Below, piece by piece: positions 1-60,332 of a stretch of DNA of 60,332 bases. The position numbers and the translations under genes are program-made. This stretch comes from Thioalbus denitrificans (lineage in GTDB: Bacteria > Pseudomonadota > Gammaproteobacteria > DSM-26407), in NCBI RefSeq assembly GCF_003337735.1, contig NZ_QPJY01000004.1:146658-206989 (forward strand), read 5' to 3'. The notes below the pieces were generated by a model. The model searched no databases. It had not been told where the DNA came from and saw only the letters and a list, made by a program, of their open reading frames with translations. The first letter of the stretch is position 1, and every line of letters begins with the position of its first letter.

Positions 1-969
1 CACCGCCTGGTCGCTCGCCCCGTTCAGGCTCACCACGTAGGCCAGCGTCGTGCCTTCCGACACCGTCCCGGCATCGGCGATGCTGATGGTCGGCAGGTCG
101 CTGTCCATGATGACACCGATGGCCGCGCCGGTGCCCTGGGCACCAGTGAGGGCCTCCGCCGTCACCGTGAAGTTCTCGTTCGCCTCGCCGTAGGGCGGGT
201 CATTGTTGTAGGTCTGGACGTAGACGTTGATGGCGGTCTGGCCCGGCGCGAAGGTGAGAACATTACCGGGGATGGGCTGGGTCAGGGCCGCGTCATAGTA
301 GAACTGGACACCGTTGTAATCGGTGCTGTCAGCCGTACCGTCGGTTGCCGAGAGCGCCACGGTGGCCGGCTGACCCGCCGGACCACTGAGTGTCACCAGG
401 AATTCCGCGGGATTGCCCTCCTCGACGGCATCGCCCTCGTCACCGACGAAGACGATATTGACCACCGGTTCCTCCTCGATGACCAGTGCCGGCTGCGGCT
501 CGAGGAATTCAAAGCCCAGCCCCGTGGTCTCGAAGCCGCTGTCCGGGGTCATGCTGTTGCCGGTGAGTTCCACAACGGCGTAGCTGGTGCCGCCTTCGTC
601 AACGGGCGCACCGGCCTCTCCCGCACCCGGTCCCGCGGCGGTGGGCGCCAGTAGCGCGGTGGGGTCCTCGCCGGCGAGGATGGCCTGCTGGATGGCGTCT
701 ACCGAAGCAATCGCCTCGGCGGCCTGCTCCGCGCCTGGCGGAGTGAAGACCGAACTGTCCAGCATCGCCTCGGCATTGCGGCCGAGGTCCAGACGGGTCC
801 CGTCGGTGAATTCGACCATCACCGCGGAGGCATCGCCGGTCTGGATGACCTCATTTAGATGGACGGCATCTCCCAGCGCGAGAATGCGGGATACACCGTC
901 GGTGGAGATGGCCGTGGCCGACCCCTTCAGGGCCGTGACGAAGCCGATTACCTGCGCGCTGGTTGCCAT
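1..969 (-). CDS. LapA-like giant adhesin, N-terminal part (retention module + Calx-beta-like repeat), partial
   Basis: Reading from an ATG at 969 the frame stays open to the window edge (323 codons), so the C-terminal part is missing. The first ~110 residues (starting MATSAQVIGFVTALKGSA) look like the LapA-type retention module, which plugs the outer-membrane pore and holds the adhesin at the cell surface. An Ala-Ala-rich stretch (AAGPGAGEAGAP) follows; LapG cuts LapA-type proteins at a di-alanine in this region, but the exact site here is inferred. After it comes a Calx-beta-like repeat (acidic, VEEGNPAEFLVTLSG) that should bind calcium. A good ribosome binding site (AGGAGACAC) sits just upstream of the ATG. 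Type I exporter genes follow after the neighbouring regulator, and lapD/lapG lie in the same region, supporting the assignment. Total length cannot be judged. Confidence 0.85.
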   Translation of the reverse strand, partial: MATSAQVIGFVTALKGSATAISTDGVSRILALGDAVHLNEVIQTGDASAVMVEFTDGTRLDLGRNAEAMLDSSVFTPPGAEQAAEAIASVDAIQQAILAGEDPTALLAPTAAGPGAGEAGAPVDEGGTSYAVVELTGNSMTPDSGFETTGLGFEFLEPQPALVIEEEPVVNIVFVGDEGDAVEEGNPAEFLVTLSGPAGQPATVALSATDGTADSTDYNGVQFYYDAALTQPIPGNVLTFAPGQTAINVYVQTYNNDPPYGEANENFTVTAEALTGAQGTGAAIGVIMDSDLPTISIADAGTVSEGTTLAYVVSLNGASDQAV

Positions 970-1156
970 GGTGTGTCTCCTGATTCTTTCACATAGGTCC
1001 ATGTCGGGCCCGGACATGGACCCGCCGCTTCTGTATTAAGGCTAGACCTGCTGGGCGGGCCCACCATTGGACCTTGGTACAGGTCGGGGGAATTCGTGAC
1101 GGGGTTGGCAGAGTTCGGGGGGCGGGGAACTGCGAACGAACGAGGGACTGCCACTA

Positions 1157-1280
1157 CCTGGCCGGATGAATCCGGCCCTACGGCCCGGGTGGGTGGGGAG
1201 ACGGGATCCCAGGTGCAGATTCATCCGCACAGGGTGCCGGGGTTCGGCGCCGTGCCTGGCCGGATGAATCCGGCCCTACG
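1157..1280. repeat. pair of REP-like palindromic repeats
   Basis: A 26-bp sequence occurs twice as an exact direct repeat, at 1157-1182 and 1255-1280. Its core GGCCGGATGAATCCGGCC is a near-perfect palindrome (8-bp arms, 2-nt centre). Such GTAGGGCCGGATT...-type palindromes are common extragenic repeats in gammaproteobacteria. They lie in the 550-bp non-coding stretch between the adhesin start and the regulator stop. No gene is visible between them. Confidence 0.6.
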
Positions 1281-1331
1281 CACTCATGGTGATGAGTGAT
1301 GGGAAAACGGCTCCGTCACCCGCCTTCCCTA

Positions 1332-1493
1332 GGAGCCTGTCGGACTTGAGCGATCGTAGCGAGCCGAGTGGGAGAGCGAGGACAGATGGGGCCGATTTTG
1401 AGGCGCATAGTGGGTCTATGTAACGAAAAATCGGACCCATATGGACCGCTGTCCCGCCGGCGCAGTAGATCAGTCTCAAGTCCGACAGGCTCC
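1332..1493. repeat. 162-bp MITE-like element with 19-bp perfect terminal inverted repeats
   Basis: The left end (1332-1350, GGAGCCTGTCGGACTTGAG) is the exact reverse complement of the right end (1475-1493). Inside, ATGGGGCCGATTTT and AAAATCGGACCCAT form a second inverted pair with one mismatch, and CATAG/CTATG a small inner hairpin, so the whole element can fold into one long interrupted hairpin. It codes for nothing convincing. It sits immediately 3' of the LuxR-type regulator gene, where it could act as a transcription terminator or RNA-stabilising structure. Confidence 0.65.
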
Positions 1494-1520
1494 CAGCCAC
1501 CCGGAACTCGCCGTTATCCG

Positions 1521-2186
1521 TCAATGGACCGTCCGTCCGGGCTGGCCGTTCACCAGCAGGGCCAGTTGCAGACGGTCCTTCGTCCCGGTCTTCTGGAAGA
1601 TGGAGCCGAGGTGGGCCTTGACCGTGCGTTCGGTGATGCCGAGTTCGGAGGCGATGACCTTGTTGCTGGCACCGCCGGCCACCAGCCGGGCGGTATCCAG
1701 CTCCCGCGCGGTCAACCCCTCCAGACCGTTTCCGCTGGCCCCGGGCACGGCGCCGGCTCCGGCCGCGCGGATGAGGCGCTGCATCAGGCTCCAGCCCACC
1801 CAGACCTCGCCGTCGAGCACCGTCCGCACCGCCTGGGCCAGCAGCGGCTGGGCCATGTAGGTGTTGCAGTAGCCGCGGATCCCGGCCATCAGGAAGGTCA
1901 GTCCCTCGTCGTCTCCAGGTCGATCCGAAAAGAGGATGATGCGCAGGTTGGGGTGGGCCTTGTGCAGCTGCACGACCCCATCGCGACCGTTCAGACCCGG
2001 CAGCCGGTGATGTAGCAGCAGCAATCCGGCCGGACGGGCGGCAAGCCATTGGCGCAGCAGATCGAGGTTGGCGACAGTGCCCGTCTGGAAGCCGGAGCCC
2101 AGCGCATCGCGCCAGCGTCCGGCGAGTTCGTCCCGGTTCGTGCCGATAACCACCATGGTGGCGCTCTCAACGTTCCCTGAGTGCAT
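1521..2186 (-). CDS. LuxR-family regulator with degenerate (pseudo-) receiver domain
   Basis: A 221-residue protein with an N-terminal receiver-like fold (about 10-125) and a C-terminal LuxR/NarL helix-turn-helix (LTARELDTARLVAGG...ITERTVKAHLGSI). The receiver lacks the expected phosphorylation residues: the acidic pair is replaced by GTN (MVVIGTNRDE) and the acceptor Asp position reads His59 (LLLLHHRLPG), so it probably works without phosphoryl transfer. It overlaps the end of the lapC-like gene. The first ATG (2186) has AAGGAG only one base away, so an internal ATG at 2156, just after the lapC stop, is a realistic alternative start. Placed between the adhesin and its exporter, it probably controls adhesin expression (inference). 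Confidence 0.8.
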   Translation of the reverse strand: MHSGNVESATMVVIGTNRDELAGRWRDALGSGFQTGTVANLDLLRQWLAARPAGLLLLHHRLPGLNGRDGVVQLHKAHPNLRIILFSDRPGDDEGLTFLMAGIRGYCNTYMAQPLLAQAVRTVLDGEVWVGWSLMQRLIRAAGAGAVPGASGNGLEGLTARELDTARLVAGGASNKVIASELGITERTVKAHLGSIFQKTGTKDRLQLALLVNGQPGRTVH

Positions 2187-3558
2187 ACTCCTTGGCCCTC
2201 AATACCGGTTTGAGGAGATATTCGAGCACCGTCTTCTTCCCGGTGAGGATGTCCACCCCGGCCTGCATCCCGGAGATGATGGGCAGCGGCTTCTGTTCAC
2301 TGCCCAGATGGTTCTTGTCCGTGCGGACCCGTACCAGATAGTAGGTCTCACCGTTTTCGTCCGTGAGGCTGTCGGGACTGATCTGCTCGAGCTTGCCCGG
2401 CAGCCCCCCGTAAATGGCGAAATCGTAGGCGGTGAACTTGACCATGGCCGCCTGGCCCGGATGGAGGAAGCCGATGTCCCGCGGGGAGATCTTGGCTTCC
2501 ACCATCAGGCTGTCCTCCAGGGGCACGATCTCCACGAGATCCATGCCCGGCTGCACCACACCGCCCTCGGTGGTCACCAGCAGCCGTTTCACTTCGCCAC
2601 GCACAGGTGAACGCACCAGGGTCCGCTCCACCCGGTCTTCGAGGGCGATGTTGGACTCCGACAGCCGTCCCATCTCGGCGGTGGTCTCGTTGAGTTCCGT
2701 GCGCGCATCGTTGCGGAACGCCAGCCGCGCCTCCTCCAGTTTGCGCTGGGCCTCATCCAGGCGCGACTGGACCCGGGGAATGGCCAGTTCGGTGGCCTTG
2801 AGATCGCCGCGCAGATCGTTGACCTGGCGCTCGAGCCGCAGTACCTCCACCTCGGAAATGGCGCCGTCCTTGACCAGCGGGCGGGTCATTACCAGTTCGC
2901 GGTAGGCCAGGTTGTAGCTGCGCCCCACCTGGCCCTTTTTCGCCTCCAGCTCCGCCAGCTCCTGCCGGCGCTGGGTCTCCTGCTCCCGCAGGATGCGGAT
3001 GCTGGCCTCCAGCTGCTGCTGGCGGGTGTCGTAGAGCTCCCGTTCCCGCTCCACCAGTTCGGGCTGCTCCTTGACCACCTCCTCCGGGGCCTTGAACTCC
3101 TCCCCCAGGGCTTCGGCGCGCAGGCGGGCGGCCTTGGCGGCGAGGGCCAGGTAGCGCAGCCGGCTCTCCCGGAACGAGGAGGAGAACCGAACGTCGTCGA
3201 TCTTAATCAGGACCTGGCCCTTGTCGACGATGTCGCCTTCATGCACCAGGAGCTCGCCAACGATACCGCCTTCGAGATTCTGGATGACCTGGACCTGGCG
3301 GGAGGGGATCACCTTGCCCACGCCGCGGGTCACCTCGTCCAGCTCGGCGCGGCTGGCCCAGACCCCGGCGAGGGCGATGAACAGCAGGATCGACCAGACG
3401 ATGAAACGCCCCCCCCGCGGAGCGTCCTCGAGCACGGCGGCGGCGGCATCCGAAACGAAGTCCAGATCCTCCGGCTCCTTGATCATGGAAGGGTTGGCCG
3501 GGGTCCGGGGCTCACCCGCCGCGCCGCTGCGCTCTATGTCTCGTCTTTCCTCGTCCAT
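2167..3558 (-). CDS. lapC: Type I secretion periplasmic adaptor, HlyD family (LapC-like)
   Basis: A 463-residue membrane fusion protein. A short cytoplasmic N-terminus is followed by one membrane segment (about 53-70, FIVWSILLFIALAGVW), a biotinyl-lipoyl-like half (GVGKVIPSRQVQVIQNLEGGIV), a long coiled-coil hairpin rich in Arg/Glu (about 145-300) and the second lipoyl half plus beta-barrel, ending in the HlyD-family C-terminal region (YYLVRVRTDKN). It links the LapB-like ATPase to an outer-membrane TolC-type channel (LapE), which is not in this window. It lies 11 bp downstream of the LapB gene, evidently in one operon. An internal Met at about residue 25 is an alternative start. Confidence 0.9.
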   Translation of the reverse strand: MDEERRDIERSGAAGEPRTPANPSMIKEPEDLDFVSDAAAAVLEDAPRGGRFIVWSILLFIALAGVWASRAELDEVTRGVGKVIPSRQVQVIQNLEGGIVGELLVHEGDIVDKGQVLIKIDDVRFSSSFRESRLRYLALAAKAARLRAEALGEEFKAPEEVVKEQPELVERERELYDTRQQQLEASIRILREQETQRRQELAELEAKKGQVGRSYNLAYRELVMTRPLVKDGAISEVEVLRLERQVNDLRGDLKATELAIPRVQSRLDEAQRKLEEARLAFRNDARTELNETTAEMGRLSESNIALEDRVERTLVRSPVRGEVKRLLVTTEGGVVQPGMDLVEIVPLEDSLMVEAKISPRDIGFLHPGQAAMVKFTAYDFAIYGGLPGKLEQISPDSLTDENGETYYLVRVRTDKNHLGSEQKPLPIISGMQAGVDILTGKKTVLEYLLKPVLRAKEYALRER

Positions 3559-3569
3559 GTCCGCCCGTT

Positions 3570-5753
3570 CTAGCGCGCCACGCGCAGCTTGCCCTGTTTG
3601 AGCGCCTCCAGGACCTGCTCCTTGGGTCCGTCGGCGACGATGCGACCGCTGTCCATGACCACGATCCGGTCCACCAGGTTGAGCAGGGAGGCCCGGTGGG
3701 TCACCAGCACCACGGTCTTTCCGGCCAGCACCTGCACCATCCGGGTCTTGAACTGCTCCTCGGTGGTGTTGTCCATGGAGTTGGTGGGTTCGTCCAGCAG
3801 CAGGATCGGCGGTTCCAGCAGCAGGGCGCGGGCGATGGCAATGGCCTGGCGCTGGCCGCCGGAGAGGGTTTCGCCCCGCTCGCCCACCATCATGTCGAAC
3901 CCGGCCGGATTCAGGTTGACGAAATCGGTCACCCCGGACAGCTCCGCCACCCGCAGAACTTCCCGATCATCGGCGAATGGCGCCCCGAGACGGATGTTAT
4001 CCCGCACGCTGCCATAGAACAGGAGTGTGTCCTGGGGAACGTAACCGGTGTTGCGGCGCAGATCCGCCGGGTCTATCTGGCGCAGGTCGATGCCGTCGAT
4101 GCGCACCGCCCCGTCCGTGGGCGCATAGAGTCCGAGGATGAGCTTCTCCACCGTGGTCTTGCCGGAGCCGACCCGGCCGATGAGCGCCACCTTCTCCCCG
4201 GCGCGGATGCGCAGGTTGACGCCGGTCAGTGCCCGCTCGCTCTGCCCGGGGTAGGAGAAGCTGACGTCCCGCAGATCGATATCGCCCTGCAGGACCGGCC
4301 GGTGGACAAAATCCTGTCCCGTGGACCGCTCCTGGGGCAGGCCCATGATGGAGTTCAGGCTCTGCAGGGCCGCCCGTGCCTGGTGGTAGCGGGTGGCCAG
4401 GTTGGCCACCTGGCCGGTGGGCGCGACCGCCCGGCCGGTGAGAATGACGCTGGCGATGAGGCCGCCGAGGCTGATCTCGCCCTCCCCGATCAGATAGACG
4501 CCGAAGATGACCGTGCCCACCGTGGCCAGTTGCTGCATCAGCACGGCGATGTTGAGGGCCGAGGCCGAGAGCATCCGCGCGCGCACGCCCCACCGGGCCA
4601 TGTAGCCGGTGGCCTGCTCCAGGCGCCGCTGTATCACCCCCTCCGCGCCCAGGGTCTTGATGGCCTCCAGCCCGGTGAGGCTCTCCACCAGGGTGGCGTT
4701 CTTCTGGGTGGCCATGCGCATGGAGTGATCCACCGCCTCGCGCAGGGGTCCCTGCACGAACAGGGCGTAGATGAGGACGATGGGAATGGCCACCGCGGGC
4801 ACCAGCACGATGGGGCCGCCCACGAAGGCGATCACGACCAGGAACAGGACCACGAAGGGGAGATCCACAACGGTCGAGATGGTGGCCGAGGTGATGAAAT
4901 CGCGGACACTCTCGAATTCGCGCAGGTTGTTGGCGAAGGCCCCCACGGAGACGGGCCGGTCCATCATCCGGATGCCCAGTACCCGCTCGAATATCATGGC
5001 CGAGAGAATCACGTCCGACTTGCGCCCGGCGATATCGATGAAGTAGCCGCGCAACGCCCGCAGCAGCAGGTCGAAGCCGTAGACGATGGCGACACCGATG
5101 GCCAGCACCCAGAGGGTCTCCACCGCATTGTTGGGCACCACCCGGTCATAGACGTTCATGATGAACAGCGGGCTGGCCAGGGCGAACAGGTTGATGAGGA
5201 ACGAGGCCACCAGCACATCGCGGTAGATGCGCCAGGACCGGGCCAGGGTGCCCCAGAACCAGTGCCGGCTGCGGATGCCGAGCAGTTCGGGGGCCCGGGC
5301 GTCGAACCGGTACTCGGGCCGCACGAAGATGACATAGCCGGTGTAGAGGGGCTCAATCTCGGCGAGGGCCACCTCCGCCACGCCGGTGCCGGACTCGGGC
5401 TGCACCACCTGCGCCTTCCCGTTGCGGTTGTCCAGCGCCAACAGCAGGCAGGCCTGGTTGTCCTCCAGCAGCAGGACCGCCGGCAGGGTAAGGGGGCTGA
5501 TGCGCCGCAGCGGGCGCTTCACCAGCCGCGCCGAGAGCCCGCCCCGGGCGGCGGCCCGGACGAACAGTTCGGGGGTGAGGCGGTTCTGGACCAGCGGCAG
5601 ACCGGCACGGAGAGCCTCGACGCTGATGGGCCGGTGGTGGTGCTGGGTGAGCAGCACCAGGCAGTCGAGCAGGGGATCGTCGAAACTGCGCTCCTCGATA
5701 CCGGGCGCAGACGGCTCCGTTTCGTTGCCTGTGGGGTTGGGTTGGGCGTGCAT
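3570..5753 (-). CDS. lapB: Type I secretion ABC transporter/ATPase (LapB-like)
   Basis: A 727-residue fused transporter. An N-terminal C39-peptidase-like domain (about 24-150) begins DDPLLDCLVLL. LapB-type exporters carry this domain without processing activity and use it to bind substrate; I infer the same here. A six-helix transmembrane domain (about 175-455) follows. The nucleotide-binding domain has Walker A GRVGSGKT (526-533), signature LSGGQRQAIAIARA, Walker B ILLLDEPTNSMD and H-loop VTHR. It would export the LapA-like adhesin across both membranes together with LapC and an unlinked TolC homologue. It is the first gene of the minus-strand unit and has operator-like dyads about 70-160 bp upstream. 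Confidence 0.92.
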   Translation of the reverse strand: MHAQPNPTGNETEPSAPGIEERSFDDPLLDCLVLLTQHHHRPISVEALRAGLPLVQNRLTPELFVRAAARGGLSARLVKRPLRRISPLTLPAVLLLEDNQACLLLALDNRNGKAQVVQPESGTGVAEVALAEIEPLYTGYVIFVRPEYRFDARAPELLGIRSRHWFWGTLARSWRIYRDVLVASFLINLFALASPLFIMNVYDRVVPNNAVETLWVLAIGVAIVYGFDLLLRALRGYFIDIAGRKSDVILSAMIFERVLGIRMMDRPVSVGAFANNLREFESVRDFITSATISTVVDLPFVVLFLVVIAFVGGPIVLVPAVAIPIVLIYALFVQGPLREAVDHSMRMATQKNATLVESLTGLEAIKTLGAEGVIQRRLEQATGYMARWGVRARMLSASALNIAVLMQQLATVGTVIFGVYLIGEGEISLGGLIASVILTGRAVAPTGQVANLATRYHQARAALQSLNSIMGLPQERSTGQDFVHRPVLQGDIDLRDVSFSYPGQSERALTGVNLRIRAGEKVALIGRVGSGKTTVEKLILGLYAPTDGAVRIDGIDLRQIDPADLRRNTGYVPQDTLLFYGSVRDNIRLGAPFADDREVLRVAELSGVTDFVNLNPAGFDMMVGERGETLSGGQRQAIAIARALLLEPPILLLDEPTNSMDNTTEEQFKTRMVQVLAGKTVVLVTHRASLLNLVDRIVVMDSGRIVADGPKEQVLEALKQGKLRVAR

Positions 5754-5820
5754 GGTGTTATTTTTACGCCTGAGACCTCACCGCTGTCGATGGGGTTGCC
5801 GTGGACCGGCCCTGATGAAG

Positions 5821-5911
5821 AGCCGCAATGTTGCGGCTACATCGACACTCTATATAAGGATAGGGCGTCCATGGCACATTTTCCCTTGCTGTACAGCGGT
5901 AAAATTGCCAT
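5821..5911. promoter_or_regulatory. nested dyad symmetries in the lapB / 6042 intergenic region
   Basis: Three dyads lie between the divergent genes. The first is the palindrome AGCCGCAATGTTGCGGCT (5821-5838, 8-bp arms). The second is an outer inverted repeat, ATGGCACATTTT (5871-5882) against AAAATTGCCAT (5901-5911), perfect apart from one extra C. The third, GCTGTACAGC (5888-5897), is a perfect 10-bp palindrome centred inside the second. A TATATA sequence between them (about 5851-5856) could be a -10 box in either direction. This is the layout of an operator region; the regulator is unknown. Confidence 0.45.
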
Positions 5912-6041
5912 ACAGTAGGAATCAAGACGCCTCATGCCTGCTGAATCGCATTATGAGTGGATGAGGTGACAGGCATCCAGAGAGTCTGGATACCTGGGGC
6001 GGAAAATTGTAGATATTTGTCAAAATTGAGAACTCCATCAC

Positions 6042-6377
6042 ATGCCCTACGTGCGACGTGACGCTGAAGGACGAATCGTGGCCCTGTTCGAGCAGCCCGA
6101 AGCGGATGCGGACGAGTGGCTGGCGGCGGGGGATCACCAGTTGCGGGAGTTCATCGGGGACGACTCGAGTCCCGAGGGCTACCTGGAGCTGAGCGATTTG
6201 GAGCTGGTGCGGGTGGTGGAGGACCTCATCCACCTGCTCATCGACAAGAACCTGATCCTGATCACCGAGCTGCCGGTGGAGGCCCAGCGCAAGCTCACGG
6301 CCCGCCGCAGTGCCCGCGAACGGCTGCGCGAAGGCGGCGCCCCCGGCTTTTCCCTGAGCGAGGAGGAGCTCCTCTGA
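6042..6377 (+). CDS. conserved hypothetical protein of the kind often mislabelled 'tryptophan synthase subunit beta like'
   Basis: A 111-residue acidic soluble protein with no signal peptide. The recognisable pattern is MPYVRRDAEGRI at the start, the helical ELSDLELVRVVEDLIHLLIDKNLI in the middle, and LPVEAQRKLTARRSARERLR near the end. Short gammaproteobacterial proteins with this pattern are widespread and have no known function; the tryptophan-synthase label carries no enzymatic meaning because no catalytic domain is present. It is transcribed divergently from lapB and is followed by a simple 8-bp repeat. Its association with the Lap genes may be incidental. Confidence 0.75.
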   Translation: MPYVRRDAEGRIVALFEQPEADADEWLAAGDHQLREFIGDDSSPEGYLELSDLELVRVVEDLIHLLIDKNLILITELPVEAQRKLTARRSARERLREGGAPGFSLSEEELL

Positions 6378-6394
6378 GGGTGAAGCGTAAATAC

Positions 6395-6462
6395 GTGAGT
6401 GCGTGAGTGCGTGAGTGCGTGAGTGCGTGAGTGCGTGAGTGCGTGAGCGCGTGAGCGCGTGA
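6395..6462. repeat. 8-bp tandem repeat (GTGAGTGC)n
   Basis: Six copies of GTGAGTGC are followed by two copies of GTGAGCGC and a GTGA remnant, starting 18 bp after the stop of the preceding gene. A shorter version of the same repeat occurs at about 24310-24328, also directly after a stop codon. It is non-coding in context. Confidence 0.8.
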
Positions 6463-6553
6463 TGGATGCCAGGCGCCGCGGTTCTCATCACCCATCACCG
6501 CATCTGTCCCCCTTCATCCGTTTCCCGTCAACCTGCCTCCCGGCCGGGAGATC

Positions 6554-8491
6554 CTACATCGGCGCCGGACGGCCCGCCGCGTAGCCCTGGATGCCGTCCA
6601 CGTTCAGATCCCGCAGCACCGCCCACTCCGCCTCCGACTCCACCGCCTCGGCGATGGCGTCGATATCCAGGCTGTGGGCCACCCGGCACAGGGAACCCAC
6701 GAAGAACTGGTCGTCCTGGCTCGCACCGACGTTGCGGGTATAGGCGCTGTCGATCTTGACGTATTCCGGCCGCAGGGACCGCAGATAGCCGAAGTTCGCG
6801 AAACCGCGGCCGAAATGGTCCACCGCGATGCCGTGGCCCCGGGCCTGGAGCACGCGGGTGAACGCCAGCAGGGCCTCCAGGGATCGGGTTGCGCCGAATT
6901 CCGGCACCTCGAAGATCAGCCGGCCGCCGGTTGCCGCCGGCTCCAGCCGTGCCTCCAGCCAGCCGAGGAACGCCCCATCCTCCAGGGAGACCGGCGAGAG
7001 GTTCACCGCCAGCACCCCGCCCGGGCTCATCAGTCCGAGCACACGCTCCACGATGGCCCGGTCGAAAGCGGTGGCCAGCCCCCGGCGCTCCGCCATCGGC
7101 ATGAAGATGCCCGCATTCCTGAGACTGCCGTCGGCGGCGGCGACGCGGACCAGGACCTCGCGGTGGAGCACCCGACCCGGATCGCCCGCGGCCACGATCG
7201 GCTGGCTGTGGAGCTCGAAGCGTCCCTCCCGCACTACCGCTTCGAGGAAGGCGTGCCACTCCTGTCCGCCATGCACCTCCGCCCCCCTGTCCACGGGCAG
7301 CGTGGTGCAGTGCCAGGTGTTGGCGCCCCGGGACTGGGCGAGGCTGAGCGCCCGGTCCGCCTCGGCCATGATGTCGTGGTAGCTGCCCCCCGGGCGGTAG
7401 AGACACCCGCCCAGGTGCGCCACGGACGAGGATTCGGTCAACCCCTGGGTGTGCAGTGAAGCAAGGGCCGTGCTGATGTCCACGGCCGCCGACTCCGCAT
7501 CGGCTCGCTCGAGCCCCGGCAGCATCATTCCGAAGGCGGCGCCCGACAGGCGTGCCGCCAGGGCGCCGGGCTGCCCCGTCAGGCAGGCGGAGACAACGCC
7601 TGCGGCGGCGCGCAGGAACTCGTCGCCGGCGGCATAGCCGCGGGACTGGTTGATCTCCTCCACCCCCTCGAGCTGGACGATGAAGAGCACACCGCCCGCC
7701 TCGTCGCCGGAGCCGAGCCGGCTCTCCGCCTGGCTGCTGAAGTAGCGGCGGTTGCCCAGTCCGGTCACCGGGTCGCTGTAGGCCTGGCGCTGGAGCTGGC
7801 CGGTCGCCCGGGCCTGTTCCTCGAACATGGCCTTCACCTTGCCGGTCATGTTGTTCATCGCCACCACGACACGGCGCAGCTCACGGGTGTGCGGCAGAGG
7901 GATGCGCATATCGTAGTTGCGTGCGCAGATGGCCTCGGCCTGGCGCTCCACATCCAGCAGCGGCCGGAACAGCAGCCGCAGAACGAGCCAGCCGGTGAGC
8001 ATTGCCGCCAAGGCCAGCCCGGCATACCAGGCGAACAGCTGCCGGGCCGTATCCCACAGGGCGGCGTAGGCATAGCCGGGATGACTCTGTACCGTGACGG
8101 TACCGACCTGGTTCCAGCCCGACATGACCAGGGCATCGGCACTGGGCGCCTCCAGCGGCAGCCAGCGGATGAACCACTCTGGCACCCCCTCGATGCGCAC
8201 TTCAAGCTCCCGCACCACCACCGGGGCGCCGTCCATGCGCCGGAGCTCGATCCTGCGGTAGTAGCCCCGGTCGAACACCGCGTTGACCATCGATTCCATG
8301 GCCGGCAGATCGTCGGCGCGCAGGTGGGTGGAGATGGACAGCCCCAGGGAGGTTGCCGTGTCCTGCGCGTGGGAGACCAGCTGCTCCTGCAGGAAGGTGC
8401 GGGAGCTGTTGAGGTTCACCAGCAGGGTCACGGAGAACACCACCAGGAAAAGCATCAGGATGGTGGCCACCAGCTGCCTGAAAAGTGTCAT
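6554..8491 (-). CDS. lapD: LapD-like c-di-GMP receptor (degenerate GGDEF-EAL membrane protein)
   Basis: A 645-residue inner-membrane protein from the ATG at 8491 (MTLFRQL), which has GGAGAG eight bases upstream. An ATG at 8533 overlapping the lapG stop would add 14 residues but lacks such a site. Order: first membrane helix (about 6-28), LapD-type periplasmic domain (to about 150), second helix (153-176), HAMP, GGDEF and EAL domains. Both catalytic domains are degenerate: the GGDEF position reads SGAAF (about 316-320) and EAL reads EVL (about 445-447). As in LapD, it should bind c-di-GMP without turning it over and, when loaded, hold LapG away from the adhesin. It is coupled to lapG immediately upstream. 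Confidence 0.92.
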   Translation of the reverse strand: MTLFRQLVATILMLFLVVFSVTLLVNLNSSRTFLQEQLVSHAQDTATSLGLSISTHLRADDLPAMESMVNAVFDRGYYRRIELRRMDGAPVVVRELEVRIEGVPEWFIRWLPLEAPSADALVMSGWNQVGTVTVQSHPGYAYAALWDTARQLFAWYAGLALAAMLTGWLVLRLLFRPLLDVERQAEAICARNYDMRIPLPHTRELRRVVVAMNNMTGKVKAMFEEQARATGQLQRQAYSDPVTGLGNRRYFSSQAESRLGSGDEAGGVLFIVQLEGVEEINQSRGYAAGDEFLRAAAGVVSACLTGQPGALAARLSGAAFGMMLPGLERADAESAAVDISTALASLHTQGLTESSSVAHLGGCLYRPGGSYHDIMAEADRALSLAQSRGANTWHCTTLPVDRGAEVHGGQEWHAFLEAVVREGRFELHSQPIVAAGDPGRVLHREVLVRVAAADGSLRNAGIFMPMAERRGLATAFDRAIVERVLGLMSPGGVLAVNLSPVSLEDGAFLGWLEARLEPAATGGRLIFEVPEFGATRSLEALLAFTRVLQARGHGIAVDHFGRGFANFGYLRSLRPEYVKIDSAYTRNVGASQDDQFFVGSLCRVAHSLDIDAIAEAVESEAEWAVLRDLNVDGIQGYAAGRPAPM

Positions 8492-8529
8492 GTCCGCTGC
8501 TCTCCCATGATCGAGGGTACCGCGTATGG

Positions 8530-9231
8530 TCATTCCCGGGATTTGCGCACGTCACCGGAGTTGAATCGCTGCAGCAGTTCGGTCCAGCGGCTGAGCCGGC
8601 TGGAGTCCCCTGCCCGCACGCCGCGGCCACGCTGCTTCGCGATCCACAGCCCCGCACCATTGAAACTGTAGACCGGCACCAGGTCGGTGCGCGACGTGGC
8701 GGGCCGGATGGGCTGGATCAGGTTGTCCAGCACCAGCGGGACCGCCTCGGGGCTGGAGTAGTAGGTGAGCACCATGTGGGCCTGGCTCACCGCGTTGGGC
8801 CGCAGCGCCTTGACGTAGGTCAGCCGCATCTTCTCCTCGGGCACGCCGAGCGCCTTGAGAGTGAAGTACTTGGCCAGGGAAAAGTCCTCGCAGTCGCCAC
8901 CGTCGGTGGCGAGGAACTCCACCGGGGTGGCCCAGTAGTCCTCCTGGCCCCAGTGCTGGAGGTCGGAAACGAAGTTGAGCCGGTTGAAGAAACGGTTCAC
9001 CCGCTCGAGCTTCTCCTCCTCCCCGACATCACCCGCCGTCTCCATCAGTTCGCGCCACTTCACCAGCCGCTCACCGGCCTCGTCGCCGAACTCCGCGCCG
9101 ATGCGCGCCACCAGCTCATCATCGACGAACGGCACCTCGGCCGTGCCGGCCGCACCGAGCAGCAGCGCCAGCACCGGCACCAGCCATCCAGCGGCTCGGA
9201 ACAGCACCGTAGTGGCGGCCGGCGCACCCAT
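8530..9231 (-). CDS. lapG: LapG-like periplasmic transglutaminase-like cysteine protease
   Basis: A 233-residue protein with an N-terminal signal/anchor segment (VLALLLGAAGTAE) followed by the LapG peptidase domain. The catalytic triad is visible as Cys114 in GGDCEDFS, His152 in SQAHMVL and Asp169 in LVLDN. LapG cleaves the retention module of LapA-type adhesins and frees the cell from the surface when c-di-GMP is low. It lies directly upstream of lapD, and the adhesin with its exporter is encoded within 8 kb, so the substrate is almost certainly the protein at 1-969 (inference). Confidence 0.93.
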   Translation of the reverse strand: MGAPAATTVLFRAAGWLVPVLALLLGAAGTAEVPFVDDELVARIGAEFGDEAGERLVKWRELMETAGDVGEEEKLERVNRFFNRLNFVSDLQHWGQEDYWATPVEFLATDGGDCEDFSLAKYFTLKALGVPEEKMRLTYVKALRPNAVSQAHMVLTYYSSPEAVPLVLDNLIQPIRPATSRTDLVPVYSFNGAGLWIAKQRGRGVRAGDSSRLSRWTELLQRFNSGDVRKSRE

Positions 9232-9245
9232 GGCCGGGAGACGCC

Positions 9246-9506
9246 TCAGCCCCCGGTCACCGGCGGGAAGAAAGCCACCTCGTCGCCGTCACTGAGCACC
9301 GTGGCGTCTTCAGCCATCTCCTGGTTGACCGCCACCAGCACCCGGGCGCTGCCCCCCAGGGCCTCGCTCCAGACACCTTGCCGTGCCTGGAGCAGATGAC
9401 GCAGTCCGGCCACGTCGGTGACACCCTCGGGAAGCGGCAGGGTCTCGGCGCCGGTGCCGAGCTGTTCCCGCAGGCGGGCGAAATAGAGAATCCGGATCAT
9501 CGGCAT
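9246..9506 (-). CDS. moaD: Molybdopterin synthase sulfur-carrier subunit MoaD
   Basis: An 86-residue ubiquitin-fold protein that begins MPMIRILYFARLREQLG and ends with the diagnostic Gly-Gly (PPVTGG). That C-terminus is thiocarboxylated and delivers sulfur to MoaE when molybdopterin is made. An internal Met three residues in is an equally good start. It lies 14 bp after moeA, in the same direction. moaE is not in the window. Confidence 0.92.
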   Translation of the reverse strand: MPMIRILYFARLREQLGTGAETLPLPEGVTDVAGLRHLLQARQGVWSEALGGSARVLVAVNQEMAEDATVLSDGDEVAFFPPVTGG

Positions 9507-9520
9507 GGCTCCCGTGCGGT

Positions 9521-10747
9521 TCAGGACAACAGCTCCGCGAATGGAATATAGCTCACCGGGTCACCGCGGCGGATGACCTGGCCCTCGGGGGCGATGACGA
9601 AACCCTCGGCCCAGCTCGTGGAGGTGAGCACGCCGGAACCCTGGTTCGGGTAGAGGGTAACCACGGTGCGCCCCGCGGCGTCAGGCTCCAGGCGTGCCCG
9701 CAGGTACTCGCGCCGGTCCCCCGGACGGGTCCAGTCGAATCCTGACTCCGCCGGAATGACCCGGGGCATCACCGCCTGCACGCCCAGGCGGCGCAGCAGG
9801 AACGGGCGGGTGAACAGGCAGAAGGTGGCGAAGCTGGAGACCGGGTTCCCGGGCAGTCCCATGAAGGGTGTGCCGTCCACGCTGCCGAAGGCGAGCGGCT
9901 TGCCCGGCTTGACCGCGATGCGCCACAGCTCCAGCGCGCCCAGCGATTCCACCGCCGCCTTCACGTGATCCTCCTCCCCCACCGACACCCCGCCGCTGGT
10001 GAGAATCAGATCGCACGCCCCGGCGGCGCGCCGCAGCACCTCGCGGGTCGCCTCCAGGGTATCCTCCACCGCCCCCAGGTCGAGCACCTCGCAGCCCAGG
10101 TTGCGGAGCAGGCCGGCCAGGGTATAGCGGTTGGAGTTGTAGATCTGGCCCGGACCCAGGGCCTCCCCGGGCGCCACCAGCTCATCGCCGGTTGAGAACA
10201 GCGCCACCCGCGGACGGCGCACCACCGGCAGCCGCGCCAGCCCCACCGAGGCGGCCAGCCCCAGTTCCTGCGGGCGCAGCCGGGTGCCGGCGGCAAGAAT
10301 CTCCGCCCCCGCGGTGATGTCCTCGCCGGCCCGGCGGACGTGCTGTCCGGGACTGGCGGGCTGCTCCACCGTGACCTGATCGCCCGCCACCCGGCAGTGC
10401 TCCTGCATCACCACCGCATCGGCCCCGGGGGGGATCGGCGCTCCGGTGAAGATGCGGGCACAGGTGCCGGGCTCGAGCGGCACTCCCTGGCTGCCGGCCG
10501 GAATGCGCTGGCCCACCCGCAGGGCGCCACCGGCCAGGTCGGCGCAGCGTACGGCATACCCGTCCATGGCACTGTTGTCGTGGGGCGGGACGTTCTGGGG
10601 CGATGCGAGGCCGTGGGCCAGCACCCGCCCCAGGGCCTCGTCGAGCGCAACCTCCTCCCTGTCAACGATACGCTCGGCCCGTGTCAGCAGGGCCTCCAGG
10701 GCCTGCTCCACGCTCAACAGGCCTTGTCCGCGGGCTTTCTCGTTCAT
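9521..10747 (-). CDS. moeA: Molybdopterin molybdotransferase MoeA
   Basis: A 408-residue enzyme that inserts molybdate into adenylylated molybdopterin. Family features seen: N-terminal LSVEQALEALLTRA, PPHDNSAMDGYAVR, ARIFTGAPIPPGADAVVMQE, the MPT-binding LTSGGVSVGEEDHVK and PVMGLPGNPVS-like FMGLPGNPVSSFATF, with the usual small C-terminal domain (VTLYPNQGSGVLTS). Length matches the family (about 400-410). It is co-directional with moaD. Only 31 bp upstream of its start lies a MITE-like element, so the promoter may sit in or beyond that element. Confidence 0.95.
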   Translation of the reverse strand: MNEKARGQGLLSVEQALEALLTRAERIVDREEVALDEALGRVLAHGLASPQNVPPHDNSAMDGYAVRCADLAGGALRVGQRIPAGSQGVPLEPGTCARIFTGAPIPPGADAVVMQEHCRVAGDQVTVEQPASPGQHVRRAGEDITAGAEILAAGTRLRPQELGLAASVGLARLPVVRRPRVALFSTGDELVAPGEALGPGQIYNSNRYTLAGLLRNLGCEVLDLGAVEDTLEATREVLRRAAGACDLILTSGGVSVGEEDHVKAAVESLGALELWRIAVKPGKPLAFGSVDGTPFMGLPGNPVSSFATFCLFTRPFLLRRLGVQAVMPRVIPAESGFDWTRPGDRREYLRARLEPDAAGRTVVTLYPNQGSGVLTSTSWAEGFVIAPEGQVIRRGDPVSYIPFAELLS

Positions 10748-10778
10748 GGAATCTCCTCAAAGGATCCGGGCATAGGCG

Positions 10779-11050
10779 CTAGTGTACTGCGTCACTCTTG
10801 GAGGCACATTCAGCGAGTCGTTGGCCGGTCAGATGCAAGGCGCGCTTGCGCAGGAATGGCAGGCCCCCTTTCAAGCAAGCGCAACGCCGCAGATGGCCGA
10901 CCAACGGCTCGCCCGCAGGGAGCCCCCCGAAAGCGCCATGACCGCGTTGCAGCGCTTGACAAGGGAACAACCATTGCCTGCGCACTGCGCCTTGTCCTGG
11001 CACTTTCGGGGGGCTCTGAAAGTACCTCCAAGAGTGACGCAGTACACTAG
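10779..11050 (+). mobile_element. MITE-like element, copy 1 (272 bp)
   Basis: The ends CTAGTGTACTGCGTCACTC...and ...GAGTGACGCAGTACACTAG are perfect inverted repeats of 26 bp (10779-10804 and 11025-11050). The interior contains a second inverted pair (GAGCCCCCCGAAAG against CTTTCGGGGGGCTC) and no credible gene or transposase. The same sequence occurs inverted at 14244-14516 and as a deleted form at 25646-25720. The CTAG at both ends is palindromic, so the target duplication (TA or CTAG) cannot be separated from the element. A full-length parent transposon is not present here. Confidence 0.8.
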
Positions 11051-11289
11051 TATCGGGAACATTGTATAAACGTGGGGAAGCGTTTTCATACGCCCGTGAA
11101 CGGAGTGGGCATCAAATCCCCGCGAACCGCAAGGCCCCGGCAAATCCCGCACGCTGTGCCGTTGAATGCGCCGGGCATGGAACAATGCCCCGCCCAGGTG
11201 GCGGCCGAATCGGAGCCTGCTCCATATGCCTGACCGGGAATTCACACTCGACCGGTGTTTTTCGCTACGATTCCCGCCTGCGACGACAC

Positions 11290-11928
11290 ATGAGCGGCAC
11301 CGTGCCCCGACGACAGCACCATCTACGTTCCAGGACCCAGGCCATCCCGGTGCTCGCCGCGGTGCTGGCTCTCGGCTGCACCCCGGCACGGGACACCTTC
11401 GTGCGCGGGGATATCATCACCGCGCCGGTGCCCGAGCGCTTCTCGGTCTGCCATGGCCACGGCTGCCGGTGGCTGGACACGGTGGGGCTCACCCCGGAAC
11501 AGTGGCTGGAAGTGCGTCGGCTGTTCGAACCGCCCGCCCCCGACGCAGCAGCCGAACGGCGCCGGATCGCCACCGCGGTCGCTTACCTGGAGCGCCTCAG
11601 CGGCGCGCGCACCGGCACGGCCGGCGACCTCGCGATGACCCGTTTCGACCGGACGGGCCCCGATCAGCTCGACTGCATCGACGAGTCCACCAACACCACC
11701 ACCTACCTGCGCCTGCTGGAGTCCGGCGGGCTGCTCCGCCACCACGCGGTCGCCCCACGCGCCACCCGCGGCCTGTTCATCGGCCGCTGGCCACACACCA
11801 CCGCGGTGATCCGCGAGATCCCGGGCGCCACCGCCTATGCCGTGGACAGCTGGTTCCACCCCAATGGCGCGGCGCCGGAGATCCTCCCACTCGAGGTGTG
11901 GCGCGACGGCTGGAGGCCCGGGCCATGA
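11290..11928 (+). CDS. exported/lipoprotein-like protein of unknown function, paralogue 1 of 2 (CIDESTN family)
   Basis: A 212-residue protein with an N-terminal export signal ending at VLALGCTPARD, a loose lipobox (Cys37), so probably a lipoprotein. The mature part shares blocks with the next gene: CHGHGC (two Cys four residues apart), [32 protein letters not shown] and YAVDSWFHPNG. I do not recognise a named family. The conserved Cys, Asp/Glu and His residues would suit a metal site or disulfides, but this is speculation. The open frame extends upstream; I chose the ATG at 11290 because the signal peptide starts there. It overlaps the next gene by ATGA. Confidence 0.75.
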   Translation: MSGTVPRRQHHLRSRTQAIPVLAAVLALGCTPARDTFVRGDIITAPVPERFSVCHGHGCRWLDTVGLTPEQWLEVRRLFEPPAPDAAAERRRIATAVAYLERLSGARTGTAGDLAMTRFDRTGPDQLDCIDESTNTTTYLRLLESGGLLRHHAVAPRATRGLFIGRWPHTTAVIREIPGATAYAVDSWFHPNGAAPEILPLEVWRDGWRPGP

Positions 11929-12515
11929 AAGGACTCGCCGGCGGGCTGCTGCTCGGGCTGCTCCCCGCCCTCGCCCCGGCGGCCACCCCCCCGCCCTTCA
12001 ACATCTGCCACGGCTACGGCTGCCGGCACCAGACTGAAATCCGGCTCACCGCCGCGGAGTGGTCGTCGGTACGGGGACTGTTCCGCCGGCCGCCGGTCGA
12101 TGCCGCCGCGGAACGCAGCCGCATCGCCGCGGCGGTGGCGCTGCTGGAGAGCCTGGCGGGGCGGCGCTCCGGCACCAGCGCCGATCGGGCCTGCAACAGC
12201 GCCGGCTCCTGGGTCCGGGGTCAGCAGGACTGCATCGACGAGTCCACCAATACCGCCACCTACCTGCATCTGCTCGATGATTCCGGCCTGCTGCGCTGGC
12301 ACCGGAGCGTGGGCCGTGTCCGGCGCAACCCGTGGCTGTTCGATATCCACTGGACGGCGGTCATCGGGGAGCGCGGCAGCGGACAGCGCTACGCGGTGGA
12401 TTCCTGGTACGGCGCCAACGGCGAGTTGCCGCTGGTGGCGCCGCTGGAGCTGTGGCGCAGGAAGGCCGCGAGCGTCACCCCCGCCTGCCCGGCGCCGGAA
12501 CGGGGCGGTCGATGA
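11925..12515 (+). CDS. exported protein of unknown function, paralogue 2 of 2 (CIDESTN family)
   Basis: A 196-residue protein with a clear cleavable signal peptide ([20 protein letters not shown]). The mature part repeats the blocks of the preceding gene: [57 protein letters not shown], and [11 protein letters not shown]. It overlaps its upstream paralogue (ATGA at 11925) and the downstream mnmA (ATGA at 12512), so the three are translationally coupled. The pair therefore looks like a tandem duplication in which one copy is lipid-anchored and one is released into the periplasm. Function unknown. Confidence 0.78.
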
Positions 12516-13618
12516 GCGGAAAGCGGGTCATCGTCGGGCTCTCCGGCGGCGTGGATTCCGCGGTCTCCGCCTTGCGCCTGCTGGAGCGCGGCTACGCCGT
12601 GGAAGCCCTGTTCATGAAGAACTGGGAGGAGGACGACCGCGGGGAGTACTGCGCCGCGGCCGAGGATCTCGCCGATGCCGAGGCCGTGTGCAGCCTGCTG
12701 GGCATCCGCCTGCACACGGTCAACTTCTCCGCCGAGTACTGGGACCGGGTGTTCGAGTATTTCCTGCGCGAGTACGCCGCGGGCCGAACCCCCAATCCCG
12801 ACGTGATGTGCAACAAGGAGATCAAGTTCCGGGCCTTCCTCGACCACGCGGCCGCTCTCGGCTCCAATACCATCGCCACCGGCCACTACGCCCGCAGCGA
12901 CCACCTGCAGGGCCGCTGGCGCCTGCTGCGCGGGGCCGACCCCGGCAAGGACCAGAGCTATTTCCTCTATACCCTGGGCCAGTCCCAGCTGGCCCGCACC
13001 CTGTTCCCCGTGGGCGACCTGCGCAAGGAGGAGGTGCGGCGCATCGCCGCGGCGGCCGGCCTGCCCAACCACGCCAAGAAGGACAGCACCGGCATCTGCT
13101 TCATCGGCGAGCGCAAGTTCCGGGATTTCCTGGCCCGCTACCTGCCCGCCCGGCCGGGCGACATCGAGACGCCCGAGGGCCGGATCATCGGGCGCCACGC
13201 CGGGCTGATGTACCATACCCTGGGCCAGCGCCAGGGGCTGGGCATCGGCGGCCTGCCCGAGGGCAGCGGCGCACCCTGGTACGTGGTGGACAAGGCGCTC
13301 GAGCGCAATGTCCTGGTGGTGGCCCAGGGCCACGATCACCCCCTGCTCTTCAGCCGATCACTGAGCGCCGCCGATCTGCACTGGGTGGCGGGCGGGCCGC
13401 CGCCGCTGCCCTGCGACTGCACCGCCCGCGTCCGCTACCGGCAGACCGACCAGCCGTGCCGCATCGAGGCGGCCGGCGATCGGCTCCGGGTGGTGTTCGG
13501 ACAACCACAACGGGCGGTGACTCCGGGCCAGTCCGTGGTCTTCTACCAGGGCGAGGTGTGCCTGGGCGGTGGCATCATCGAATCTTTCCAGCGCAGCGAA
13601 ACCGAGGTGGGCCTTTGA
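12512..13618 (+). CDS. mnmA: tRNA-specific 2-thiouridylase MnmA
   Basis: A 368-residue enzyme that makes 2-thiouridine at tRNA wobble position 34 for Lys, Glu and Gln tRNAs. The ATP-pyrophosphatase P-loop SGGVDS is at 11-16; the two catalytic cysteines are Cys100 ([12 protein letters not shown]) and Cys196 ([12 protein letters not shown]). The length is normal. The start overlaps the stop of the preceding exported protein (ATGA), and the stop overlaps the TTG start of hflD. mnmA-hflD (often followed by purB, as here) is a common gammaproteobacterial order. Confidence 0.96.
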
Positions 13619-14247
13619 GCGAACGATTGCGGGACATCACCCTGGCGCTGGCCGGCGTGTTCCAGGCCGCGCTGCTGGTGCAGCTCCAGGCGCGCGAGGG
13701 GCGCGTGCCGGAGACGCCCTACCGGTCCAGCATCGGCAGTCTCCTGCGCATCGATGCGCCGGACGTTCCCGCGGTCTTCGACGGCACAGCGGGCGTGCGC
13801 CTGGGGCTGGAGACCCTGGCCTCGCAGCTCGCCCAGAGCCCGCAGGATGCGGAGATCACCCGCTACGTGGTGAGCCTCATGTACCTGGAGAGGCGCCTGC
13901 ACCGCGACCGGGACATGCTCGCGACCCTGCGCGCCGGCATCGAGCGCGCCAGCGCCCAGGCCGAGACCTTCGGCGCCACCCACACCAATGTCATCGCCAA
14001 CCTGGGCGGCACCTACGGCGACACCCTGAGTCGCCTGCGCTTCCGGATCCTGGTCCGGGGCGAACCGGTCTACCTGGAAAACCCGGACAACGCCGCCCGG
14101 GTCCGGGCGCTCCTGCTGGCCGGGGTCCGGGCCGCCTTCCTGTGGCGCCAGCGCGGCGGCAGCCGCCTGCAGCTCTTCCTCCAGCGCCGCCGCATCCTGG
14201 CCACGACCCGGGCGCTGCTGGCCGAGATCGGGGGACCCGTACACTAG
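13615..14247 (+). CDS. hflD: HflD homologue, starting at TTG
   Basis: A 210-residue helical protein resembling HflD (E. coli, 213 aa), a membrane-associated modulator of lysogeny factors and, by genomic habit, a partner of mnmA and purB. Characteristic stretches: [53 protein letters not shown] and [10 protein letters not shown]. No ATG precedes the conserved start; the TTG at 13615 overlaps the mnmA stop (TTGA) and gives the family's normal N-terminus. Its stop codon TAG (14245-14247) lies inside the CTAG end of the adjoining MITE copy 2, so the last residues and the stop come from the insertion boundary. Confidence 0.9.
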
Positions 14248-14516
14248 TGTACTGCGCCACTCTTGGAGGCACTTTCAGAGCCCCCCCGAAAGTGCCAGGA
14301 CAAGGCGCAGCGCGCAGGCAATGGTTGTTCCCTTGTCAAGCACTGCAACGCAGTCATGGCGCTTTCGGGGGGCTCCCTGCGGGCGAGCCGCCGGCCGGCC
14401 ATCTGCGGTGTTGCGCTCGCTTGAAAGGGGGCCTGCCCTTCCTGCGCAAACGCGCCTTGCATCTGACCGGCCGGCGACTCGCTGAATGGGCCTCCAAGAG
14501 CGGCGCAGTACACTAG
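14244..14516 (-). mobile_element. MITE-like element, copy 2 (273 bp, inverted relative to copy 1)
   Basis: The ends (14244-14270 and 14490-14516) are inverted repeats with one mismatch. The interior matches the reverse complement of the element at 10779-11050 almost throughout, with scattered point differences (for example CGCCACTC for CGTCACTC). It lies directly on the hflD stop, where GTACACTAGTGTAC (14239-14252) forms a perfect 14-bp palindrome across the junction. No coding capacity is visible. Together copies 1 and 2 form a 3.2-kb inverted bracket around 11051-14243. Confidence 0.8.
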
Positions 14517-14571
14517 TTCCCCCTCGTCCGAGCCGACCACCCCGACACCCAACCCGCGACCTGCTGCCACG

Positions 14572-15426
14572 ATGAACCACCGGGACATCCAGCGCGGCGC
14601 CCTGCTGCTGGTGGGCGCGGCCCTCGCCTTCGCCTCCATGGGCGCGGTCATCAAGATCTCCACCGGCCAACTGCACTACACCCAGGTGGTCTTCTTCCGC
14701 AGCCTGTTCGGCCTGCTGGCCATGACCCCGTGGATGCTGCGCCACGGGGTCCGCGGCCTGGCCACGCCCCATCTCCGGCTCCACCTGGGGCGCAGCCTGA
14801 GCGGCGTGGCGGCCATGTTCTGCTTCTTCTACGCCATCGCCGAGCTGCGCCTCGGCGAGGCGGTGCTGCTCAACTACACCGCACCGCTGTTCACCCCGCT
14901 CATCGCCTGGTTCTGGCTGCGTGAACCGGTGACCCGGGGCATCTACATCGCCATCGCCGCGGGCTTCACCGGCATCCTACTGATACTCAAGCCCGGCTTC
15001 GGAGTCTTCCAGCCGGCGGCCCTCGCCGGACTGGCCTCCGGCGTGCTGGCGGCGCTGGCCTTCGTCGGCATCCGCCGCATGGCGGGCATCGAGCCGCCCA
15101 CCCGCATCGTCTTCTACTACAGCCTGCTCTCCACCGCGGTCGCGGCGCTGCCGCTGGCCTGGTACTGGCGTGCGCCCGAACCCCGTGAATGGCTGCTGCT
15201 GATGGGGGTGGGCGGGCTCGCCACCATCGGCCAGCTGCTGCTCACCCGGGCCTATTCGCTGGCCCCGGTGGGCCGCATCGGCCCCTTCACCTACACCGCC
15301 GTGGTCTTCGCCGCTCTCTACGGCCGGATGCTCTGGGACGAGACCCTCGGCCCCGTGACCCTGGCCGGCATGGTGCTGGTATGCCTGGCCGGCATCCTGG
15401 CCCTGCGGCGCAAGGCGGTGGCGTGA
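14572..15426 (+). CDS. EamA/DMT-family transporter
   Basis: A 284-residue integral membrane protein with ten predicted helices in two EamA repeats, starting MNHRDIQRGALLLVGAALAFASMGAVIK. The first repeat contains VVFFRSLFGLLAM and NYTAPLFTPLIAWFWLREPV; the second contains GPFTYTAVVFAALYGRMLWDE and ends in the basic tail ALRRKAVA. These drug/metabolite transporters usually export amino acids or related metabolites; the substrate cannot be read from sequence. It stands alone between MITE copy 2 and purB, in the same direction as purB. Confidence 0.88.
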   Translation: MNHRDIQRGALLLVGAALAFASMGAVIKISTGQLHYTQVVFFRSLFGLLAMTPWMLRHGVRGLATPHLRLHLGRSLSGVAAMFCFFYAIAELRLGEAVLLNYTAPLFTPLIAWFWLREPVTRGIYIAIAAGFTGILLILKPGFGVFQPAALAGLASGVLAALAFVGIRRMAGIEPPTRIVFYYSLLSTAVAALPLAWYWRAPEPREWLLLMGVGGLATIGQLLLTRAYSLAPVGRIGPFTYTAVVFAALYGRMLWDETLGPVTLAGMVLVCLAGILALRRKAVA

Positions 15427-16896
<1,470 letters not shown>

Positions 16897-16924
16897 GGCC
16901 AGGTGGCCAGAACGTTTTTCTTTT

Positions 16925-17192
16925 CACCACGAAGGCACGAAGGACACGAAGAAATGATGAAGTTAACCGCAGATTACGCTGATTAACGCAGATTTCTTTG
17001 TGTGCAAACCGGACAGCCGTCATGTTGCAGCGGATACCGTCCTGGCGCCGCCTTTGGTAAGTCCCGTGCGCGGATCAAATCTGACTGCCGGTTGAACAAC
17101 CGCACATGCCCATCCACGAAAATCAACGCAATCTGCGGTTACATGGTTTTTGTCTTTACTCTTTTCTTCGTGTCCTTCGTGCCTTCGTGGTG
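16925..17192. repeat. 268-bp palindromic repeat with 30-bp perfect terminal inverted repeats
   Basis: 16925-16954 (CACCACGAAGGCACGAAGG...) is the exact reverse complement of 17163-17192. A second, inner inverted pair, AACCGCAGATTACGCTGATT (16965-16984) against AATCAACGCAATCTGCGGTT (17121-17140), is imperfect. The CACGAAGG-type ends are a widespread extragenic repeat in bacteria. The element fills almost the whole gap between purB and the next gene and codes for nothing convincing. Fragments of the same AATCTGCGGTTAA motif recur at about 46252-46266. Confidence 0.7.
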
Positions 17193-17231
17193 TAATTTCA
17201 ACGTTCACGGGGCCGGAAAGGAGAACGCGCC

Positions 17232-17744
17232 ATGCTGGATCTCAGCCGCCATGTCCTCGGGGAGACCGACACGCCGGTGCCCCTCGAAACCAGCGACGAC
17301 TGCCGCGCTGCGGCGACCGAGCTGGTGCGGCAGGGCCATCGCACCCTGCTCATCTTCACTCACGACCTGGACCGCAAGGTCTACGACGACGCCGATTTCA
17401 TCGACGCGGTCAGCGCCCTGGCCCGCCGCCATCACCTCTCCTGGGTGCGGATCCTGGTACAGGACATGGAGCCGGTGATCCACGGCCGCCACCGGCTGGT
17501 GGAACTGGCAGGGCGGCTCACCAGCCGCATCGAGATCCGCCATGCCCATCCCGATCACCGCAGCTTCAACAAGGCCTACCTGGTGGTGGACGACACCGGT
17601 TTGCTGCTGCGGGACACCGCGCGCGGCTACAGCGGCAGCGTCAACTTCTACGCGCCCCACGCGGCCCGCGAGTACGCCGCCCTGTTCCACAAGGCCTGGG
17701 ACGTGGGCGAGCGGGATCCCAACCTCAACCGCCTCCATCTCTGA
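17232..17744 (+). CDS. conserved hypothetical protein (DUF7931-like)
   Basis: A 170-residue soluble protein beginning MLDLSRHVLGETDTPVPLET. It contains LLIFTHDLDRKVYDD, SWVRILVQDMEPVIHGRHRLVELA and RSFNKAYLVVDDTGLLLR, ending in HKAWDVGERDPNLNRL. The layout resembles half of a phospholipase-D-like fold (a strand-His-turn pattern), and I believe such proteins are grouped as DUF7931, but I cannot confirm this. The ATG at 17232 has AAAGGAG (17218-17224) upstream. The gene lies 4 bp before the secretin-like gene, so the two are probably cotranscribed. Confidence 0.7.
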   Translation: MLDLSRHVLGETDTPVPLETSDDCRAAATELVRQGHRTLLIFTHDLDRKVYDDADFIDAVSALARRHHLSWVRILVQDMEPVIHGRHRLVELAGRLTSRIEIRHAHPDHRSFNKAYLVVDDTGLLLRDTARGYSGSVNFYAPHAAREYAALFHKAWDVGERDPNLNRLHL

Positions 17745-17748
17745 TCCC

Positions 17749-18579
17749 GTGCCCGCCCGCCGCTCCCTCTCACCCGTGCTGTTGTGGCTGCTGCTGTGGC
17801 TGGCCTGGAGCGGCGCGATGGCCGAATCACGCCTGGAGGTCATCGAGCTCAGCCACCTCACCGGCGCCCAGGCGGAAGCGCTGCTGCGCCCGCTGGCCGG
17901 GCCGGGCGTGGGGCTCAGCCACTACAACAACCAGCTCATCGTGCGCGCCGAGCCGGCCGAGATCGCCCGTCTGCGCGGGGTACTGGCCGAGGTGGACCGT
18001 CCCCTCCGCACACTGCTGGTGAGCGTGCGCCAGACCACGGACCAGGGCTACGGCATGGATCGGGGCGACATCGCCGGGGGCCTGGGGGAAGGGGAGCCAT
18101 CCCTGCGCGGCCGGCTCTCCGGCCGGAGCGGGGAGCGCCATGACGAGGCCGGGCAAAAGGTGCGGGTGCTGGAGGGGGGCTGGGCCTTCATCCGTACCGG
18201 CACCGCCGTGCCCGTGCGGGAGCACAGCTACGACCCCCGCAGCGGAACGATCCGGGAGAGCAGCCGCTACCTCTCCGCCGACAGCGGCTTCTACGCCCGG
18301 GCCCGGGTCACGGGGGACGGAGTGATCATCGACATCAGTCCGCGCCAGGCCCGCCTTTCCGGCGGGGCGCTGGAGGCGCGCACCATCGCCACCACGATCA
18401 GCGCTCCCCTGGGTGAATGGGTGGAGGTGGGAGGCAGCGCTGAATACGCCTCCGGGGGAGCGGGCTCGGGCGGGATTGCGGCCGGCACGCCGGGCGTGGC
18501 CGGAGGCGGCGGCTACGGTCGCATGGCGGGCAGCCGTGGCGGCAGCGTCTGGTTGCGGGTCGAGGTCATCGGGGAGTAA
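17749..18579 (+). CDS. exported secretin N-domain-like protein
   Basis: A 276-residue protein starting at GTG 17749, chosen because it opens directly into a signal peptide (VLLWLLLWLAWSGAMA). The mature N-terminus (SRLEVIELSHLTGAQAEALLRPLAG...NNQLIVRAEPAEIARLRGVLAEVD) is typical of the small N-domains of secretins (type II/III secretion, pilus). The rest (AFIRTGTAVPVREHSYDP, GVIIDISPRQARLSGG, then a Gly-rich tail) resembles part of a secretin core but is far too short for a pore. It is probably a periplasmic protein using the secretin fold without channel function. It sits 8 bp before pdsR-like. Confidence 0.72.
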   Translation: MPARRSLSPVLLWLLLWLAWSGAMAESRLEVIELSHLTGAQAEALLRPLAGPGVGLSHYNNQLIVRAEPAEIARLRGVLAEVDRPLRTLLVSVRQTTDQGYGMDRGDIAGGLGEGEPSLRGRLSGRSGERHDEAGQKVRVLEGGWAFIRTGTAVPVREHSYDPRSGTIRESSRYLSADSGFYARARVTGDGVIIDISPRQARLSGGALEARTIATTISAPLGEWVEVGGSAEYASGGAGSGGIAAGTPGVAGGGGYGRMAGSRGGSVWLRVEVIGE

Positions 18580-18587
18580 CTGCAGCC

Positions 18588-19283
18588 ATGGGACGCCGCA
18601 TCGCCATCGTGGAGGACGAACCGGCCATCCGCGAAAACTACGCCGACGTCTTCTCCCGGCAGGGCTACCAGGTCAGTACCTACGCCAACCGGCCCGACGC
18701 CCTGGCGGCATTCCGCACCCGGCTGCCGGACCTGGCGCTCATCGACATCGGACTGGAGGACGAGGCCGAGGGGGGGTTCGATCTCTGCCGCGAGCTGCGT
18801 TCGCTCTCCCCCACAGTTCCCATCATTTTCCTCACCGCCCGCGACAGCGATCTCGACGCCGTATCGGGCCTGCGGCTGGGTGCCGACGACTATCTCACCA
18901 AGGACATCAGCCTGCCCCACCTCACCGCCCGCATCGCCGCGCTGTTCCGGCGCATGGAGGCGCTCGCCGCTCCGCCCGTGGCGGAGGAGGTCCTCGAGCG
19001 CGGCCCCCTGCGGCTGGACCTGAAGCGGATGGCGGCCCACTGGCGGGACCGGCCCCTGGAGCTGACGCTCACCGAGTTCTGGATGGTCCACTCCATCGTG
19101 CGCCATCCCGGCCACGTGCGCAGCCGGGACCGGCTGATGGAGGACGCCAGCACGGTGGTGGATGCCACCACCATCACCTCCTACATCAAGCGCATCCGGC
19201 GCAAGTTCGCCGCATTGGACCCCGCGTTCGACTGCATCGAGACGGTCCACGGCCTGGGCTACCGCTGGAAGTGCCCCGGCTGA
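18588..19283 (+). CDS. pdsR: OmpR-type response regulator of the 'proteobacterial dedicated sortase system' type (PdsR-like)
   Basis: A 231-residue response regulator. The receiver (1-120) is intact: acidic pair E9-D10, acceptor Asp53 (LALIDIGLED), and the Lys in DDYLTKD. The C-terminal winged helix (about 140-229) has LTLTEFWMVHSIVRHPGHVRSRDRLM and ends TVHGLGYRWK, as in OmpR/PhoB proteins. The sequence is of the type annotated as PdsR (proteobacterial dedicated sortase system), which normally accompanies a sortase and its single substrate; neither is visible here. It is followed one base later by the cognate histidine kinase. Confidence 0.82.
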   Translation: MGRRIAIVEDEPAIRENYADVFSRQGYQVSTYANRPDALAAFRTRLPDLALIDIGLEDEAEGGFDLCRELRSLSPTVPIIFLTARDSDLDAVSGLRLGADDYLTKDISLPHLTARIAALFRRMEALAAPPVAEEVLERGPLRLDLKRMAAHWRDRPLELTLTEFWMVHSIVRHPGHVRSRDRLMEDASTVVDATTITSYIKRIRRKFAALDPAFDCIETVHGLGYRWKCPG

Positions 19284-19284
19284 G

Positions 19285-21426
19285 ATGTCCGCCCGCGGCC
19301 TGAGCCTGCGCAGCAAGCTGCTGCTGACGGCCCTGGGGCTGCTGGCGATCCCCTGGGCCGGCTACCAGTACGTCCAGGAGATGGAGGCGTTCCTCCGCCA
19401 GGGCCAGGAGAACGCCCTGCTCGGCACGGCCCGCGCGGTCGCCACGGTGCTCCACGAGCGAACCGAGCTGTTCCGCGCCGCCGTCGCCGCCCCCGGCGTG
19501 GACGAACACGCCAATCCCTATGCCCATCCCCTCAGCACGCCGCTGGTGGTCGATGGCTATGCCGACGACTGGCTGCCCTACCAGGGGCTGAGCGTGCCCT
19601 ACGGCCCGGCCCAGACGCTGCCCGGCTGGACGCCGCCGGACGCGGCTGACCTCGACATCAGGTTCCTGCTCGGCGTGCGCGGCGATCACCTCTACGTCCT
19701 GCTGCAGGTGCGGGACGACCGGGTGGTCTACCCCGCCGCCCGCGATCGCGAAGGCCGTGGCGGCGACCACCTGCTCCTGGCCTTCCGCGACCCCGACGGC
19801 CATTACCATGGCTACCGGCTCGCCACCCCCGCGCCCGGCTGGATCAGCGCCCGGCGGCTGGATGCCCCGCCGGGCGGGGCGTGGGCCGAACCGCGCATCC
19901 GCGGCGAATGGCAGGAGACGACGGAAGGCTACAACATCGAGCTGCGGCTGCCCCTGGCCCTGGCGGGAGACCGCTTCGGCTTCGCCGTGGCCGACGCCGA
20001 CGACCCGCAGACCCGGCGGGTGGAGACGGTGGTGGGCAGCGCCGATCCGCGGGCCCCGGACACGCTCGGCAGCCTCTCCCTCCCCTCCCCCGAGATCAAG
20101 GCAATCCTGCGCGGACTGGAGCGCAGCCAGGCCCGAATCTGGGTGGTGGACCCGCGCCACCGGGTGCTGGCCTTCGCCGGCAGCCTCGGCCCGGCGACGG
20201 AGGAACCCCGGCCCGGCGCGCAGCCGGAACCGGCCTCGCTGCCCCGCCAGCTGCTCTCAGGTCTCTACCGGCTCATCCTCAGCCCACCCGCTGCCGGGTT
20301 CGATGACGCCCCGGTGGGGGCGGCGCGGCTGGAAGGACAGGAGGTGGACCGGGCGCTCGAGGGACGTCCGGAGACCCGCTGGCGCAGCGTCAGCGTCCGC
20401 GGCCTGAGCATCCTCTCGGCCGCCTACCCGGTGAGGAGCGGCGACCAGGTGCTGGGCGCGGTGGTGGTCGAGGAGACCAATAGCGACATCCTGACGCTGC
20501 AAAACCGGGCGCTGGAGAACCTCTTCAACGTCACCCTGGCGGTGTTCCTGGCCGCCATCCTCGGGCTGCTTTGGTTCGCCTCGCGGCTCTCCGCGCGCAT
20601 CCGCCGGCTGCGCAACGAGGCGGAGCAGGCCATCGGCGGCGACGGCCGGGTCCTGGTCACCCGCGTGGGCGGGCATGATGCGGGTGACGAGATCGGTGAC
20701 CTGGCGCGCAGCTTCGGCAACATGCTCGGCCGGCTGCAGCAGTACACCCGCTACCTGGAGGGCATGACCGGCCGGCTCTCCCACGAACTGCGCACGCCGC
20801 TGGCGGTGGTGCGCTCCTCGCTGGAGAATCTCGAGCTCTCCGAGCTGCCGGAGGCTTCCCGGGTCTACACCGAGCGCGCCCGCGAGGGCGTGACCCGGCT
20901 CAGTACCCTGCTCGCCCGCATGAGCGAGGCCACGCGCCTGGAACAGGCCCTGCAGCAGGCGGAACGGGAGCACTTCGACCTGCGGGCCCTGGTGGAGGGG
21001 TGCGTGGCGGGCTATCTCGACGTCTACCCGGGGCAGTCGATCAGCGTGGAGTTGCCCGGTTCGCCCGTCGCCCTCATCGGTGTCCCCGACCTGGTGGCCC
21101 AGATGCTGGACAAGCTGGTGGCCAACGCGGTGGAGTTCAGCGACGCCGGCGAGCCGGTGCGGGTCCGCCTCGCCGCCGGGCCGGGCAGCATCGTGTTGAG
21201 CGTGGAGAACACCGGGCCGGAGCTGCCCGCGGACATGGAGGGCCGCCTGTTCGACTCCATGGTTTCCGTGCGCTCCCGCCGGGATCCCGCGCCGCACCTG
21301 GGCCTGGGGCTCTACATCGTCCGGCTGGTGGCGGAATTCCACGGCGGCTCGGTACGCGCCGAGAACCGCGCGGGGGGAGGTGGCGCGCGCTTCAGCGTCT
21401 GGCTGCCGCGAGACGCAGGAGCCTGA
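19285..21426 (+). CDS. pdsS: Sensor histidine kinase, PdsS-like, with CBM9-like periplasmic domain
   Basis: A 713-residue membrane kinase. Start ATG 19285 immediately follows the pdsR stop. First helix about 11-26; large periplasmic region (about 30-400) containing a carbohydrate-binding-module-9-like segment (LVVDGYADDWL...DLDIRFLLGVRGDHLYVLLQVRDDRV); second helix about 408-432; HAMP; HisKA with phospho-acceptor His500 (LSHELRTPL); HATPase domain with VANAVEFSDAG and LGLGLYIVRLVAEFHGG. Seen: canonical kinase motifs. Known: kinases of this type partner dedicated sortase systems. Inferred: a cell-surface or polysaccharide signal. The 3' end overlaps a convergent small gene by 35 bp. Confidence 0.85.
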   Translation: MSARGLSLRSKLLLTALGLLAIPWAGYQYVQEMEAFLRQGQENALLGTARAVATVLHERTELFRAAVAAPGVDEHANPYAHPLSTPLVVDGYADDWLPYQGLSVPYGPAQTLPGWTPPDAADLDIRFLLGVRGDHLYVLLQVRDDRVVYPAARDREGRGGDHLLLAFRDPDGHYHGYRLATPAPGWISARRLDAPPGGAWAEPRIRGEWQETTEGYNIELRLPLALAGDRFGFAVADADDPQTRRVETVVGSADPRAPDTLGSLSLPSPEIKAILRGLERSQARIWVVDPRHRVLAFAGSLGPATEEPRPGAQPEPASLPRQLLSGLYRLILSPPAAGFDDAPVGAARLEGQEVDRALEGRPETRWRSVSVRGLSILSAAYPVRSGDQVLGAVVVEETNSDILTLQNRALENLFNVTLAVFLAAILGLLWFASRLSARIRRLRNEAEQAIGGDGRVLVTRVGGHDAGDEIGDLARSFGNMLGRLQQYTRYLEGMTGRLSHELRTPLAVVRSSLENLELSELPEASRVYTERAREGVTRLSTLLARMSEATRLEQALQQAEREHFDLRALVEGCVAGYLDVYPGQSISVELPGSPVALIGVPDLVAQMLDKLVANAVEFSDAGEPVRVRLAAGPGSIVLSVENTGPELPADMEGRLFDSMVSVRSRRDPAPHLGLGLYIVRLVAEFHGGSVRAENRAGGGGARFSVWLPRDAGA

Positions 21427-21613
21427 CCAGCAGCAGGACCGGAAGGGTCCCGTGCAGCAGCAGGTCGAAGATATCGATGGGACGGCCGAGCTCGCCGGCG
21501 GCAAGCATTTTCAGCTTCTCCCACAGGTGCGGCTCGGGCGCGAACGGCGCCAGCCCCAGGAGCAGGGCCCCGAACACGAGCGGCCCCAGCGGCAGCCGAT
21601 CCAGCCAGTTCAC
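21392..21613 (-). CDS. small integral membrane protein, conserved hypothetical
   Basis: A 73-residue protein with two hydrophobic helices (LGPLVFGALLLGLAPF and FDLLLHGTLPVLLLVRLLRL) linked by a stretch ending in GELGRPIDIFDL. Small proteins with this WLDRLPLG...RPIDIFDLLLHG pattern recur in gammaproteobacteria, sometimes labelled RND transporter although too short to be one. Its 3' end runs 35 bp into the end of the convergent pdsS-like kinase gene. Function unknown. Confidence 0.7.
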   Translation of the reverse strand: MNWLDRLPLGPLVFGALLLGLAPFAPEPHLWEKLKMLAAGELGRPIDIFDLLLHGTLPVLLLVRLLRLAAARR

Positions 21614-21708
21614 GGAAATCTCTCCGGCAAGGGGAAGGATATGGCCAGTTTACCCGCTACCGCCCGTTGCCGCGCCGGAATCCCGTGTCGACGGGTGCGG
21701 GAAGCGGC

Positions 21709-21840
21709 TCAGACCGCCGCGATCAGGAACACCAGCAGGATCAACAGCAATCCGGCCCCGGTTCCCAGGAGCAGGCTGATCACCAGCCCCTCGCCCACCG
21801 TTTCCGCCAGTCCATAGGTGTGATTCGCCCGTGTGTTCAT
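21709..21840 (-). CDS. candidate 43-residue single-pass membrane peptide
   Basis: MNTRANHTYGLAETVGEGLV followed by a long hydrophobic segment (ISLLLGTGAGLLLILLVFLIAAV) reaching the C-terminus. The ATG at 21840 has GGGAG eight bases upstream. The frame is open further upstream but that part looks like random coding. It lies 95 bp upstream of the 73-residue membrane protein on the same strand and may share its transcript. No family is recognised; the evidence is the ribosome site and the clean membrane-peptide composition. Confidence 0.4.
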   Translation of the reverse strand: MNTRANHTYGLAETVGEGLVISLLLGTGAGLLLILLVFLIAAV

Positions 21841-22245
21841 CAATTGCGCTCCCGTGAAACCTGGCCCAGCGCGCCGTCCCTGGCCGGTTCGAGCCTCCTG
21901 CACGCGCCGGAACTGCAGAACAGCAGCGGAGATTTCCGTTGTTGACATTACAGACCCGGCAGCGGGCAGCCAGCGGCAGCCGATGTGGCGATACGGTGAA
22001 GAAATGTGGCAAAAATATGGCAGCCCGCTTCCGGAACGGCCGCGGCAGGGGACCAGACGGCATGCTGGCGCCTTCACCGCGACGGTGTCACGATAGTCCC
22101 AACCCGTACTCTTCCGGCTGGAGTGGCGCCCCCACCTACGCGGACCGGGGCCGCATGTGGATCTGCGGGCGCTTCGGGCGAGGTGCGGGATTCACCAGGT
22201 CCGACGCCGGAATTGCATCGCCATGGTCGAGGAGGAGACACAGCC
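21841..22245. other. non-coding stretch, nothing recognised
   Basis: About 400 bp between the small minus-strand peptide and the sterol-desaturase-like gene. The left half is relatively AT-rich (GTGGCAAAAATATGG around 22003) and could hold divergent promoters. I see no repeat, terminator or RNA fold worth naming. Open frames here lack coding character. Confidence 0.4.
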
Positions 22246-23136
22246 GTGACCGCATGGATAAGCCAGCACGAGGCCGCCATCCGTCTCGGTTTCTTCTTCG
22301 GCATTTTCGCCGTGATGGCGTTGTGGGAAGTCACGGCGCCGCGCCGTCCCCTGACCCAGTCCAAGCTCCGGCGCTGGCTCAACAACCTCGGCCTGGTGGT
22401 TCTGAACACCTTCGTGCTGCGGCTGATCTTTCCGGCCGCCGCCGTGGGCATGGCGGTGGTGGCGGGCGAGCGCGGCTGGGGGCTGTTCAACAATCTCGAA
22501 CCGCCCGTCTGGGTGGCCGGGATTCTCGCCTTCCTGATCCTCGATCTCGCCATCTACCTGCAGCATGTGATGTTCCACGCGGTCCCGGCACTGTGGCGTC
22601 TGCACCGGGTGCACCACGCGGATCTCGATTTCGACGTCACCACGGGGGCCCGCTTCCACCCGGTGGAGATCCTGCTCTCGATGGTGATCAAGCTGGCGCT
22701 GGTGGCGGTCATCGGCCCGCCGGCCCTGGCGGTGCTGCTGTTCGAAGTGGTGCTCAACGCCACGGCCATGTTCAACCACGCCAACGCCTACCTGCCCCCG
22801 GGCCTGGACCGGGTACTGCGCTGGTTCCTGGTCACGCCCGACATGCACCGGGTGCACCACTCCATCGTCGCCAGCGAAACCAACAGCAACTTCGGCTTCA
22901 ATCTCCCCTGGTGGGATCGTCTGCTCGGCACCTACAAGGCGCAGCCCGCCGCCGGCCATGGGGGCATGACCATCGGTCTCGACCATATCCGTGAGCCGCG
23001 CCGCTGCGTGAACCTGGCCGGTCTGCTGTCGCTGCCTTTCGTGCCGGACGTGGGCGCCTACGCCATCAACCGACGCTGGAACGCATCCGACCTTACCGAC
23101 GATTCGGGGCCGGGGCCCCGGGAGGGTGAACGATGA
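22246..23136 (+). CDS. Sterol desaturase / fatty acid hydroxylase family membrane protein
   Basis: A 296-residue membrane protein starting at GTG 22246 (GAGGAGGAG eight or so bases upstream). Helices alternate with the di-iron histidine clusters of the superfamily: QHVMFH (HxxxH), LHRVHH, and the distal MHRVHHS, plus FNHANAYLP. The C-terminal part carries the usual NFGFNLPWWDRLLGTY. It should hydroxylate or desaturate a lipid or hopanoid-like substrate in the inner membrane; the substrate is unknown. It overlaps the next gene by four bases (ATGA at 23133), so the two are translationally coupled. Confidence 0.9.
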   Translation: MTAWISQHEAAIRLGFFFGIFAVMALWEVTAPRRPLTQSKLRRWLNNLGLVVLNTFVLRLIFPAAAVGMAVVAGERGWGLFNNLEPPVWVAGILAFLILDLAIYLQHVMFHAVPALWRLHRVHHADLDFDVTTGARFHPVEILLSMVIKLALVAVIGPPALAVLLFEVVLNATAMFNHANAYLPPGLDRVLRWFLVTPDMHRVHHSIVASETNSNFGFNLPWWDRLLGTYKAQPAAGHGGMTIGLDHIREPRRCVNLAGLLSLPFVPDVGAYAINRRWNASDLTDDSGPGPREGER

Positions 23137-24311
23137 ACGACTACGAGGAGGAGTTCGACGGCCTGGAGACCGACTGTGTCCACGCCGGCGAAGCCGGTGA
23201 TCCCCAGGGCGCAGTCCACGGCCCGGTCTACAACAGCACCACCTTCCGGTTCGACTCCACGGCCGAACTCCTGGAGACGCTGGAGGGGGGGCACAGCGGC
23301 GCCTTCTACACCCGCTACGGCATGAACCCGACCATCCAGGCCCTCGAAACCAAGCTGGCGGTGCTGGAGGGGGCGGAGTCGGCGCTCGCCTTCGGAGCCG
23401 GCATGGCCGCCCAGTCGGCCCTGTTCCTGACCCATGGGCGCGGGGGCATACTCTGCATCGGCGATGCCTATGGCGGCACCATCGAACTGCTCTCCGCGCA
23501 ACTGCCCCTGCTCGGCATCCCCACCCGCTTCCTCCTCGCCGACGAACTCGACAGCCTGGAGGAGGTGCTCGACCAGGGGGTGGACCTGGTCTTCTTCGAG
23601 ACCCCCACCAATCCCACCCTGGAGGTGTTCGACATCACCGGGATCAGCGACCGCGCCCATGCCGCGGGTGCCCTGGTGGCCGTCGACAACACCTTCGCCA
23701 CCCCCATCAACCAGCAGCCCCTGGCGCTCGGAGCGGACCTGGTGGTGCACAGCGCCACGAAGTATCTCGGTGGCCACAGCGACATCACCGCCGGCGCGGT
23801 CATGGGCTCCCGCAATCTGCTCGAACCGATCTGGTCCTGGCGCAAGAACCTGGGCCAGGTTCCGGCGCCGGAGACCGCCGCGCTGCTGATGCGCAGCCTG
23901 CGCACCCTCGCCATCCGGGTGCGCCAGCACAACGCCAGTGCCCGGGCCGTGGCCGAGACCCTCTGCGAACACCCCCGGGTGACCCGCGTCCTCTACCCGG
24001 GCCTGCCGGAATTCGCCGGCTTCTCCCTGGCCCGGAAGCAGATGCACGGCTTCGGCGGAATGGTCACCTTCGAGGTGGACGGGGACGGGGACGAGACCGC
24101 CGACGTGGTGGACCGCCTGCGGCTGTTCACCATCGCCCCCAGCCTCGGCGGCGTGGAAAGCCTGGTCACCCAGCCGGTGACCACCACCCACTATACGATG
24201 GCCGCCGAGGAGCGTGAGCGGCGCGGCATCACCGAGTCCATGGTCCGCCTCTCGGTGGGGCTGGAGGACGTGGACGACCTGGTGGACGACCTGCTGCAGG
24301 CGCTGGATTGA
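23133..24311 (+). CDS. PLP-dependent transsulfuration enzyme (cystathionine gamma-synthase / methionine gamma-lyase family)
   Basis: A 392-residue member of the Cys/Met-metabolism PLP family. Visible are the YTRYGMNPT substrate-side motif, the PLP-ring stacking region (GDAYGGTIELL), ETPTNPTLEVFDI and the Schiff-base lysine in HSATKYLGGHSD. The family contains cystathionine gamma-synthase, beta/gamma-lyases and O-acyl-homoserine sulfhydrylases, which cannot be separated by eye. Translational coupling to a sterol-desaturase-like gene is odd for a methionine enzyme. A rho-independent terminator follows at 24378-24403. Confidence 0.88.
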   Translation: MNDYEEEFDGLETDCVHAGEAGDPQGAVHGPVYNSTTFRFDSTAELLETLEGGHSGAFYTRYGMNPTIQALETKLAVLEGAESALAFGAGMAAQSALFLTHGRGGILCIGDAYGGTIELLSAQLPLLGIPTRFLLADELDSLEEVLDQGVDLVFFETPTNPTLEVFDITGISDRAHAAGALVAVDNTFATPINQQPLALGADLVVHSATKYLGGHSDITAGAVMGSRNLLEPIWSWRKNLGQVPAPETAALLMRSLRTLAIRVRQHNASARAVAETLCEHPRVTRVLYPGLPEFAGFSLARKQMHGFGGMVTFEVDGDGDETADVVDRLRLFTIAPSLGGVESLVTQPVTTTHYTMAAEERERRGITESMVRLSVGLEDVDDLVDDLLQALD

Positions 24312-24329
24312 GTGCGTGAGTGCGTGGGC
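24308..24329. repeat. short copy of the GTGAGTGC repeat
   Basis: TTGAGTGCGTGAGTGCGTG overlaps the stop codon of the transsulfuration gene and matches the 8-bp tandem repeat at 6395-6462. Just over two units are present. Confidence 0.6.
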
Positions 24330-24377
24330 GCCCTCTACGGCGTCCGGGCGGATCCGCCGCGGCCTCCTTGCTCTCCA

Positions 24378-24403
24378 CCGGGGGCTCGCCCCCTGGCTTT
24401 TTT
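24378..24403 (+). terminator. rho-independent terminator after the transsulfuration gene
   Basis: CCGGGGGCTCGCCCCCTGG forms a GC-rich hairpin (one G-T pair) followed by CTTTTTT. It ends the 22246-24311 operon, and the convergent Lrp-type gene stops 27 bp further on. Confidence 0.8.
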
Positions 24404-24429
24404 CCATGAGTCACCGCGCCGGATCCGGC

Positions 24430-24900
24430 TCAGCGCTCCTCGTCCGGTGCCCCGTACGCCCGTTTGAGAACCGGGGTGGACATCACGATTGAGGTCCGGG
24501 TGGTTCCGAACGGGCTCAGCTGCCGGATGAATTCCTCCAGGCGGCCGATGGAGGCCACCACCGCCCGGATGATGAACGCATCCTCACCGGTAATGTGGTG
24601 ACACTCGCGTATCTCCGCTGTTGCCCGGGCCATGGCCAGGAATCGATCGTACTGGCTCGCCGGTGTCTTCAGGTGGATGAACACCGTCACGGGCAGTCCG
24701 ATGCGGGCCGGATCCACCTCCGCGTGATAGCCGCGAATGACACCCGCCTCCTCCAGCCGCCGCACCCGCTCGGAAACCGCCGGAACCGACATGCCCACGG
24801 CACGGGCCAGTTCGGCGAAACTCGCCCGTCCGTTTGCCTGCAACACCTCCAGAAGCCGCCAGCTCACCGCATCGGGATGGTATGTCGCTTTTAAGGTCAT
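24430..24900 (-). CDS. Lrp/AsnC-family transcriptional regulator
   Basis: A 156-residue regulator with an N-terminal winged helix-turn-helix (LLEVLQANGRASFAELARAVGMSVPAVSERVRRLEEAGVIRGY) and a C-terminal RAM ligand-binding domain (GLPVTVFIHLK...ECHHITGEDAFIIRAVV). It is divergent from a LysE-family exporter gene, a frequent arrangement in which the regulator senses an amino acid and activates its export. The 127-bp gap between the genes contains a directly repeated ATATTCGC motif that may be its operator. Confidence 0.92.
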   Translation of the reverse strand: MTLKATYHPDAVSWRLLEVLQANGRASFAELARAVGMSVPAVSERVRRLEEAGVIRGYHAEVDPARIGLPVTVFIHLKTPASQYDRFLAMARATAEIRECHHITGEDAFIIRAVVASIGRLEEFIRQLSPFGTTRTSIVMSTPVLKRAYGAPDEER

Positions 24901-24905
24901 TATGG

Positions 24906-24990
24906 ATATTCGCCTTAATTGTTAATCAAGATCCGCATCCTGACTCGCCTTCAATAATAGCCCCTTCCCATATTCGCTATTAATCTTGAA
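24906..24990. promoter_or_regulatory. AT-rich divergent promoter region with repeated ATATTCGC motif
   Basis: ATATTCGCCTTAAT at 24906-24919 and ATATTCGCTATTAAT at 24970-24984 form a direct repeat about 64 bp (six helical turns) apart, in an AT-rich gap flanked by GC-rich genes. Helical phasing and position suit binding of an Lrp-type octamer, but this is inference. Confidence 0.35.
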
Positions 24991-25027
24991 TACAGGCAAG
25001 CACTTCTGCGGCACGGAGTTGGAAGCA

Positions 25028-25639
25028 GTGGCAACGGATCTGTTCCTGCAGGGCGGTCTGATCGGGCTGGCCATAGCCGCACCGGTGGGGCCCATCGGCG
25101 TACTCTGCATCCAGAAAACCCTGGCCAGGAATCGTCTCCACGGCCTCGCGGCGGGCCTCGGAGCGGCAACGGCCGATGCCCTCTACGGCCTGCTGGCAGG
25201 GCTCGGCATCACAGCGTTGACCCACCTGCTGCTGGAAGCCAGAACCCCGATCCAACTGGGTGGCGGGCTGTTTCTCTGCTACCTGGGCTATCGCACCTTC
25301 ACCGCGGACACCGGGGCACAGGCCGCGAGGGTCGGAGACACGGGGATGGGGGGCACCTATCTCTCGACGCTGCTGCTGACGCTGGCCAACCCCGTGACCA
25401 TCCTTTCCTTCATGGCCATCTTCGCGGGCATGGGTACGTTTGCGCGCAGCGGCGGCGATACCCTGATCCTGGTATTCGGCATCTTCTCCGGTTCGGCATG
25501 CTGGTGGCTGATCCTCAGCGGTCTTGCCGACAGTCTCGGCCGGCGCCTGCTGAGGCAGGGCTCCTCGGGCCTGAACCGGATTTCCGGCGCCCTGCTCGCC
25601 GGCTTCGGACTCCTCGCGCTGCTGTCCGGTGGCGGGTGA
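25028..25639 (+). CDS. LysE-family amino-acid exporter
   Basis: A 203-residue membrane protein with the LysE/RhtB signature: GLIGLAIAAPVGPIGVLCIQ at the N-terminus, GLGAATADALYGLLAGLG and LTLANPVTILSFMAIFAG further on, with about six helices. I prefer the GTG at 25028 because the family starts close to the first helix; a TTG at 24986 would add 14 polar residues. It should export an amino acid, probably under control of the divergent Lrp-type regulator. MITE copy 3 begins 7 bp after the stop. Confidence 0.88.
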   Translation: MATDLFLQGGLIGLAIAAPVGPIGVLCIQKTLARNRLHGLAAGLGAATADALYGLLAGLGITALTHLLLEARTPIQLGGGLFLCYLGYRTFTADTGAQAARVGDTGMGGTYLSTLLLTLANPVTILSFMAIFAGMGTFARSGGDTLILVFGIFSGSACWWLILSGLADSLGRRLLRQGSSGLNRISGALLAGFGLLALLSGGG

Positions 25640-25645
25640 TGGGTG

Positions 25646-25720
25646 TCTAGTGTACTGCGCCTTGTCCTGGCGCTTTCGGGGATCTCTGAAAGTACCTCCA
25701 GGAGTGGCGCAGTACACTAG
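25646..25720 (+). mobile_element. MITE-like element, copy 3 (75-bp internal deletion derivative)
   Basis: It has the same CTAGTGTACTGCGC and GCGCAGTACACTAG ends as the 272-bp copies. The interior matches only the last ~60 bp of copy 1 (CTTGTCCTGGCACTTTCGGG...region, 10990-11050). The missing ~197 bp are bounded by ACTGCG, which occurs both in the left end and at copy 1 position 10984, pointing to a deletion between short direct repeats. Confidence 0.8.
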
Positions 25721-25773
25721 GGTGGCGACGGTGTTGCCATCTTCCGTCCGGCCTTCCCTTCTCCGCCTGAACG

Positions 25774-25909
25774 AAGCGTTGCAACGAAACATTGACACCC
25801 ACGCCTCGCCGGCGGCGCGCGACGCGCCTCCCGCGACACATCAATCCCTGCATCTCATTGTTTTGATTCATTTATAACGCTCGCTCCAGAAACTGGCACG
25901 GCTTCTGCA
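25774..25909 (+). promoter_or_regulatory. sigma-54-type promoter with upstream palindrome, driving the small repeat-protein gene
   Basis: CTGGCACGGCTTCTGCA (25893-25909) matches the sigma-54 -24/-12 consensus with GG and GC exactly ten bases apart; the start point would be near 25920, about 64 bp before the ATG. Upstream lie an AT-rich segment (25855-25879), where a bending protein such as IHF could bind, and a perfect palindrome CGTTGCAACG (25775-25784) that could be an activator site. The matching activator is not identified. Confidence 0.6.
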
Positions 25910-25983
25910 AAGCTCCAGTCGACAGCGCAACACGCTGAACGGCTTACCCACCCAAGCAACGACGACCGACTGGAGAGATGACC

Positions 25984-26268
25984 ATGAAGACCAAGACCCT
26001 GAGCATCGCCACCCTGGCCCTGACCCTCATTTCCGGCGCCGCCCTGGCGGAGAACCGCAACGAGCTGGATACCGACATCCTCTACGGCGGCGCCGCCGTC
26101 CAGGCCAGCAGCGGAATGGCCCTCCCCGGCCACGGGGTGGCGCGCAACGAGATCGACACCGATGTGCTGTACGGCACCGGCCAGCTCAGCTCCAGCCCCG
26201 CCCGGCCCGCCGGCGAGCGCGTGGTGGAGCGCAACGAGATCGACACCGACGTCCTCTACGGCGTCTGA
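25984..26268 (+). CDS. small exported protein with three RNE(I/L)DTD(V/I)LYG repeats
   Basis: A 94-residue protein with a clear signal peptide (MKTKTLSIATLALTLISGAALA). The short mature part is built around three copies of a ten-residue motif: RNELDTDILYG, RNEIDTDVLYG and RNEIDTDVLYG, separated by Ser/Ala/Gly/Pro-rich spacers, the last copy ending the protein. The ATG at 25984 has GGAG eight bases upstream; an ATG two codons earlier is too close to that site. I do not recognise the family. The acidic repeats could bind metal ions or a partner protein. It is a single-gene transcript with a sigma-54-type promoter and its own terminator. Confidence 0.75.
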   Translation: MKTKTLSIATLALTLISGAALAENRNELDTDILYGGAAVQASSGMALPGHGVARNEIDTDVLYGTGQLSSSPARPAGERVVERNEIDTDVLYGV

Positions 26269-26299
26269 ACAGACCCGCCGCTTCCTCCTCACCCCCTTC

Positions 26300-26328
26300 C
26301 CGGGGGGCCTCGGCCCCCCGGCTTTTTT
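26300..26328 (+). terminator. strong rho-independent terminator after the small repeat-protein gene
   Basis: CCGGGGGGCC and GGCCCCCCGG (26300-26309, 26312-26321) form a perfect 10-bp stem followed by CTTTTTT. Confidence 0.9.
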
Positions 26329-26484
26329 GCAACTCCCGCCTCCCGTTGCGGGCAGCGCTCTGGTAAAGTCCGGCTTGGAAGATAGCCACCCTCAACATGC
26401 CACCGCAGCCACGGAGGGCCTTGCCTTCCCGCGCCGTTGATGGAAAGAGCGGACCCCGAGCACCCTGTCCACACGCCGCCGATC

Positions 26485-27546
26485 ATGAAGCGCTCCGCCT
26501 GGATTGCCCTCGCCATCGCCCTGGCCACCACTTTCTGGCTCCTGTCCGGACAGCTGGGGCGGGGGGAGCGGGAACCGGCCGCCCCCCCCACCGTCGAGAC
26601 GGCCGCCGCGTCGGCCAGGCCAGTCCGGGTGCGCCGGATTGAAGCCGCCCCCGTTGTCCGGGAAGTCCTCGTGCACGGAAACACCGCACCCGCCCGCACC
26701 GCCACCCTGCGGGCGGAAACCGCCGGCCGGGTCGTAGCCGTCGAGGTTCCGCGCGGCTCGGTGGTCGAGGCCGGCCAGGTGCTGATCCGGCTCGACGAGG
26801 CGGATCGCCCGGCCCGGCTGCGCGAGGCCGAGGCGCTGGTGGCCCAGCGGGAGATCGAGTACCGGGGCGCCCAATCGCTGGAGCGGAAGGGCCTCAATGC
26901 GGAGACCCAGATGGCCGCTTCACGCGCGCTGCTGGAGTCGGCACGGGCCCAGCGCGAGGCCATCCGCACCGATCTCGGGCGCACCCGCATCCGCGCCCCG
27001 TTCCGGGGCATCCTGGAGGAGCGCACGGTGGAGGTGGGCGACGCACTCGGTGTCAACGACCCGGCCGCCACCGTGGTGGAACTGGATCCCCTGATCATCA
27101 CCGGCCAGGTCTCCGAGCGTGAAGTGGGGCTCCTCGAAACCGGCAGCCCGGGGAGGGCCCGGCTGATTGACGGCACCGAATTCGAGGGCCGGCTGCGCTA
27201 TATCGCCGCCACGGCGGATCCCGCCACCCGCACCTTCACCGTGGAGCTCGAGGCCGGGAACCCCGGCCACCGCGCGCTGGCGGGCACCACCGCCGAGCTG
27301 CGCATACCGGTACGCACCGAAAAGGCCCACCGCCTCTCGTCCGCCCTGCTCGCACTCGACGACGACGGCCGGCTGGGGGTGAAGACGGTGGATGACGGCG
27401 GGGTGGTCCATTTTCACCCCGTCGACATCGTCCGCAGCGACGCCGAGAGCCTGTGGGTGGCCGGACTGCCCGATCCGGCCCGCATCATCACTGTCGGCCA
27501 GGGCTTCGTGCGCGACGGCGATCGCGTCGAGGCGGTGGCCGAGTAG
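26485..27546 (+). CDS. RND efflux periplasmic adaptor (MFP)
   Basis: A 353-residue adaptor starting at ATG 26485 (MKRSAWIALAIALATTFWLLSG), with a signal-anchor, lipoyl halves (RAETAGRVVAVEVPRGSVVEAGQVLIRLDE and RTRIRAPFRGILEERTVEVGD), a short helical hairpin between them and a beta-barrel (LDPLIITGQVSEREVGLL). It links the RND permease encoded 24 bp downstream to an outer-membrane channel. No TolC-type gene is present here, so an unlinked one is presumably used. No adjacent regulator is seen. Confidence 0.92.
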   Translation: MKRSAWIALAIALATTFWLLSGQLGRGEREPAAPPTVETAAASARPVRVRRIEAAPVVREVLVHGNTAPARTATLRAETAGRVVAVEVPRGSVVEAGQVLIRLDEADRPARLREAEALVAQREIEYRGAQSLERKGLNAETQMAASRALLESARAQREAIRTDLGRTRIRAPFRGILEERTVEVGDALGVNDPAATVVELDPLIITGQVSEREVGLLETGSPGRARLIDGTEFEGRLRYIAATADPATRTFTVELEAGNPGHRALAGTTAELRIPVRTEKAHRLSSALLALDDDGRLGVKTVDDGGVVHFHPVDIVRSDAESLWVAGLPDPARIITVGQGFVRDGDRVEAVAE

Positions 27547-27570
27547 CCGCGCGCCGGCCGGACCCCTGAC

Positions 27571-30500
27571 ATGCGGGAACACACCAGTCTCATCGACGCC
27601 GCCTTCCACCGCAGCCGGACCGTGCTGCTCACCCTGGCGCTGATCCTGGCCAGCGGCACCATCGCCTATCTCACCATCCCCAAGGAGGCGGAGCCCGACG
27701 TCGCCATCCCCATCATCTACGTCTCCATGAGCCACGAGGGCATCTCCCCGGCGGACGCGGAGCGGCTGCTGGTGCGGCCCATGGAGAAGGAGCTGCAGGC
27801 CATCGAGGGGGTGAAGGAGATGCGTTCCACCGCCGGCGAGGGACACGCCTCGGTGCTGCTGGAGTTCGATGCCGGCTTCGACAGCGACCAGGCGCTGCAG
27901 GACGTGCGCGAGAAGGTGGACATCGCCGAGGCGGAGCTGCCGGAGGAGACCGACAAGCCGTCGGTGAACGAGGTCAACGTGGCGCTGTTCCCGGTGCTGG
28001 TGATGACCCTCTCGGGCGATGTGCCCGAGCGCACCCTGCTGGCCCTGGCCCGGGCGCTGAAGGACCGCATCGAGGGGCTCACCGAGGTGCTGGAGGTGGA
28101 GATCGCCGGCGATCGCGAGGAGGCGGTGGAGGTAATCGTCGACCCGCTGGTGCTGGACAGCTACCGCATCAGCTACGAGGAGCTCATCCGCTTCATCCAG
28201 CGCAACAACCGCCTGGTGGCCGCCGGTGCCCTGGATACCGGCGAGGGCCGCTTCGCGGTCAAGGTGCCCGGCCTGTTCGAGAGCGCGCAGGACGTGCTCG
28301 GCCTGCCGGTGAAGGTCAGCGGCGATCGGGTGGTCACCTTCGGCGACGTGACCAGCGTGCGCCGCACCTTCAAGGACCCCGCCGGATTCGCCCGGGTGAA
28401 CGGCCGGCCGGCCATCAGCCTGGAGGTCTCCAAGCGGGTGGGCGAGAACATCATCGAGACCAGCGAGAAGGTGCGCGCCCTGGTGGCGGCCGAGCAGTCC
28501 GGCTGGCCGGCGGGCGTGGAGGTGAGCTACATCCAGGACAAGTCGCAGGATGTGCGCACCATGCTCGACGACCTGCAGAACAATATCCTCAGCGCGGTGC
28601 TGCTGGTGATGGTGGTGGTGGTGGCGGCCCTGGGGCTGCGCACCGCCGGCCTGGTGGGGCTGGCGATCCCCGGCTCCTTCCTGGCCGGCATCCTGATCAT
28701 CGGCGCGCTGGGGCTGACCATCAACATCGTGGTGCTGTTCAGCCTCATCATGGCGGTGGGAATGCTCATCGACGGCGCCATCGTGGTGACCGAGTTCGCC
28801 GACCGCCGGATGGCCGAGGGCGAGCCCCGGGTCCGCGCCTATGCCCAGGCGGCGCGGCGCATGGCCTGGCCCATCACCGCCTCCACCGCCACCACCCTGG
28901 CCGCCTTCATGCCCCTGCTGTTCTGGCCCGGCGTGGTGGGCGAGTTCATGAAGTACCTCCCCATCACCCTGATGGCCACCCTCGGCGCCTCGCTGCTGAT
29001 GGCGCTGGTATTCATCCCCACCCTCGGGGCGCTGGTGGGGCGGCCGAGCCACGAGGACGAGACGACGCGGCGGCGGCTGGCCGCCTCGGAGTCCGGCGAC
29101 CTGCATACGATGGGCGGGTTCACCGGGCTGTACGTGCGGCTCTTGGAGCGCCTGCTCCACCACCCGGTCAAGGTGCTGGCGGTGGCGCTGCTGCTGCTGC
29201 TCGGGGTCTACAGCGCCTACGGACTCTACGGCCGCGGTCTCGAATTCTTTCCCGACGTGGAGCCGGAGCGCGCCCTGGTGCTGGTGCACGCCCGCGGCAA
29301 CCTCTCGGTGTACGAGCGCGACGCCCTGGTACGGGAGGTGGAGGCGCGGGTGCTCGGCATGACGGGGGTGGAGACGGTCTACGCCCGTTCCGGCCTGACC
29401 CTGCGCGGCCAGGATCTGGCCGAGGATGTCATCGGCACCCTGCAGCTGGAGTTCACCGACTGGCAGACCCGGCCGCCGGCCCGGGAGCTGATGGCCGAGG
29501 CGCGCCGCCGCACCGCGGATCTCGCCGGCATCACGGTGGAGGTGCGCAAGGAGGAGTCCGGTCCGCCGGTGGGCAAGCCGGTGCAGCTGGAGCTCTCCGC
29601 CCGCGATCCCGCGCTGCTGCCGCCGGCGGTGGAGCAGGCGCGGCGCGGGCTGGAGAGTCTCGGCGGCTTCGTGGACCTGGAGGACAGCCGCCCGATACCG
29701 GGAATCGAATGGCAGGTCCGGGTGGATCGGACCCAGGCGGGACGGTTCGACGCCGATGTGACCGTGGTGGGCAACGCGGTGCAGCTGGTCACCAACGGCA
29801 TCAAGGTGGCCTCCTACCGGCCCGATGACGCCGATGACGAAGTGGACATCCTGGTCCGCCTCCCCGGGGAGAAGCGCGGCCTGGATCAGCTGGATCAGCT
29901 GCGGGTGGAGACCCGCTACGGACAGGTGCCCATCAGCAACTTCGTGGAGCGGCGCCCGGCGCCCAAGGAGGGCACCCTCAACCGCACCGACGGACGCCGC
30001 ATCCTGTCGGTGAAGGCCGACGTGCCCGAGGGCGTCCTTCCCGACACCCAGGTCAGGCGCATCCAGGCCTGGCTGGAGGAGCAGGCCGACTGGAACCCGC
30101 TGGTGGAGGTGGCCTTCAAGGGCGAGGACGAGGAGCAGCGCGAGTCGAAGGTCTTCCTCAGCCAGGCCTTCGGCGTGGCCCTGTTCATCATGGCCATCAT
30201 CCTGGTGACCCAGTTCAACAGCTTCTACCAGGCGCTGCTCATCCTCAGCGCCGTGATCTTCTCCACTGTCGGCGTGCTGCTCGGTCTCCTGACCACCGGC
30301 CAGCCCTTCGGCATCGTCATGAGCGGCATCGGCGTCATCGCCCTGGCCGGCATCGTGGTCAACAACAACATCGTCCTCATCGACACCTACAACGTGCTGC
30401 GGGCCGAGGGACGGGAAGTGCTCGACGCCGTGCTGCGCACCAGCGCCCAGCGCCTGCGGCCGGTACTGCTCACGACGGTGACCACCATCCTGGGGCTCGC

Positions 30501-30687
30501 GCCGATGGTGATGCGCCTCAACATCGACCTGTTCGGCCGGGAGGTGGTCTTCGACGCCCCCTCCACCCAGTGGTGGTCACAGCTGGCCACGGCCATCGCC
30601 GGCGGTCTCACCTTCGCCACGGTCCTGACCCTGGTGCTGACCCCCTGCCTGCTGGTACTCGGCGATCGCCGGCGGAAGCATCCATGA
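27571..30687 (+). CDS. RND efflux permease
   Basis: A 1038-residue inner-membrane proton-driven pump with the AcrB layout: 12 helices and two large periplasmic loops, beginning MREHTSLIDAAFHRSRTVLLTLALILASGTIAY. In helix 4 the sequence is GMLIDGAIVVTEF: the first proton-relay aspartate is present (Asp401), but the second Asp of HAE1 pumps such as AcrB is Gly402. It therefore belongs to the uncharacterised RND branches with one acidic residue there. Likely substrates are hydrophobic compounds; this is not determinable from sequence. It forms an operon with the adaptor upstream. Confidence 0.93.
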   Translation: MREHTSLIDAAFHRSRTVLLTLALILASGTIAYLTIPKEAEPDVAIPIIYVSMSHEGISPADAERLLVRPMEKELQAIEGVKEMRSTAGEGHASVLLEFDAGFDSDQALQDVREKVDIAEAELPEETDKPSVNEVNVALFPVLVMTLSGDVPERTLLALARALKDRIEGLTEVLEVEIAGDREEAVEVIVDPLVLDSYRISYEELIRFIQRNNRLVAAGALDTGEGRFAVKVPGLFESAQDVLGLPVKVSGDRVVTFGDVTSVRRTFKDPAGFARVNGRPAISLEVSKRVGENIIETSEKVRALVAAEQSGWPAGVEVSYIQDKSQDVRTMLDDLQNNILSAVLLVMVVVVAALGLRTAGLVGLAIPGSFLAGILIIGALGLTINIVVLFSLIMAVGMLIDGAIVVTEFADRRMAEGEPRVRAYAQAARRMAWPITASTATTLAAFMPLLFWPGVVGEFMKYLPITLMATLGASLLMALVFIPTLGALVGRPSHEDETTRRRLAASESGDLHTMGGFTGLYVRLLERLLHHPVKVLAVALLLLLGVYSAYGLYGRGLEFFPDVEPERALVLVHARGNLSVYERDALVREVEARVLGMTGVETVYARSGLTLRGQDLAEDVIGTLQLEFTDWQTRPPARELMAEARRRTADLAGITVEVRKEESGPPVGKPVQLELSARDPALLPPAVEQARRGLESLGGFVDLEDSRPIPGIEWQVRVDRTQAGRFDADVTVVGNAVQLVTNGIKVASYRPDDADDEVDILVRLPGEKRGLDQLDQLRVETRYGQVPISNFVERRPAPKEGTLNRTDGRRILSVKADVPEGVLPDTQVRRIQAWLEEQADWNPLVEVAFKGEDEEQRESKVFLSQAFGVALFIMAIILVTQFNSFYQALLILSAVIFSTVGVLLGLLTTGQPFGIVMSGIGVIALAGIVVNNNIVLIDTYNVLRAEGREVLDAVLRTSAQRLRPVLLTTVTTILGLAPMVMRLNIDLFGREVVFDAPSTQWWSQLATAIAGGLTFATVLTLVLTPCLLVLGDRRRKHP

Positions 30688-30789
30688 GCGGTTCTGCGAA
30701 CGCACAGGGCATGCCTCATCCTGGGGCGCCGACATGATGCAGGGCACCAAAACCATGCGTGAGGATTCCCGCCAGGACGACACAAGGAT

Positions 30790-30830
30790 TTGATTAATAT
30801 CAATTAATGTAATTGGCATAACTCCTGCAA
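30790..30830 (+). promoter_or_regulatory. FNR-like palindrome plus sigma-54-type promoter before a candidate sRNA
   Basis: TTGATTAATATCAA (30790-30803) is a perfect FNR/Anr-type palindrome (TTGAT-N4-ATCAA). Immediately downstream, TTGGCATAACTCCTGCA (30813-30829) has GG and GC exactly ten bases apart, matching the sigma-54 -24/-12 pattern seen also at 25893. Both models predict a start near 30838-30841. The surroundings are strikingly AT-rich compared with the flanking genes. Confidence 0.55.
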
Positions 30831-30839
30831 TAACTACAG

Positions 30840-30926
30840 TGCGTGTGGCCCGCCCCACCGCATCCTCCACGGTGCCACGCGTCTTTCCCCTGATATTCGG
30901 GGTGCCCGCGGGCACCCCGTTTTTTA
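30840..30926 (+). ncRNA. candidate small RNA (~87 nt) with anti-Shine-Dalgarno hairpin loop
   Basis: Between the inferred start (about 30840) and a strong terminator, the transcript has no open frame of note. It can fold into an outer stem, CGTGTGG (30842-30848) with CCACGCG (30875-30881, one G-T pair), and an inner hairpin, CACCG (30856-30860) with CGGTG (30870-30874), whose nine-base loop CATCCTCCA exposes CCTCC, complementary to the Shine-Dalgarno sequence. A single-stranded CU-rich linker leads to the terminator. Structure, promoter and terminator together suggest a regulatory RNA that masks ribosome binding sites. Start point and function are inferred. Confidence 0.5.
30898..30926 (+). 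terminator. rho-independent terminator of the candidate sRNA
   Basis: CGGGGTGCCC and GGGCACCCCG (30898-30907, 30910-30919) form a perfect 10-bp stem followed by seven T residues. It is 210 bp beyond the RND stop codon, so it could also end read-through transcripts of that operon. Confidence 0.9.
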
Positions 30927-31111
30927 TTCGGACACCCTCATCCTACCCCCCATGTGGGTTATTCACCCCGGCTCCCGCTGTGTTAGGGTGGTTTGGAATG
31001 ATTCCAGATTGCCCGACGGCCAGCGGCCTAGCGTAACGCGCGCCCCGGGAAGTCGATGCGGGAGGGGGCCGATGACACTCCTCCCGGACCGCACCAGGAG
31101 ATATGACGGCC

Positions 31112-31501
31112 ATGTCCACGCAGCACACCGAACAGGAGCGCCTGCGCCTCGCCCAGCGCACCATCGACGCCCTGGAGGACTGGCGCATCGCCCCCGAATT
31201 GCAGATCGAGCTCATGGGGCTGCCCGAAAACACCCGGCCGCGGGCGCTGAAGCGCTACCGCGACGGCATGCAGGCCCTGCCCGATGACCCGGACGTGCTG
31301 GAGCGGGCCCGCCACATCATCGGCATCAACGAGTCGCTGGTCCGTATCCACCCCATGAACCACCGTGCCGGCTTCCTGTGGCTGAACAACCGCAGCAAGT
31401 ACTTTCCCGAGGAACCGCCGCTCGAGGTGATGTGCAAGGAGGGACTCACCGGACTGCACCGGGTCTGGGCCAACCTGGACTGCACCATCGACTGGGATTG
31501 A
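31112..31501 (+). CDS. MbcA/ParS/Xre antitoxin C-terminal-like protein (orphan)
   Basis: A 129-residue soluble protein. The C-terminal part (HRAGFLWLNNRSKYFPEEPPLEVMCKEGLTGLHRVWANLDCTIDWD) follows the DUF2384 pattern of Xre/MbcA/ParS antitoxins, which bind RES-family toxins. The N-terminal part (RLRLAQRTIDALEDWRIAPELQIELMGL...RALKRYRDGMQALP) would correspond to the helix-turn-helix/dimer region. No RES toxin or other partner gene is adjacent, so this is an orphan. ATG 31112 is 11 bases from AGGAG; ATG 31103 is only two bases away and is less likely. Confidence 0.7.
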   Translation: MSTQHTEQERLRLAQRTIDALEDWRIAPELQIELMGLPENTRPRALKRYRDGMQALPDDPDVLERARHIIGINESLVRIHPMNHRAGFLWLNNRSKYFPEEPPLEVMCKEGLTGLHRVWANLDCTIDWD

Positions 31502-31577
31502 GGCACCGCACCCGGGGCCGGCCGCAAATGGGGGCAACTCCGGCGTATTCCGCCGCACCGCAGGCTGTACCGAGCCC

Positions 31578-32102
31578 ATGAATCACCCTCCGAAGCCCCC
31601 GCCCCGCCGGCGTCGCGGCCGGGTCCTGCGCTGGAGCGCGGAGATCGTCCTGCTGCTGGCCGTCTACCTGGGTGTCCATGCCTGGCTGAGCCGGGATCTG
31701 GCGCTGGGCCCCGCCCCACCGCTGGCAGGCCCGCTGCTCGGTGGCGGATCGCCGGCGCCGCTGATCGGCGACACGCCCGTCCTGGTCCACTTCTGGGCCA
31801 CGTGGTGCCCCGTCTGTCGGCTCGAACAGGACAGCATCGAGTCCATCGCCGGGGACCATCCCGTCATCACCGTCGCCCTGCAGTCGGGGAACGCCGCCGA
31901 AGTGGCCGCCCATCTCCATGCCCGCGATCTGCGCGTGCCGGTGCTCAACGATCCCGACGGACTCATTGCGGGAGCCTGGGGCGTGCGCGCGGTGCCCGCG
32001 ACATTCGTGGTGCGGGACGGTGTCATCCGCTACCGTGAGCGCGGCTTCACCACCGAAGCGGGGCTGCGGCTGCGACTCTGGCTGGCGCGGGTCATGGACT
32101 GA
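31578..32102 (+). CDS. membrane-anchored thioredoxin-like protein (TlpA/ScsD-type)
   Basis: A 174-residue protein with a basic N-terminus and one signal-anchor helix (about 18-36, WSAEIVLLLAVYLGVHAWL), then a periplasmic thioredoxin fold with the redox-active WCPVC motif (HFWATWCPVCRLE) and the cis-Pro loop (VRAVPATFVV). It should exchange disulfides in the periplasm, for instance reducing apocytochromes or repairing proteins. There is no obvious operon partner; the solute-binding gene follows at 185 bp. Confidence 0.87.
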   Translation: MNHPPKPPPRRRRGRVLRWSAEIVLLLAVYLGVHAWLSRDLALGPAPPLAGPLLGGGSPAPLIGDTPVLVHFWATWCPVCRLEQDSIESIAGDHPVITVALQSGNAAEVAAHLHARDLRVPVLNDPDGLIAGAWGVRAVPATFVVRDGVIRYRERGFTTEAGLRLRLWLARVMD

Positions 32103-32286
32103 CCCGCGGCCTCCCACCATCCGGCCATGCCTGCCGGGCGGTGCAATCGCGGTCGGCTGCCTGTCCAACCGCCCGGCACCGGCTATAGTTACCCTAGCAA
32201 TAAGCCACCCCGGCAGATGGTGCGCCCCATTCGGGTCCCGACCTGTTCGGGGTGGGCGTCTGGAAACAGATGCGCCGGGAGGCTCG

Positions 32287-33114
32287 ATGAAAGCTTCGCA
32301 TCACCCCGCCAGCACCGATCCGGGCCGTGGAAGTTCTTTGCCCGGCACTTCACAGCGGAACCGGTCCGGCATCGTCCTGATCCTGGTCTTCATGCTCCTG
32401 CCCATCCTTGCCCATGGCGCCGGACCGTTGCGCGTCGCCACCGAGGGGGCCTACCCGCCCTTCAACTACCTCGACGAGCAGGGCCGGCTCACCGGCTTCG
32501 ACGTGGACCTCGCCCGCGCCCTGTGCGCGGCGCTGGAGACGGAATGCACTTTCACCGCCGTGCCCTGGGAGGAGCTGATCCCGCGCCTGGAGTCCGGAGA
32601 GTATGATGTGATCGTCGCAAGCATGGCGCGGACGCCCGAGCGCGAACAGCGGGTCGACTTCACCGAACACTACTACCGCTCCCGTTCCGCCTTCGTCGCC
32701 CGGAGTGGCAGCGGCCTGCAGCCCGACCGCCAAAATCTGCGCGGCAAGCGGCTGGCCGCCCCGGTAGGCTCGGTCCAGGCCGAATACCTCGTGCGGCGCT
32801 ATGCCGACATCGCCGACATCGTGACCCCGCCCACCAGCGGCGACGCCTTCGCGATGCTCGCCGCCGGCGAGGTGGATGCCGTCCTGTCCGACAGTCTCAA
32901 CGGACTCGATTTCCTCGATTCGGAACGCGGCCGCGAGTTCGATTTCGTGGGTGACGCGCTGCCTCCCGAAGATGTATCGGGCGCCGCCCACATTGCCGTG
33001 CGCAAGGGTGAACTGGCGCTGGTGAAGCGGCTCAACCGGGCCCTGGCACGGATCCGGATGGAGGGAACCTACGATCGCATCAACCACCGCTACTTTCCCT
33101 TCAGCATCTACTGA
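32287..33114 (+). CDS. periplasmic amino-acid-type solute-binding protein (SBP family 3)
   Basis: A 275-residue protein starting at ATG 32287, with GGAGG four bases upstream. After a long N-terminal region comes a hydrophobic signal (IVLILVFMLLPILAHGAG) and the family-3 fold: LRVATEGAYPPFNYLDEQGRLTGFDVDLARAL, YDVIVASMARTPEREQRVDFTEHYY, LRGKRLAAPVGSV and the final RMEGTYDRINHRYFPF. No ABC permease or ATPase genes are next to it. The diguanylate cyclase starts 42 bp downstream in the same direction, so the protein may deliver a ligand signal rather than feed a transporter (inference). Confidence 0.88.
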   Translation: MKASHHPASTDPGRGSSLPGTSQRNRSGIVLILVFMLLPILAHGAGPLRVATEGAYPPFNYLDEQGRLTGFDVDLARALCAALETECTFTAVPWEELIPRLESGEYDVIVASMARTPEREQRVDFTEHYYRSRSAFVARSGSGLQPDRQNLRGKRLAAPVGSVQAEYLVRRYADIADIVTPPTSGDAFAMLAAGEVDAVLSDSLNGLDFLDSERGREFDFVGDALPPEDVSGAAHIAVRKGELALVKRLNRALARIRMEGTYDRINHRYFPFSIY

Positions 33115-33156
33115 GCCGAACAAACCCGCGACCGGAGCCCGGTACCGAGACAAGCC

Positions 33157-34770
33157 ATGGCCGCACCGAACCCCACACCGGATGGCAGGTCCGCCGGCGC
33201 TCCACCCGCCCCGGCTCGACAGGGCCACCTCGGGCTGGTGCCCGCCGTACTGGTCTTCGGCGCCCTGCTCCTGGCGCTGTTCACCGGCACCAGCCTCCTG
33301 GTCGGCAAGGCGCTGATGGACATCGAACAACTCGCCGCCGACACTCGCAACGTGCTGCTGCCGGGGCTCATCCGCCACCAGGGTACCGCGGTGAACATCG
33401 AACGGCTGCGGGGCTTCGGGGAGGTCGTCCTCACCACCCCCGACGCCGAGCGGCGGCGACGGGTCCGGCTGGCCGCCTACATCCTCGCCAGCGATTCGGT
33501 ATTCGAGCAGGAGTCGCGGGTCCACCAGACCATCCGGCTCGCCTACCAGGCCATCCTCTTCGTCGCCCGTACCCGGGAGGAACAGGAAAACGAGGAGGAA
33601 TGGATCGCCAACCGCCTGGAAACGATCGAGGCGCGCATCGAAGCCCTGGCCCGGGAAGCCGATGCGGAACGGATCCGGAGGCTCTATCGCGCAGAACGCC
33701 TGCTCACCAGCGTCAAGCATGCCGCCACCCCGCTGGAGCTGGCCCGTCTCGAGGCTGCCTTCAACGCCGTGGCCATTCACCTGCCGGAGGAGAGCAGCGG
33801 CTGGCGGGAAGTGATCGAACGGCGCCGCGCCATCATCAACGCCGGGGAGACCGCCGACGCCCGCTGGGCCGCCGCCCGCCAGACCCTGGAGGCATTGGCC
33901 GACAGCCTCTCCACCCGGGCGGCACTACGGGCCTCGGACCGCTCGGGACTCATCGTGGAGTTGGCTGAACAGGCCCGGCTGGTGGGCACCGGCGCCCTGC
34001 TGACCCTGCTCGCGGTCCTCCTCATCCTGGCCCTGCTCTGGCGCCGGCACATCCTCCTGCCGATCCTCGCCGCCACCCGGGGGCTCGAGCAGGTCCAGTC
34101 CACCCACCATCCGGTGGCGCTGCCCCACGTGCGCATCCGCGAGCTGGACGCCATCAACCGGGCGGTGGAGAACTTCGGCCGGATGCTGGCCCAGCTCCAC
34201 GACGCCAATACCCAGCTGCGCCGCCTCTCGGACCGGGACGGCCTGACGGGCATACCCAACCGCCGCCGCTTCGACACCGCCTACGCCAATCTCTCCAAGC
34301 TCGCCCGCCGCCACAGCCGTCCGCTCGCGGTCATCATGATGGACATCGATTTCTTCAAGGCCTACAACGACACCTACGGCCACCTCCAGGGCGACGACTG
34401 CCTGAAGCGGGTCGCCCACGCCATCGAGCGCGTCGCCCATCGTACCGGCGACGTGGTGGCCCGCTACGGCGGCGAGGAGTTCGTCGCGGTCCTGCCCGAA
34501 ACCGACGCGCCCGGCGCCCTGCGCATCGCCGAACGCATGCAGGCGGCGGTGGCCGACCTGGCCATCGAACACCGGAGCTCCACGGTGGCCGGGCATGTGA
34601 CCGTGAGCATGGGTGTGGCCGCCTCCGGCCCCGAACACCCGCTTGATCCCGAGGCCCTGGTGGACACGGCCGACCAGGCCCTGCTGCGGGCCAAGCGCAG
34701 CGGGCGCAACCGTATCTGCACGGCGACCGACGGAAAGAGATGCGAACCGGAAGGCACGCCCGGCCACTGA
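33157..34770 (+). CDS. membrane diguanylate cyclase (active GGDEF)
   Basis: A 537-residue protein with two membrane helices (about 26-48 and 278-297) enclosing a helical periplasmic sensor domain, then a HAMP-like linker and a GGDEF domain. The active-site motif is intact, GGEEF at 438-442 (RYGGEEFVAVLPE), and an inhibitory site RTGD lies five residues before it, so activity should be product-inhibited. It makes c-di-GMP, which the LapD-like receptor at 6554-8491 could read. It probably shares a transcript with the solute-binding protein upstream. Confidence 0.93.
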   Translation: MAAPNPTPDGRSAGAPPAPARQGHLGLVPAVLVFGALLLALFTGTSLLVGKALMDIEQLAADTRNVLLPGLIRHQGTAVNIERLRGFGEVVLTTPDAERRRRVRLAAYILASDSVFEQESRVHQTIRLAYQAILFVARTREEQENEEEWIANRLETIEARIEALAREADAERIRRLYRAERLLTSVKHAATPLELARLEAAFNAVAIHLPEESSGWREVIERRRAIINAGETADARWAAARQTLEALADSLSTRAALRASDRSGLIVELAEQARLVGTGALLTLLAVLLILALLWRRHILLPILAATRGLEQVQSTHHPVALPHVRIRELDAINRAVENFGRMLAQLHDANTQLRRLSDRDGLTGIPNRRRFDTAYANLSKLARRHSRPLAVIMMDIDFFKAYNDTYGHLQGDDCLKRVAHAIERVAHRTGDVVARYGGEEFVAVLPETDAPGALRIAERMQAAVADLAIEHRSSTVAGHVTVSMGVAASGPEHPLDPEALVDTADQALLRAKRSGRNRICTATDGKRCEPEGTPGH

Positions 34771-34792
34771 GCCGGATGCCCGCACCCGGACA

Positions 34793-35203
34793 TCATCCAC
34801 TCAGGATCCGCGGCCAGCGGGCATGAACCGCCTCGGCCAGCTCCGGCTCGACCACCACCACGTAGACCCGGCGCTCGCTCCCTTCGCGGGCCACCAGCCC
34901 CTGGATCCACTGCCCGCGGGTCAGGTCGTACCAGCGGGCATGCCCCTCGATATCGGGCTCCATGAAGCTCTTCAGCACCAGCTTCACCGGCACCGGGAAC
35001 CAGCGATCCCAGCGCCCGGCGTAGATGGCCTCCAGCCGCGCCCAGCCGCCCAGCGGCAGCTGCCCCGCCTGCTGCGGCCGCCGCCCCCAGGGCAGCAGGC
35101 CGACGCCGCCTTTGCGACGACGTACCGGCAGTCGCGCACCCGGGTTCGGGAAGTAGACCCGCACATCCCGCTCCTCATGTTCGAAATAGACGCCGCCGCA
35201 CAT
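34793..35203 (-). CDS. minimal SRAP (HMCES/YedK)-like protein with Cys2
   Basis: A 136-residue protein if started at ATG 35203, which places Cys directly after Met (MCGGVYF), as in SRAP proteins that crosslink abasic sites through Cys2. The rest parallels a shortened SRAP domain: GGVGLLPWGRR for the family's LIPSWA region, GGWARLEAI for the NARAET region, FPVPVKLVLKSFMEP for the RRCLVPADGFYE region, and RRVYVVVVEPELAE. It is about two thirds of the normal length and lacks an obvious copy of the final His motif. It neighbours a Y-family polymerase gene, fitting DNA-damage tolerance. A start 7 codons earlier is possible but would bury the Cys. Confidence 0.65.
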   Translation of the reverse strand: MCGGVYFEHEERDVRVYFPNPGARLPVRRRKGGVGLLPWGRRPQQAGQLPLGGWARLEAIYAGRWDRWFPVPVKLVLKSFMEPDIEGHARWYDLTRGQWIQGLVAREGSERRVYVVVVEPELAEAVHARWPRILSG

Positions 35204-35223
35204 GGCCGGACAAACCTCATACA

Positions 35224-35345
35224 CAACATTACATAAAACATATAATCAGCTGAATAATATATATTATATTCAAGTGATCGGTTAATATCGCCGGGCCGCC
35301 CCGGTATCCGCGAACGACTCTCCAAAGGGCGGCCATCAAACTAAT
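35224..35345. promoter_or_regulatory. AT-rich island between SRAP-like and polymerase genes
   Basis: About 120 bp with an abrupt drop in GC. It contains the near-palindrome GAATAATATATATTATATTC (35252-35271) and several TATA-like boxes (CATATAAT at 35239-35246). It is the promoter region of the SRAP-like gene and a plausible binding site for a nucleoid protein. No gene is visible. Confidence 0.4.
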
Positions 35346-35356
35346 TTAAAAGGATT

Positions 35357-36650
35357 TCATACACTCCGGCGATGGCCGAACGGCTTCCAGGCGGGAGCGA
35401 TCACATCGGGCATGGCGGAACGCTCGAGCAGGCGGGCCGGCGCCAGGGCGAACTGGCCGAAACGCCGGTTCACCGCGTCCATGACCCCGTTGATCTCGGG
35501 ATGCCCGGGCGCCTCGTCGGCGAACAGCTCCAGTTGCGCCCGCGCCGGAACGGGGTCGAGGGCGGTCACCTGGACCTGGTGCACCCCCGCCCCGTCCCAG
35601 TGCCGGCCGAGCACTTCCCGGCACAGGGCCGCGATCTGGTGGCCGTCGTCGGTGGGCATGGCCGTGCGCAGGCGCGCCCCCTCCCAGCCGCCCCGGACCC
35701 GCAGGCCGATGAAGAATTCACGCGCCGCCAGCCCGTGCCGCCGCAGCCGGGCACCCACCTTCTCGCTCATGTGCAGCAGGTAGGTGAGCAGGACGGCCCG
35801 ATCGCGGGTGTCCGGCGGCACCACCTTGCCGTGGCCCACCGACTGCGGCGGAGCGACGCCGGTCCGCACCTTTTCCGGGTCCCGCCCCTGGGCCATGTAC
35901 CAGATGCGCCGGCCGGGGTTGCCGAAGCGCCGCGCCAGCACCCCGATGGGCAGCCGCGCCATCTCGCCGCAGGTATGCACCCCGTGCCGGGCGAGAAAGG
36001 CGCCGATGCCCTCGGCCACCCCGCACAACTCGGTGACGGGAACAGCGTGGAGACGCGCGGCCGCCTCCCAGGGGGGAATGACGGTGAAACCGTCGGGCTT
36101 GTCCTGCTTGGCGGCGAACTTGGCGGTGGTCCTGTCTCCGCTCACCCCCACCGAGCACAACACGCCGGAAGCCTCGAACACCCGCCGCCGGGCCAGCCGG
36201 GCGATGGCCGCCGGACTGCCCAGCAGGCGCTGACAGCGGGTGACGTCCAGGAACGCCTCGTCCACGGAGAACACCTCGATGTCGGGCGAGATCGCCGCCA
36301 GGGCCTCCATGATGGCGGTGGAAACCTCCGCGTAGCGCTCCGGCCGGGCGGGACACTGGATCAGGTCGGGACAGAGCCGCCGCGCCTGGGGCAGCCGCAT
36401 GCCCGTGCGCACCCCGAAGGCGCGCGCCTCGTAGGAGCAGGTGATGACGCAGGTCCCCTGGCGGCCGTTGGTGATGGCCACCGGGCGTCCGCGCCATTCC
36501 GGCCGATCCCGCTGCTCCACCGAGGCGAAGAAGGCGTTCATGTCCACCAGGATGATGGCCCGCGGCCAGTGCACCGGACACGCGTCCGCGCCGGCGGGAA
36601 AGGCGGGATCAGGGGCGGGAGGGTCCGGTAACGGCGGGGCTGTGGGCATG
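35357..36650 (-). CDS. Y-family (DinB-like) translesion DNA polymerase
   Basis: A 431-residue error-prone polymerase from the ATG at 36650 (MPTAPPLPDPPAP), after which a Pro-rich leader precedes the catalytic domain. Metal-binding and family motifs are intact: ILVDMNAFFASVEQ, VFSVDEAFLDV and the YEARAFGVRTGM finger region; the little-finger domain follows, then a clamp-binding motif QLELF near the C-terminus. It bypasses DNA lesions with the sliding clamp. The frame is open a further 88 codons upstream without coding character. I see no LexA box of the CTGT-N8-ACAG type. The SRAP-like gene follows it. Confidence 0.9.
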
Positions 36651-36749
36651 GCGGCTTTCTCGTTCGGCTCCCCTTCAGAATAGAGAACCAAAAGAGAACA
36701 TTCAATCGGGAATCGGCATTGCGGTCGCCCCGGGAGAAAAGTGATCGGG

Positions 36750-36945
36750 CGCGAATACCCCCCTATCAAGGGCGGGACACACTCGCACACTCTGAGAACC
36801 CGTTCACAGAAAGCGGGCGATGCCAGCGGGTAGCCTGAGCCGGTGGCCACTGTCGCCACCCGCGGAGCGCCCAGACGCAGGCGACCCGTTCCACCTTTCT
36901 CCTCCCCCGCCCGCACACGGCGCGTGCCTCGTGCGGGTGTTTTTT
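36750..36945 (+). ncRNA. candidate structured RNA ending in a rho-independent terminator
   Basis: The plus strand carries a terminator, CCCGCAC (36910-36916) with GTGCGGG (36931-36937) followed by TGTTTTTT, although every gene for 2 kb on its left is on the minus strand. Upstream of it are further helices: GGTGGC-CACTGTC-GCCACC (about 36841-36859), alternatively GCGGGTAGC with GCCACCCGC, and an unpaired CU-rich stretch TTTCTCCTCCCCC. No plus-strand open frame here looks coding. The 5' end is unknown and no clear promoter was found, so the left boundary is a guess. Confidence 0.3.
36910..36945 (+). terminator. plus-strand rho-independent terminator
   Basis: A 7-bp GC stem (CCCGCAC/GTGCGGG) with a 14-nt loop, then TGTTTTTT. 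It overlaps the stop codon of the minus-strand hydrolase gene. No run of T follows the hairpin in the minus direction, so it is directional. Confidence 0.7.
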
Positions 36946-37810
36946 ATCCGCCCCCGTTCTTCCCGAACAGGGCCCGGAACACCCGCTCCTCCAGACCCCG
37001 ATCGGCGGCGCTCTGGGCAAAGGAATGGCCGGCGCCCGGCAGCAACTCGAAGCGGAACGGGGCCGCCAGGCCCCGGGCCCGGGCAGCCAGGTTCATGGCC
37101 TGCACCCAGCGCCGCCCCCGCTCGATGCGGTTCAGCCCCTGCTGCCGATCGATGCGGGGATCGGTCCGGAGGCTGGGATCCCGCTCGCCGTCATGCTCGC
37201 CCACCACCACCGTCGCCGGCACCCGGAGAAACTCCTCCGGCTCGAAGCGCGGCCCCGTTCGGGAATCGCCGGGCGCGATGCCCCGCGGGTATCTCTGTTC
37301 CGGGTCGGGAAAGGTGTACCAGCCGGGCGCACCCAGGACATAGGCCCTCACCCGCCGCGGATTGGCCATCGCATAGCGGTGCACGAACTGCCCGCCGCCG
37401 GAGAAGCCGAACAGGTAGACGCGCCGGGTGAAGGCGCCGGTGAGATGCCCCACTTCGGCGAGAATGGCCTCCAGCGCCCGGTCCGCCCGCCGCCCGAGCC
37501 GCTGGTAGCCGGGAAATCGATCCGCGGAGAACAGGGGCGCCACCAGCACCACGCCGTGCCGCTCGGCAAGCCGGGCGAACTCCTCGGCGTGCTCGCGGGC
37601 ATTGCGGGATATGCCGTGGACGCTCACCAGCACCCGGGCGTTGACGGTTCCCGAACGGGGCAGGTAGAGGAAATAGTGCTGGCCGCGATCGCCGGCCAGG
37701 CGCCGGAACAGCACCCGTCCCCGCTGGTGGCGCAGCGGCACCGCGCCCCGGCGCCCGGCGGACTGCGGGGCACCCGGGCGGGGCATGAACTCACGGGGAT
37801 CTGCGGCCAT
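36944..37810 (-). CDS. alpha/beta hydrolase, last gene of a three-gene operon
   Basis: A 288-residue cytosolic protein (ATG 37810, no signal peptide). Core alpha/beta-hydrolase elements: LVSVHGISRNAREHAEEF (oxyanion region), the nucleophile elbow GFSGGG with Ser137, VVGEHDGERDPSLR (acid) and LLPGAGHSF with His268. The overall form resembles poly(3-hydroxybutyrate)-depolymerase-like or peptidase-like esterases, but the substrate is unknown. It begins 11 bp after the ABC exporter gene and is part of the same transcript. An internal Met at residue 9 is an alternative start. Confidence 0.85.
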   Translation of the reverse strand: MAADPREFMPRPGAPQSAGRRGAVPLRHQRGRVLFRRLAGDRGQHYFLYLPRSGTVNARVLVSVHGISRNAREHAEEFARLAERHGVVLVAPLFSADRFPGYQRLGRRADRALEAILAEVGHLTGAFTRRVYLFGFSGGGQFVHRYAMANPRRVRAYVLGAPGWYTFPDPEQRYPRGIAPGDSRTGPRFEPEEFLRVPATVVVGEHDGERDPSLRTDPRIDRQQGLNRIERGRRWVQAMNLAARARGLAAPFRFELLPGAGHSFAQSAADRGLEERVFRALFGKNGGG

Positions 37811-37821
37811 CGGCGTCTCCC

Positions 37822-39528
37822 TCAGGACGCATTGCGGAGGGCCCAGCCGGCGCCGAACAGGCGCGCGGTGGGGCCGTCGCCGCGCGCCAGCGCCTGTGGC
37901 GTACCGGCTTCCACCAGTTGCCCGTCCTCCAGGTGCCAGATCCGGTCCGCCGTCGCCAGCCGATCGGGGCGATGGGTCACCATCAGCACCGTGCCCCGGT
38001 AACCGGACAGCACCTGGTCCAGGGCCAGCGCGGACTGGGGGTCGAGGTTGGACTCGGCCTCGTCCAGGAGCAGCAGGCGCGGCTGACCGACGATGGCACG
38101 GGCCAGGGCGATGCGCTGGCGCTGCCCGGGGGAGAGGTTGGCACCGCCCTCGGCCAGGCGGGTCGCGGCCCCTTCCGGCAGCTCCTCCAGCAGCGTGTCC
38201 AGCCCGCACAGGGCCTTGACCCGCTCGATCTCGGCCTCCGGTGCATCCGGGCACCGGTAGCGCAGGTTGCGGTCGATGGTTCCCCGCAGCAGCGGCAGAT
38301 CGGGGCTCACCATCCCCACTTCCCGGCGCAGGGAGGACAACCGGACCCGGGCGAGATTGCGGCCATCCAGGCGCACCCGCCCGCCATCGGGGTCGATGAG
38401 CCGCGCCGCCAGCGCCAGCAGCGTGGATTTGCCGGCGCCGTTCGGGCCGACGATGGCGGTGACCGTCCCCGGCTCCGCCTCCAGGCTGATGCGGCGGAGC
38501 GCCCCCCGTACCCGCACCCGGTCGAAGCTGAGCCGTCCGGAGCCCGCCTTCAGGCGCACCGCGTCGTCCGCCTCGTTCACCAGCGCCGGCGTATCCAGGA
38601 ACTGGCGGATCTTCTCCCGCGATACCCGCGCACCCTGCCAGTATTCGTAGACCCGGCCCAGATCCCGCAACGGCGAGACCAGGAAACCGACGATGGCCAT
38701 GGCGGCCACCACGGTGCCGGCCGTCGCCTGCCCGGCGGCGGCCTCGAAGGCACCGGCCAGCAGCGACGCGGCCACCGCCAGCGCGGCGGTGCCCTCGGTG
38801 ACCGCCCGCAATCCGCCCGCCACCCGCGCCCGGCGCACCTCGGCGGCACCGAGACGGTTGCTCTGGCGCGCCAGGTGGCGGCGCTCGCGCCGGGCCTGGC
38901 CGAACACCTGCACCACCGGCATGGTGGCGATCTTCTCGCTCACATTGGCGGCCAGGTGCGTGCGCAGCCGGCGCGCCTCCTGGACCGCGCGACGCATCCT
39001 TGCGCCGAGCCCCAGGGCCGTCACCATGCCGATGCACAGCACCGCCGCCACCACGCCGCCCAGCAGCGGATTGATGACCGCCAGCGCCGCCAGGGCACCG
39101 AAGGTGCTGATGCCCGCCACGGTCAGTCGCGCCAGGCCCAGGCTCACCCACTGGCGCAGGGCAGTGAGATCACCCACGAAGCGCAGCATCACCCCGCCCC
39201 GGCTGCGCCGTTGCAGCGCCCGCGGCGCCAGGGTGCTGAGCCGGTCGAACAGGACCAGCCGCACATCGGCGACGTAGTCCTGGCCGAGGCGTTCGGCCCC
39301 GGCGCGCTCGGCATAGCGCAGCCAGGCGACCGCCAGCGCCGCGGCCACCAGGCCCAGCGCCGGCCACAGCACGGCCTCGGCGCCGCCGGCCAGGAGCCGG
39401 TCGAAGCCGGTCCGAACCAGCAGGACGGTGGCCACCGCGGCCAGCGCCTGGCCGGCGCCCACGGCCACCAGGGTCGCGAACAGGCGCCGCCGCCGACCGC
39501 TGAAAATCTCGGGCAGCTCCCGGGTCAC
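37822..39528 (-). CDS. ABC exporter, fused membrane and ATPase domains
   Basis: A 568-residue half-transporter: six helices (about 20-300) with the usual LSTLAPRALQRRSRGGVMLRFVGD coupling region, then an ATPase domain with Walker A GPNGAGKS, signature LSPGQRQRIALARA, Walker B RLLLLDEAESNLD and the switch MVTHRPD. In Walker B the usual DEP/DEA pattern keeps the catalytic Glu. Presumably a homodimer exporting a peptide, lipid or siderophore-like molecule. It overlaps the DUF1611-like gene by ATGA and precedes the hydrolase gene, implying one pathway. Confidence 0.9.
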   Translation of the reverse strand: MTRELPEIFSGRRRRLFATLVAVGAGQALAAVATVLLVRTGFDRLLAGGAEAVLWPALGLVAAALAVAWLRYAERAGAERLGQDYVADVRLVLFDRLSTLAPRALQRRSRGGVMLRFVGDLTALRQWVSLGLARLTVAGISTFGALAALAVINPLLGGVVAAVLCIGMVTALGLGARMRRAVQEARRLRTHLAANVSEKIATMPVVQVFGQARRERRHLARQSNRLGAAEVRRARVAGGLRAVTEGTAALAVAASLLAGAFEAAAGQATAGTVVAAMAIVGFLVSPLRDLGRVYEYWQGARVSREKIRQFLDTPALVNEADDAVRLKAGSGRLSFDRVRVRGALRRISLEAEPGTVTAIVGPNGAGKSTLLALAARLIDPDGGRVRLDGRNLARVRLSSLRREVGMVSPDLPLLRGTIDRNLRYRCPDAPEAEIERVKALCGLDTLLEELPEGAATRLAEGGANLSPGQRQRIALARAIVGQPRLLLLDEAESNLDPQSALALDQVLSGYRGTVLMVTHRPDRLATADRIWHLEDGQLVEAGTPQALARGDGPTARLFGAGWALRNAS

Positions 39529-40667
39529 AGGGCCACCGCGAGTTCCGGCTCCCGGCCGGGGAGCTGGGCCTGCAGCCGGTCCAGCACGTCGGCGGCCGCG
39601 AGCGCCTCCAGGTCGAGCACCGGCAGGCCGGTGGCCGTCTCCGCCTCGCGGCGGGCCAGGGGCGAGGCGGTGAGCGCTCCACTCACCGCCAGCACCGGCA
39701 GGTCATAGTGCTCGAGATGCAGCACGCCGCCCATGGCCCCCATGGCGTCGCCGGCGGCGAACACGATGCCGTCCACCGCCGCGGCGAACCGGGGGGAGGC
39801 CAGCAATGCGGCGGTCTCGGGCTGGAACAGGCCGTCGGCCACCTCGAGCACCACCACCTCGGCCCCGTCCGCGGCCAGCCGGCCGGTCAGGGTATCGAGA
39901 ATGGCGTCGACCCGTTCGGGCGGCAGCCGGTAGGTGGAGGCCGCGCCCGCATCGGTGAAGTCGTAGACGTGGTGCGCGCCGGTGTCGGTCAGGAACCAGG
40001 CGTCACCGCCGGCCCCGGTCCCCGTCACCTTGGCGGCGCCCACGCGGAGACCGGCCCGGACCAGGCCCCGCACCAGGTGGCCGGCGGTGGTGGTCTTGCC
40101 CGCGTTCATGGCCGTACCCAGCACGGCCACCGTGAACGGCCGGGGCTGACCCCCGCCGGATCCCGGCGCGGCGAGCGACCAGTCGGCCAGGTTGAGACGG
40201 CGTCCGCCGGCATCCGCCAGCAGGCCCAGCGGGCGGATCTCGGTGGCCGGCTTCATCCGGCCGTGGCGACTGCGCACCAGGGCGGCCACGCCGCCGGCGG
40301 CCACCAGGTGGCAGGGGCCGAGGTCCTTCGGGACGTGCGCCTCGAACTGGTCCGGCGCGTAGCGATCGCCATAGCACACCACGATCTCGTCGCCGGGATA
40401 GAGCTGCGCGCGCCGCCCCGTGCCGAGCTCCAGGCGGGTATGCTGACGCGGCCGCACCACTTCCGCCAGCACCAGGTCGCCGGCGCGGGGCCGCACATCG
40501 CCGCTGAGCAGCAGGGCGGCCGTCTCGGCCAGCGGCACCCGCCGGGTGGTATAGGCGCTCTTCGCCCGCGCCAGCCGGGCGGGCGCGAGGGGCTGAGTTT
40601 CCGCACCGGCCAGCTCCAGGGGAGCGGGCCTGGCTGCCATCCGTGCCTGTTCCGTGGGTTTGCTCAT
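39525..40667 (-). CDS. P-loop protein with DUF1611-like C-terminal domain
   Basis: A 380-residue protein in two parts. Residues about 30-165 form a beta-rich domain (GDLVLAEVVRPRQHTRLELGTGRR...YPGDEIVVCYGDRYAPDQFEA). Residues 175-375 are a P-loop nucleotide-binding domain with GTAMNAGKTT (184-193), AKVTGTGAGGD, VVLEVADGLFQPETAALL and AVSGALTAS, resembling DUF1611/DgcN-type and other small-molecule kinase or ligase-like folds. The biochemical role is unknown. It is the first gene of an operon with an ABC exporter and a hydrolase, so it may make or activate the exported compound (inference). Confidence 0.75.
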   Translation of the reverse strand: MSKPTEQARMAARPAPLELAGAETQPLAPARLARAKSAYTTRRVPLAETAALLLSGDVRPRAGDLVLAEVVRPRQHTRLELGTGRRAQLYPGDEIVVCYGDRYAPDQFEAHVPKDLGPCHLVAAGGVAALVRSRHGRMKPATEIRPLGLLADAGGRRLNLADWSLAAPGSGGGQPRPFTVAVLGTAMNAGKTTTAGHLVRGLVRAGLRVGAAKVTGTGAGGDAWFLTDTGAHHVYDFTDAGAASTYRLPPERVDAILDTLTGRLAADGAEVVVLEVADGLFQPETAALLASPRFAAAVDGIVFAAGDAMGAMGGVLHLEHYDLPVLAVSGALTASPLARREAETATGLPVLDLEALAAADVLDRLQAQLPGREPELAVAL

Positions 40668-41064
40668 GTCAGGTCATCCTCTCCGGGTCCGCGGCCCCTG
40701 CGTCTTGTACGCAAAGGTGCTTCGTAACAACAACGTGCGAAGGTCGGAATTACATCCTGCTCCGCCGTTGTTCCATGGTGGGGGATGATAGGGTCCGTGA
40801 CTTAACCTTTCCTTAACCACTCACGCAACTCGGGAATTGCCTTGAAGCACGCCGGACACCCAGGGCGGACATGATCGACGACCGCACCCCGGCCGGGACT
40901 CCCGCCATCGCCGCCGGGACCGCGCCTCGACGCGCCATTCACCCACCGCGCTCTCCGCGCCCTCCATGGCGAATCCCGGCTGCCGGCGCAACGGAGCTAA
41001 CCACAAGGCACACAAGTGGCTATCATTGCGGTGGCGAACTCACCAAACCTCGATCAGGGAAACC
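40668..41064. other. divergent intergenic region, no gene recognised
   Basis: About 400 bp between the DUF1611-like gene and the EF-G paralogue. The middle is comparatively AT-rich (CTTAACCTTTCCTTAACCAC at 40801-40820) and contains the direct repeat CTTAACC/CTTAACC, a plausible regulator site. A weak dyad CTTCG...CGAAG lies at 40720-40742. No terminator, tRNA or convincing small gene is visible. Confidence 0.4.
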
Positions 41065-43116
41065 ATGAGCAAGGGCCACGATCTGTCCCGGGTGCGCAAT
41101 ATCGGCATCGCCGCCCACGTGGACGCCGGCAAGACCACCCTCACCGAGCGGCTGCTGTTCTACAGCGGCGCCTCCCACAAGATCGGCGAGGTGCACGACG
41201 GCCAGGCGCACATGGACTACCTGGCCGAGGAACAGGCCCACGGCATCACCATCATGTCGGCGGTCACCAAGCTGCCCTGGCGCGACCACGTCCTGCAGCT
41301 CATCGACACCCCCGGACACGTGGACTTCACCATCGAGGTGGAGCGCAGCATGCGGGTGCTCGACGGCTGTATCGTGGTGCTCGACGGCGTGCGCGGCGTG
41401 GAGCCGCAGACCGAAACCGTGTGGCGCCAGCGCAGTCGCTTCAACCTTCCCACCCTGTTCTTCGTCAACAAGATGGATCGCCCCGGGGCCGATTACGCCC
41501 ATGCCCTGGAGACGGTGCGCAAGCAGCTGGGCGGAGAGCCGGTCCCGGTGACCGTGCCCTTCCCCGGCCGCAACGCGGTGGTGAATCTGGTGACGGGCGA
41601 GCTGCTGGGCTTCGGCGGCGACCAGGGCGAGACCATGACCGGGGAGACCTGCGATCCAGCGACCTGGGAGTCCCTGGCCGGGGCCCGCGAAACCCTGCTG
41701 CTGGCGGCGGCGGAAGCCGACGAGGCACTGGCCGAGGTGGTGCTCTCCGGCGGCCGGCCGGAGCCGGAGCAGGTCTGGAGCGCACTGCGCACGGCCACCC
41801 TGGGCGGGCGGATCCACCCCTGCTTCGGCGGCAGCGCCCTGCGCAACCTGGGCGTGCAGCCGGTCCTGGACGCGGTGGTGCGGCTGCTGCCCTCGCCGCA
41901 GGACCGTCCCCCCGCCACGGCGCGCCGGACCGACGGCGGAACCGTCACCCTGCCCATGGAGCCGGAAGGCTGCCTGGCGGCGCTGGCGTTCAAGGTGCAG
42001 ATGTGGGAGGGCCGCCGCCATGTCTTCACCCGCATCTACCGCGGAACCCTCCGCCCCGGCGATCCGGTGGTCATTCCCCGCCCGGACGGCAGCCTGGTCC
42101 AGGAACGGGTGGCGCGGCTGTTCGACGTGGACGCCCACCAGAAGAACCGCATGGACGAGGCGAGCGCCGGCCAGATCGTGCTGCTCGCGGGCCTGCGCCA
42201 CGCCAGCACCGGCGACACCCTGTGCTGCCCCGAGGAGCCGTTGACGCTGGAGCGCATCGAGGCCCTGGAACCGGTGCTGGGGCTGGCGGTCGAACCGGCC
42301 TCGGCCCAGGACGAGGAGAAGCTGCTGGAGGCCCTGGACAAGCTGCAGCAGGAGGACCCGACCCTGCGCCTGTTCGAGGATCAGGAAACCGGCCAGCGGG
42401 TGCTGCGCGGCATGGGCGAGCTGCATCTGCAGATCGTATTCGAGCGCCTGGAGCGCGAGTTCGGCCTGCGGGTACGCGCCGGGCGGCCGGAGGTGGTCCG
42501 GCGCGAGACCCTCGCGGGCAGCGCCGAGGGAGAAGCGTCCATCCAGCGCCTGTTCGAGCAGGAGCACCGGCAGCTGGAACTGCGCGCCGATGCGCGGGTC
42601 AGCGTCACGCCGCTGGAGCGCGGCGCGGGCCTCGTCACCGAGAGCAACCCGGTCGTGCTGCCGGAGGGCCAGCAACTCTCGCCGCTCCAGGCCGAGGCGG
42701 TGGCCGCGGCCGCCCGCGATGCGGCCCTGACCGGGCCACTGGCCGGCTACCCCCTGCAGGACGTGCAAATCCGCGTGGAGCAGGTCACCCTCTACGGCGC
42801 GCCATCGGCGCCGCCCGCCCTCTACCAGGCGGTGAGCACGGCCATCCGCAAGGCCATGGCGAACGCCGGCGGGATCCTGCTGCGGCCCATCATGGCCGTG
42901 GAAGTGGTGGTGCCGGAGGAGAATTTCGGCTCGGTGCTCGGTGATCTGCAGTCCCGCCAGGCCACCATCCAGGCCTCCGCCATCCACGGCGGAACCGCCA
43001 CCGCCCGCTGCACCTGCGCCCTGGACCGGCTGCTCGGCTATACCACCGATCTGCGCAGCCTCACCCATGGCCGCGGCCAGTTCACCATGCGCTTCGAGCG
43101 CTTCGATACGGAGTAA
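41065..43116 (+). CDS. elongation factor G paralogue (EF-G2-like GTPase)
   Basis: A 683-residue translational GTPase with EF-G domain order. G-motifs: AHVDAGKTT (G1), IDTPGHVDF (G3), NKMD (G4). Domains II to V follow, with TLRLFEDQETGQRVLRGMGELHLQI and the domain-IV/V region HGGTATARCTCALDRLLGYTTDLRS. In switch I, where canonical EF-G reads QERGITI, this protein has QAHGITI, so the Arg is His. It is a stand-alone gene, not next to rpsG/rpsL/tuf, so it is a second EF-G, not the housekeeping one. Such paralogues act in ribosome recycling or under stress. Confidence 0.9.
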   Translation: MSKGHDLSRVRNIGIAAHVDAGKTTLTERLLFYSGASHKIGEVHDGQAHMDYLAEEQAHGITIMSAVTKLPWRDHVLQLIDTPGHVDFTIEVERSMRVLDGCIVVLDGVRGVEPQTETVWRQRSRFNLPTLFFVNKMDRPGADYAHALETVRKQLGGEPVPVTVPFPGRNAVVNLVTGELLGFGGDQGETMTGETCDPATWESLAGARETLLLAAAEADEALAEVVLSGGRPEPEQVWSALRTATLGGRIHPCFGGSALRNLGVQPVLDAVVRLLPSPQDRPPATARRTDGGTVTLPMEPEGCLAALAFKVQMWEGRRHVFTRIYRGTLRPGDPVVIPRPDGSLVQERVARLFDVDAHQKNRMDEASAGQIVLLAGLRHASTGDTLCCPEEPLTLERIEALEPVLGLAVEPASAQDEEKLLEALDKLQQEDPTLRLFEDQETGQRVLRGMGELHLQIVFERLEREFGLRVRAGRPEVVRRETLAGSAEGEASIQRLFEQEHRQLELRADARVSVTPLERGAGLVTESNPVVLPEGQQLSPLQAEAVAAAARDAALTGPLAGYPLQDVQIRVEQVTLYGAPSAPPALYQAVSTAIRKAMANAGGILLRPIMAVEVVVPEENFGSVLGDLQSRQATIQASAIHGGTATARCTCALDRLLGYTTDLRSLTHGRGQFTMRFERFDTE

Positions 43117-43121
43117 TCACC

Positions 43122-43667
43122 GTGCGCGGCAGCCACCATCCCGGACAGTACCTGGCGGCAATCCTCTGCGGAACCCTGGCGCTCGCGGCCGGGGCCGGGG
43201 ACGGTGGTTACACGGTCCGCAGGGAGCTCCCGAGCGCCTTCCATGCCGACATGGAACCGCACCAGGGCTGGTACTGGCTGCGAAGCGAGCAGGAAAAGGT
43301 CAGCTGGAAGTTCCCCATGCTGCGCGATCATGACGATCGCAGCGTCGATTTCTGCCTCGAAGCCCGCTCGTCCAACGCCGTCAACGGCGGGTCCGGTCAC
43401 GGCGCCTACCTGCACGTGGAGATCCGCAACAGCGAAACCCGCCAGAACTACATCACCACCCTGACCCTGACCAACCGGGTCGACATCATCACCGACAGCG
43501 ACTCCCGGGGCGTGGGCCATGCCAGCGACGGCTGCGTGCGCATCCGCAGCGCCGGCATGGGCCTCCAGAGCGCCCCCTTCACGGTGGCGATCACCTACCC
43601 CGAGGGCAATCCCAGCGCCGTGCGCAGCGATTCGGCCTACATCGTCTACACCGCTCCCCGGCGCTGA
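43122..43667 (+). CDS. exported protein of unknown function
   Basis: A 181-residue protein starting at GTG 43122, five bases after the EF-G paralogue stop, with a signal peptide (YLAAILCGTLALAAGAG). The mature part has HADMEPHQGWYWLRSEQEKVSWKFP, SVDFCLEARSSNAVNGGSGHGAYLHVEI and ASDGCVRIRSAGMG; the pattern is a beta-rich secreted domain with two Cys. I recognise no family. Possibly cotranscribed with the GTPase although their locations in the cell differ. Confidence 0.65.
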   Translation: MRGSHHPGQYLAAILCGTLALAAGAGDGGYTVRRELPSAFHADMEPHQGWYWLRSEQEKVSWKFPMLRDHDDRSVDFCLEARSSNAVNGGSGHGAYLHVEIRNSETRQNYITTLTLTNRVDIITDSDSRGVGHASDGCVRIRSAGMGLQSAPFTVAITYPEGNPSAVRSDSAYIVYTAPRR

Positions 43668-43675
43668 GCCCGGGC

Positions 43676-43705
43676 GGGGCGCGCCCGGCATGCCGGGCGC
43701 GCCCC
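43676..43705. terminator. 30-bp perfect palindrome between convergent genes
   Basis: GGGGCGCGCCCGGCA followed directly by its reverse complement, placed 8 bp after the plus-strand stop and 10 bp before the minus-strand stop. There is no T-run, so it is a hairpin barrier usable in both directions rather than a classical terminator. Confidence 0.6.
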
Positions 43706-43715
43706 ATGGCGGCAT

Positions 43716-44165
43716 TCAGCGGCGGTCATGATCCCACTGCCGCCACCACCACCAGAGATGGTCGTCATGGCGGCGATCCCAGCGTGGGTCGCGGTCATAG
43801 TCGCGATAGGGACGGTAGTCCCAGCTGTAGCGCCGGTCGTCCCGACGGTCCCGATCCAGGCGGTTGTGCTTCATGATCTTGATCTGGCGGCTCAGGCGGT
43901 CGAGCTCCGCATCGAGGATGGAGCGTTCGCGCTTGGTCAGGCGACCGTCGCTGCGGAAGCGGCGCTCCAGGCGATTGATGCGCCGCTGCTCCTCCTCCAG
44001 GTAGCGACGCTCGCCGCGGGTCAGCTCGCCGCTCTTGACGCCCTGCTCGATGCGCCGATCCTGGCGCTCCTGGCGGTCATTGATCCCGGCGTTGGCGCTG
44101 AACGGCGCCAGGGCCCCGGCGGCCAGCGCTGCGATGACGATGAGGGTTCCGGTGGTCTTCTTCAT
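43716..44165 (-). CDS. exported Arg/Asp-rich helical protein of unknown function
   Basis: A 149-residue protein with a signal peptide (MKKTTGTLIVIAALAAGALAPFSANA). The mature part begins INDRQERQDRRIEQGVKSGELT and has two related segments, SGELTRGERRYLEEEQRRI and DGRLTKRERSILDAELDRL, forming an antiparallel coiled coil. The tail (about 105-149) is dense in Asp, Arg, Tyr and Trp (HLWWWWRQWDHDRR). Proteins of this INxRQxxQxxRI pattern are common in beta/gammaproteobacteria with unknown function. The D-G-x-L-T pairs resemble EF-hand starts but no full loop is seen. Confidence 0.75.
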   Translation of the reverse strand: MKKTTGTLIVIAALAAGALAPFSANAGINDRQERQDRRIEQGVKSGELTRGERRYLEEEQRRINRLERRFRSDGRLTKRERSILDAELDRLSRQIKIMKHNRLDRDRRDDRRYSWDYRPYRDYDRDPRWDRRHDDHLWWWWRQWDHDRR

Positions 44166-44262
44166 GGTCGGCTCCTGTGCTTCAACATGCCTGGCTGTTC
44201 CAGGCAGTGTCAGGCTAACCGCCGACCCCTGAACGTCCCCTGAACGGAACCGCAGCGCAGGC

Positions 44263-44580
44263 TCATTCTCCCGGGGGCTGAGCCGGGAGCGGCTCGCCGC
44301 TGTCCAGGTCGTACTGCAACCGCCGCAACCGCCCGTCGGGCAGGCGCAGGGTCAACTCGTACACCGGCCGCCCGGCCCGGTCGTCGAGGCGGCTCCCCAC
44401 CACCTCCCCGCCCTGCTCCCGCTCGGCGCGGTCCACGATTACCTGCAGGGCGGCCAGCCGCTCCAGGTTGCGCTCATCGGCGCGTTCCAGGAACCAGCGC
44501 AGCCCCTGCACTCCGACGAGCAGCAGCAGCGCCAGCGTGACCGCGACCAGGGCGATGATACGGATGGTGCTGTTCTTCAT
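44263..44580 (-). CDS. small membrane-anchored PepSY-domain protein
   Basis: A 105-residue protein with an N-terminal helix (IIALVAVTLALLLLVGVQGL) and a C-terminal PepSY-like domain (LAALQVIVDRAEREQGGEVVGSRLDDRAGRPVYELTLRLPDG). PepSY domains are found in protease inhibitors and sensor-associated proteins. ATG 44580 is the conservative start; a TTG at 44586 has better spacing to GGGAG (7 bases rather than 13) and may be used. It lies 97 bp upstream of the Arg/Asp-rich exported protein gene on the same strand, so they may form a pair. Confidence 0.75.
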   Translation of the reverse strand: MKNSTIRIIALVAVTLALLLLVGVQGLRWFLERADERNLERLAALQVIVDRAEREQGGEVVGSRLDDRAGRPVYELTLRLPDGRLRRLQYDLDSGEPLPAQPPGE

Positions 44581-44774
44581 AGCCAAACGGAGACTCCCTT
44601 CAATCAGCGACCGGGGCGGGGAGGATACCTTTTCCCGGCACGGGGTTGTAGGGGCGTCTATTCCCGGCAGGCAGGATTTACTGGACTTGTCAGGCCGGAA
44701 AGGACCGGCAGCACTTCCATTCCCGGGTCACGCGGATGCCAGGCTTGCCTCCCGTGATCAATCCGGGCAGTGGA

Positions 44775-44801
44775 CCGGGCGGCGTCCCAGCCGCCGCCCG
44801 G
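44775..44801 (-). terminator. hairpin after the triheme cytochrome gene
   Basis: CCGGGCGGCG and CGCCGCCCGG (10-bp perfect stem, 7-nt loop), 16 bp beyond the stop on the minus strand. An almost identical hairpin follows the second cytochrome gene at 59938-59965. A T-run is lacking. Confidence 0.55.
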
Positions 44802-44817
44802 CACCGGGTCCGTCCGC

Positions 44818-46083
44818 TTACTCGAAGTCGGGGTTCAGCCAGTCCGGGGACGGCGCCAGCAGCTCCTTCGGCGGCAGCTGGCGGGAGACCCAGTTGATCA
44901 CCATCTTCATGTCCTGGTCGGAGAACTCCTGGATCTGCTTGACCATGTCCGGGTTGGCGTTGCGGCGCTTGCCGTCGCGGATCCACTCGAACTGGCGCAC
45001 GATGTACTTGTAGTGCTGGCCGCCGATGCGCGGGTAGAACTTCTCCGGAATGCCCTCGCCCGCATCGCCGTGGCAGCGGGTGCAGTTGTCCTTGTAGAGC
45101 TGCTCGCCCTTGGCGTACTCGGGGGTGCCCGGCTCCCACGGACCATAACCCGGCTTCGGGTTCATGGGGATGGTCTCGATGTAGGCCACCACGTCGGCCA
45201 GCGCCTGGGCGTCGCCGATGGACTCCGGCAGGGCGAAGGGGTACATGGTGGGGTTGTCGCGGTTCTTGGCGCGGATGTCCGACAGCTGCTTGATCAGCAC
45301 CTTCCGGTGCTGGCCGGCCAGCTGCGGGAAGGTACCGTCCTCGGTGCCCCAGCCCTCGGGCAGGTGGCAGGCGGAGCAGACCTCGTAGACATCACGGCCG
45401 TCTTCCTTGTTGCCCTCCAGGTTGAGGGCCGCGTCGATTTCGCCGCTGTGGACGTCCCAGGCGACCTGATCGCCCTGTGCCGATCCCTCGGGGGCCGGCG
45501 CAGGTTCGGCGGCAGCTTCAGGAGCGGGTGCCGGCTCGGGGGCCGGCGCAGGTTCGGCGGCAGCTTCAGGAGCGGGTGCCGGCTCGGGGGCCGGCGCAGG
45601 CTCGGCGGCAGCTTCAGGAGCGGGTGCCGGCTCGGGGGCCGGCACAGGCTCGGCGGCAGCTTCAGGAGCGGGCGCAGGCTCGGGGGCCGGCGCAGGCTCG
45701 GCGGCAGCTTCAGGAGCGGGCGCAGGCTCGGGGGCCGCCGCAACCGGAGCGGCCGCACCCACGCCAGGCAGCGTGGCCAGCCACTCGGAGATCACCTTCA
45801 TCTCCCCCTCGTTCACCAGGTGCATCACCCCCTTCATGGCCGCGGCCTGGCCGTTGTTGCGGGCCCCGCTCTTGATGTCGACCATCTGGTTGTAGAGGTA
45901 CTCGGCGTTCTGTCCGGCAAGCCTCGGATAGGTGGGCAGGATCGGTTTGTTGCCCCCTGCGCCGTGGCAGGCGATGCAGGTCTTCTGGGCATAGAGGGCC
46001 GCACCATCCTGGGCCTGCGCGCCAGCACTCAGGACGATGGAAGCCGTTGCGGCGCCCAGCAGAAATAGCGTCGATTTACGCAT
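44818..46083 (-). CDS. periplasmic triheme cytochrome c with Pro-Ala-Glu repeat linker
   Basis: A 421-residue exported protein (signal peptide MRKSTLFLLGAATASIVLSAGAQA; GGGAGG eight bases before ATG 46083). It has three cytochrome c domains with CIACH, CSACH and CTRCH, and an axial-ligand Met in MNPKPGYGPW. Domains 1 and 2 are joined by five 16-residue EPAPAPEAAAEPxPAP repeats, a stiff extended linker. The C-terminal domain is almost identical to the cytochrome fragment at 59984-60332 in the nos cluster. It probably carries electrons in the periplasm to a reductase; which one is unknown. Confidence 0.92.
   Translation of the reverse strand: MRKSTLFLLGAATASIVLSAGAQAQDGAALYAQKTCIACHGAGGNKPILPTYPRLAGQNAEYLYNQMVDIKSGARNNGQAAAMKGVMHLVNEGEMKVISEWLATLPGVGAAAPVAAAPEPAPAPEAAAEPAPAPEPAPAPEAAAEPVPAPEPAPAPEAAAEPAPAPEPAPAPEAAAEPAPAPEPAPAPEAAAEPAPAPEGSAQGDQVAWDVHSGEIDAALNLEGNKEDGRDVYEVCSACHLPEGWGTEDGTFPQLAGQHRKVLIKQLSDIRAKNRDNPTMYPFALPESIGDAQALADVVAYIETIPMNPKPGYGPWEPGTPEYAKGEQLYKDNCTRCHGDAGEGIPEKFYPRIGGQHYKYIVRQFEWIRDGKRRNANPDMVKQIQEFSDQDMKMVINWVSRQLPPKELLAPSPDWLNPDFE
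45490..45735. repeat. five tandem 48-bp repeats inside the cytochrome gene
   Basis: The unit starts GGGGGCCGGCGCAGG and recurs every 48 bp at 45490, 45538, 45586, 45634 and 45682, with a partial unit at 45730. Units differ only by point changes. It encodes the Pro-Ala-Glu linker, and copy number could change by slippage. Confidence 0.85.
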
Positions 46084-46304
46084 CTTGGTTGCCTCCCTGT
46101 GCGGGCCAGTCAGCGGGCCGCCCCGGGCTGGATCTTCCCCACCCGGCCGAGTACTCGGATCCGGCATCCAACCGCCGCCCCGAAGCTCTGGTGGACGGTC
46201 TCCCATGACTGTCTGTAAGCATAACGCATCGATCCGTAAGCGCCATTCGGCGCAATCTGCGGTTAAACAGTCCTTTTCTCAATCCTGTCAATCCTGTCCA
46301 TTAA
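46084..46304. other. intergenic region with fragments of a dispersed repeat
   Basis: 220 bp upstream of the cytochrome start. GCAATCTGCGGTTAA (46252-46266) matches the inner arm of the palindromic repeat at 16925-17192. The tandem AATCCTGTC/AATCCTGTC (46273-46290) that follows is another common extragenic motif. The cytochrome promoter must also lie here; no clear boxes were found. Confidence 0.45.
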
Positions 46305-47498
46305 TCAGGAACGGGATCGCACGCGCAGGCCGTCGTGGGTCTGGTTGTCGGGGTGGGCAATGACGGTCTCGCCGGCCTTCAGGCCGGACTTGATTTCGGC
46401 GCTGAGGCCGTTGCGCTCGCCCACCTCCACGCCCCGCCGGCGGGCACGGCCCTCTTCGACCGTGAACACGGCCCACGCCCCGGCCTCGCGGAACAGGGCG
46501 CTGGCCGGCACCTGCAGCACATCCTCCGCCTCCCAGAGGATGAAACGGGCCTCCACCCGGTAGCCGTCACCGAGGCGCAGCCACTGCGCCTGCGGCGAAG
46601 TGATGTCGGCGATGACCAGCACCCGCTGCTCCTCCACGCCCAGCGCGGAGACCTTGGTGAAGCCCACCGGCTCCACCCGCCGTACCCTGGCCTCCAGCGC
46701 CTCCGGGCCGCCCCAGCGCTCCAGCTGGACTCGCGTACCGGGGGCGATGCCCACCGCATCGGCGGAAAGCACATCCACCTCCACCTCGATGGCGGCCGGA
46801 TCGCCCACCTCCAGCAACGCCTGGCCCGGCTGGACCACCCCCTCGCTCTCCAGGTAGCGCTTCAGCACCCGGCCGTCCACCGGCGCCCGGACCGCGACCT
46901 GCTCATCCTGTCCCTCCGGAGCGGTGCCGGCGAAGCGCAATCCCATGCGCGCCGCCTCCAGCTCGGAGCTGGCCACTTCCACGTTGAACTCCGCCGAGCG
47001 CAGCCGTGCCGCGCTGCGCCGCGCCTCGGCCCCGGCCCGCTCCACCTCCTCCTCGGAGATGCATTCCACCTGGCACAGCCGCTTGCGCCGATCGTATTCG
47101 CGCCGGGCCAGCTCGGCATCGACGCCGGCGGCCCGCACCTCCTCCTCGGCGCCCTTCACCGCCGCCTCCGCGGCGCTGACCCGGGCCTGGGCCTCGGCGC
47201 GGCTGCGGGGATCCAGGCTGGTGGAGCGCAGGGGCTCCAGCGTCGCCACGACCTGGCCACCGGTCACAGGGTCCCCCACCTCGAGGGTGATGCGGCGGAG
47301 ATAGCCGGCGATGGGCGCGGAGATGACATAGCGGTCCCGCACCCGGGTGCGCCCCTCCTCCTGCAGGCTCACCACCAGCGGGCCGCGGGAGACCTCGGCC
47401 ATGTCCATGGGCACCGGCTTGGGCCAGAAGCCGTAGCCGAGGCCTCCGGCGACGAGGACGGCAAGCAGCAGGATTCCGATATTGCGGCGCCACTTCAT
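46305..47498 (-). CDS. HlyD-family efflux adaptor of an ABC export operon
   Basis: A 397-residue membrane fusion protein: a single N-terminal helix (IGILLLAVLVAGGLGYGFW), lipoyl halves (RDRYVISAPIAGYLRRITLEVGDPV and VAVRAPVDGRVLKRYLESEGVVQPGQALLEVGD), a coiled-coil hairpin between them (about 105-190), a beta-barrel and a C-terminal region (VFTVEEGRARRRGVEVGERNGLSAEIKSGLKAGETVIAHPDN). It lies 4 bp after the FtsX-type permease gene and completes an export machine with that permease and the ATPase at 49871. Confidence 0.9.
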   Translation of the reverse strand: MKWRRNIGILLLAVLVAGGLGYGFWPKPVPMDMAEVSRGPLVVSLQEEGRTRVRDRYVISAPIAGYLRRITLEVGDPVTGGQVVATLEPLRSTSLDPRSRAEAQARVSAAEAAVKGAEEEVRAAGVDAELARREYDRRKRLCQVECISEEEVERAGAEARRSAARLRSAEFNVEVASSELEAARMGLRFAGTAPEGQDEQVAVRAPVDGRVLKRYLESEGVVQPGQALLEVGDPAAIEVEVDVLSADAVGIAPGTRVQLERWGGPEALEARVRRVEPVGFTKVSALGVEEQRVLVIADITSPQAQWLRLGDGYRVEARFILWEAEDVLQVPASALFREAGAWAVFTVEEGRARRRGVEVGERNGLSAEIKSGLKAGETVIAHPDNQTHDGLRVRSRS

Positions 47499-47502
47499 GA
47501 CT

Positions 47503-49866
47503 TCACTCCCGGGTCTTGAGCACCGCCACCAGGTCGAGCCGGTCGAGGCGGCGGCGGACGATGAGCGCGGACAGAGCGGAGGCCACCAGGACCACCAGCG
47601 CGGCGAACGCGTAGGTGCGCGCCTCCAGCACGTAGGGGATGCGGAACAGCTCGCTCTGCATGGTTTCGATCATATACGCGGCCATGCCCTGCCCGATGAG
47701 AAAACCCACCGGCAGGGCCGCGAGGGTGAGCAGGGTCATCTCGCCGAGCAGAATGTAGGAAATCTCGCCGCGGGTGAAACCCAGCACCCGCAGGCTCGCC
47801 AGCTCGCGTCCGCGTTCGGCCAGGGCGATGCGGGCGCTGTTGTAGACCACGCCGAAGGCGATGCTGCCCGCCAGGATGACCACGAAGAAGGAGAACAGGT
47901 TGATGGACTGGGCCATCAGTTCGTTGAAGTTGTCGATGGCGTACTCGCGCACCTCCACGCCCGCGACCCGCGGTCGCGCCTTGAGCTCGTCGTAGATGGC
48001 GTTGCGGGAGTGACGGTCCGCCGCCAGCAGGGCGCCGGTGATGACATCGCCCTCGCGCAGGAGGCGGTTGAGGGCCGTGCGGTCCATGTAGGCGGCCACC
48101 CCCACGAACTGGGTGATCACCCGCGCCACCGGCACCTGGTAGACCGGCCGCTCGCCCTCCAGGATCTCCACGGTGACCCGGTCGCCCACCCCCACGCCCA
48201 GCAGCTCGCCCAGGTAGTCGCTCAGCAGCAGACCGCCTTCCGGCAGCGGGATGGGGTGCAGTGACTCGTCCAGCACCCGCTGCAGGCGGCCGTTGCGCTC
48301 GAGGCCCTGGATGCCGGTGCGGTAGGTGCGGTAGCCGTTGCGCAGGCGCACGGAGACGCCACGCACCCCCTCGGCGTAGCGCACGCCCGGCAGCGACTGC
48401 AGCTCGAACAGCGCCTTGCGCCCGGTGGTCTCCGCGAAGGAGACGGTCATGTCCTCACGCTGGATCTGGCGGAACTGCACGTCCACCAGGTAGTCCACCG
48501 CGTCGCCGAAGAAGCTGCCCAGCATGAGGATGGCATAGGAGAAGGCGATGCCCACCACCGAGAGCAGCGCCTTGAAGGGCCGCCGTTCCAGGTGGCGCAG
48601 GATCATGCGGCTGGGCGGGGCCAGCAGCCGCTGCAGGCCGATACGTTCCAGCAGGGTGGCCCGGTAGACGGGCGGCGCCTCCGGGCGCATGGCCTCGGCC
48701 GGGCGCAGCCGTGCCGCGGCGCGAACCGCGAACAGGGTGCCTGACAGCGCCGCGGCGGCGCTGATCAGCACCGCCACCAGCACCAGCGCGGGATCGAGGC
48801 GGTAGAGCAGAAACGGGAAGCGGTAGTAGTCCATGTAGAGATCGCCCAGACCCTGCCCCATCCACACCCCCAGCGCGACGCCGCCGAGGTCGCCCAGCAG
48901 CGTGATGGCCAGGATCAGCTTCACGTAATGGAGAGTCACCGCGCCGTTGCCGTAGCCGAAGGCCTTGAGCATGGCGATCTGCTCGCGCTGGGTGTTCACC
49001 AGCCGGGTAACCACCACGTTGAGCAGGAAGGCGGCCACGCCGAGAAACATCACCGGGTACATCACCGCCATCTGCTCCAGCTGGCGGAACTCCTCGTTCA
49101 GGTAGCGGTGGGAGACCTGGTCCTCGCGGGTATAGGCGCCCAGCCCGCCGTAGGGGGCGAGCAGCGCATCGAGCCGGTCGATCACGGCCCGGGCGCTGGC
49201 ACCGGCGGCGAGACCGAGGGCGACGTCGTTGAAGGCGCCATCCATGTCGTTGGCGGTGGCCAGCGGCCGGCGCGCCATCCACAGCACGCTGTAGCGGCGG
49301 AAATCGGGGATCACCGCGCCGGGCGCGAGCTGGTAGACGACTTCCGGCGAAAGCACCACCCCCACCAGGGTGAGGCGCTTGTAGCGGCCGTTGATGACCG
49401 CCGCGAGCGTGTCTCCCGGCTCGAGGCCATGGGCCTCGGCAAAGGCCTCGCTCACCAGGGCCTCGTCGTCGCGGGCGGGATCGATCAGGCGTCCCCGGCG
49501 CAGGTAGACGTCATTGAGCAGCGGCGCGCCACTGTCGGGCACCGACACCAGCCGGCCCTTCACCGGCTCGGGAAAGCCCGGCAGGTCCACGTTCACCTGG
49601 GTCACCACCCGGGTCTCCACCGCCGCCACCCCCGGGATGGCGGCGATGCGCCCGCGCAGGGATTCGGGGGCGCGCTTGAGGGAGGCGAACACGTCGGCGA
49701 AGCGGGTCTCCTGGTAGAAGGCCGCGCGGGTGTCGTGCAGGGCGTCGAGGGTGCTGCGGGACATGACGAAGGTGGCCACGCCGCCGGTGAGCACCAGCGC
49801 GATGGCCAGCGCCTGGCCGCGCAGGTGCCAGAGGTCGCGAAGCAGTTTCAGGTCGAGCGCGCGCAT
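47503..49866 (-). CDS. FtsX/MacB-type ABC transporter permease
   Basis: A 787-residue permease with two FtsX domains. A first helix ([30 protein letters not shown]) and large periplasmic domain lead to a three-helix FtsX block ([38 protein letters not shown]), repeated near the C-terminus ([38 protein letters not shown]). ATG 49866 is chosen; an upstream extension of the frame lies in the ATPase gene. Its domain layout is that of LolCE/YbjP-like two-domain permeases. With the adjacent ATPase and adaptor it should extract a lipid or lipoprotein-like substrate. Confidence 0.9.
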
Positions 49867-49870
49867 GGTT

Positions 49871-50611
<741 letters not shown>

Positions 50612-50825
50612 GGTCAGATGCCCTGCCTGAACACTTCGGTACAGTCCCTTGTACTTGCCACCGGGCAGCCGGCGCACCCGGCGGATTGACTCTAGCAGCC
50701 TGTCGGATCGGGCCTTGCCAGCGCTTGCTTCAGTAACATTCTGGCACAGCGGACAGCCGCGGCGCAGGGAAATGCGCCACGCAGGGGAACGATCGGCCGT
50801 TCCCTGCCGCCACGGCGGCGGTTGC

Positions 50826-51599
50826 TCAGGGGTTGAGCTGGTGGTGCACGGCCTGCGCCGCCCGCAGCAACACGGCGCGGTCGGCGGGGCCGGTCAGGGC
50901 ATAACCGAGGGGACCGTCCACCCAGTAGAAGATGCCGTTGCCGTCGGTCTCGGCGTAGCGGAAGGCGGTGGCCTTGCTGTCCCACTGGCTGGTGCGCAGG
51001 TAGAGGGTCAGCCGCCGGCCGCTGCCGTCCTGGTACATGAACTGGGCCGCGGGACGCCCATCCTCGCCCGGCAGCAGCCGGCCGCCCACCAGGTCATAAC
51101 CCTCCGCCTGGAGGCTGGGCGCACGCACCTCGGCGCCCAGGCGCTTGGTGAGCCAGGCGGTCAGGTGCGCCTCCTGCTCCGCGCCGACCTCCACGGGATG
51201 ACGCACCTCGGTGCTGTAGACCGCGTGTGCAACGGCCGCCGGGCGCACCAGCACCCGGGCGATGGCCTCGGCCTGGGACCCTGCATCCGGTGGGTGTAGC
51301 GTCCAGCCGAGCAGCCCGCCCAGGCCGAACAGCGCGGCGGCGGCAGCGGCCTGGAGCCAGCGGCGCGCCGGGGGGCGCAGTGCTCCGGTGGTCAATGCCG
51401 CAGGCACCGGCTCGCCCAGCACCGGGTCGTAGGCCTGGTGCAGCAACCGGCCGATACGCCGGTAGGCGCGGAGCCGCTCCGCCTCCGCGGGCTGTCCCGC
51501 GAGGTAGGCCTCCACCACCGCCAACCGCTCCGGCTCCAGCAGCCCGTCCACGTAGGCGTGCAGGTCGGCCTCGGTCACGGCAGGCGCATTCCGGCTCAT
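50826..51599 (-). CDS. transmembrane anti-sigma factor
   Basis: A 257-residue protein with an N-terminal anti-sigma region ([28 protein letters not shown]), one membrane helix (about 83-101, [21 protein letters not shown]) and a periplasmic domain (about 103-257, e.g. [31 protein letters not shown] and [17 protein letters not shown]). The zinc-binding HxxxCxxC motif of many anti-sigma factors is absent. It overlaps the ECF sigma gene by ATGA (51596). The pair should be released by an envelope or redox signal. Confidence 0.88.
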
Positions 51600-52108
51600 T
51601 TAATCCTCCGCAATCCCATCGTCTCCTCCCCCGTCAGCTGCCGGCGCAACTGCTCACGCGCCCGGTAGAGGCGGGACATCACCGTACCCAGGGGGATATC
51701 GAGAACGGCCGCTGCCTCCTCGTAGCTGAGTCCCTCCAGCGCCACCAGCAGGAGCACCTCGCGCTGCTCGTCGCGCAGACCGCCCAGGGCCCGTTCCAGA
51801 TCCCGCAGGGCCGCCACCCCCTCCGGCCGGCTGTCACCCCCGGCCACGGGTTCCGGGACCTCCTCCAGGGTGGCGAAGCGGGGTCCCCGCACCCGGCGCC
51901 GGACCCCGCTCACGAAGACATTGTGCAGAATGGCGAACAGCCACGGCCGCATGTCCTCGGCCTCGCGCCACTGGCGCGCGTGGCGCCAGGCCCGTTCCAG
52001 ACAGTCCTGGACCAGGTCGTCGGCCTCCGCAGCGTTCCCCGCCAGGGCGCGCGCGTAGCGCCGCAGGCGGGGAACGTGCAGGGCCAGGCGCCGGGTGAAG
52101 TGGTCCAT
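51596..52108 (-). CDS. ECF-type RNA polymerase sigma factor
   Basis: A 170-residue group-4 sigma factor. Region 2 shows GNAAEADDLVQDCLERAWRHARQWREAEDMRPWLFAILHNVFVSGVRRR; region 4 shows LEGLSYEEAAAVLDIPLGTVMSRLYRAREQLRRQL. It is cotranscribed with its anti-sigma factor and preceded 18 bp upstream by a small secreted-protein gene on the same strand. Its target promoter motif was not identified. Confidence 0.93.
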   Translation of the reverse strand: MDHFTRRLALHVPRLRRYARALAGNAAEADDLVQDCLERAWRHARQWREAEDMRPWLFAILHNVFVSGVRRRVRGPRFATLEEVPEPVAGGDSRPEGVAALRDLERALGGLRDEQREVLLLVALEGLSYEEAAAVLDIPLGTVMSRLYRAREQLRRQLTGEETMGLRRIK

Positions 52109-52126
52109 GCCCCGTGCCGGTCCGGA

Positions 52127-52378
52127 TTACTGTACCCCGAGCATCTCCATGGCCTTGGCCAGGGTCGCCACCGACTCGGCGTGGCGGCCGGCCTTGTGCT
52201 GTTCCTCGCCCTCTGCCCGCAGTGCCTTCACCTCGGCCAGCTGCTGCTCGCTCAGACCGGTCCCCTGTTCCAGGGCCGCGTCGATCTTCTTCATGTCCGC
52301 CGGGCAGTGGAATGCCAGGGCGGGCGCACTGAGGGCCAGCAGGCCCAGGGTCAGCAACAGGATCTTGACGTTATTCAT
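52127..52378 (-). CDS. small periplasmic helical protein
   Basis: An 83-residue protein with a signal peptide (MNNVKILLLTLGLLALSAPALA) and a short helical mature domain (FHCPADMKKIDAALEQGTGLSEQQLAEVKALRAEGEEQHKAGRHAESVATLAKAMEMLG). The N-terminal HCPADM (His-Cys near a Met) could bind metal. The second half resembles a single helical repeat. It is the first gene of the sigma/anti-sigma operon, so may be its main target or a signal modulator (inference). Confidence 0.78.
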   Translation of the reverse strand: MNNVKILLLTLGLLALSAPALAFHCPADMKKIDAALEQGTGLSEQQLAEVKALRAEGEEQHKAGRHAESVATLAKAMEMLGVQ

Positions 52379-52565
52379 CGGTAATCCTCCGCGTTATCGG
52401 TCTGGTATCGCTGCCGGCAGGCCCCACCGGACAGGCCTGCTCAAGCGTATAGACGCCTCCGTGAAGAAATTATTCCCGCCCGGCGGTTTATTTTCCGGGC
52501 GGCACCTGACAGGCGGACAGCGCCGGTCCATGCTTTCATAAACGGGATTGAGGCGGACGAACAAG

Positions 52566-53312
52566 ATGAACAGAACGCCTGGATTCACTGTCATCGCCCA
52601 TCGCGGCGCCAGCGCGCTCGCACCGGAAAACACCCTGGCGGCCATGCGCCTGGCGGCAGCCGCCGGTGCCGACTGGGTAGAGGTGGACGTGCAGTTCGTG
52701 GCCGGAACGCTGCTGGCGTTCCACGACACCACCCTGGAACGCACCACCAACGGCCGGGGCCCGCTTACCGCGTTGCCACTGGCGGCATTGCTTCAGCTGG
52801 ACGCCGGCGACGGGGAACGGATTCCCTTCCTGTGGGAGATCATCGAGGCACTGGGACCGGAACGGGGGCTCGACATCGAGCTGAAGGGCCCGGGTACCGC
52901 GGCGGCGGTGGCCGCGCTGGTGCACCGGTATGTCCACCTCGGCTGGCACTACTCCCGCTTCCTGGTTTCCTCTTTCGATCACGCCGAACTGGCGCGGCTG
53001 CACCGCCTGGCGCCACGCATCCCGGTGGGGGCGCTGGTGTCCCGTCTGCCCGTGGACTGGGGCACGCTGCAACGGCGCCTTGACGCGCGTTCACTGCATA
53101 TCCCCCTGGCACTGGTCAACAAGGTCCTGGTGCGCCAGGCCCATGCCCGGGGACTGCGGGTCCTCGTCTACACGGTGGACGAGCGCCGGCACCTGGCACG
53201 GGTCCGGGCCATGGGCATCGACGGCGTGTTCAGCAACGACCCGGGACGGGTACTGGGCTGGTTGGGAGGAAAGGCCCGCGACGAATTGCGGGTTGCGGGT
53301 CGCCAGAAATGA
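52566..53312 (+). CDS. glycerophosphodiester phosphodiesterase
   Basis: A 248-residue TIM-barrel enzyme from ATG 52566 (MNRTPGFTVIAHRGA). GDPD motifs: AHRGASALAPENT (catalytic His and metal ligands), VEVDVQF, FHDTTLERTTNGRG (second catalytic His) and the C-terminal TVDERRHLARVRAMGIDGVFSNDP. It hydrolyses glycerophosphodiesters to glycerol-3-phosphate and an alcohol in the cytosol. No signal peptide. It is isolated, divergent from the small-protein/sigma operon and convergent with nosY. Confidence 0.92.
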   Translation: MNRTPGFTVIAHRGASALAPENTLAAMRLAAAAGADWVEVDVQFVAGTLLAFHDTTLERTTNGRGPLTALPLAALLQLDAGDGERIPFLWEIIEALGPERGLDIELKGPGTAAAVAALVHRYVHLGWHYSRFLVSSFDHAELARLHRLAPRIPVGALVSRLPVDWGTLQRRLDARSLHIPLALVNKVLVRQAHARGLRVLVYTVDERRHLARVRAMGIDGVFSNDPGRVLGWLGGKARDELRVAGRQK

Positions 53313-53438
53313 GCGGGGGCAGCGCCCCTGCAGGCAACCGCCCCCGATATCCCTCAGCCCGCTGCCAGCGAACCGGTCGGCGCGCGCCGCGCGGCTACCG
53401 TCCGATCCTCGCCACGCGCAACCTGGAACGATTTCCCC

Positions 53439-54266
53439 TCAGGGCAGATCACCACGACGAAACAGGAGGTAGCCGCCTGTGGCCGCCACCGTGCCGAGGG
53501 CCATCGGGTAGGCGATGGCGTAGGTCATGAAACCGGGTTCGCCGAAGGTGTCGAGGATGATATAGGCGGCCGGGCCGAGCATCACCAGCTGGGGATCGAA
53601 CATCATCATGGCGGCGATGCGAAACACCTGCAGGGGGTTGGCCAGAGCGATGGCCACCGCCGATTCCGGCGGCAGGTGCTCCTTGATCATGATGCCGAGC
53701 AGGATGAGATCCAGGAACAGCACCAGGGTCAGCCAGATGATGAACACGGCCCCCTGGGCCACGTCGGCGGAACGGGCCACGGTGGAGATGAGCATGCCGA
53801 TGCCGAGGAAGCACCAGGCCAGTGCGAGCAGCAGGCCGGTGTAGTAGAAGAAATCGTCCCAGGGCACCGGGATATCCTTGATGGTCGCCCAGGCGGCTGC
53901 TCCCGCCATGGCCAGGAACACCGGCAGGAAGATGACCGTGAAACGGCCGATGATCTTGCCCCAGAACCAGGCGCTCAACGTGATGGGCAGGGACAGCAGG
54001 TATTCGAATACTCCCGCCTCGCGATCGCCGGCCACGGAGCGCACGGTGGTGATGAGCACGAACACCGGCAGGATGGCCATGGTGAGCTGGATGAAGACCG
54101 TCAGCAGGCGCGAGAGCCCCAGGAAACCCATGATGCGCGATTCGGTCAGGCCGAAGACGAACAGCAGCACCACCAGGCCGCCGAAGATGGCCGTGTAGAC
54201 CATGAACCAGCGGGCACGCAGGGACTCGGTGATGTCGGCGAGAGCGGTGAGCCAGAGACTTTTCAT
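53439..54266 (-). CDS. nosY: NosY: ABC-2 type permease of the nitrous oxide reductase maturation transporter
   Basis: A 275-residue inner-membrane protein with six helices (e.g. WFMVYTAIFGGLVVLLFVFGL, LPVFVLITTVRSVAGDREAGVFEYLLSLPIT). It is the permease half of NosFY, which with NosD supplies sulfur for copper-site assembly in N2O reductase. ATG 54266 has GGAG five bases away; the frame extends further into the nosL end without support. It is the last gene of the cluster, 22 bp after nosL, convergent with the GDPD gene. Confidence 0.93.
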   Translation of the reverse strand: MKSLWLTALADITESLRARWFMVYTAIFGGLVVLLFVFGLTESRIMGFLGLSRLLTVFIQLTMAILPVFVLITTVRSVAGDREAGVFEYLLSLPITLSAWFWGKIIGRFTVIFLPVFLAMAGAAAWATIKDIPVPWDDFFYYTGLLLALAWCFLGIGMLISTVARSADVAQGAVFIIWLTLVLFLDLILLGIMIKEHLPPESAVAIALANPLQVFRIAAMMMFDPQLVMLGPAAYIILDTFGEPGFMTYAIAYPMALGTVAATGGYLLFRRGDLP

Positions 54267-54288
54267 TTGAGCTCCGTGGATAATAACG

Positions 54289-54903
54289 TCATTGCCGAAC
54301 CGGCGGGGCGGCAGGCTCGCCTTCCCCTGGGCCATGGTCATGGTCATGGTCGTGTTCGGGATCTTCTGCGTACCGATCACGACCATAGATGGAGGGCGCC
54401 AGCCGGGATGGATCGAGGCTTACCCCCGCCTCCTGGGTGAAACGCTCCTCTATCTCGTAGACGAGTTTCCTTGCCTCCTCCCAGTTGAGTGCCCCCTCGG
54501 CCGGCTCGTCCTGGGCGCCCAGCCCGTACTCCATAGGGGTGGTGAATCCCCGCACGTACCAGGCCTTGCGGGCCTCGATCCAGTGCCCGTCGCGGTGGTC
54601 GTTGACCCACATCTCCACCCGGGGATCATCCTTCCAGGGTTGCTGGTCGAGCCAGAGCATGGCGCAGCCCACGTCGTCGAAGTAGTAGACCCGGCTCCGA
54701 TCGCCCTTGGGCCAGCCCCGGATCTGGGCGGAGAAACGCCGGTCGCTCAGGATCATCAGGCACCGTTCGCAGATATCCCGGTCCCACTTGACCTCCGCGG
54801 GTCCGGTACCGGGATCGCCACCACAGGCGGAGAGAATGGCGAAGGCGGCGGAGAGCAGCAGGGATGCGACCAGGCGCTCAGGCCAGACGCGTGACGCGCG
54901 CAT
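54289..54903 (-). CDS. nosL: NosL: copper(I)-binding lipoprotein chaperone
   Basis: A 204-residue lipoprotein with lipobox LSAC (Cys27). The copper-binding motif CERCLM (about 45-50) matches the NosL CxxCxM pattern. The conserved VYYFDDVGCAMLWL and FTTPMEYGLGA follow. The C-terminal tail is unusually metal-rich, with HDHDHDH. It delivers Cu(I) to N2O reductase in the periplasm. Its start lies inside the end of nosF (26-bp overlap), implying translational coupling. Confidence 0.93.
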   Translation of the reverse strand: MRASRVWPERLVASLLLSAAFAILSACGGDPGTGPAEVKWDRDICERCLMILSDRRFSAQIRGWPKGDRSRVYYFDDVGCAMLWLDQQPWKDDPRVEMWVNDHRDGHWIEARKAWYVRGFTTPMEYGLGAQDEPAEGALNWEEARKLVYEIEERFTQEAGVSLDPSRLAPSIYGRDRYAEDPEHDHDHDHGPGEGEPAAPPVRQ

Positions 54904-55765
54904 CGGCGTCCTCCCCCTCCTCCTCCATGTTGATGCCGTTCACCAGCCCCGCATAGCGGGAGAGCATGCCGAGGAAACGGAGGCGGTCGGGGCCGGCCAC
55001 CCGCCCCTCCCAGACCCGGCCATCGCCCCCATCGAGGAACCCCCACTCGGTAATCGTACGGGCAAACGCCTCTTCGGGACGGGCAATGCTCAGGCGCACT
55101 TCCAGCACGCTGTCCATGTCCACGGTGTCGGCCACCCGGTCGTCGAGCACGACCCGGCCCCGGTCCAGCTCCACCACGCGGTTCACCAGGGAGGCCACCT
55201 CGTCGAGGCGGTGACTGGAGATGAGCATCACGGCGTGGTCCTTCTTCTCGGCGAGAATCTGGAAGAAGACGTGACGGGCTTCCGGGTCGAGATTGGCCGC
55301 CGGCTCGTCCAGCACCAGGATGTCCGCGTCACGCCCCAATGCGATGCTGATGAGCAGCTTCTGCTTCTGACCGCCGGAGAGCTTGACGAAAGGCTGGCGC
55401 CGGAAGGCGTCCGGATCCAGGCCAAGGCGCCGGGCTATCCCGCGCATGCGCTCGGGATCGCTGTCGCAGACGCTGGCGGCGAAGCGGATGAGCTGGCCCA
55501 CCGGCATCTTCAGCGGCGGCGGCAGCTGCGGCACGAAACCCACCCGGGCCAGCACCTCGCTGCGATGAGTGCGTGGCTCGAGTCCGTCCACGAGCACCTT
55601 GCCGTCACAGACATATTCGCCGAGCAGACAGCGGATGAGGGTGGTCTTGCCCGCGCCGTTGGAACCCACCAGGGCAATGCGCTCGCCCGGACGGATGTCC
55701 AGGTCGATCCCGGTGAGCACCTTGTTGCGGCGGAAACGCTTCACCACCTGCTGGAACTGGATCAT
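54878..55765 (-). CDS. nosF: NosF: ABC ATPase of the nos maturation transporter
   Basis: A 295-residue ATPase with GSNGAGKTTLIR (Walker A), VKLSGGQKQKLLISIAL (signature), ILVLDEPAANLDPEARHVF (Walker B) and LISSHRLDE (switch His). The sequence matches NosF-type transporters. It pairs with the NosY permease and NosD. It follows the nosH-like gene by 39 bp. Confidence 0.93.
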   Translation of the reverse strand: MIQFQQVVKRFRRNKVLTGIDLDIRPGERIALVGSNGAGKTTLIRCLLGEYVCDGKVLVDGLEPRTHRSEVLARVGFVPQLPPPLKMPVGQLIRFAASVCDSDPERMRGIARRLGLDPDAFRRQPFVKLSGGQKQKLLISIALGRDADILVLDEPAANLDPEARHVFFQILAEKKDHAVMLISSHRLDEVASLVNRVVELDRGRVVLDDRVADTVDMDSVLEVRLSIARPEEAFARTITEWGFLDGGDGRVWEGRVAGPDRLRFLGMLSRYAGLVNGINMEEEGEDADARVTRLA

Positions 55766-55804
55766 GACTTCCCCTCGAAGGCTTCAATCGCGATGCTGCC
55801 AATG

Positions 55805-56773
55805 CTATTTCAGCTGTTCCAGCCAGCTGAACTCGTAGCGCAGCGAATTGGTGGGGCAGACATCCACGCACATGCCGCAGCGGGTGCAATCGGCACCGAC
55901 CGGCACCCTGGTATCCGTGGCGCGGCCCTTGATGGTCACGTCGAGCACGTGCGGCACGAGGCACACCTTGCGGCAGTCACCCTCGTGTTTGCAATCCTCC
56001 AGCACATAGGTGACCCGCATGGGGGAGAGCAGCCCCACCACGCCGTAGGTGATGCCGATGGGACAGACATAGCGGCACCAGGCGCGGCGCGAGACGAAGA
56101 TCTCGAACAGCAGCAGGAACAGCACCCACAGCAATGCCAGCGAGGGCCCGTAGATGATCGCGCGGCTGACGATGCCGGTCGGCGAGATGGCCTCGAACAC
56201 CGTGTAGCCGGTGGCGAAGGCCAGCAGGGCGAAGATGACGTAGAACACTGAACGGATGGCGCGGTGGAACGGAATGTCCTTCACCAGCTTCTTCTGCGCC
56301 AGCCACAGGTGGATCTTCTCCGCCCACTCGGAGAGCAGGTGGTAGGGACAGACCCAGGAGCAGAAGCTGCGTCCGCCCACCAGGAACCACAGCACGAACA
56401 CCGTGACGGTGCCGATGAGCAGGTTGATGAGCACCGTCTTGAAGGCCAGCATCACCTGCAGGGCGGAGTTGAGATCCGCCATGTGGAAACCGAGGAAGCG
56501 CGACGCGGTGAGCGCCCCTTCCAGCAGCTGGATGTCGAAGTAGTAGGAGACCACGAACAGGAGATTGACGAACAGCAGTGTCGCCCAGCGCCGCTTCAGC
56601 CACTTGTTCTTGCCCTGCTTCTCGTCGTGCAGGCGGCGCACCTCGTCCATGTCGAGCTTCTGGCCGCGCTTGTAGAAGTGGATCTCCTGCGCCGCGGGCG
56701 TGATGTCGTCCTTCTCCGGCTTGGTCGGCGCCCGCCCGAGCAGCTGCATGAATGATTCGACCAGGTATTTCAT
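55805..56773 (-). CDS. nosH: NosH: NapH/MauN-type membrane iron-sulfur protein
   Basis: A 322-residue protein with four to six helices and two cytoplasmic cysteine clusters of the polyferredoxin membrane type (SFCSWVCPYHLLSEW and RRAWCRYVCPIGITYG). It ends in a ferredoxin domain with CKHEGDCRKVC and CTRCGMCVDVCP. Such proteins pass electrons from quinol to periplasmic partners and act with the NosG ferredoxin. It overlaps nosG by four bases (ATGA). Confidence 0.88.
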   Translation of the reverse strand: MKYLVESFMQLLGRAPTKPEKDDITPAAQEIHFYKRGQKLDMDEVRRLHDEKQGKNKWLKRRWATLLFVNLLFVVSYYFDIQLLEGALTASRFLGFHMADLNSALQVMLAFKTVLINLLIGTVTVFVLWFLVGGRSFCSWVCPYHLLSEWAEKIHLWLAQKKLVKDIPFHRAIRSVFYVIFALLAFATGYTVFEAISPTGIVSRAIIYGPSLALLWVLFLLLFEIFVSRRAWCRYVCPIGITYGVVGLLSPMRVTYVLEDCKHEGDCRKVCLVPHVLDVTIKGRATDTRVPVGADCTRCGMCVDVCPTNSLRYEFSWLEQLK

Positions 56774-57606
56774 GCCGTCACCGTATCCGCATTCTTGGTC
56801 ATGTCCACCACGATGGCGGCGGGCGTCACGGGGCAGACCATCTCACAGGCCCCACAACCCACGCAGCCCTCGTAGATCACCGGGCGCATGCCGCCCCCCT
56901 CCACCGGCTCCAGGCCGATGGCGCGGCTCGGCGGGCACTGGTTCGGGTCATCCGCGGGCGGATGTCCGGCCTCGCACTGGTTGCGGCGGATCTCGATGGG
57001 ACAGTGGACGATGCAGAGATCGCAGATTTCGCGGTCGAATTCCTGGCCCCGCACCGGCAGGGGTTGCCAGCGGTTGAGTTCGGCATAGCGGAACAGGCCC
57101 TTGAAGCTCGCATCGCGGATACGGCCCTTGAACCCCTTGCCCTGCATGGCCAGGCACAGATCCGGGCGCGCCAGCTCGGCGAAACCGATGCGCACCTGGT
57201 GCGGATAATTGGTGTCGTGGCTGAGAGAGCCGGTGGGACAGGCGAGCACGCACTGCAGGCCGTCGCAGGAGAAGTCGCAGGCCTGGGCCCGGGCGTCGAT
57301 GTGCGGAGTGCCGTTGCCGAACCCATCCATGATGTCGGTCAGCTTGATGGCCTCCACCGGGCACACCTGTATGCACTGGCCGCACTTGATGCAGGAGGCG
57401 AGGAATTCATCCTCGGCCAGTGCGCCGGGCGGACGCAGGCGCGGGTTGTAGCCGCGCACCACGGGGATGAACCCAACCAGGGAGGCGCTGACCACCCCCG
57501 CGGCGAGCCCCAGGGAGCGCAGGAAACGACGGCGCGCCTCCTGGGTCTTGCGGTCGAGTACCCGCGGCTTCTTGACGGGCTTCTCTTTGCTCTTGTCGTC
57601 GGTCAT
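56770..57606 (-). CDS. nosG: NosG: periplasmic ferredoxin-type iron-sulfur protein (NapG/MauM family)
   Basis: A 278-residue protein with a twin-arginine signal (RRRFLRSLGLAAGVVSAS) and four [4Fe-4S] clusters: CIKCGQCIQVCP, CDFSCDGLQCVLACP, CDLCIVHCP and CVGCGACEMVCP. NapG/MauM-type proteins work with a NapH-type membrane partner, here the overlapping nosH. Its start overlaps nosD by four bases (ATGA at 57603), so nosD-G-H are coupled. Confidence 0.9.
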   Translation of the reverse strand: MTDDKSKEKPVKKPRVLDRKTQEARRRFLRSLGLAAGVVSASLVGFIPVVRGYNPRLRPPGALAEDEFLASCIKCGQCIQVCPVEAIKLTDIMDGFGNGTPHIDARAQACDFSCDGLQCVLACPTGSLSHDTNYPHQVRIGFAELARPDLCLAMQGKGFKGRIRDASFKGLFRYAELNRWQPLPVRGQEFDREICDLCIVHCPIEIRRNQCEAGHPPADDPNQCPPSRAIGLEPVEGGGMRPVIYEGCVGCGACEMVCPVTPAAIVVDMTKNADTVTA

Positions 57607-58865
57607 TGGACGGTTCCGGTATGAAGCAGCGGTTGTTCATCCTTAAGCACCAGCTCCGGGGTGCTGAAGGGTGCCAGCCGCTCGAGGAAATCGATGACCT
57701 CCAGTACGGGCGATCCCTTGAAAAAGCGGGCGGAGGGGATGTCCATCCAGATCCGGTCCGCGTAGGCGTAGAACTGGTGGGGTGTATCCCCCACTCCATC
57801 GTTGTTCCGGTCGAACCCCTGGTAGTCGTCCCAGTAGTTGCCCTCCCAGATGTTGCGCTTGGCCGAACGGGCACCGGCCACGGCCACCTGGGTCAGGTTG
57901 CCCTGGAACGTGTTGCCCTTGAAGACATTGCCGGTCCAGTCACTCAGAAACTGCACTCCGACGCCGTTGTAGGCGATCAGGTTGTTGGTGATGCGGTTGG
58001 TGGTGTCGGGCTGCCACGGCGACAGGTCGAGGTAGAGGCCGTTGGCGCAGTAGAGAACCTCGTTGTTCAGGATGTCGTTGTCGGAGGTCTCCTTGAACCC
58101 GATGCCGATACCCGTGGCGCCGGTGGCGTGGGAGATATGATTGTTGCGGATCACCACGCTGTCGCTGTACATGAGGAAGATGCCCACCGAGTTGTTCCAG
58201 AACCGGTTGCCCTCCACCAGGTTGTACTGGGAGTACATGAAGTGCATCGAGTAGCGGCCGCGGGTGGCCGTGTTGCCGCGGATGATGTTGTCGCGCGAGT
58301 ACCAGACCACCGCGTTGTCCCGGGAATCGTGGATTTGGTTCTCTTCGATGGTGTTGCCGAAGCTGTACCAGAGGCGGATGCCATCGCCGCGCAACCCCAG
58401 GCTGACATCCTTGGAGCTGATCCGGTTGCGGCGCACCACGTTGTTCTCGGACTGCTGCAGGTCGATGCCGAACAGCGTGTTCTCGATAACGTTGTCCTTG
58501 ATGACATTGTAGTTGCCGCGCACCTGGATGCCCGCGTCGATGTCGTTGAAGGAGCGGCCGGAGTTCCTCAGGACCATGTTGCGCACCTGAGCCCCGTCGG
58601 TGTCCAGCAGCAGGATGGTCCCCTTGCCGCCGTTGTCGATGGTCACCTGGCCCCCGCCATCGATGATCATCGGGGCATCCACCACCACCGGGCCGGCGTA
58701 GATGCCCGGCGGCGGCTTCAGCACGCCGCCGGGCTCCGTGGCATCCACCAGGGGCTGCAGGGGCGGATATTCAGGCGCTGCCGCATTTTCTTCGGCACCG
58801 GTCACACCCAGCGCTGTCACCAGGAGCAGCGCCAGGAGCAACAGCCTTCCGCGAAGTGCCGACAC
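57603..58865 (-). CDS. nosD: NosD: periplasmic parallel beta-helix maturation protein
   Basis: A 420-residue protein with a signal peptide (MSALRGRLLLLALLLVTALGVTGA) and a right-handed beta-helix of repeated NxIxxN turns, e.g. VRRNRISSKDVSLG, IEENQIHDSRDNAVVWYSRDNIIRGN and MYSDSVVIRNNHIS. The C-terminal GNYWDDYQGFDRNNDGVGDTPHQFYAYADRIW is a NosD hallmark. It delivers sulfur for the Cu-S cluster of N2O reductase together with NosFY. It lies 10 bp after the NosB-like gene. Confidence 0.95.
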   Translation of the reverse strand: MSALRGRLLLLALLLVTALGVTGAEENAAAPEYPPLQPLVDATEPGGVLKPPPGIYAGPVVVDAPMIIDGGGQVTIDNGGKGTILLLDTDGAQVRNMVLRNSGRSFNDIDAGIQVRGNYNVIKDNVIENTLFGIDLQQSENNVVRRNRISSKDVSLGLRGDGIRLWYSFGNTIEENQIHDSRDNAVVWYSRDNIIRGNTATRGRYSMHFMYSQYNLVEGNRFWNNSVGIFLMYSDSVVIRNNHISHATGATGIGIGFKETSDNDILNNEVLYCANGLYLDLSPWQPDTTNRITNNLIAYNGVGVQFLSDWTGNVFKGNTFQGNLTQVAVAGARSAKRNIWEGNYWDDYQGFDRNNDGVGDTPHQFYAYADRIWMDIPSARFFKGSPVLEVIDFLERLAPFSTPELVLKDEQPLLHTGTVQ

Positions 58866-58875
58866 GGGGCTCCCC

Positions 58876-59865
58876 CTAGACCTTGAACCCGCCGTGACGC
58901 ATCTGCCGGCCCCGCAGCAATGCGGCGAGCAGCAGCAGGAAGGAGGAGGCCATCATCAATCCGAAGCCCGTATAGGGATAGGAGTGGGTGGAGAACTGGG
59001 CCACCTTGCCGTCACCGAACACGGTGGGCATGAAGGGCTTCACCGTGAAGGCGCCCATGCTGCTCAGGTTGTGGCCGAACCACCACAGCCAGCCGGAGTA
59101 GTCGATGATGAAGAACAGCGGCAGGAGCATCGGCACGACGATGAGCAGCCAGTAGAAGGGCTTCCACTTCCAGGCCCCCACCACCAGCACCGCCATGGCG
59201 ACCAGCATCGCGACAAAGACCCCCTGGACGATATTGACGATGAGCTGTACGCGCTCGGCCATGTCCTGGCCGGGGAAGTAGCGTCCCAGCGCCTCGAAGT
59301 AGCTCTCTTCCACCGCCATCAGGCCGCTCCAGTCCGCCACATCCTCACGATCCAGATCGAGGGTTTCCATGACGTCCGACTGGTAGCCGGGTGAGGTGTA
59401 CTTGAAGCCTCCCTCGCTGTAGAGAGCAACGCTCATCCACCCGGCGATGGCAAGGGATCCCGCCAGCAGAACCGCCGTACGGGATTTTCGCCCCGGCATG
59501 ACAAAGGCCACCAGCATCACGCCGAGCAGGGTGAAGACAAAGGGCGACACCGCCCGCTCCACCGGAGCGCCGGCGGAGATGGGATACATCCCCACGTAGT
59601 GGTTGATGGTGTCCATCTCGTGCTTGCATTCCAGCGCCTCGGCTTCCTTCACCTCGGTGGATTTGCGCGTCTCGCAGCCGTTGAAGACGCCATCCACGTG
59701 GAAGTGGATGCGGATGCCGTCCGGAAAGGTGTGCTCGGGGTAGTTGGGCGCCGTCAGGGACACCCACCAGATCGGCGTGAAGTAGATGACGGCCAGCAGC
59801 GCAATGGAGGCCAGCGTCAGGACCCCGATGATGAGGGTCTGCTTGCTTTGGTTGGCAGCGTTCAT
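58876..59865 (-). CDS. nosB: NosB-like integral membrane protein
   Basis: A 329-residue membrane protein with about six helices, starting MNAANQSKQTLIIGVLTLASIALLAVIYFTPIWWVSL. It contains an extracytoplasmic loop after the first helix (HTFPDGIRIHFHVDGVFNGCE) with several His and Cys, later helices (RYFPGQDMAERVQLIVNIVQGVF) and a final helix pair. In clade II (Wolinella-type) nos clusters a membrane protein NosB lies directly before nosD; position and topology match here, so I propose this name by inference. Start ATG 59865 is preferred over an extension of eight codons. Confidence 0.6.
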   Translation of the reverse strand: MNAANQSKQTLIIGVLTLASIALLAVIYFTPIWWVSLTAPNYPEHTFPDGIRIHFHVDGVFNGCETRKSTEVKEAEALECKHEMDTINHYVGMYPISAGAPVERAVSPFVFTLLGVMLVAFVMPGRKSRTAVLLAGSLAIAGWMSVALYSEGGFKYTSPGYQSDVMETLDLDREDVADWSGLMAVEESYFEALGRYFPGQDMAERVQLIVNIVQGVFVAMLVAMAVLVVGAWKWKPFYWLLIVVPMLLPLFFIIDYSGWLWWFGHNLSSMGAFTVKPFMPTVFGDGKVAQFSTHSYPYTGFGLMMASSFLLLLAALLRGRQMRHGGFKV

Positions 59866-59937
59866 ATCGCTCGAAATCCTTGCCTTCAAGAGTGCGGCGG
59901 GGGCTTGTGTGGAGGGAGCGCCATCCCTGGCGCCGGA

Positions 59938-59965
59938 CCGGGCGGCACCCCCCGCTGCCGCCCGG
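59938..59965 (-). terminator. hairpin after the nos-cluster cytochrome gene
   Basis: CCGGGCGGCA and TGCCGCCCGG form a 10-bp stem, 19 bp beyond the cytochrome stop in the minus direction. It matches the hairpin at 44775-44801 after the paralogous cytochrome gene. No T-run is present, and the nos genes continue in the same direction, so it may attenuate rather than end transcription. Confidence 0.45.
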
Positions 59966-59983
59966 CTCCGGTGCTCCGCCCGC

Positions 59984-60332
59984 TTACTTGAAGTCGGGGT
60001 TCAGCCAGTCCGGGGAGGGTGCGACCAACTCCTTCGGCACCTGGCGGGAGACCCAGTTGATCACCATCTTCATATCCTGGTCGGAGAACTCCTGGATCTG
60101 CTTGACCATGTCCGGGTTGGCGTTGCGGCGCTTGCCGTCGCGGATCCACTCGAACTGGCGCACGATGTACTTGTAGTGCTGACCGCCGATGCGGGGGTAG
60201 AACTTCTCGTTGTTGCCCTCGCCCGCATCGCCGTGGCAGCGGACACAGTTGTCCTTGTAGAGCTGCGCCCCCTTCTCATACTCGGGGGTGCCCGGCTCCC
60301 ACGGACCATAACCCGGCTTCGGGTTCATGGGA
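59984..60332 (-). CDS. cytochrome c of the nos cluster, C-terminal part (partial)
   Basis: The gene runs off the right edge; 116 codons are visible. The fragment has one heme motif (CVRCH), an axial-ligand candidate Met (MNPKPGYGPW) and the helices YKYIVRQFEWIRDGKRRNANPD and FSDQDMKMVINWVSRQ. It is almost identical in protein and DNA to the last domain of the triheme cytochrome at 44818-46083. Its position before nosB-like/nosD suggests it feeds electrons to N2O reductase; whether the whole protein is also triheme cannot be seen. Confidence 0.9.
   Translation of the reverse strand, partial: PMNPKPGYGPWEPGTPEYEKGAQLYKDNCVRCHGDAGEGNNEKFYPRIGGQHYKYIVRQFEWIRDGKRRNANPDMVKQIQEFSDQDMKMVINWVSRQVPKELVAPSPDWLNPDFK

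Follow-up and report, generated by a model that had tools for sequence, protein, structure and literature searches.

A candidate sigma-54-dependent small RNA with an exposed anti-Shine-Dalgarno segment in Thioalbus denitrificans, and similar units in other Gammaproteobacteria

A compact RNA unit downstream of an RND efflux gene

The window analysed here, a 60,332-nucleotide stretch of the Thioalbus denitrificans genome, contains a compact unit downstream of, and on the same strand as, a gene for an RND efflux protein (PF00873), whose parts are listed in Table 1. Conservation was assessed against one close relative, a congener (G001), in which the unit occupies the corresponding locus, flanked by the RND gene and an open reading frame of 132 amino acids. 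This reading frame, on the 3′ side of the unit (window 31103-31501, plus strand), is 93% identical at the DNA level in the congener, and a Pfam search returned no match for it.

Table 1. Features of the RNA unit and of the DNA preceding it (window coordinates).
Feature	Position	Strand	Remarks
NtrC-like upstream activator site GCACCAAAACCATGC	30744-30758		One mismatch to GCAC-N7-GTGC; about -82; congener GCACCAGAACCATGC
Perfect match to IHF consensus, WATCAANNNNTTR (minus-strand sequence AATCAAATCCTTG)	30783-30795	-	Kept in congener with a different N4
FNR-like palindrome TTGATTAATATCAA (TTGAT-TAAT-ATCAA)	30790-30803		Overlaps the predicted IHF site; one defined base lost in congener
Predicted sigma-54 -24/-12 promoter TTGGCATAACTCCTGCA	30813-30829	+	Congener TTGGCACGACTCCTGCT; TGGCAY-N6-TGCW common to the group
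Predicted small RNA, about 86 nt	30840-30925	+	83/86 identical in congener; about 80% in flanking intergenic DNA
5′ hairpin with C-rich loop	30841-30882	+	Fold prediction
Loop segment CATCCTCCA, unpaired, containing the anti-Shine-Dalgarno CCTCC	30861-30869	+	Unpaired probability 1.0; invariant in congener
CU-rich linker CTTTCCCCTGATATT, predicted single-stranded; second possible pairing site	30883-30897	+	Fold prediction; linker best-kept part elsewhere
Intrinsic terminator, hairpin and T6 run	30898-30925	+	Fold prediction and terminator scan

The initial annotation had proposed a small RNA gene at this position, and every element on which it drew, namely the palindrome, the GG-N10-GC element, the hairpin and the terminator, is found in the sequence. 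At the rate at which the flanking DNA has changed, so few differences in the RNA body would be expected with a probability of only 4.7e-6. One of the three differences between the two species is a one-base indel in a C-run, which argues against a conserved reading frame.

The fold of positions 30838-30928 has a predicted energy of -39.8 kcal/mol, as compared with a mean of -27.9 kcal/mol for shuffled sequences (z = -4.0; none of 200 shuffles was as good). In the minimum-energy structure the 5′ hairpin bears a 17-nucleotide loop closed through CCG/CGG. The two-tier hairpin described in the initial annotation, with CATCCTCCA as its loop, lies about 2.5 kcal/mol above this minimum and is thus an alternative to the preferred fold. 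Its principal feature nonetheless stands, as CCUCC is unpaired in both structures. The strong terminator that had been noted is likewise clear in both scan and fold: the stem-loop CGGGGTGCC-CGCG-GGCACCCCG (30898-30919) runs directly into the T6 stretch, and the scan finds two overlapping terminator-like sites at the unit against 0.3 expected.

The strength of this terminator, together with its position downstream of the RND gene and on the same strand, is what would be expected if the element did no more than terminate the efflux-pump operon, its promoter-like and palindromic motifs being due to chance. However, the hairpin and linker (30840-30897; 57 of 58 positions identical in the congener) are conserved at least as well as the terminator itself (26 of 28), and the combination of sigma-54 promoter, hairpin and terminator recurs at many other loci, which makes this explanation very improbable. 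The conservation in the congener and the recurrence of the architecture in 22 or more families together support the original proposal, and it is almost certain that a gene for a small regulatory RNA, about 86 bases in length, lies here.

Promoter and upstream sites

The promoter element TTGGCATAACTCCTGCA contains GG-N10-GC, a spacing that is conserved in relatives, and its -12 C at position 30828 predicts a start at 30840. Three positions differ in the congener, all of them compatible with the consensus, to which TTGGCACGACTCCTGCT is the closer of the two sequences. The sigma-54 promoter of the initial annotation is therefore upheld, since its consensus is matched in both species and recurs across the group described below. 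A start near 30840 had, in addition, been predicted by either promoter model, and here only the sigma-54 half of the claim holds: the scan finds a sigma-70-like -10 element (TACAGT), but in the congener it reads TACGGT and is not kept. Judged by its sequence, the gene is almost certainly switched on by sigma-54, a stress sigma factor.

Upstream of the -24 element, the TTGAT half of a perfect IHF consensus coincides with the left arm of the FNR-like palindrome. The site WATCAANNNNTTR lies between the -24 element and the putative enhancer, as in an IHF-assisted sigma-54 promoter, and is perfect in both species. In the 140 bases preceding the promoters of group members, eight perfect IHF consensus sequences occur against 0.17 expected. 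Minus-strand IHF sites at -41 to -44 number five and come from both congeneric species and three genomes from other families, and L119 has one further site at -43; predicted sites in the same place and orientation are found at L018, L041, L042 and L119.

These data bear directly on the suggestion of low-oxygen induction through FNR (or a relative) bound at TTGATTAATATCAA, with transcription from a sigma-54 or sigma-70 start at about 30840. The palindrome is indeed perfect, loses only one defined base in the congener, and stands near a class-II distance; moreover, in cmscan the FNR-induced AniS RNA of Neisseria weakly matches the unit in its 3′ part (17.8 bits; gathering threshold 50). Yet across the group TTGATNNNNATCAA is confined to the genus, with one mismatch in the congener, except for a single match elsewhere (L028), again with one mismatch, while the same bases also fit IHF, whose consensus turns up there in unrelated families as well. 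The sigma-70 -10 element is not conserved, and FNR is not known as a sigma-54 activator. Control by FNR is thus unlikely, and the low-oxygen reading of the initial annotation finds little support, although the palindrome on which it was based is present. A predicted IHF binding site is the better interpretation of the supposed FNR site, so that an FNR-like palindrome before a sigma-54 promoter can be a site for IHF.

The consensus for NtrC is GCAC-N7-GTGC. At this locus, GCACCAAAACCATGC has one mismatch and a weak second half, and the congener retains it as GCACCAGAACCATGC with the same mismatch. Perfect sites are enriched in the group, with six against 0.03 expected in a first set and four against 0.13 in a second. 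They lie at -80 to -119, almost exclusively with a gap of seven, and in a general search for upstream dyads GCAC-N7-GTGC was the sole dyad of interest. They are nevertheless restricted to part of the group, most members lacking a perfect site. The T. denitrificans genome encodes NtrC (760 bits; curated cut-off 559), on another contig than the small RNA, as well as Hfq. A motif search recognised no gene for an enhancer-binding protein within 1.5-2 kb on either side of group members.

Since the genome encodes about 20 proteins with an activator domain, an activator other than NtrC may serve this promoter. The same sigma-54- and IHF-dependent anti-Shine-Dalgarno RNA could then answer to, for example, a regulator of carbon, metal or envelope functions, a version that is quite conceivable given the imperfect site at this locus and the missing perfect sites in many group members. 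Against it stand the gap-specific enrichment of GCAC-N7-GTGC at enhancer distances and the conserved near-match at -82, and on the sequence evidence nitrogen limitation acting through NtrC is a likelier signal than low oxygen.

Similar units in other genomes

A DNA similarity search found nothing for the unit beyond the genus, and covariance models were therefore used. The first (R1), built from the two sequences of this genus, gave weak matches in six other genomes. In five of these, a full sigma-54 promoter is followed after about 11-13 nucleotides by a short RNA and a terminator, the RNA usually having a hairpin at its 5′ end and a stretch rich in C and U; the sixth (L011) is without this architecture. 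The second model (R2), built from seven sequences, extended the group to 39 sites in 37 genomes of 22 families, and many weaker matches were dropped as terminator-only or lacking a promoter. In at least 22 families of Gammaproteobacteria, the covariance search named by the initial annotation thus recovers one architecture: a sigma-54 promoter, then a 5′ hairpin, unpaired CU-rich sequence and a terminator, with a median RNA length of 82 nucleotides.

Because both models include the promoter, the group was tested independently by exact matching of a pattern (TGGCAYN6TGCW, 30-60 nt, CCTCCY, 23-53 nt, T6). This pattern occurs in 29 of 369 genomes, whereas its reversed version, the control, occurs in 2 of 369. 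In a sample of the phylum, the pattern occurs in 2 of 299 genomes, T. denitrificans included, against none of 299 with a scrambled promoter, a comparison that is weak by itself; the group seems to be concentrated in certain orders. Among the matches listed from a further scan, of genome contigs, a hairpin directly precedes the T-run at 44 of the 80 loci examined, against 87 of 1328 T6 runs at the same loci. Hosts among the matches listed are Methylotenera, Methylophilales, Methylobacter, Acidithiobacillus, Thioalkalivibrio, Sideroxydans and Desulfosarcina, and cultured hosts of the group include Methylophilus, Methylobacter and Acidithiobacillus. In the more distant hosts, the units may have arisen independently.

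Within lineages the CU-rich linker is best kept and the stems vary, with some two-sided changes; such changes are also apparent by eye between L028 and L218. CCTCC is the commonest pentamer in the RNA bodies (24 of 39 members, where 5.6 are expected and 1000 shuffles gave at most 13), an enrichment that is partly by construction, because the pentamer is present in the R2 training sequences and required by the scanned patterns. Where present, it has a mean unpaired probability of 0.89, compared with 0.57 for pentamers in general.

Several further loci were noted. The T. denitrificans genome contains another candidate of this kind (L219; G000:C2:150098-150199), which is intergenic and combines a sigma-54 promoter, CCTCC and a terminator; no counterpart was found in the incomplete assembly of the congener. 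At L037 (G179:C121, about 2001-2290), two tandem small RNA copies each have their own sigma-54 promoter. At L184 (G000:C1:709000-717500), where six or more paralogous porin-like genes lie in tandem, terminator-only R2 matches occur about every 1.2 kb and resemble the terminator of the small RNA. Similar units of sigma-54 promoter, CCTCC and terminator occur in records from Deltaproteobacteria, Acidobacteria-like organisms, Treponema and Planctomycetales (L057-L136).

It is tempting to regard these units as one widespread, unnamed class of sigma-54-driven anti-Shine-Dalgarno RNAs across Pseudomonadota and possibly beyond, with fast-changing stems and a fixed CCUCC-type seed, which would form a common post-transcriptional arm of the NtrC/IHF response to nitrogen starvation and lower the translation of selected mRNAs. 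This generalisation is advanced tentatively, as one about as apt to fail as to hold. With a sigma-54/IHF/(NtrC) unit for CCUCC-bearing RNAs recurring in at least 22 gammaproteobacterial families, many bacteria would possess an overlooked translational layer in their response to nitrogen limitation or starvation.

Proposed function and comparison with known systems

For the locus itself, the reading preferred here, to which a probability of roughly 0.7 is assigned, is a sigma-54- and IHF-dependent small RNA that occludes Shine-Dalgarno sequences and has NtrC as its likeliest activator. Sigma-54 polymerase would transcribe a stand-alone gene from TTGGCATAACTCCTGCA to the terminator, and IHF, by bending the DNA at its predicted site, would allow an enhancer-binding protein bound upstream to reach the polymerase. 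With NtrC at about -82 in this role, the RNA would rise under nitrogen limitation. The 86-nucleotide transcript would then offer CCUCC in the loop of the 5′ hairpin, together with the C-rich linker that precedes its terminator. CCUCC, perhaps with the CUUUCCCC linker, would base-pair with the purine-rich Shine-Dalgarno regions in its target mRNAs, probably assisted by Hfq, so that translation initiation is blocked. By analogy with S17 and NfeR1 (see below), the RNA probably blocks the translation start of other messages. Searching the genome with a start-codon pattern yielded 31 possible targets, as compared with five for the reversed control; since Shine-Dalgarno sequences are enriched in any case, no target is claimed from these numbers.

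Among 4227 Rfam families, none scored above its gathering threshold at this locus, nor was there a threshold match at 38 other loci with group members or candidates. In the open-licence literature, sigma-54-dependent small RNAs and anti-Shine-Dalgarno small RNAs are each known, and none was found that combines both features; the group is apparently undescribed. CrcZ, Qrr and GlmY/GlmZ are sigma-54-dependent small RNAs, and they differ in motifs, targets and activators and give no Rfam match here. AniS (RF02274), which is FNR-dependent, is also a small RNA, and its weak 3′ likeness arises from the C-rich stretch and terminator; its score remains far below threshold, and the FNR site is not supported as such at this locus.

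Closest in its control is NrsZ from Pseudomonas, a processed RNA of 226 nucleotides that depends on NtrB/C and RpoN, carries the motif ACAGGCAG, activates rhlA and adjoins ntrC (PMC8395346, PMC9308961). The present RNA shares with it a sigma-54 promoter, probable activation by NtrC and a presumed action in trans, but is shorter, has a CCUCC motif, does not adjoin ntrC, and its sequence lacks ACAGGCAG.

With respect to mode of action, Bordetella S17 has unpaired CU-rich sites, and these have been demonstrated to mask ribosome-binding sites (PMC5688073, PMC11722255). Both S17 and the betaproteobacterial "toxic sRNA" family (RF02278; ncS27/bdhR1) resemble the present unit as short double-hairpin RNAs with unpaired CU-rich sites. 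However, S17 is transcribed from a sigma-A promoter, and with the RF02278 model the present RNA reaches only 13.8 bits (gathering threshold 50). The rhizobial alpha-r14/NfeR1 RNAs similarly expose anti-Shine-Dalgarno motifs, CCUCCUCCC, in unpaired regions and take part in the nitrogen stress response, and for NfeR1 pairing of the motif with Shine-Dalgarno sequences was demonstrated experimentally (PMC10746234). NfeR1 has three hairpins, is activated by LsrB and repressed by NtrC, and is without a sigma-54 signature (PMC10746234). The T. denitrificans RNA resembles alpha-r14/NfeR1 in its unpaired anti-Shine-Dalgarno motif, and differs from them in its predicted sigma-54 promoter.
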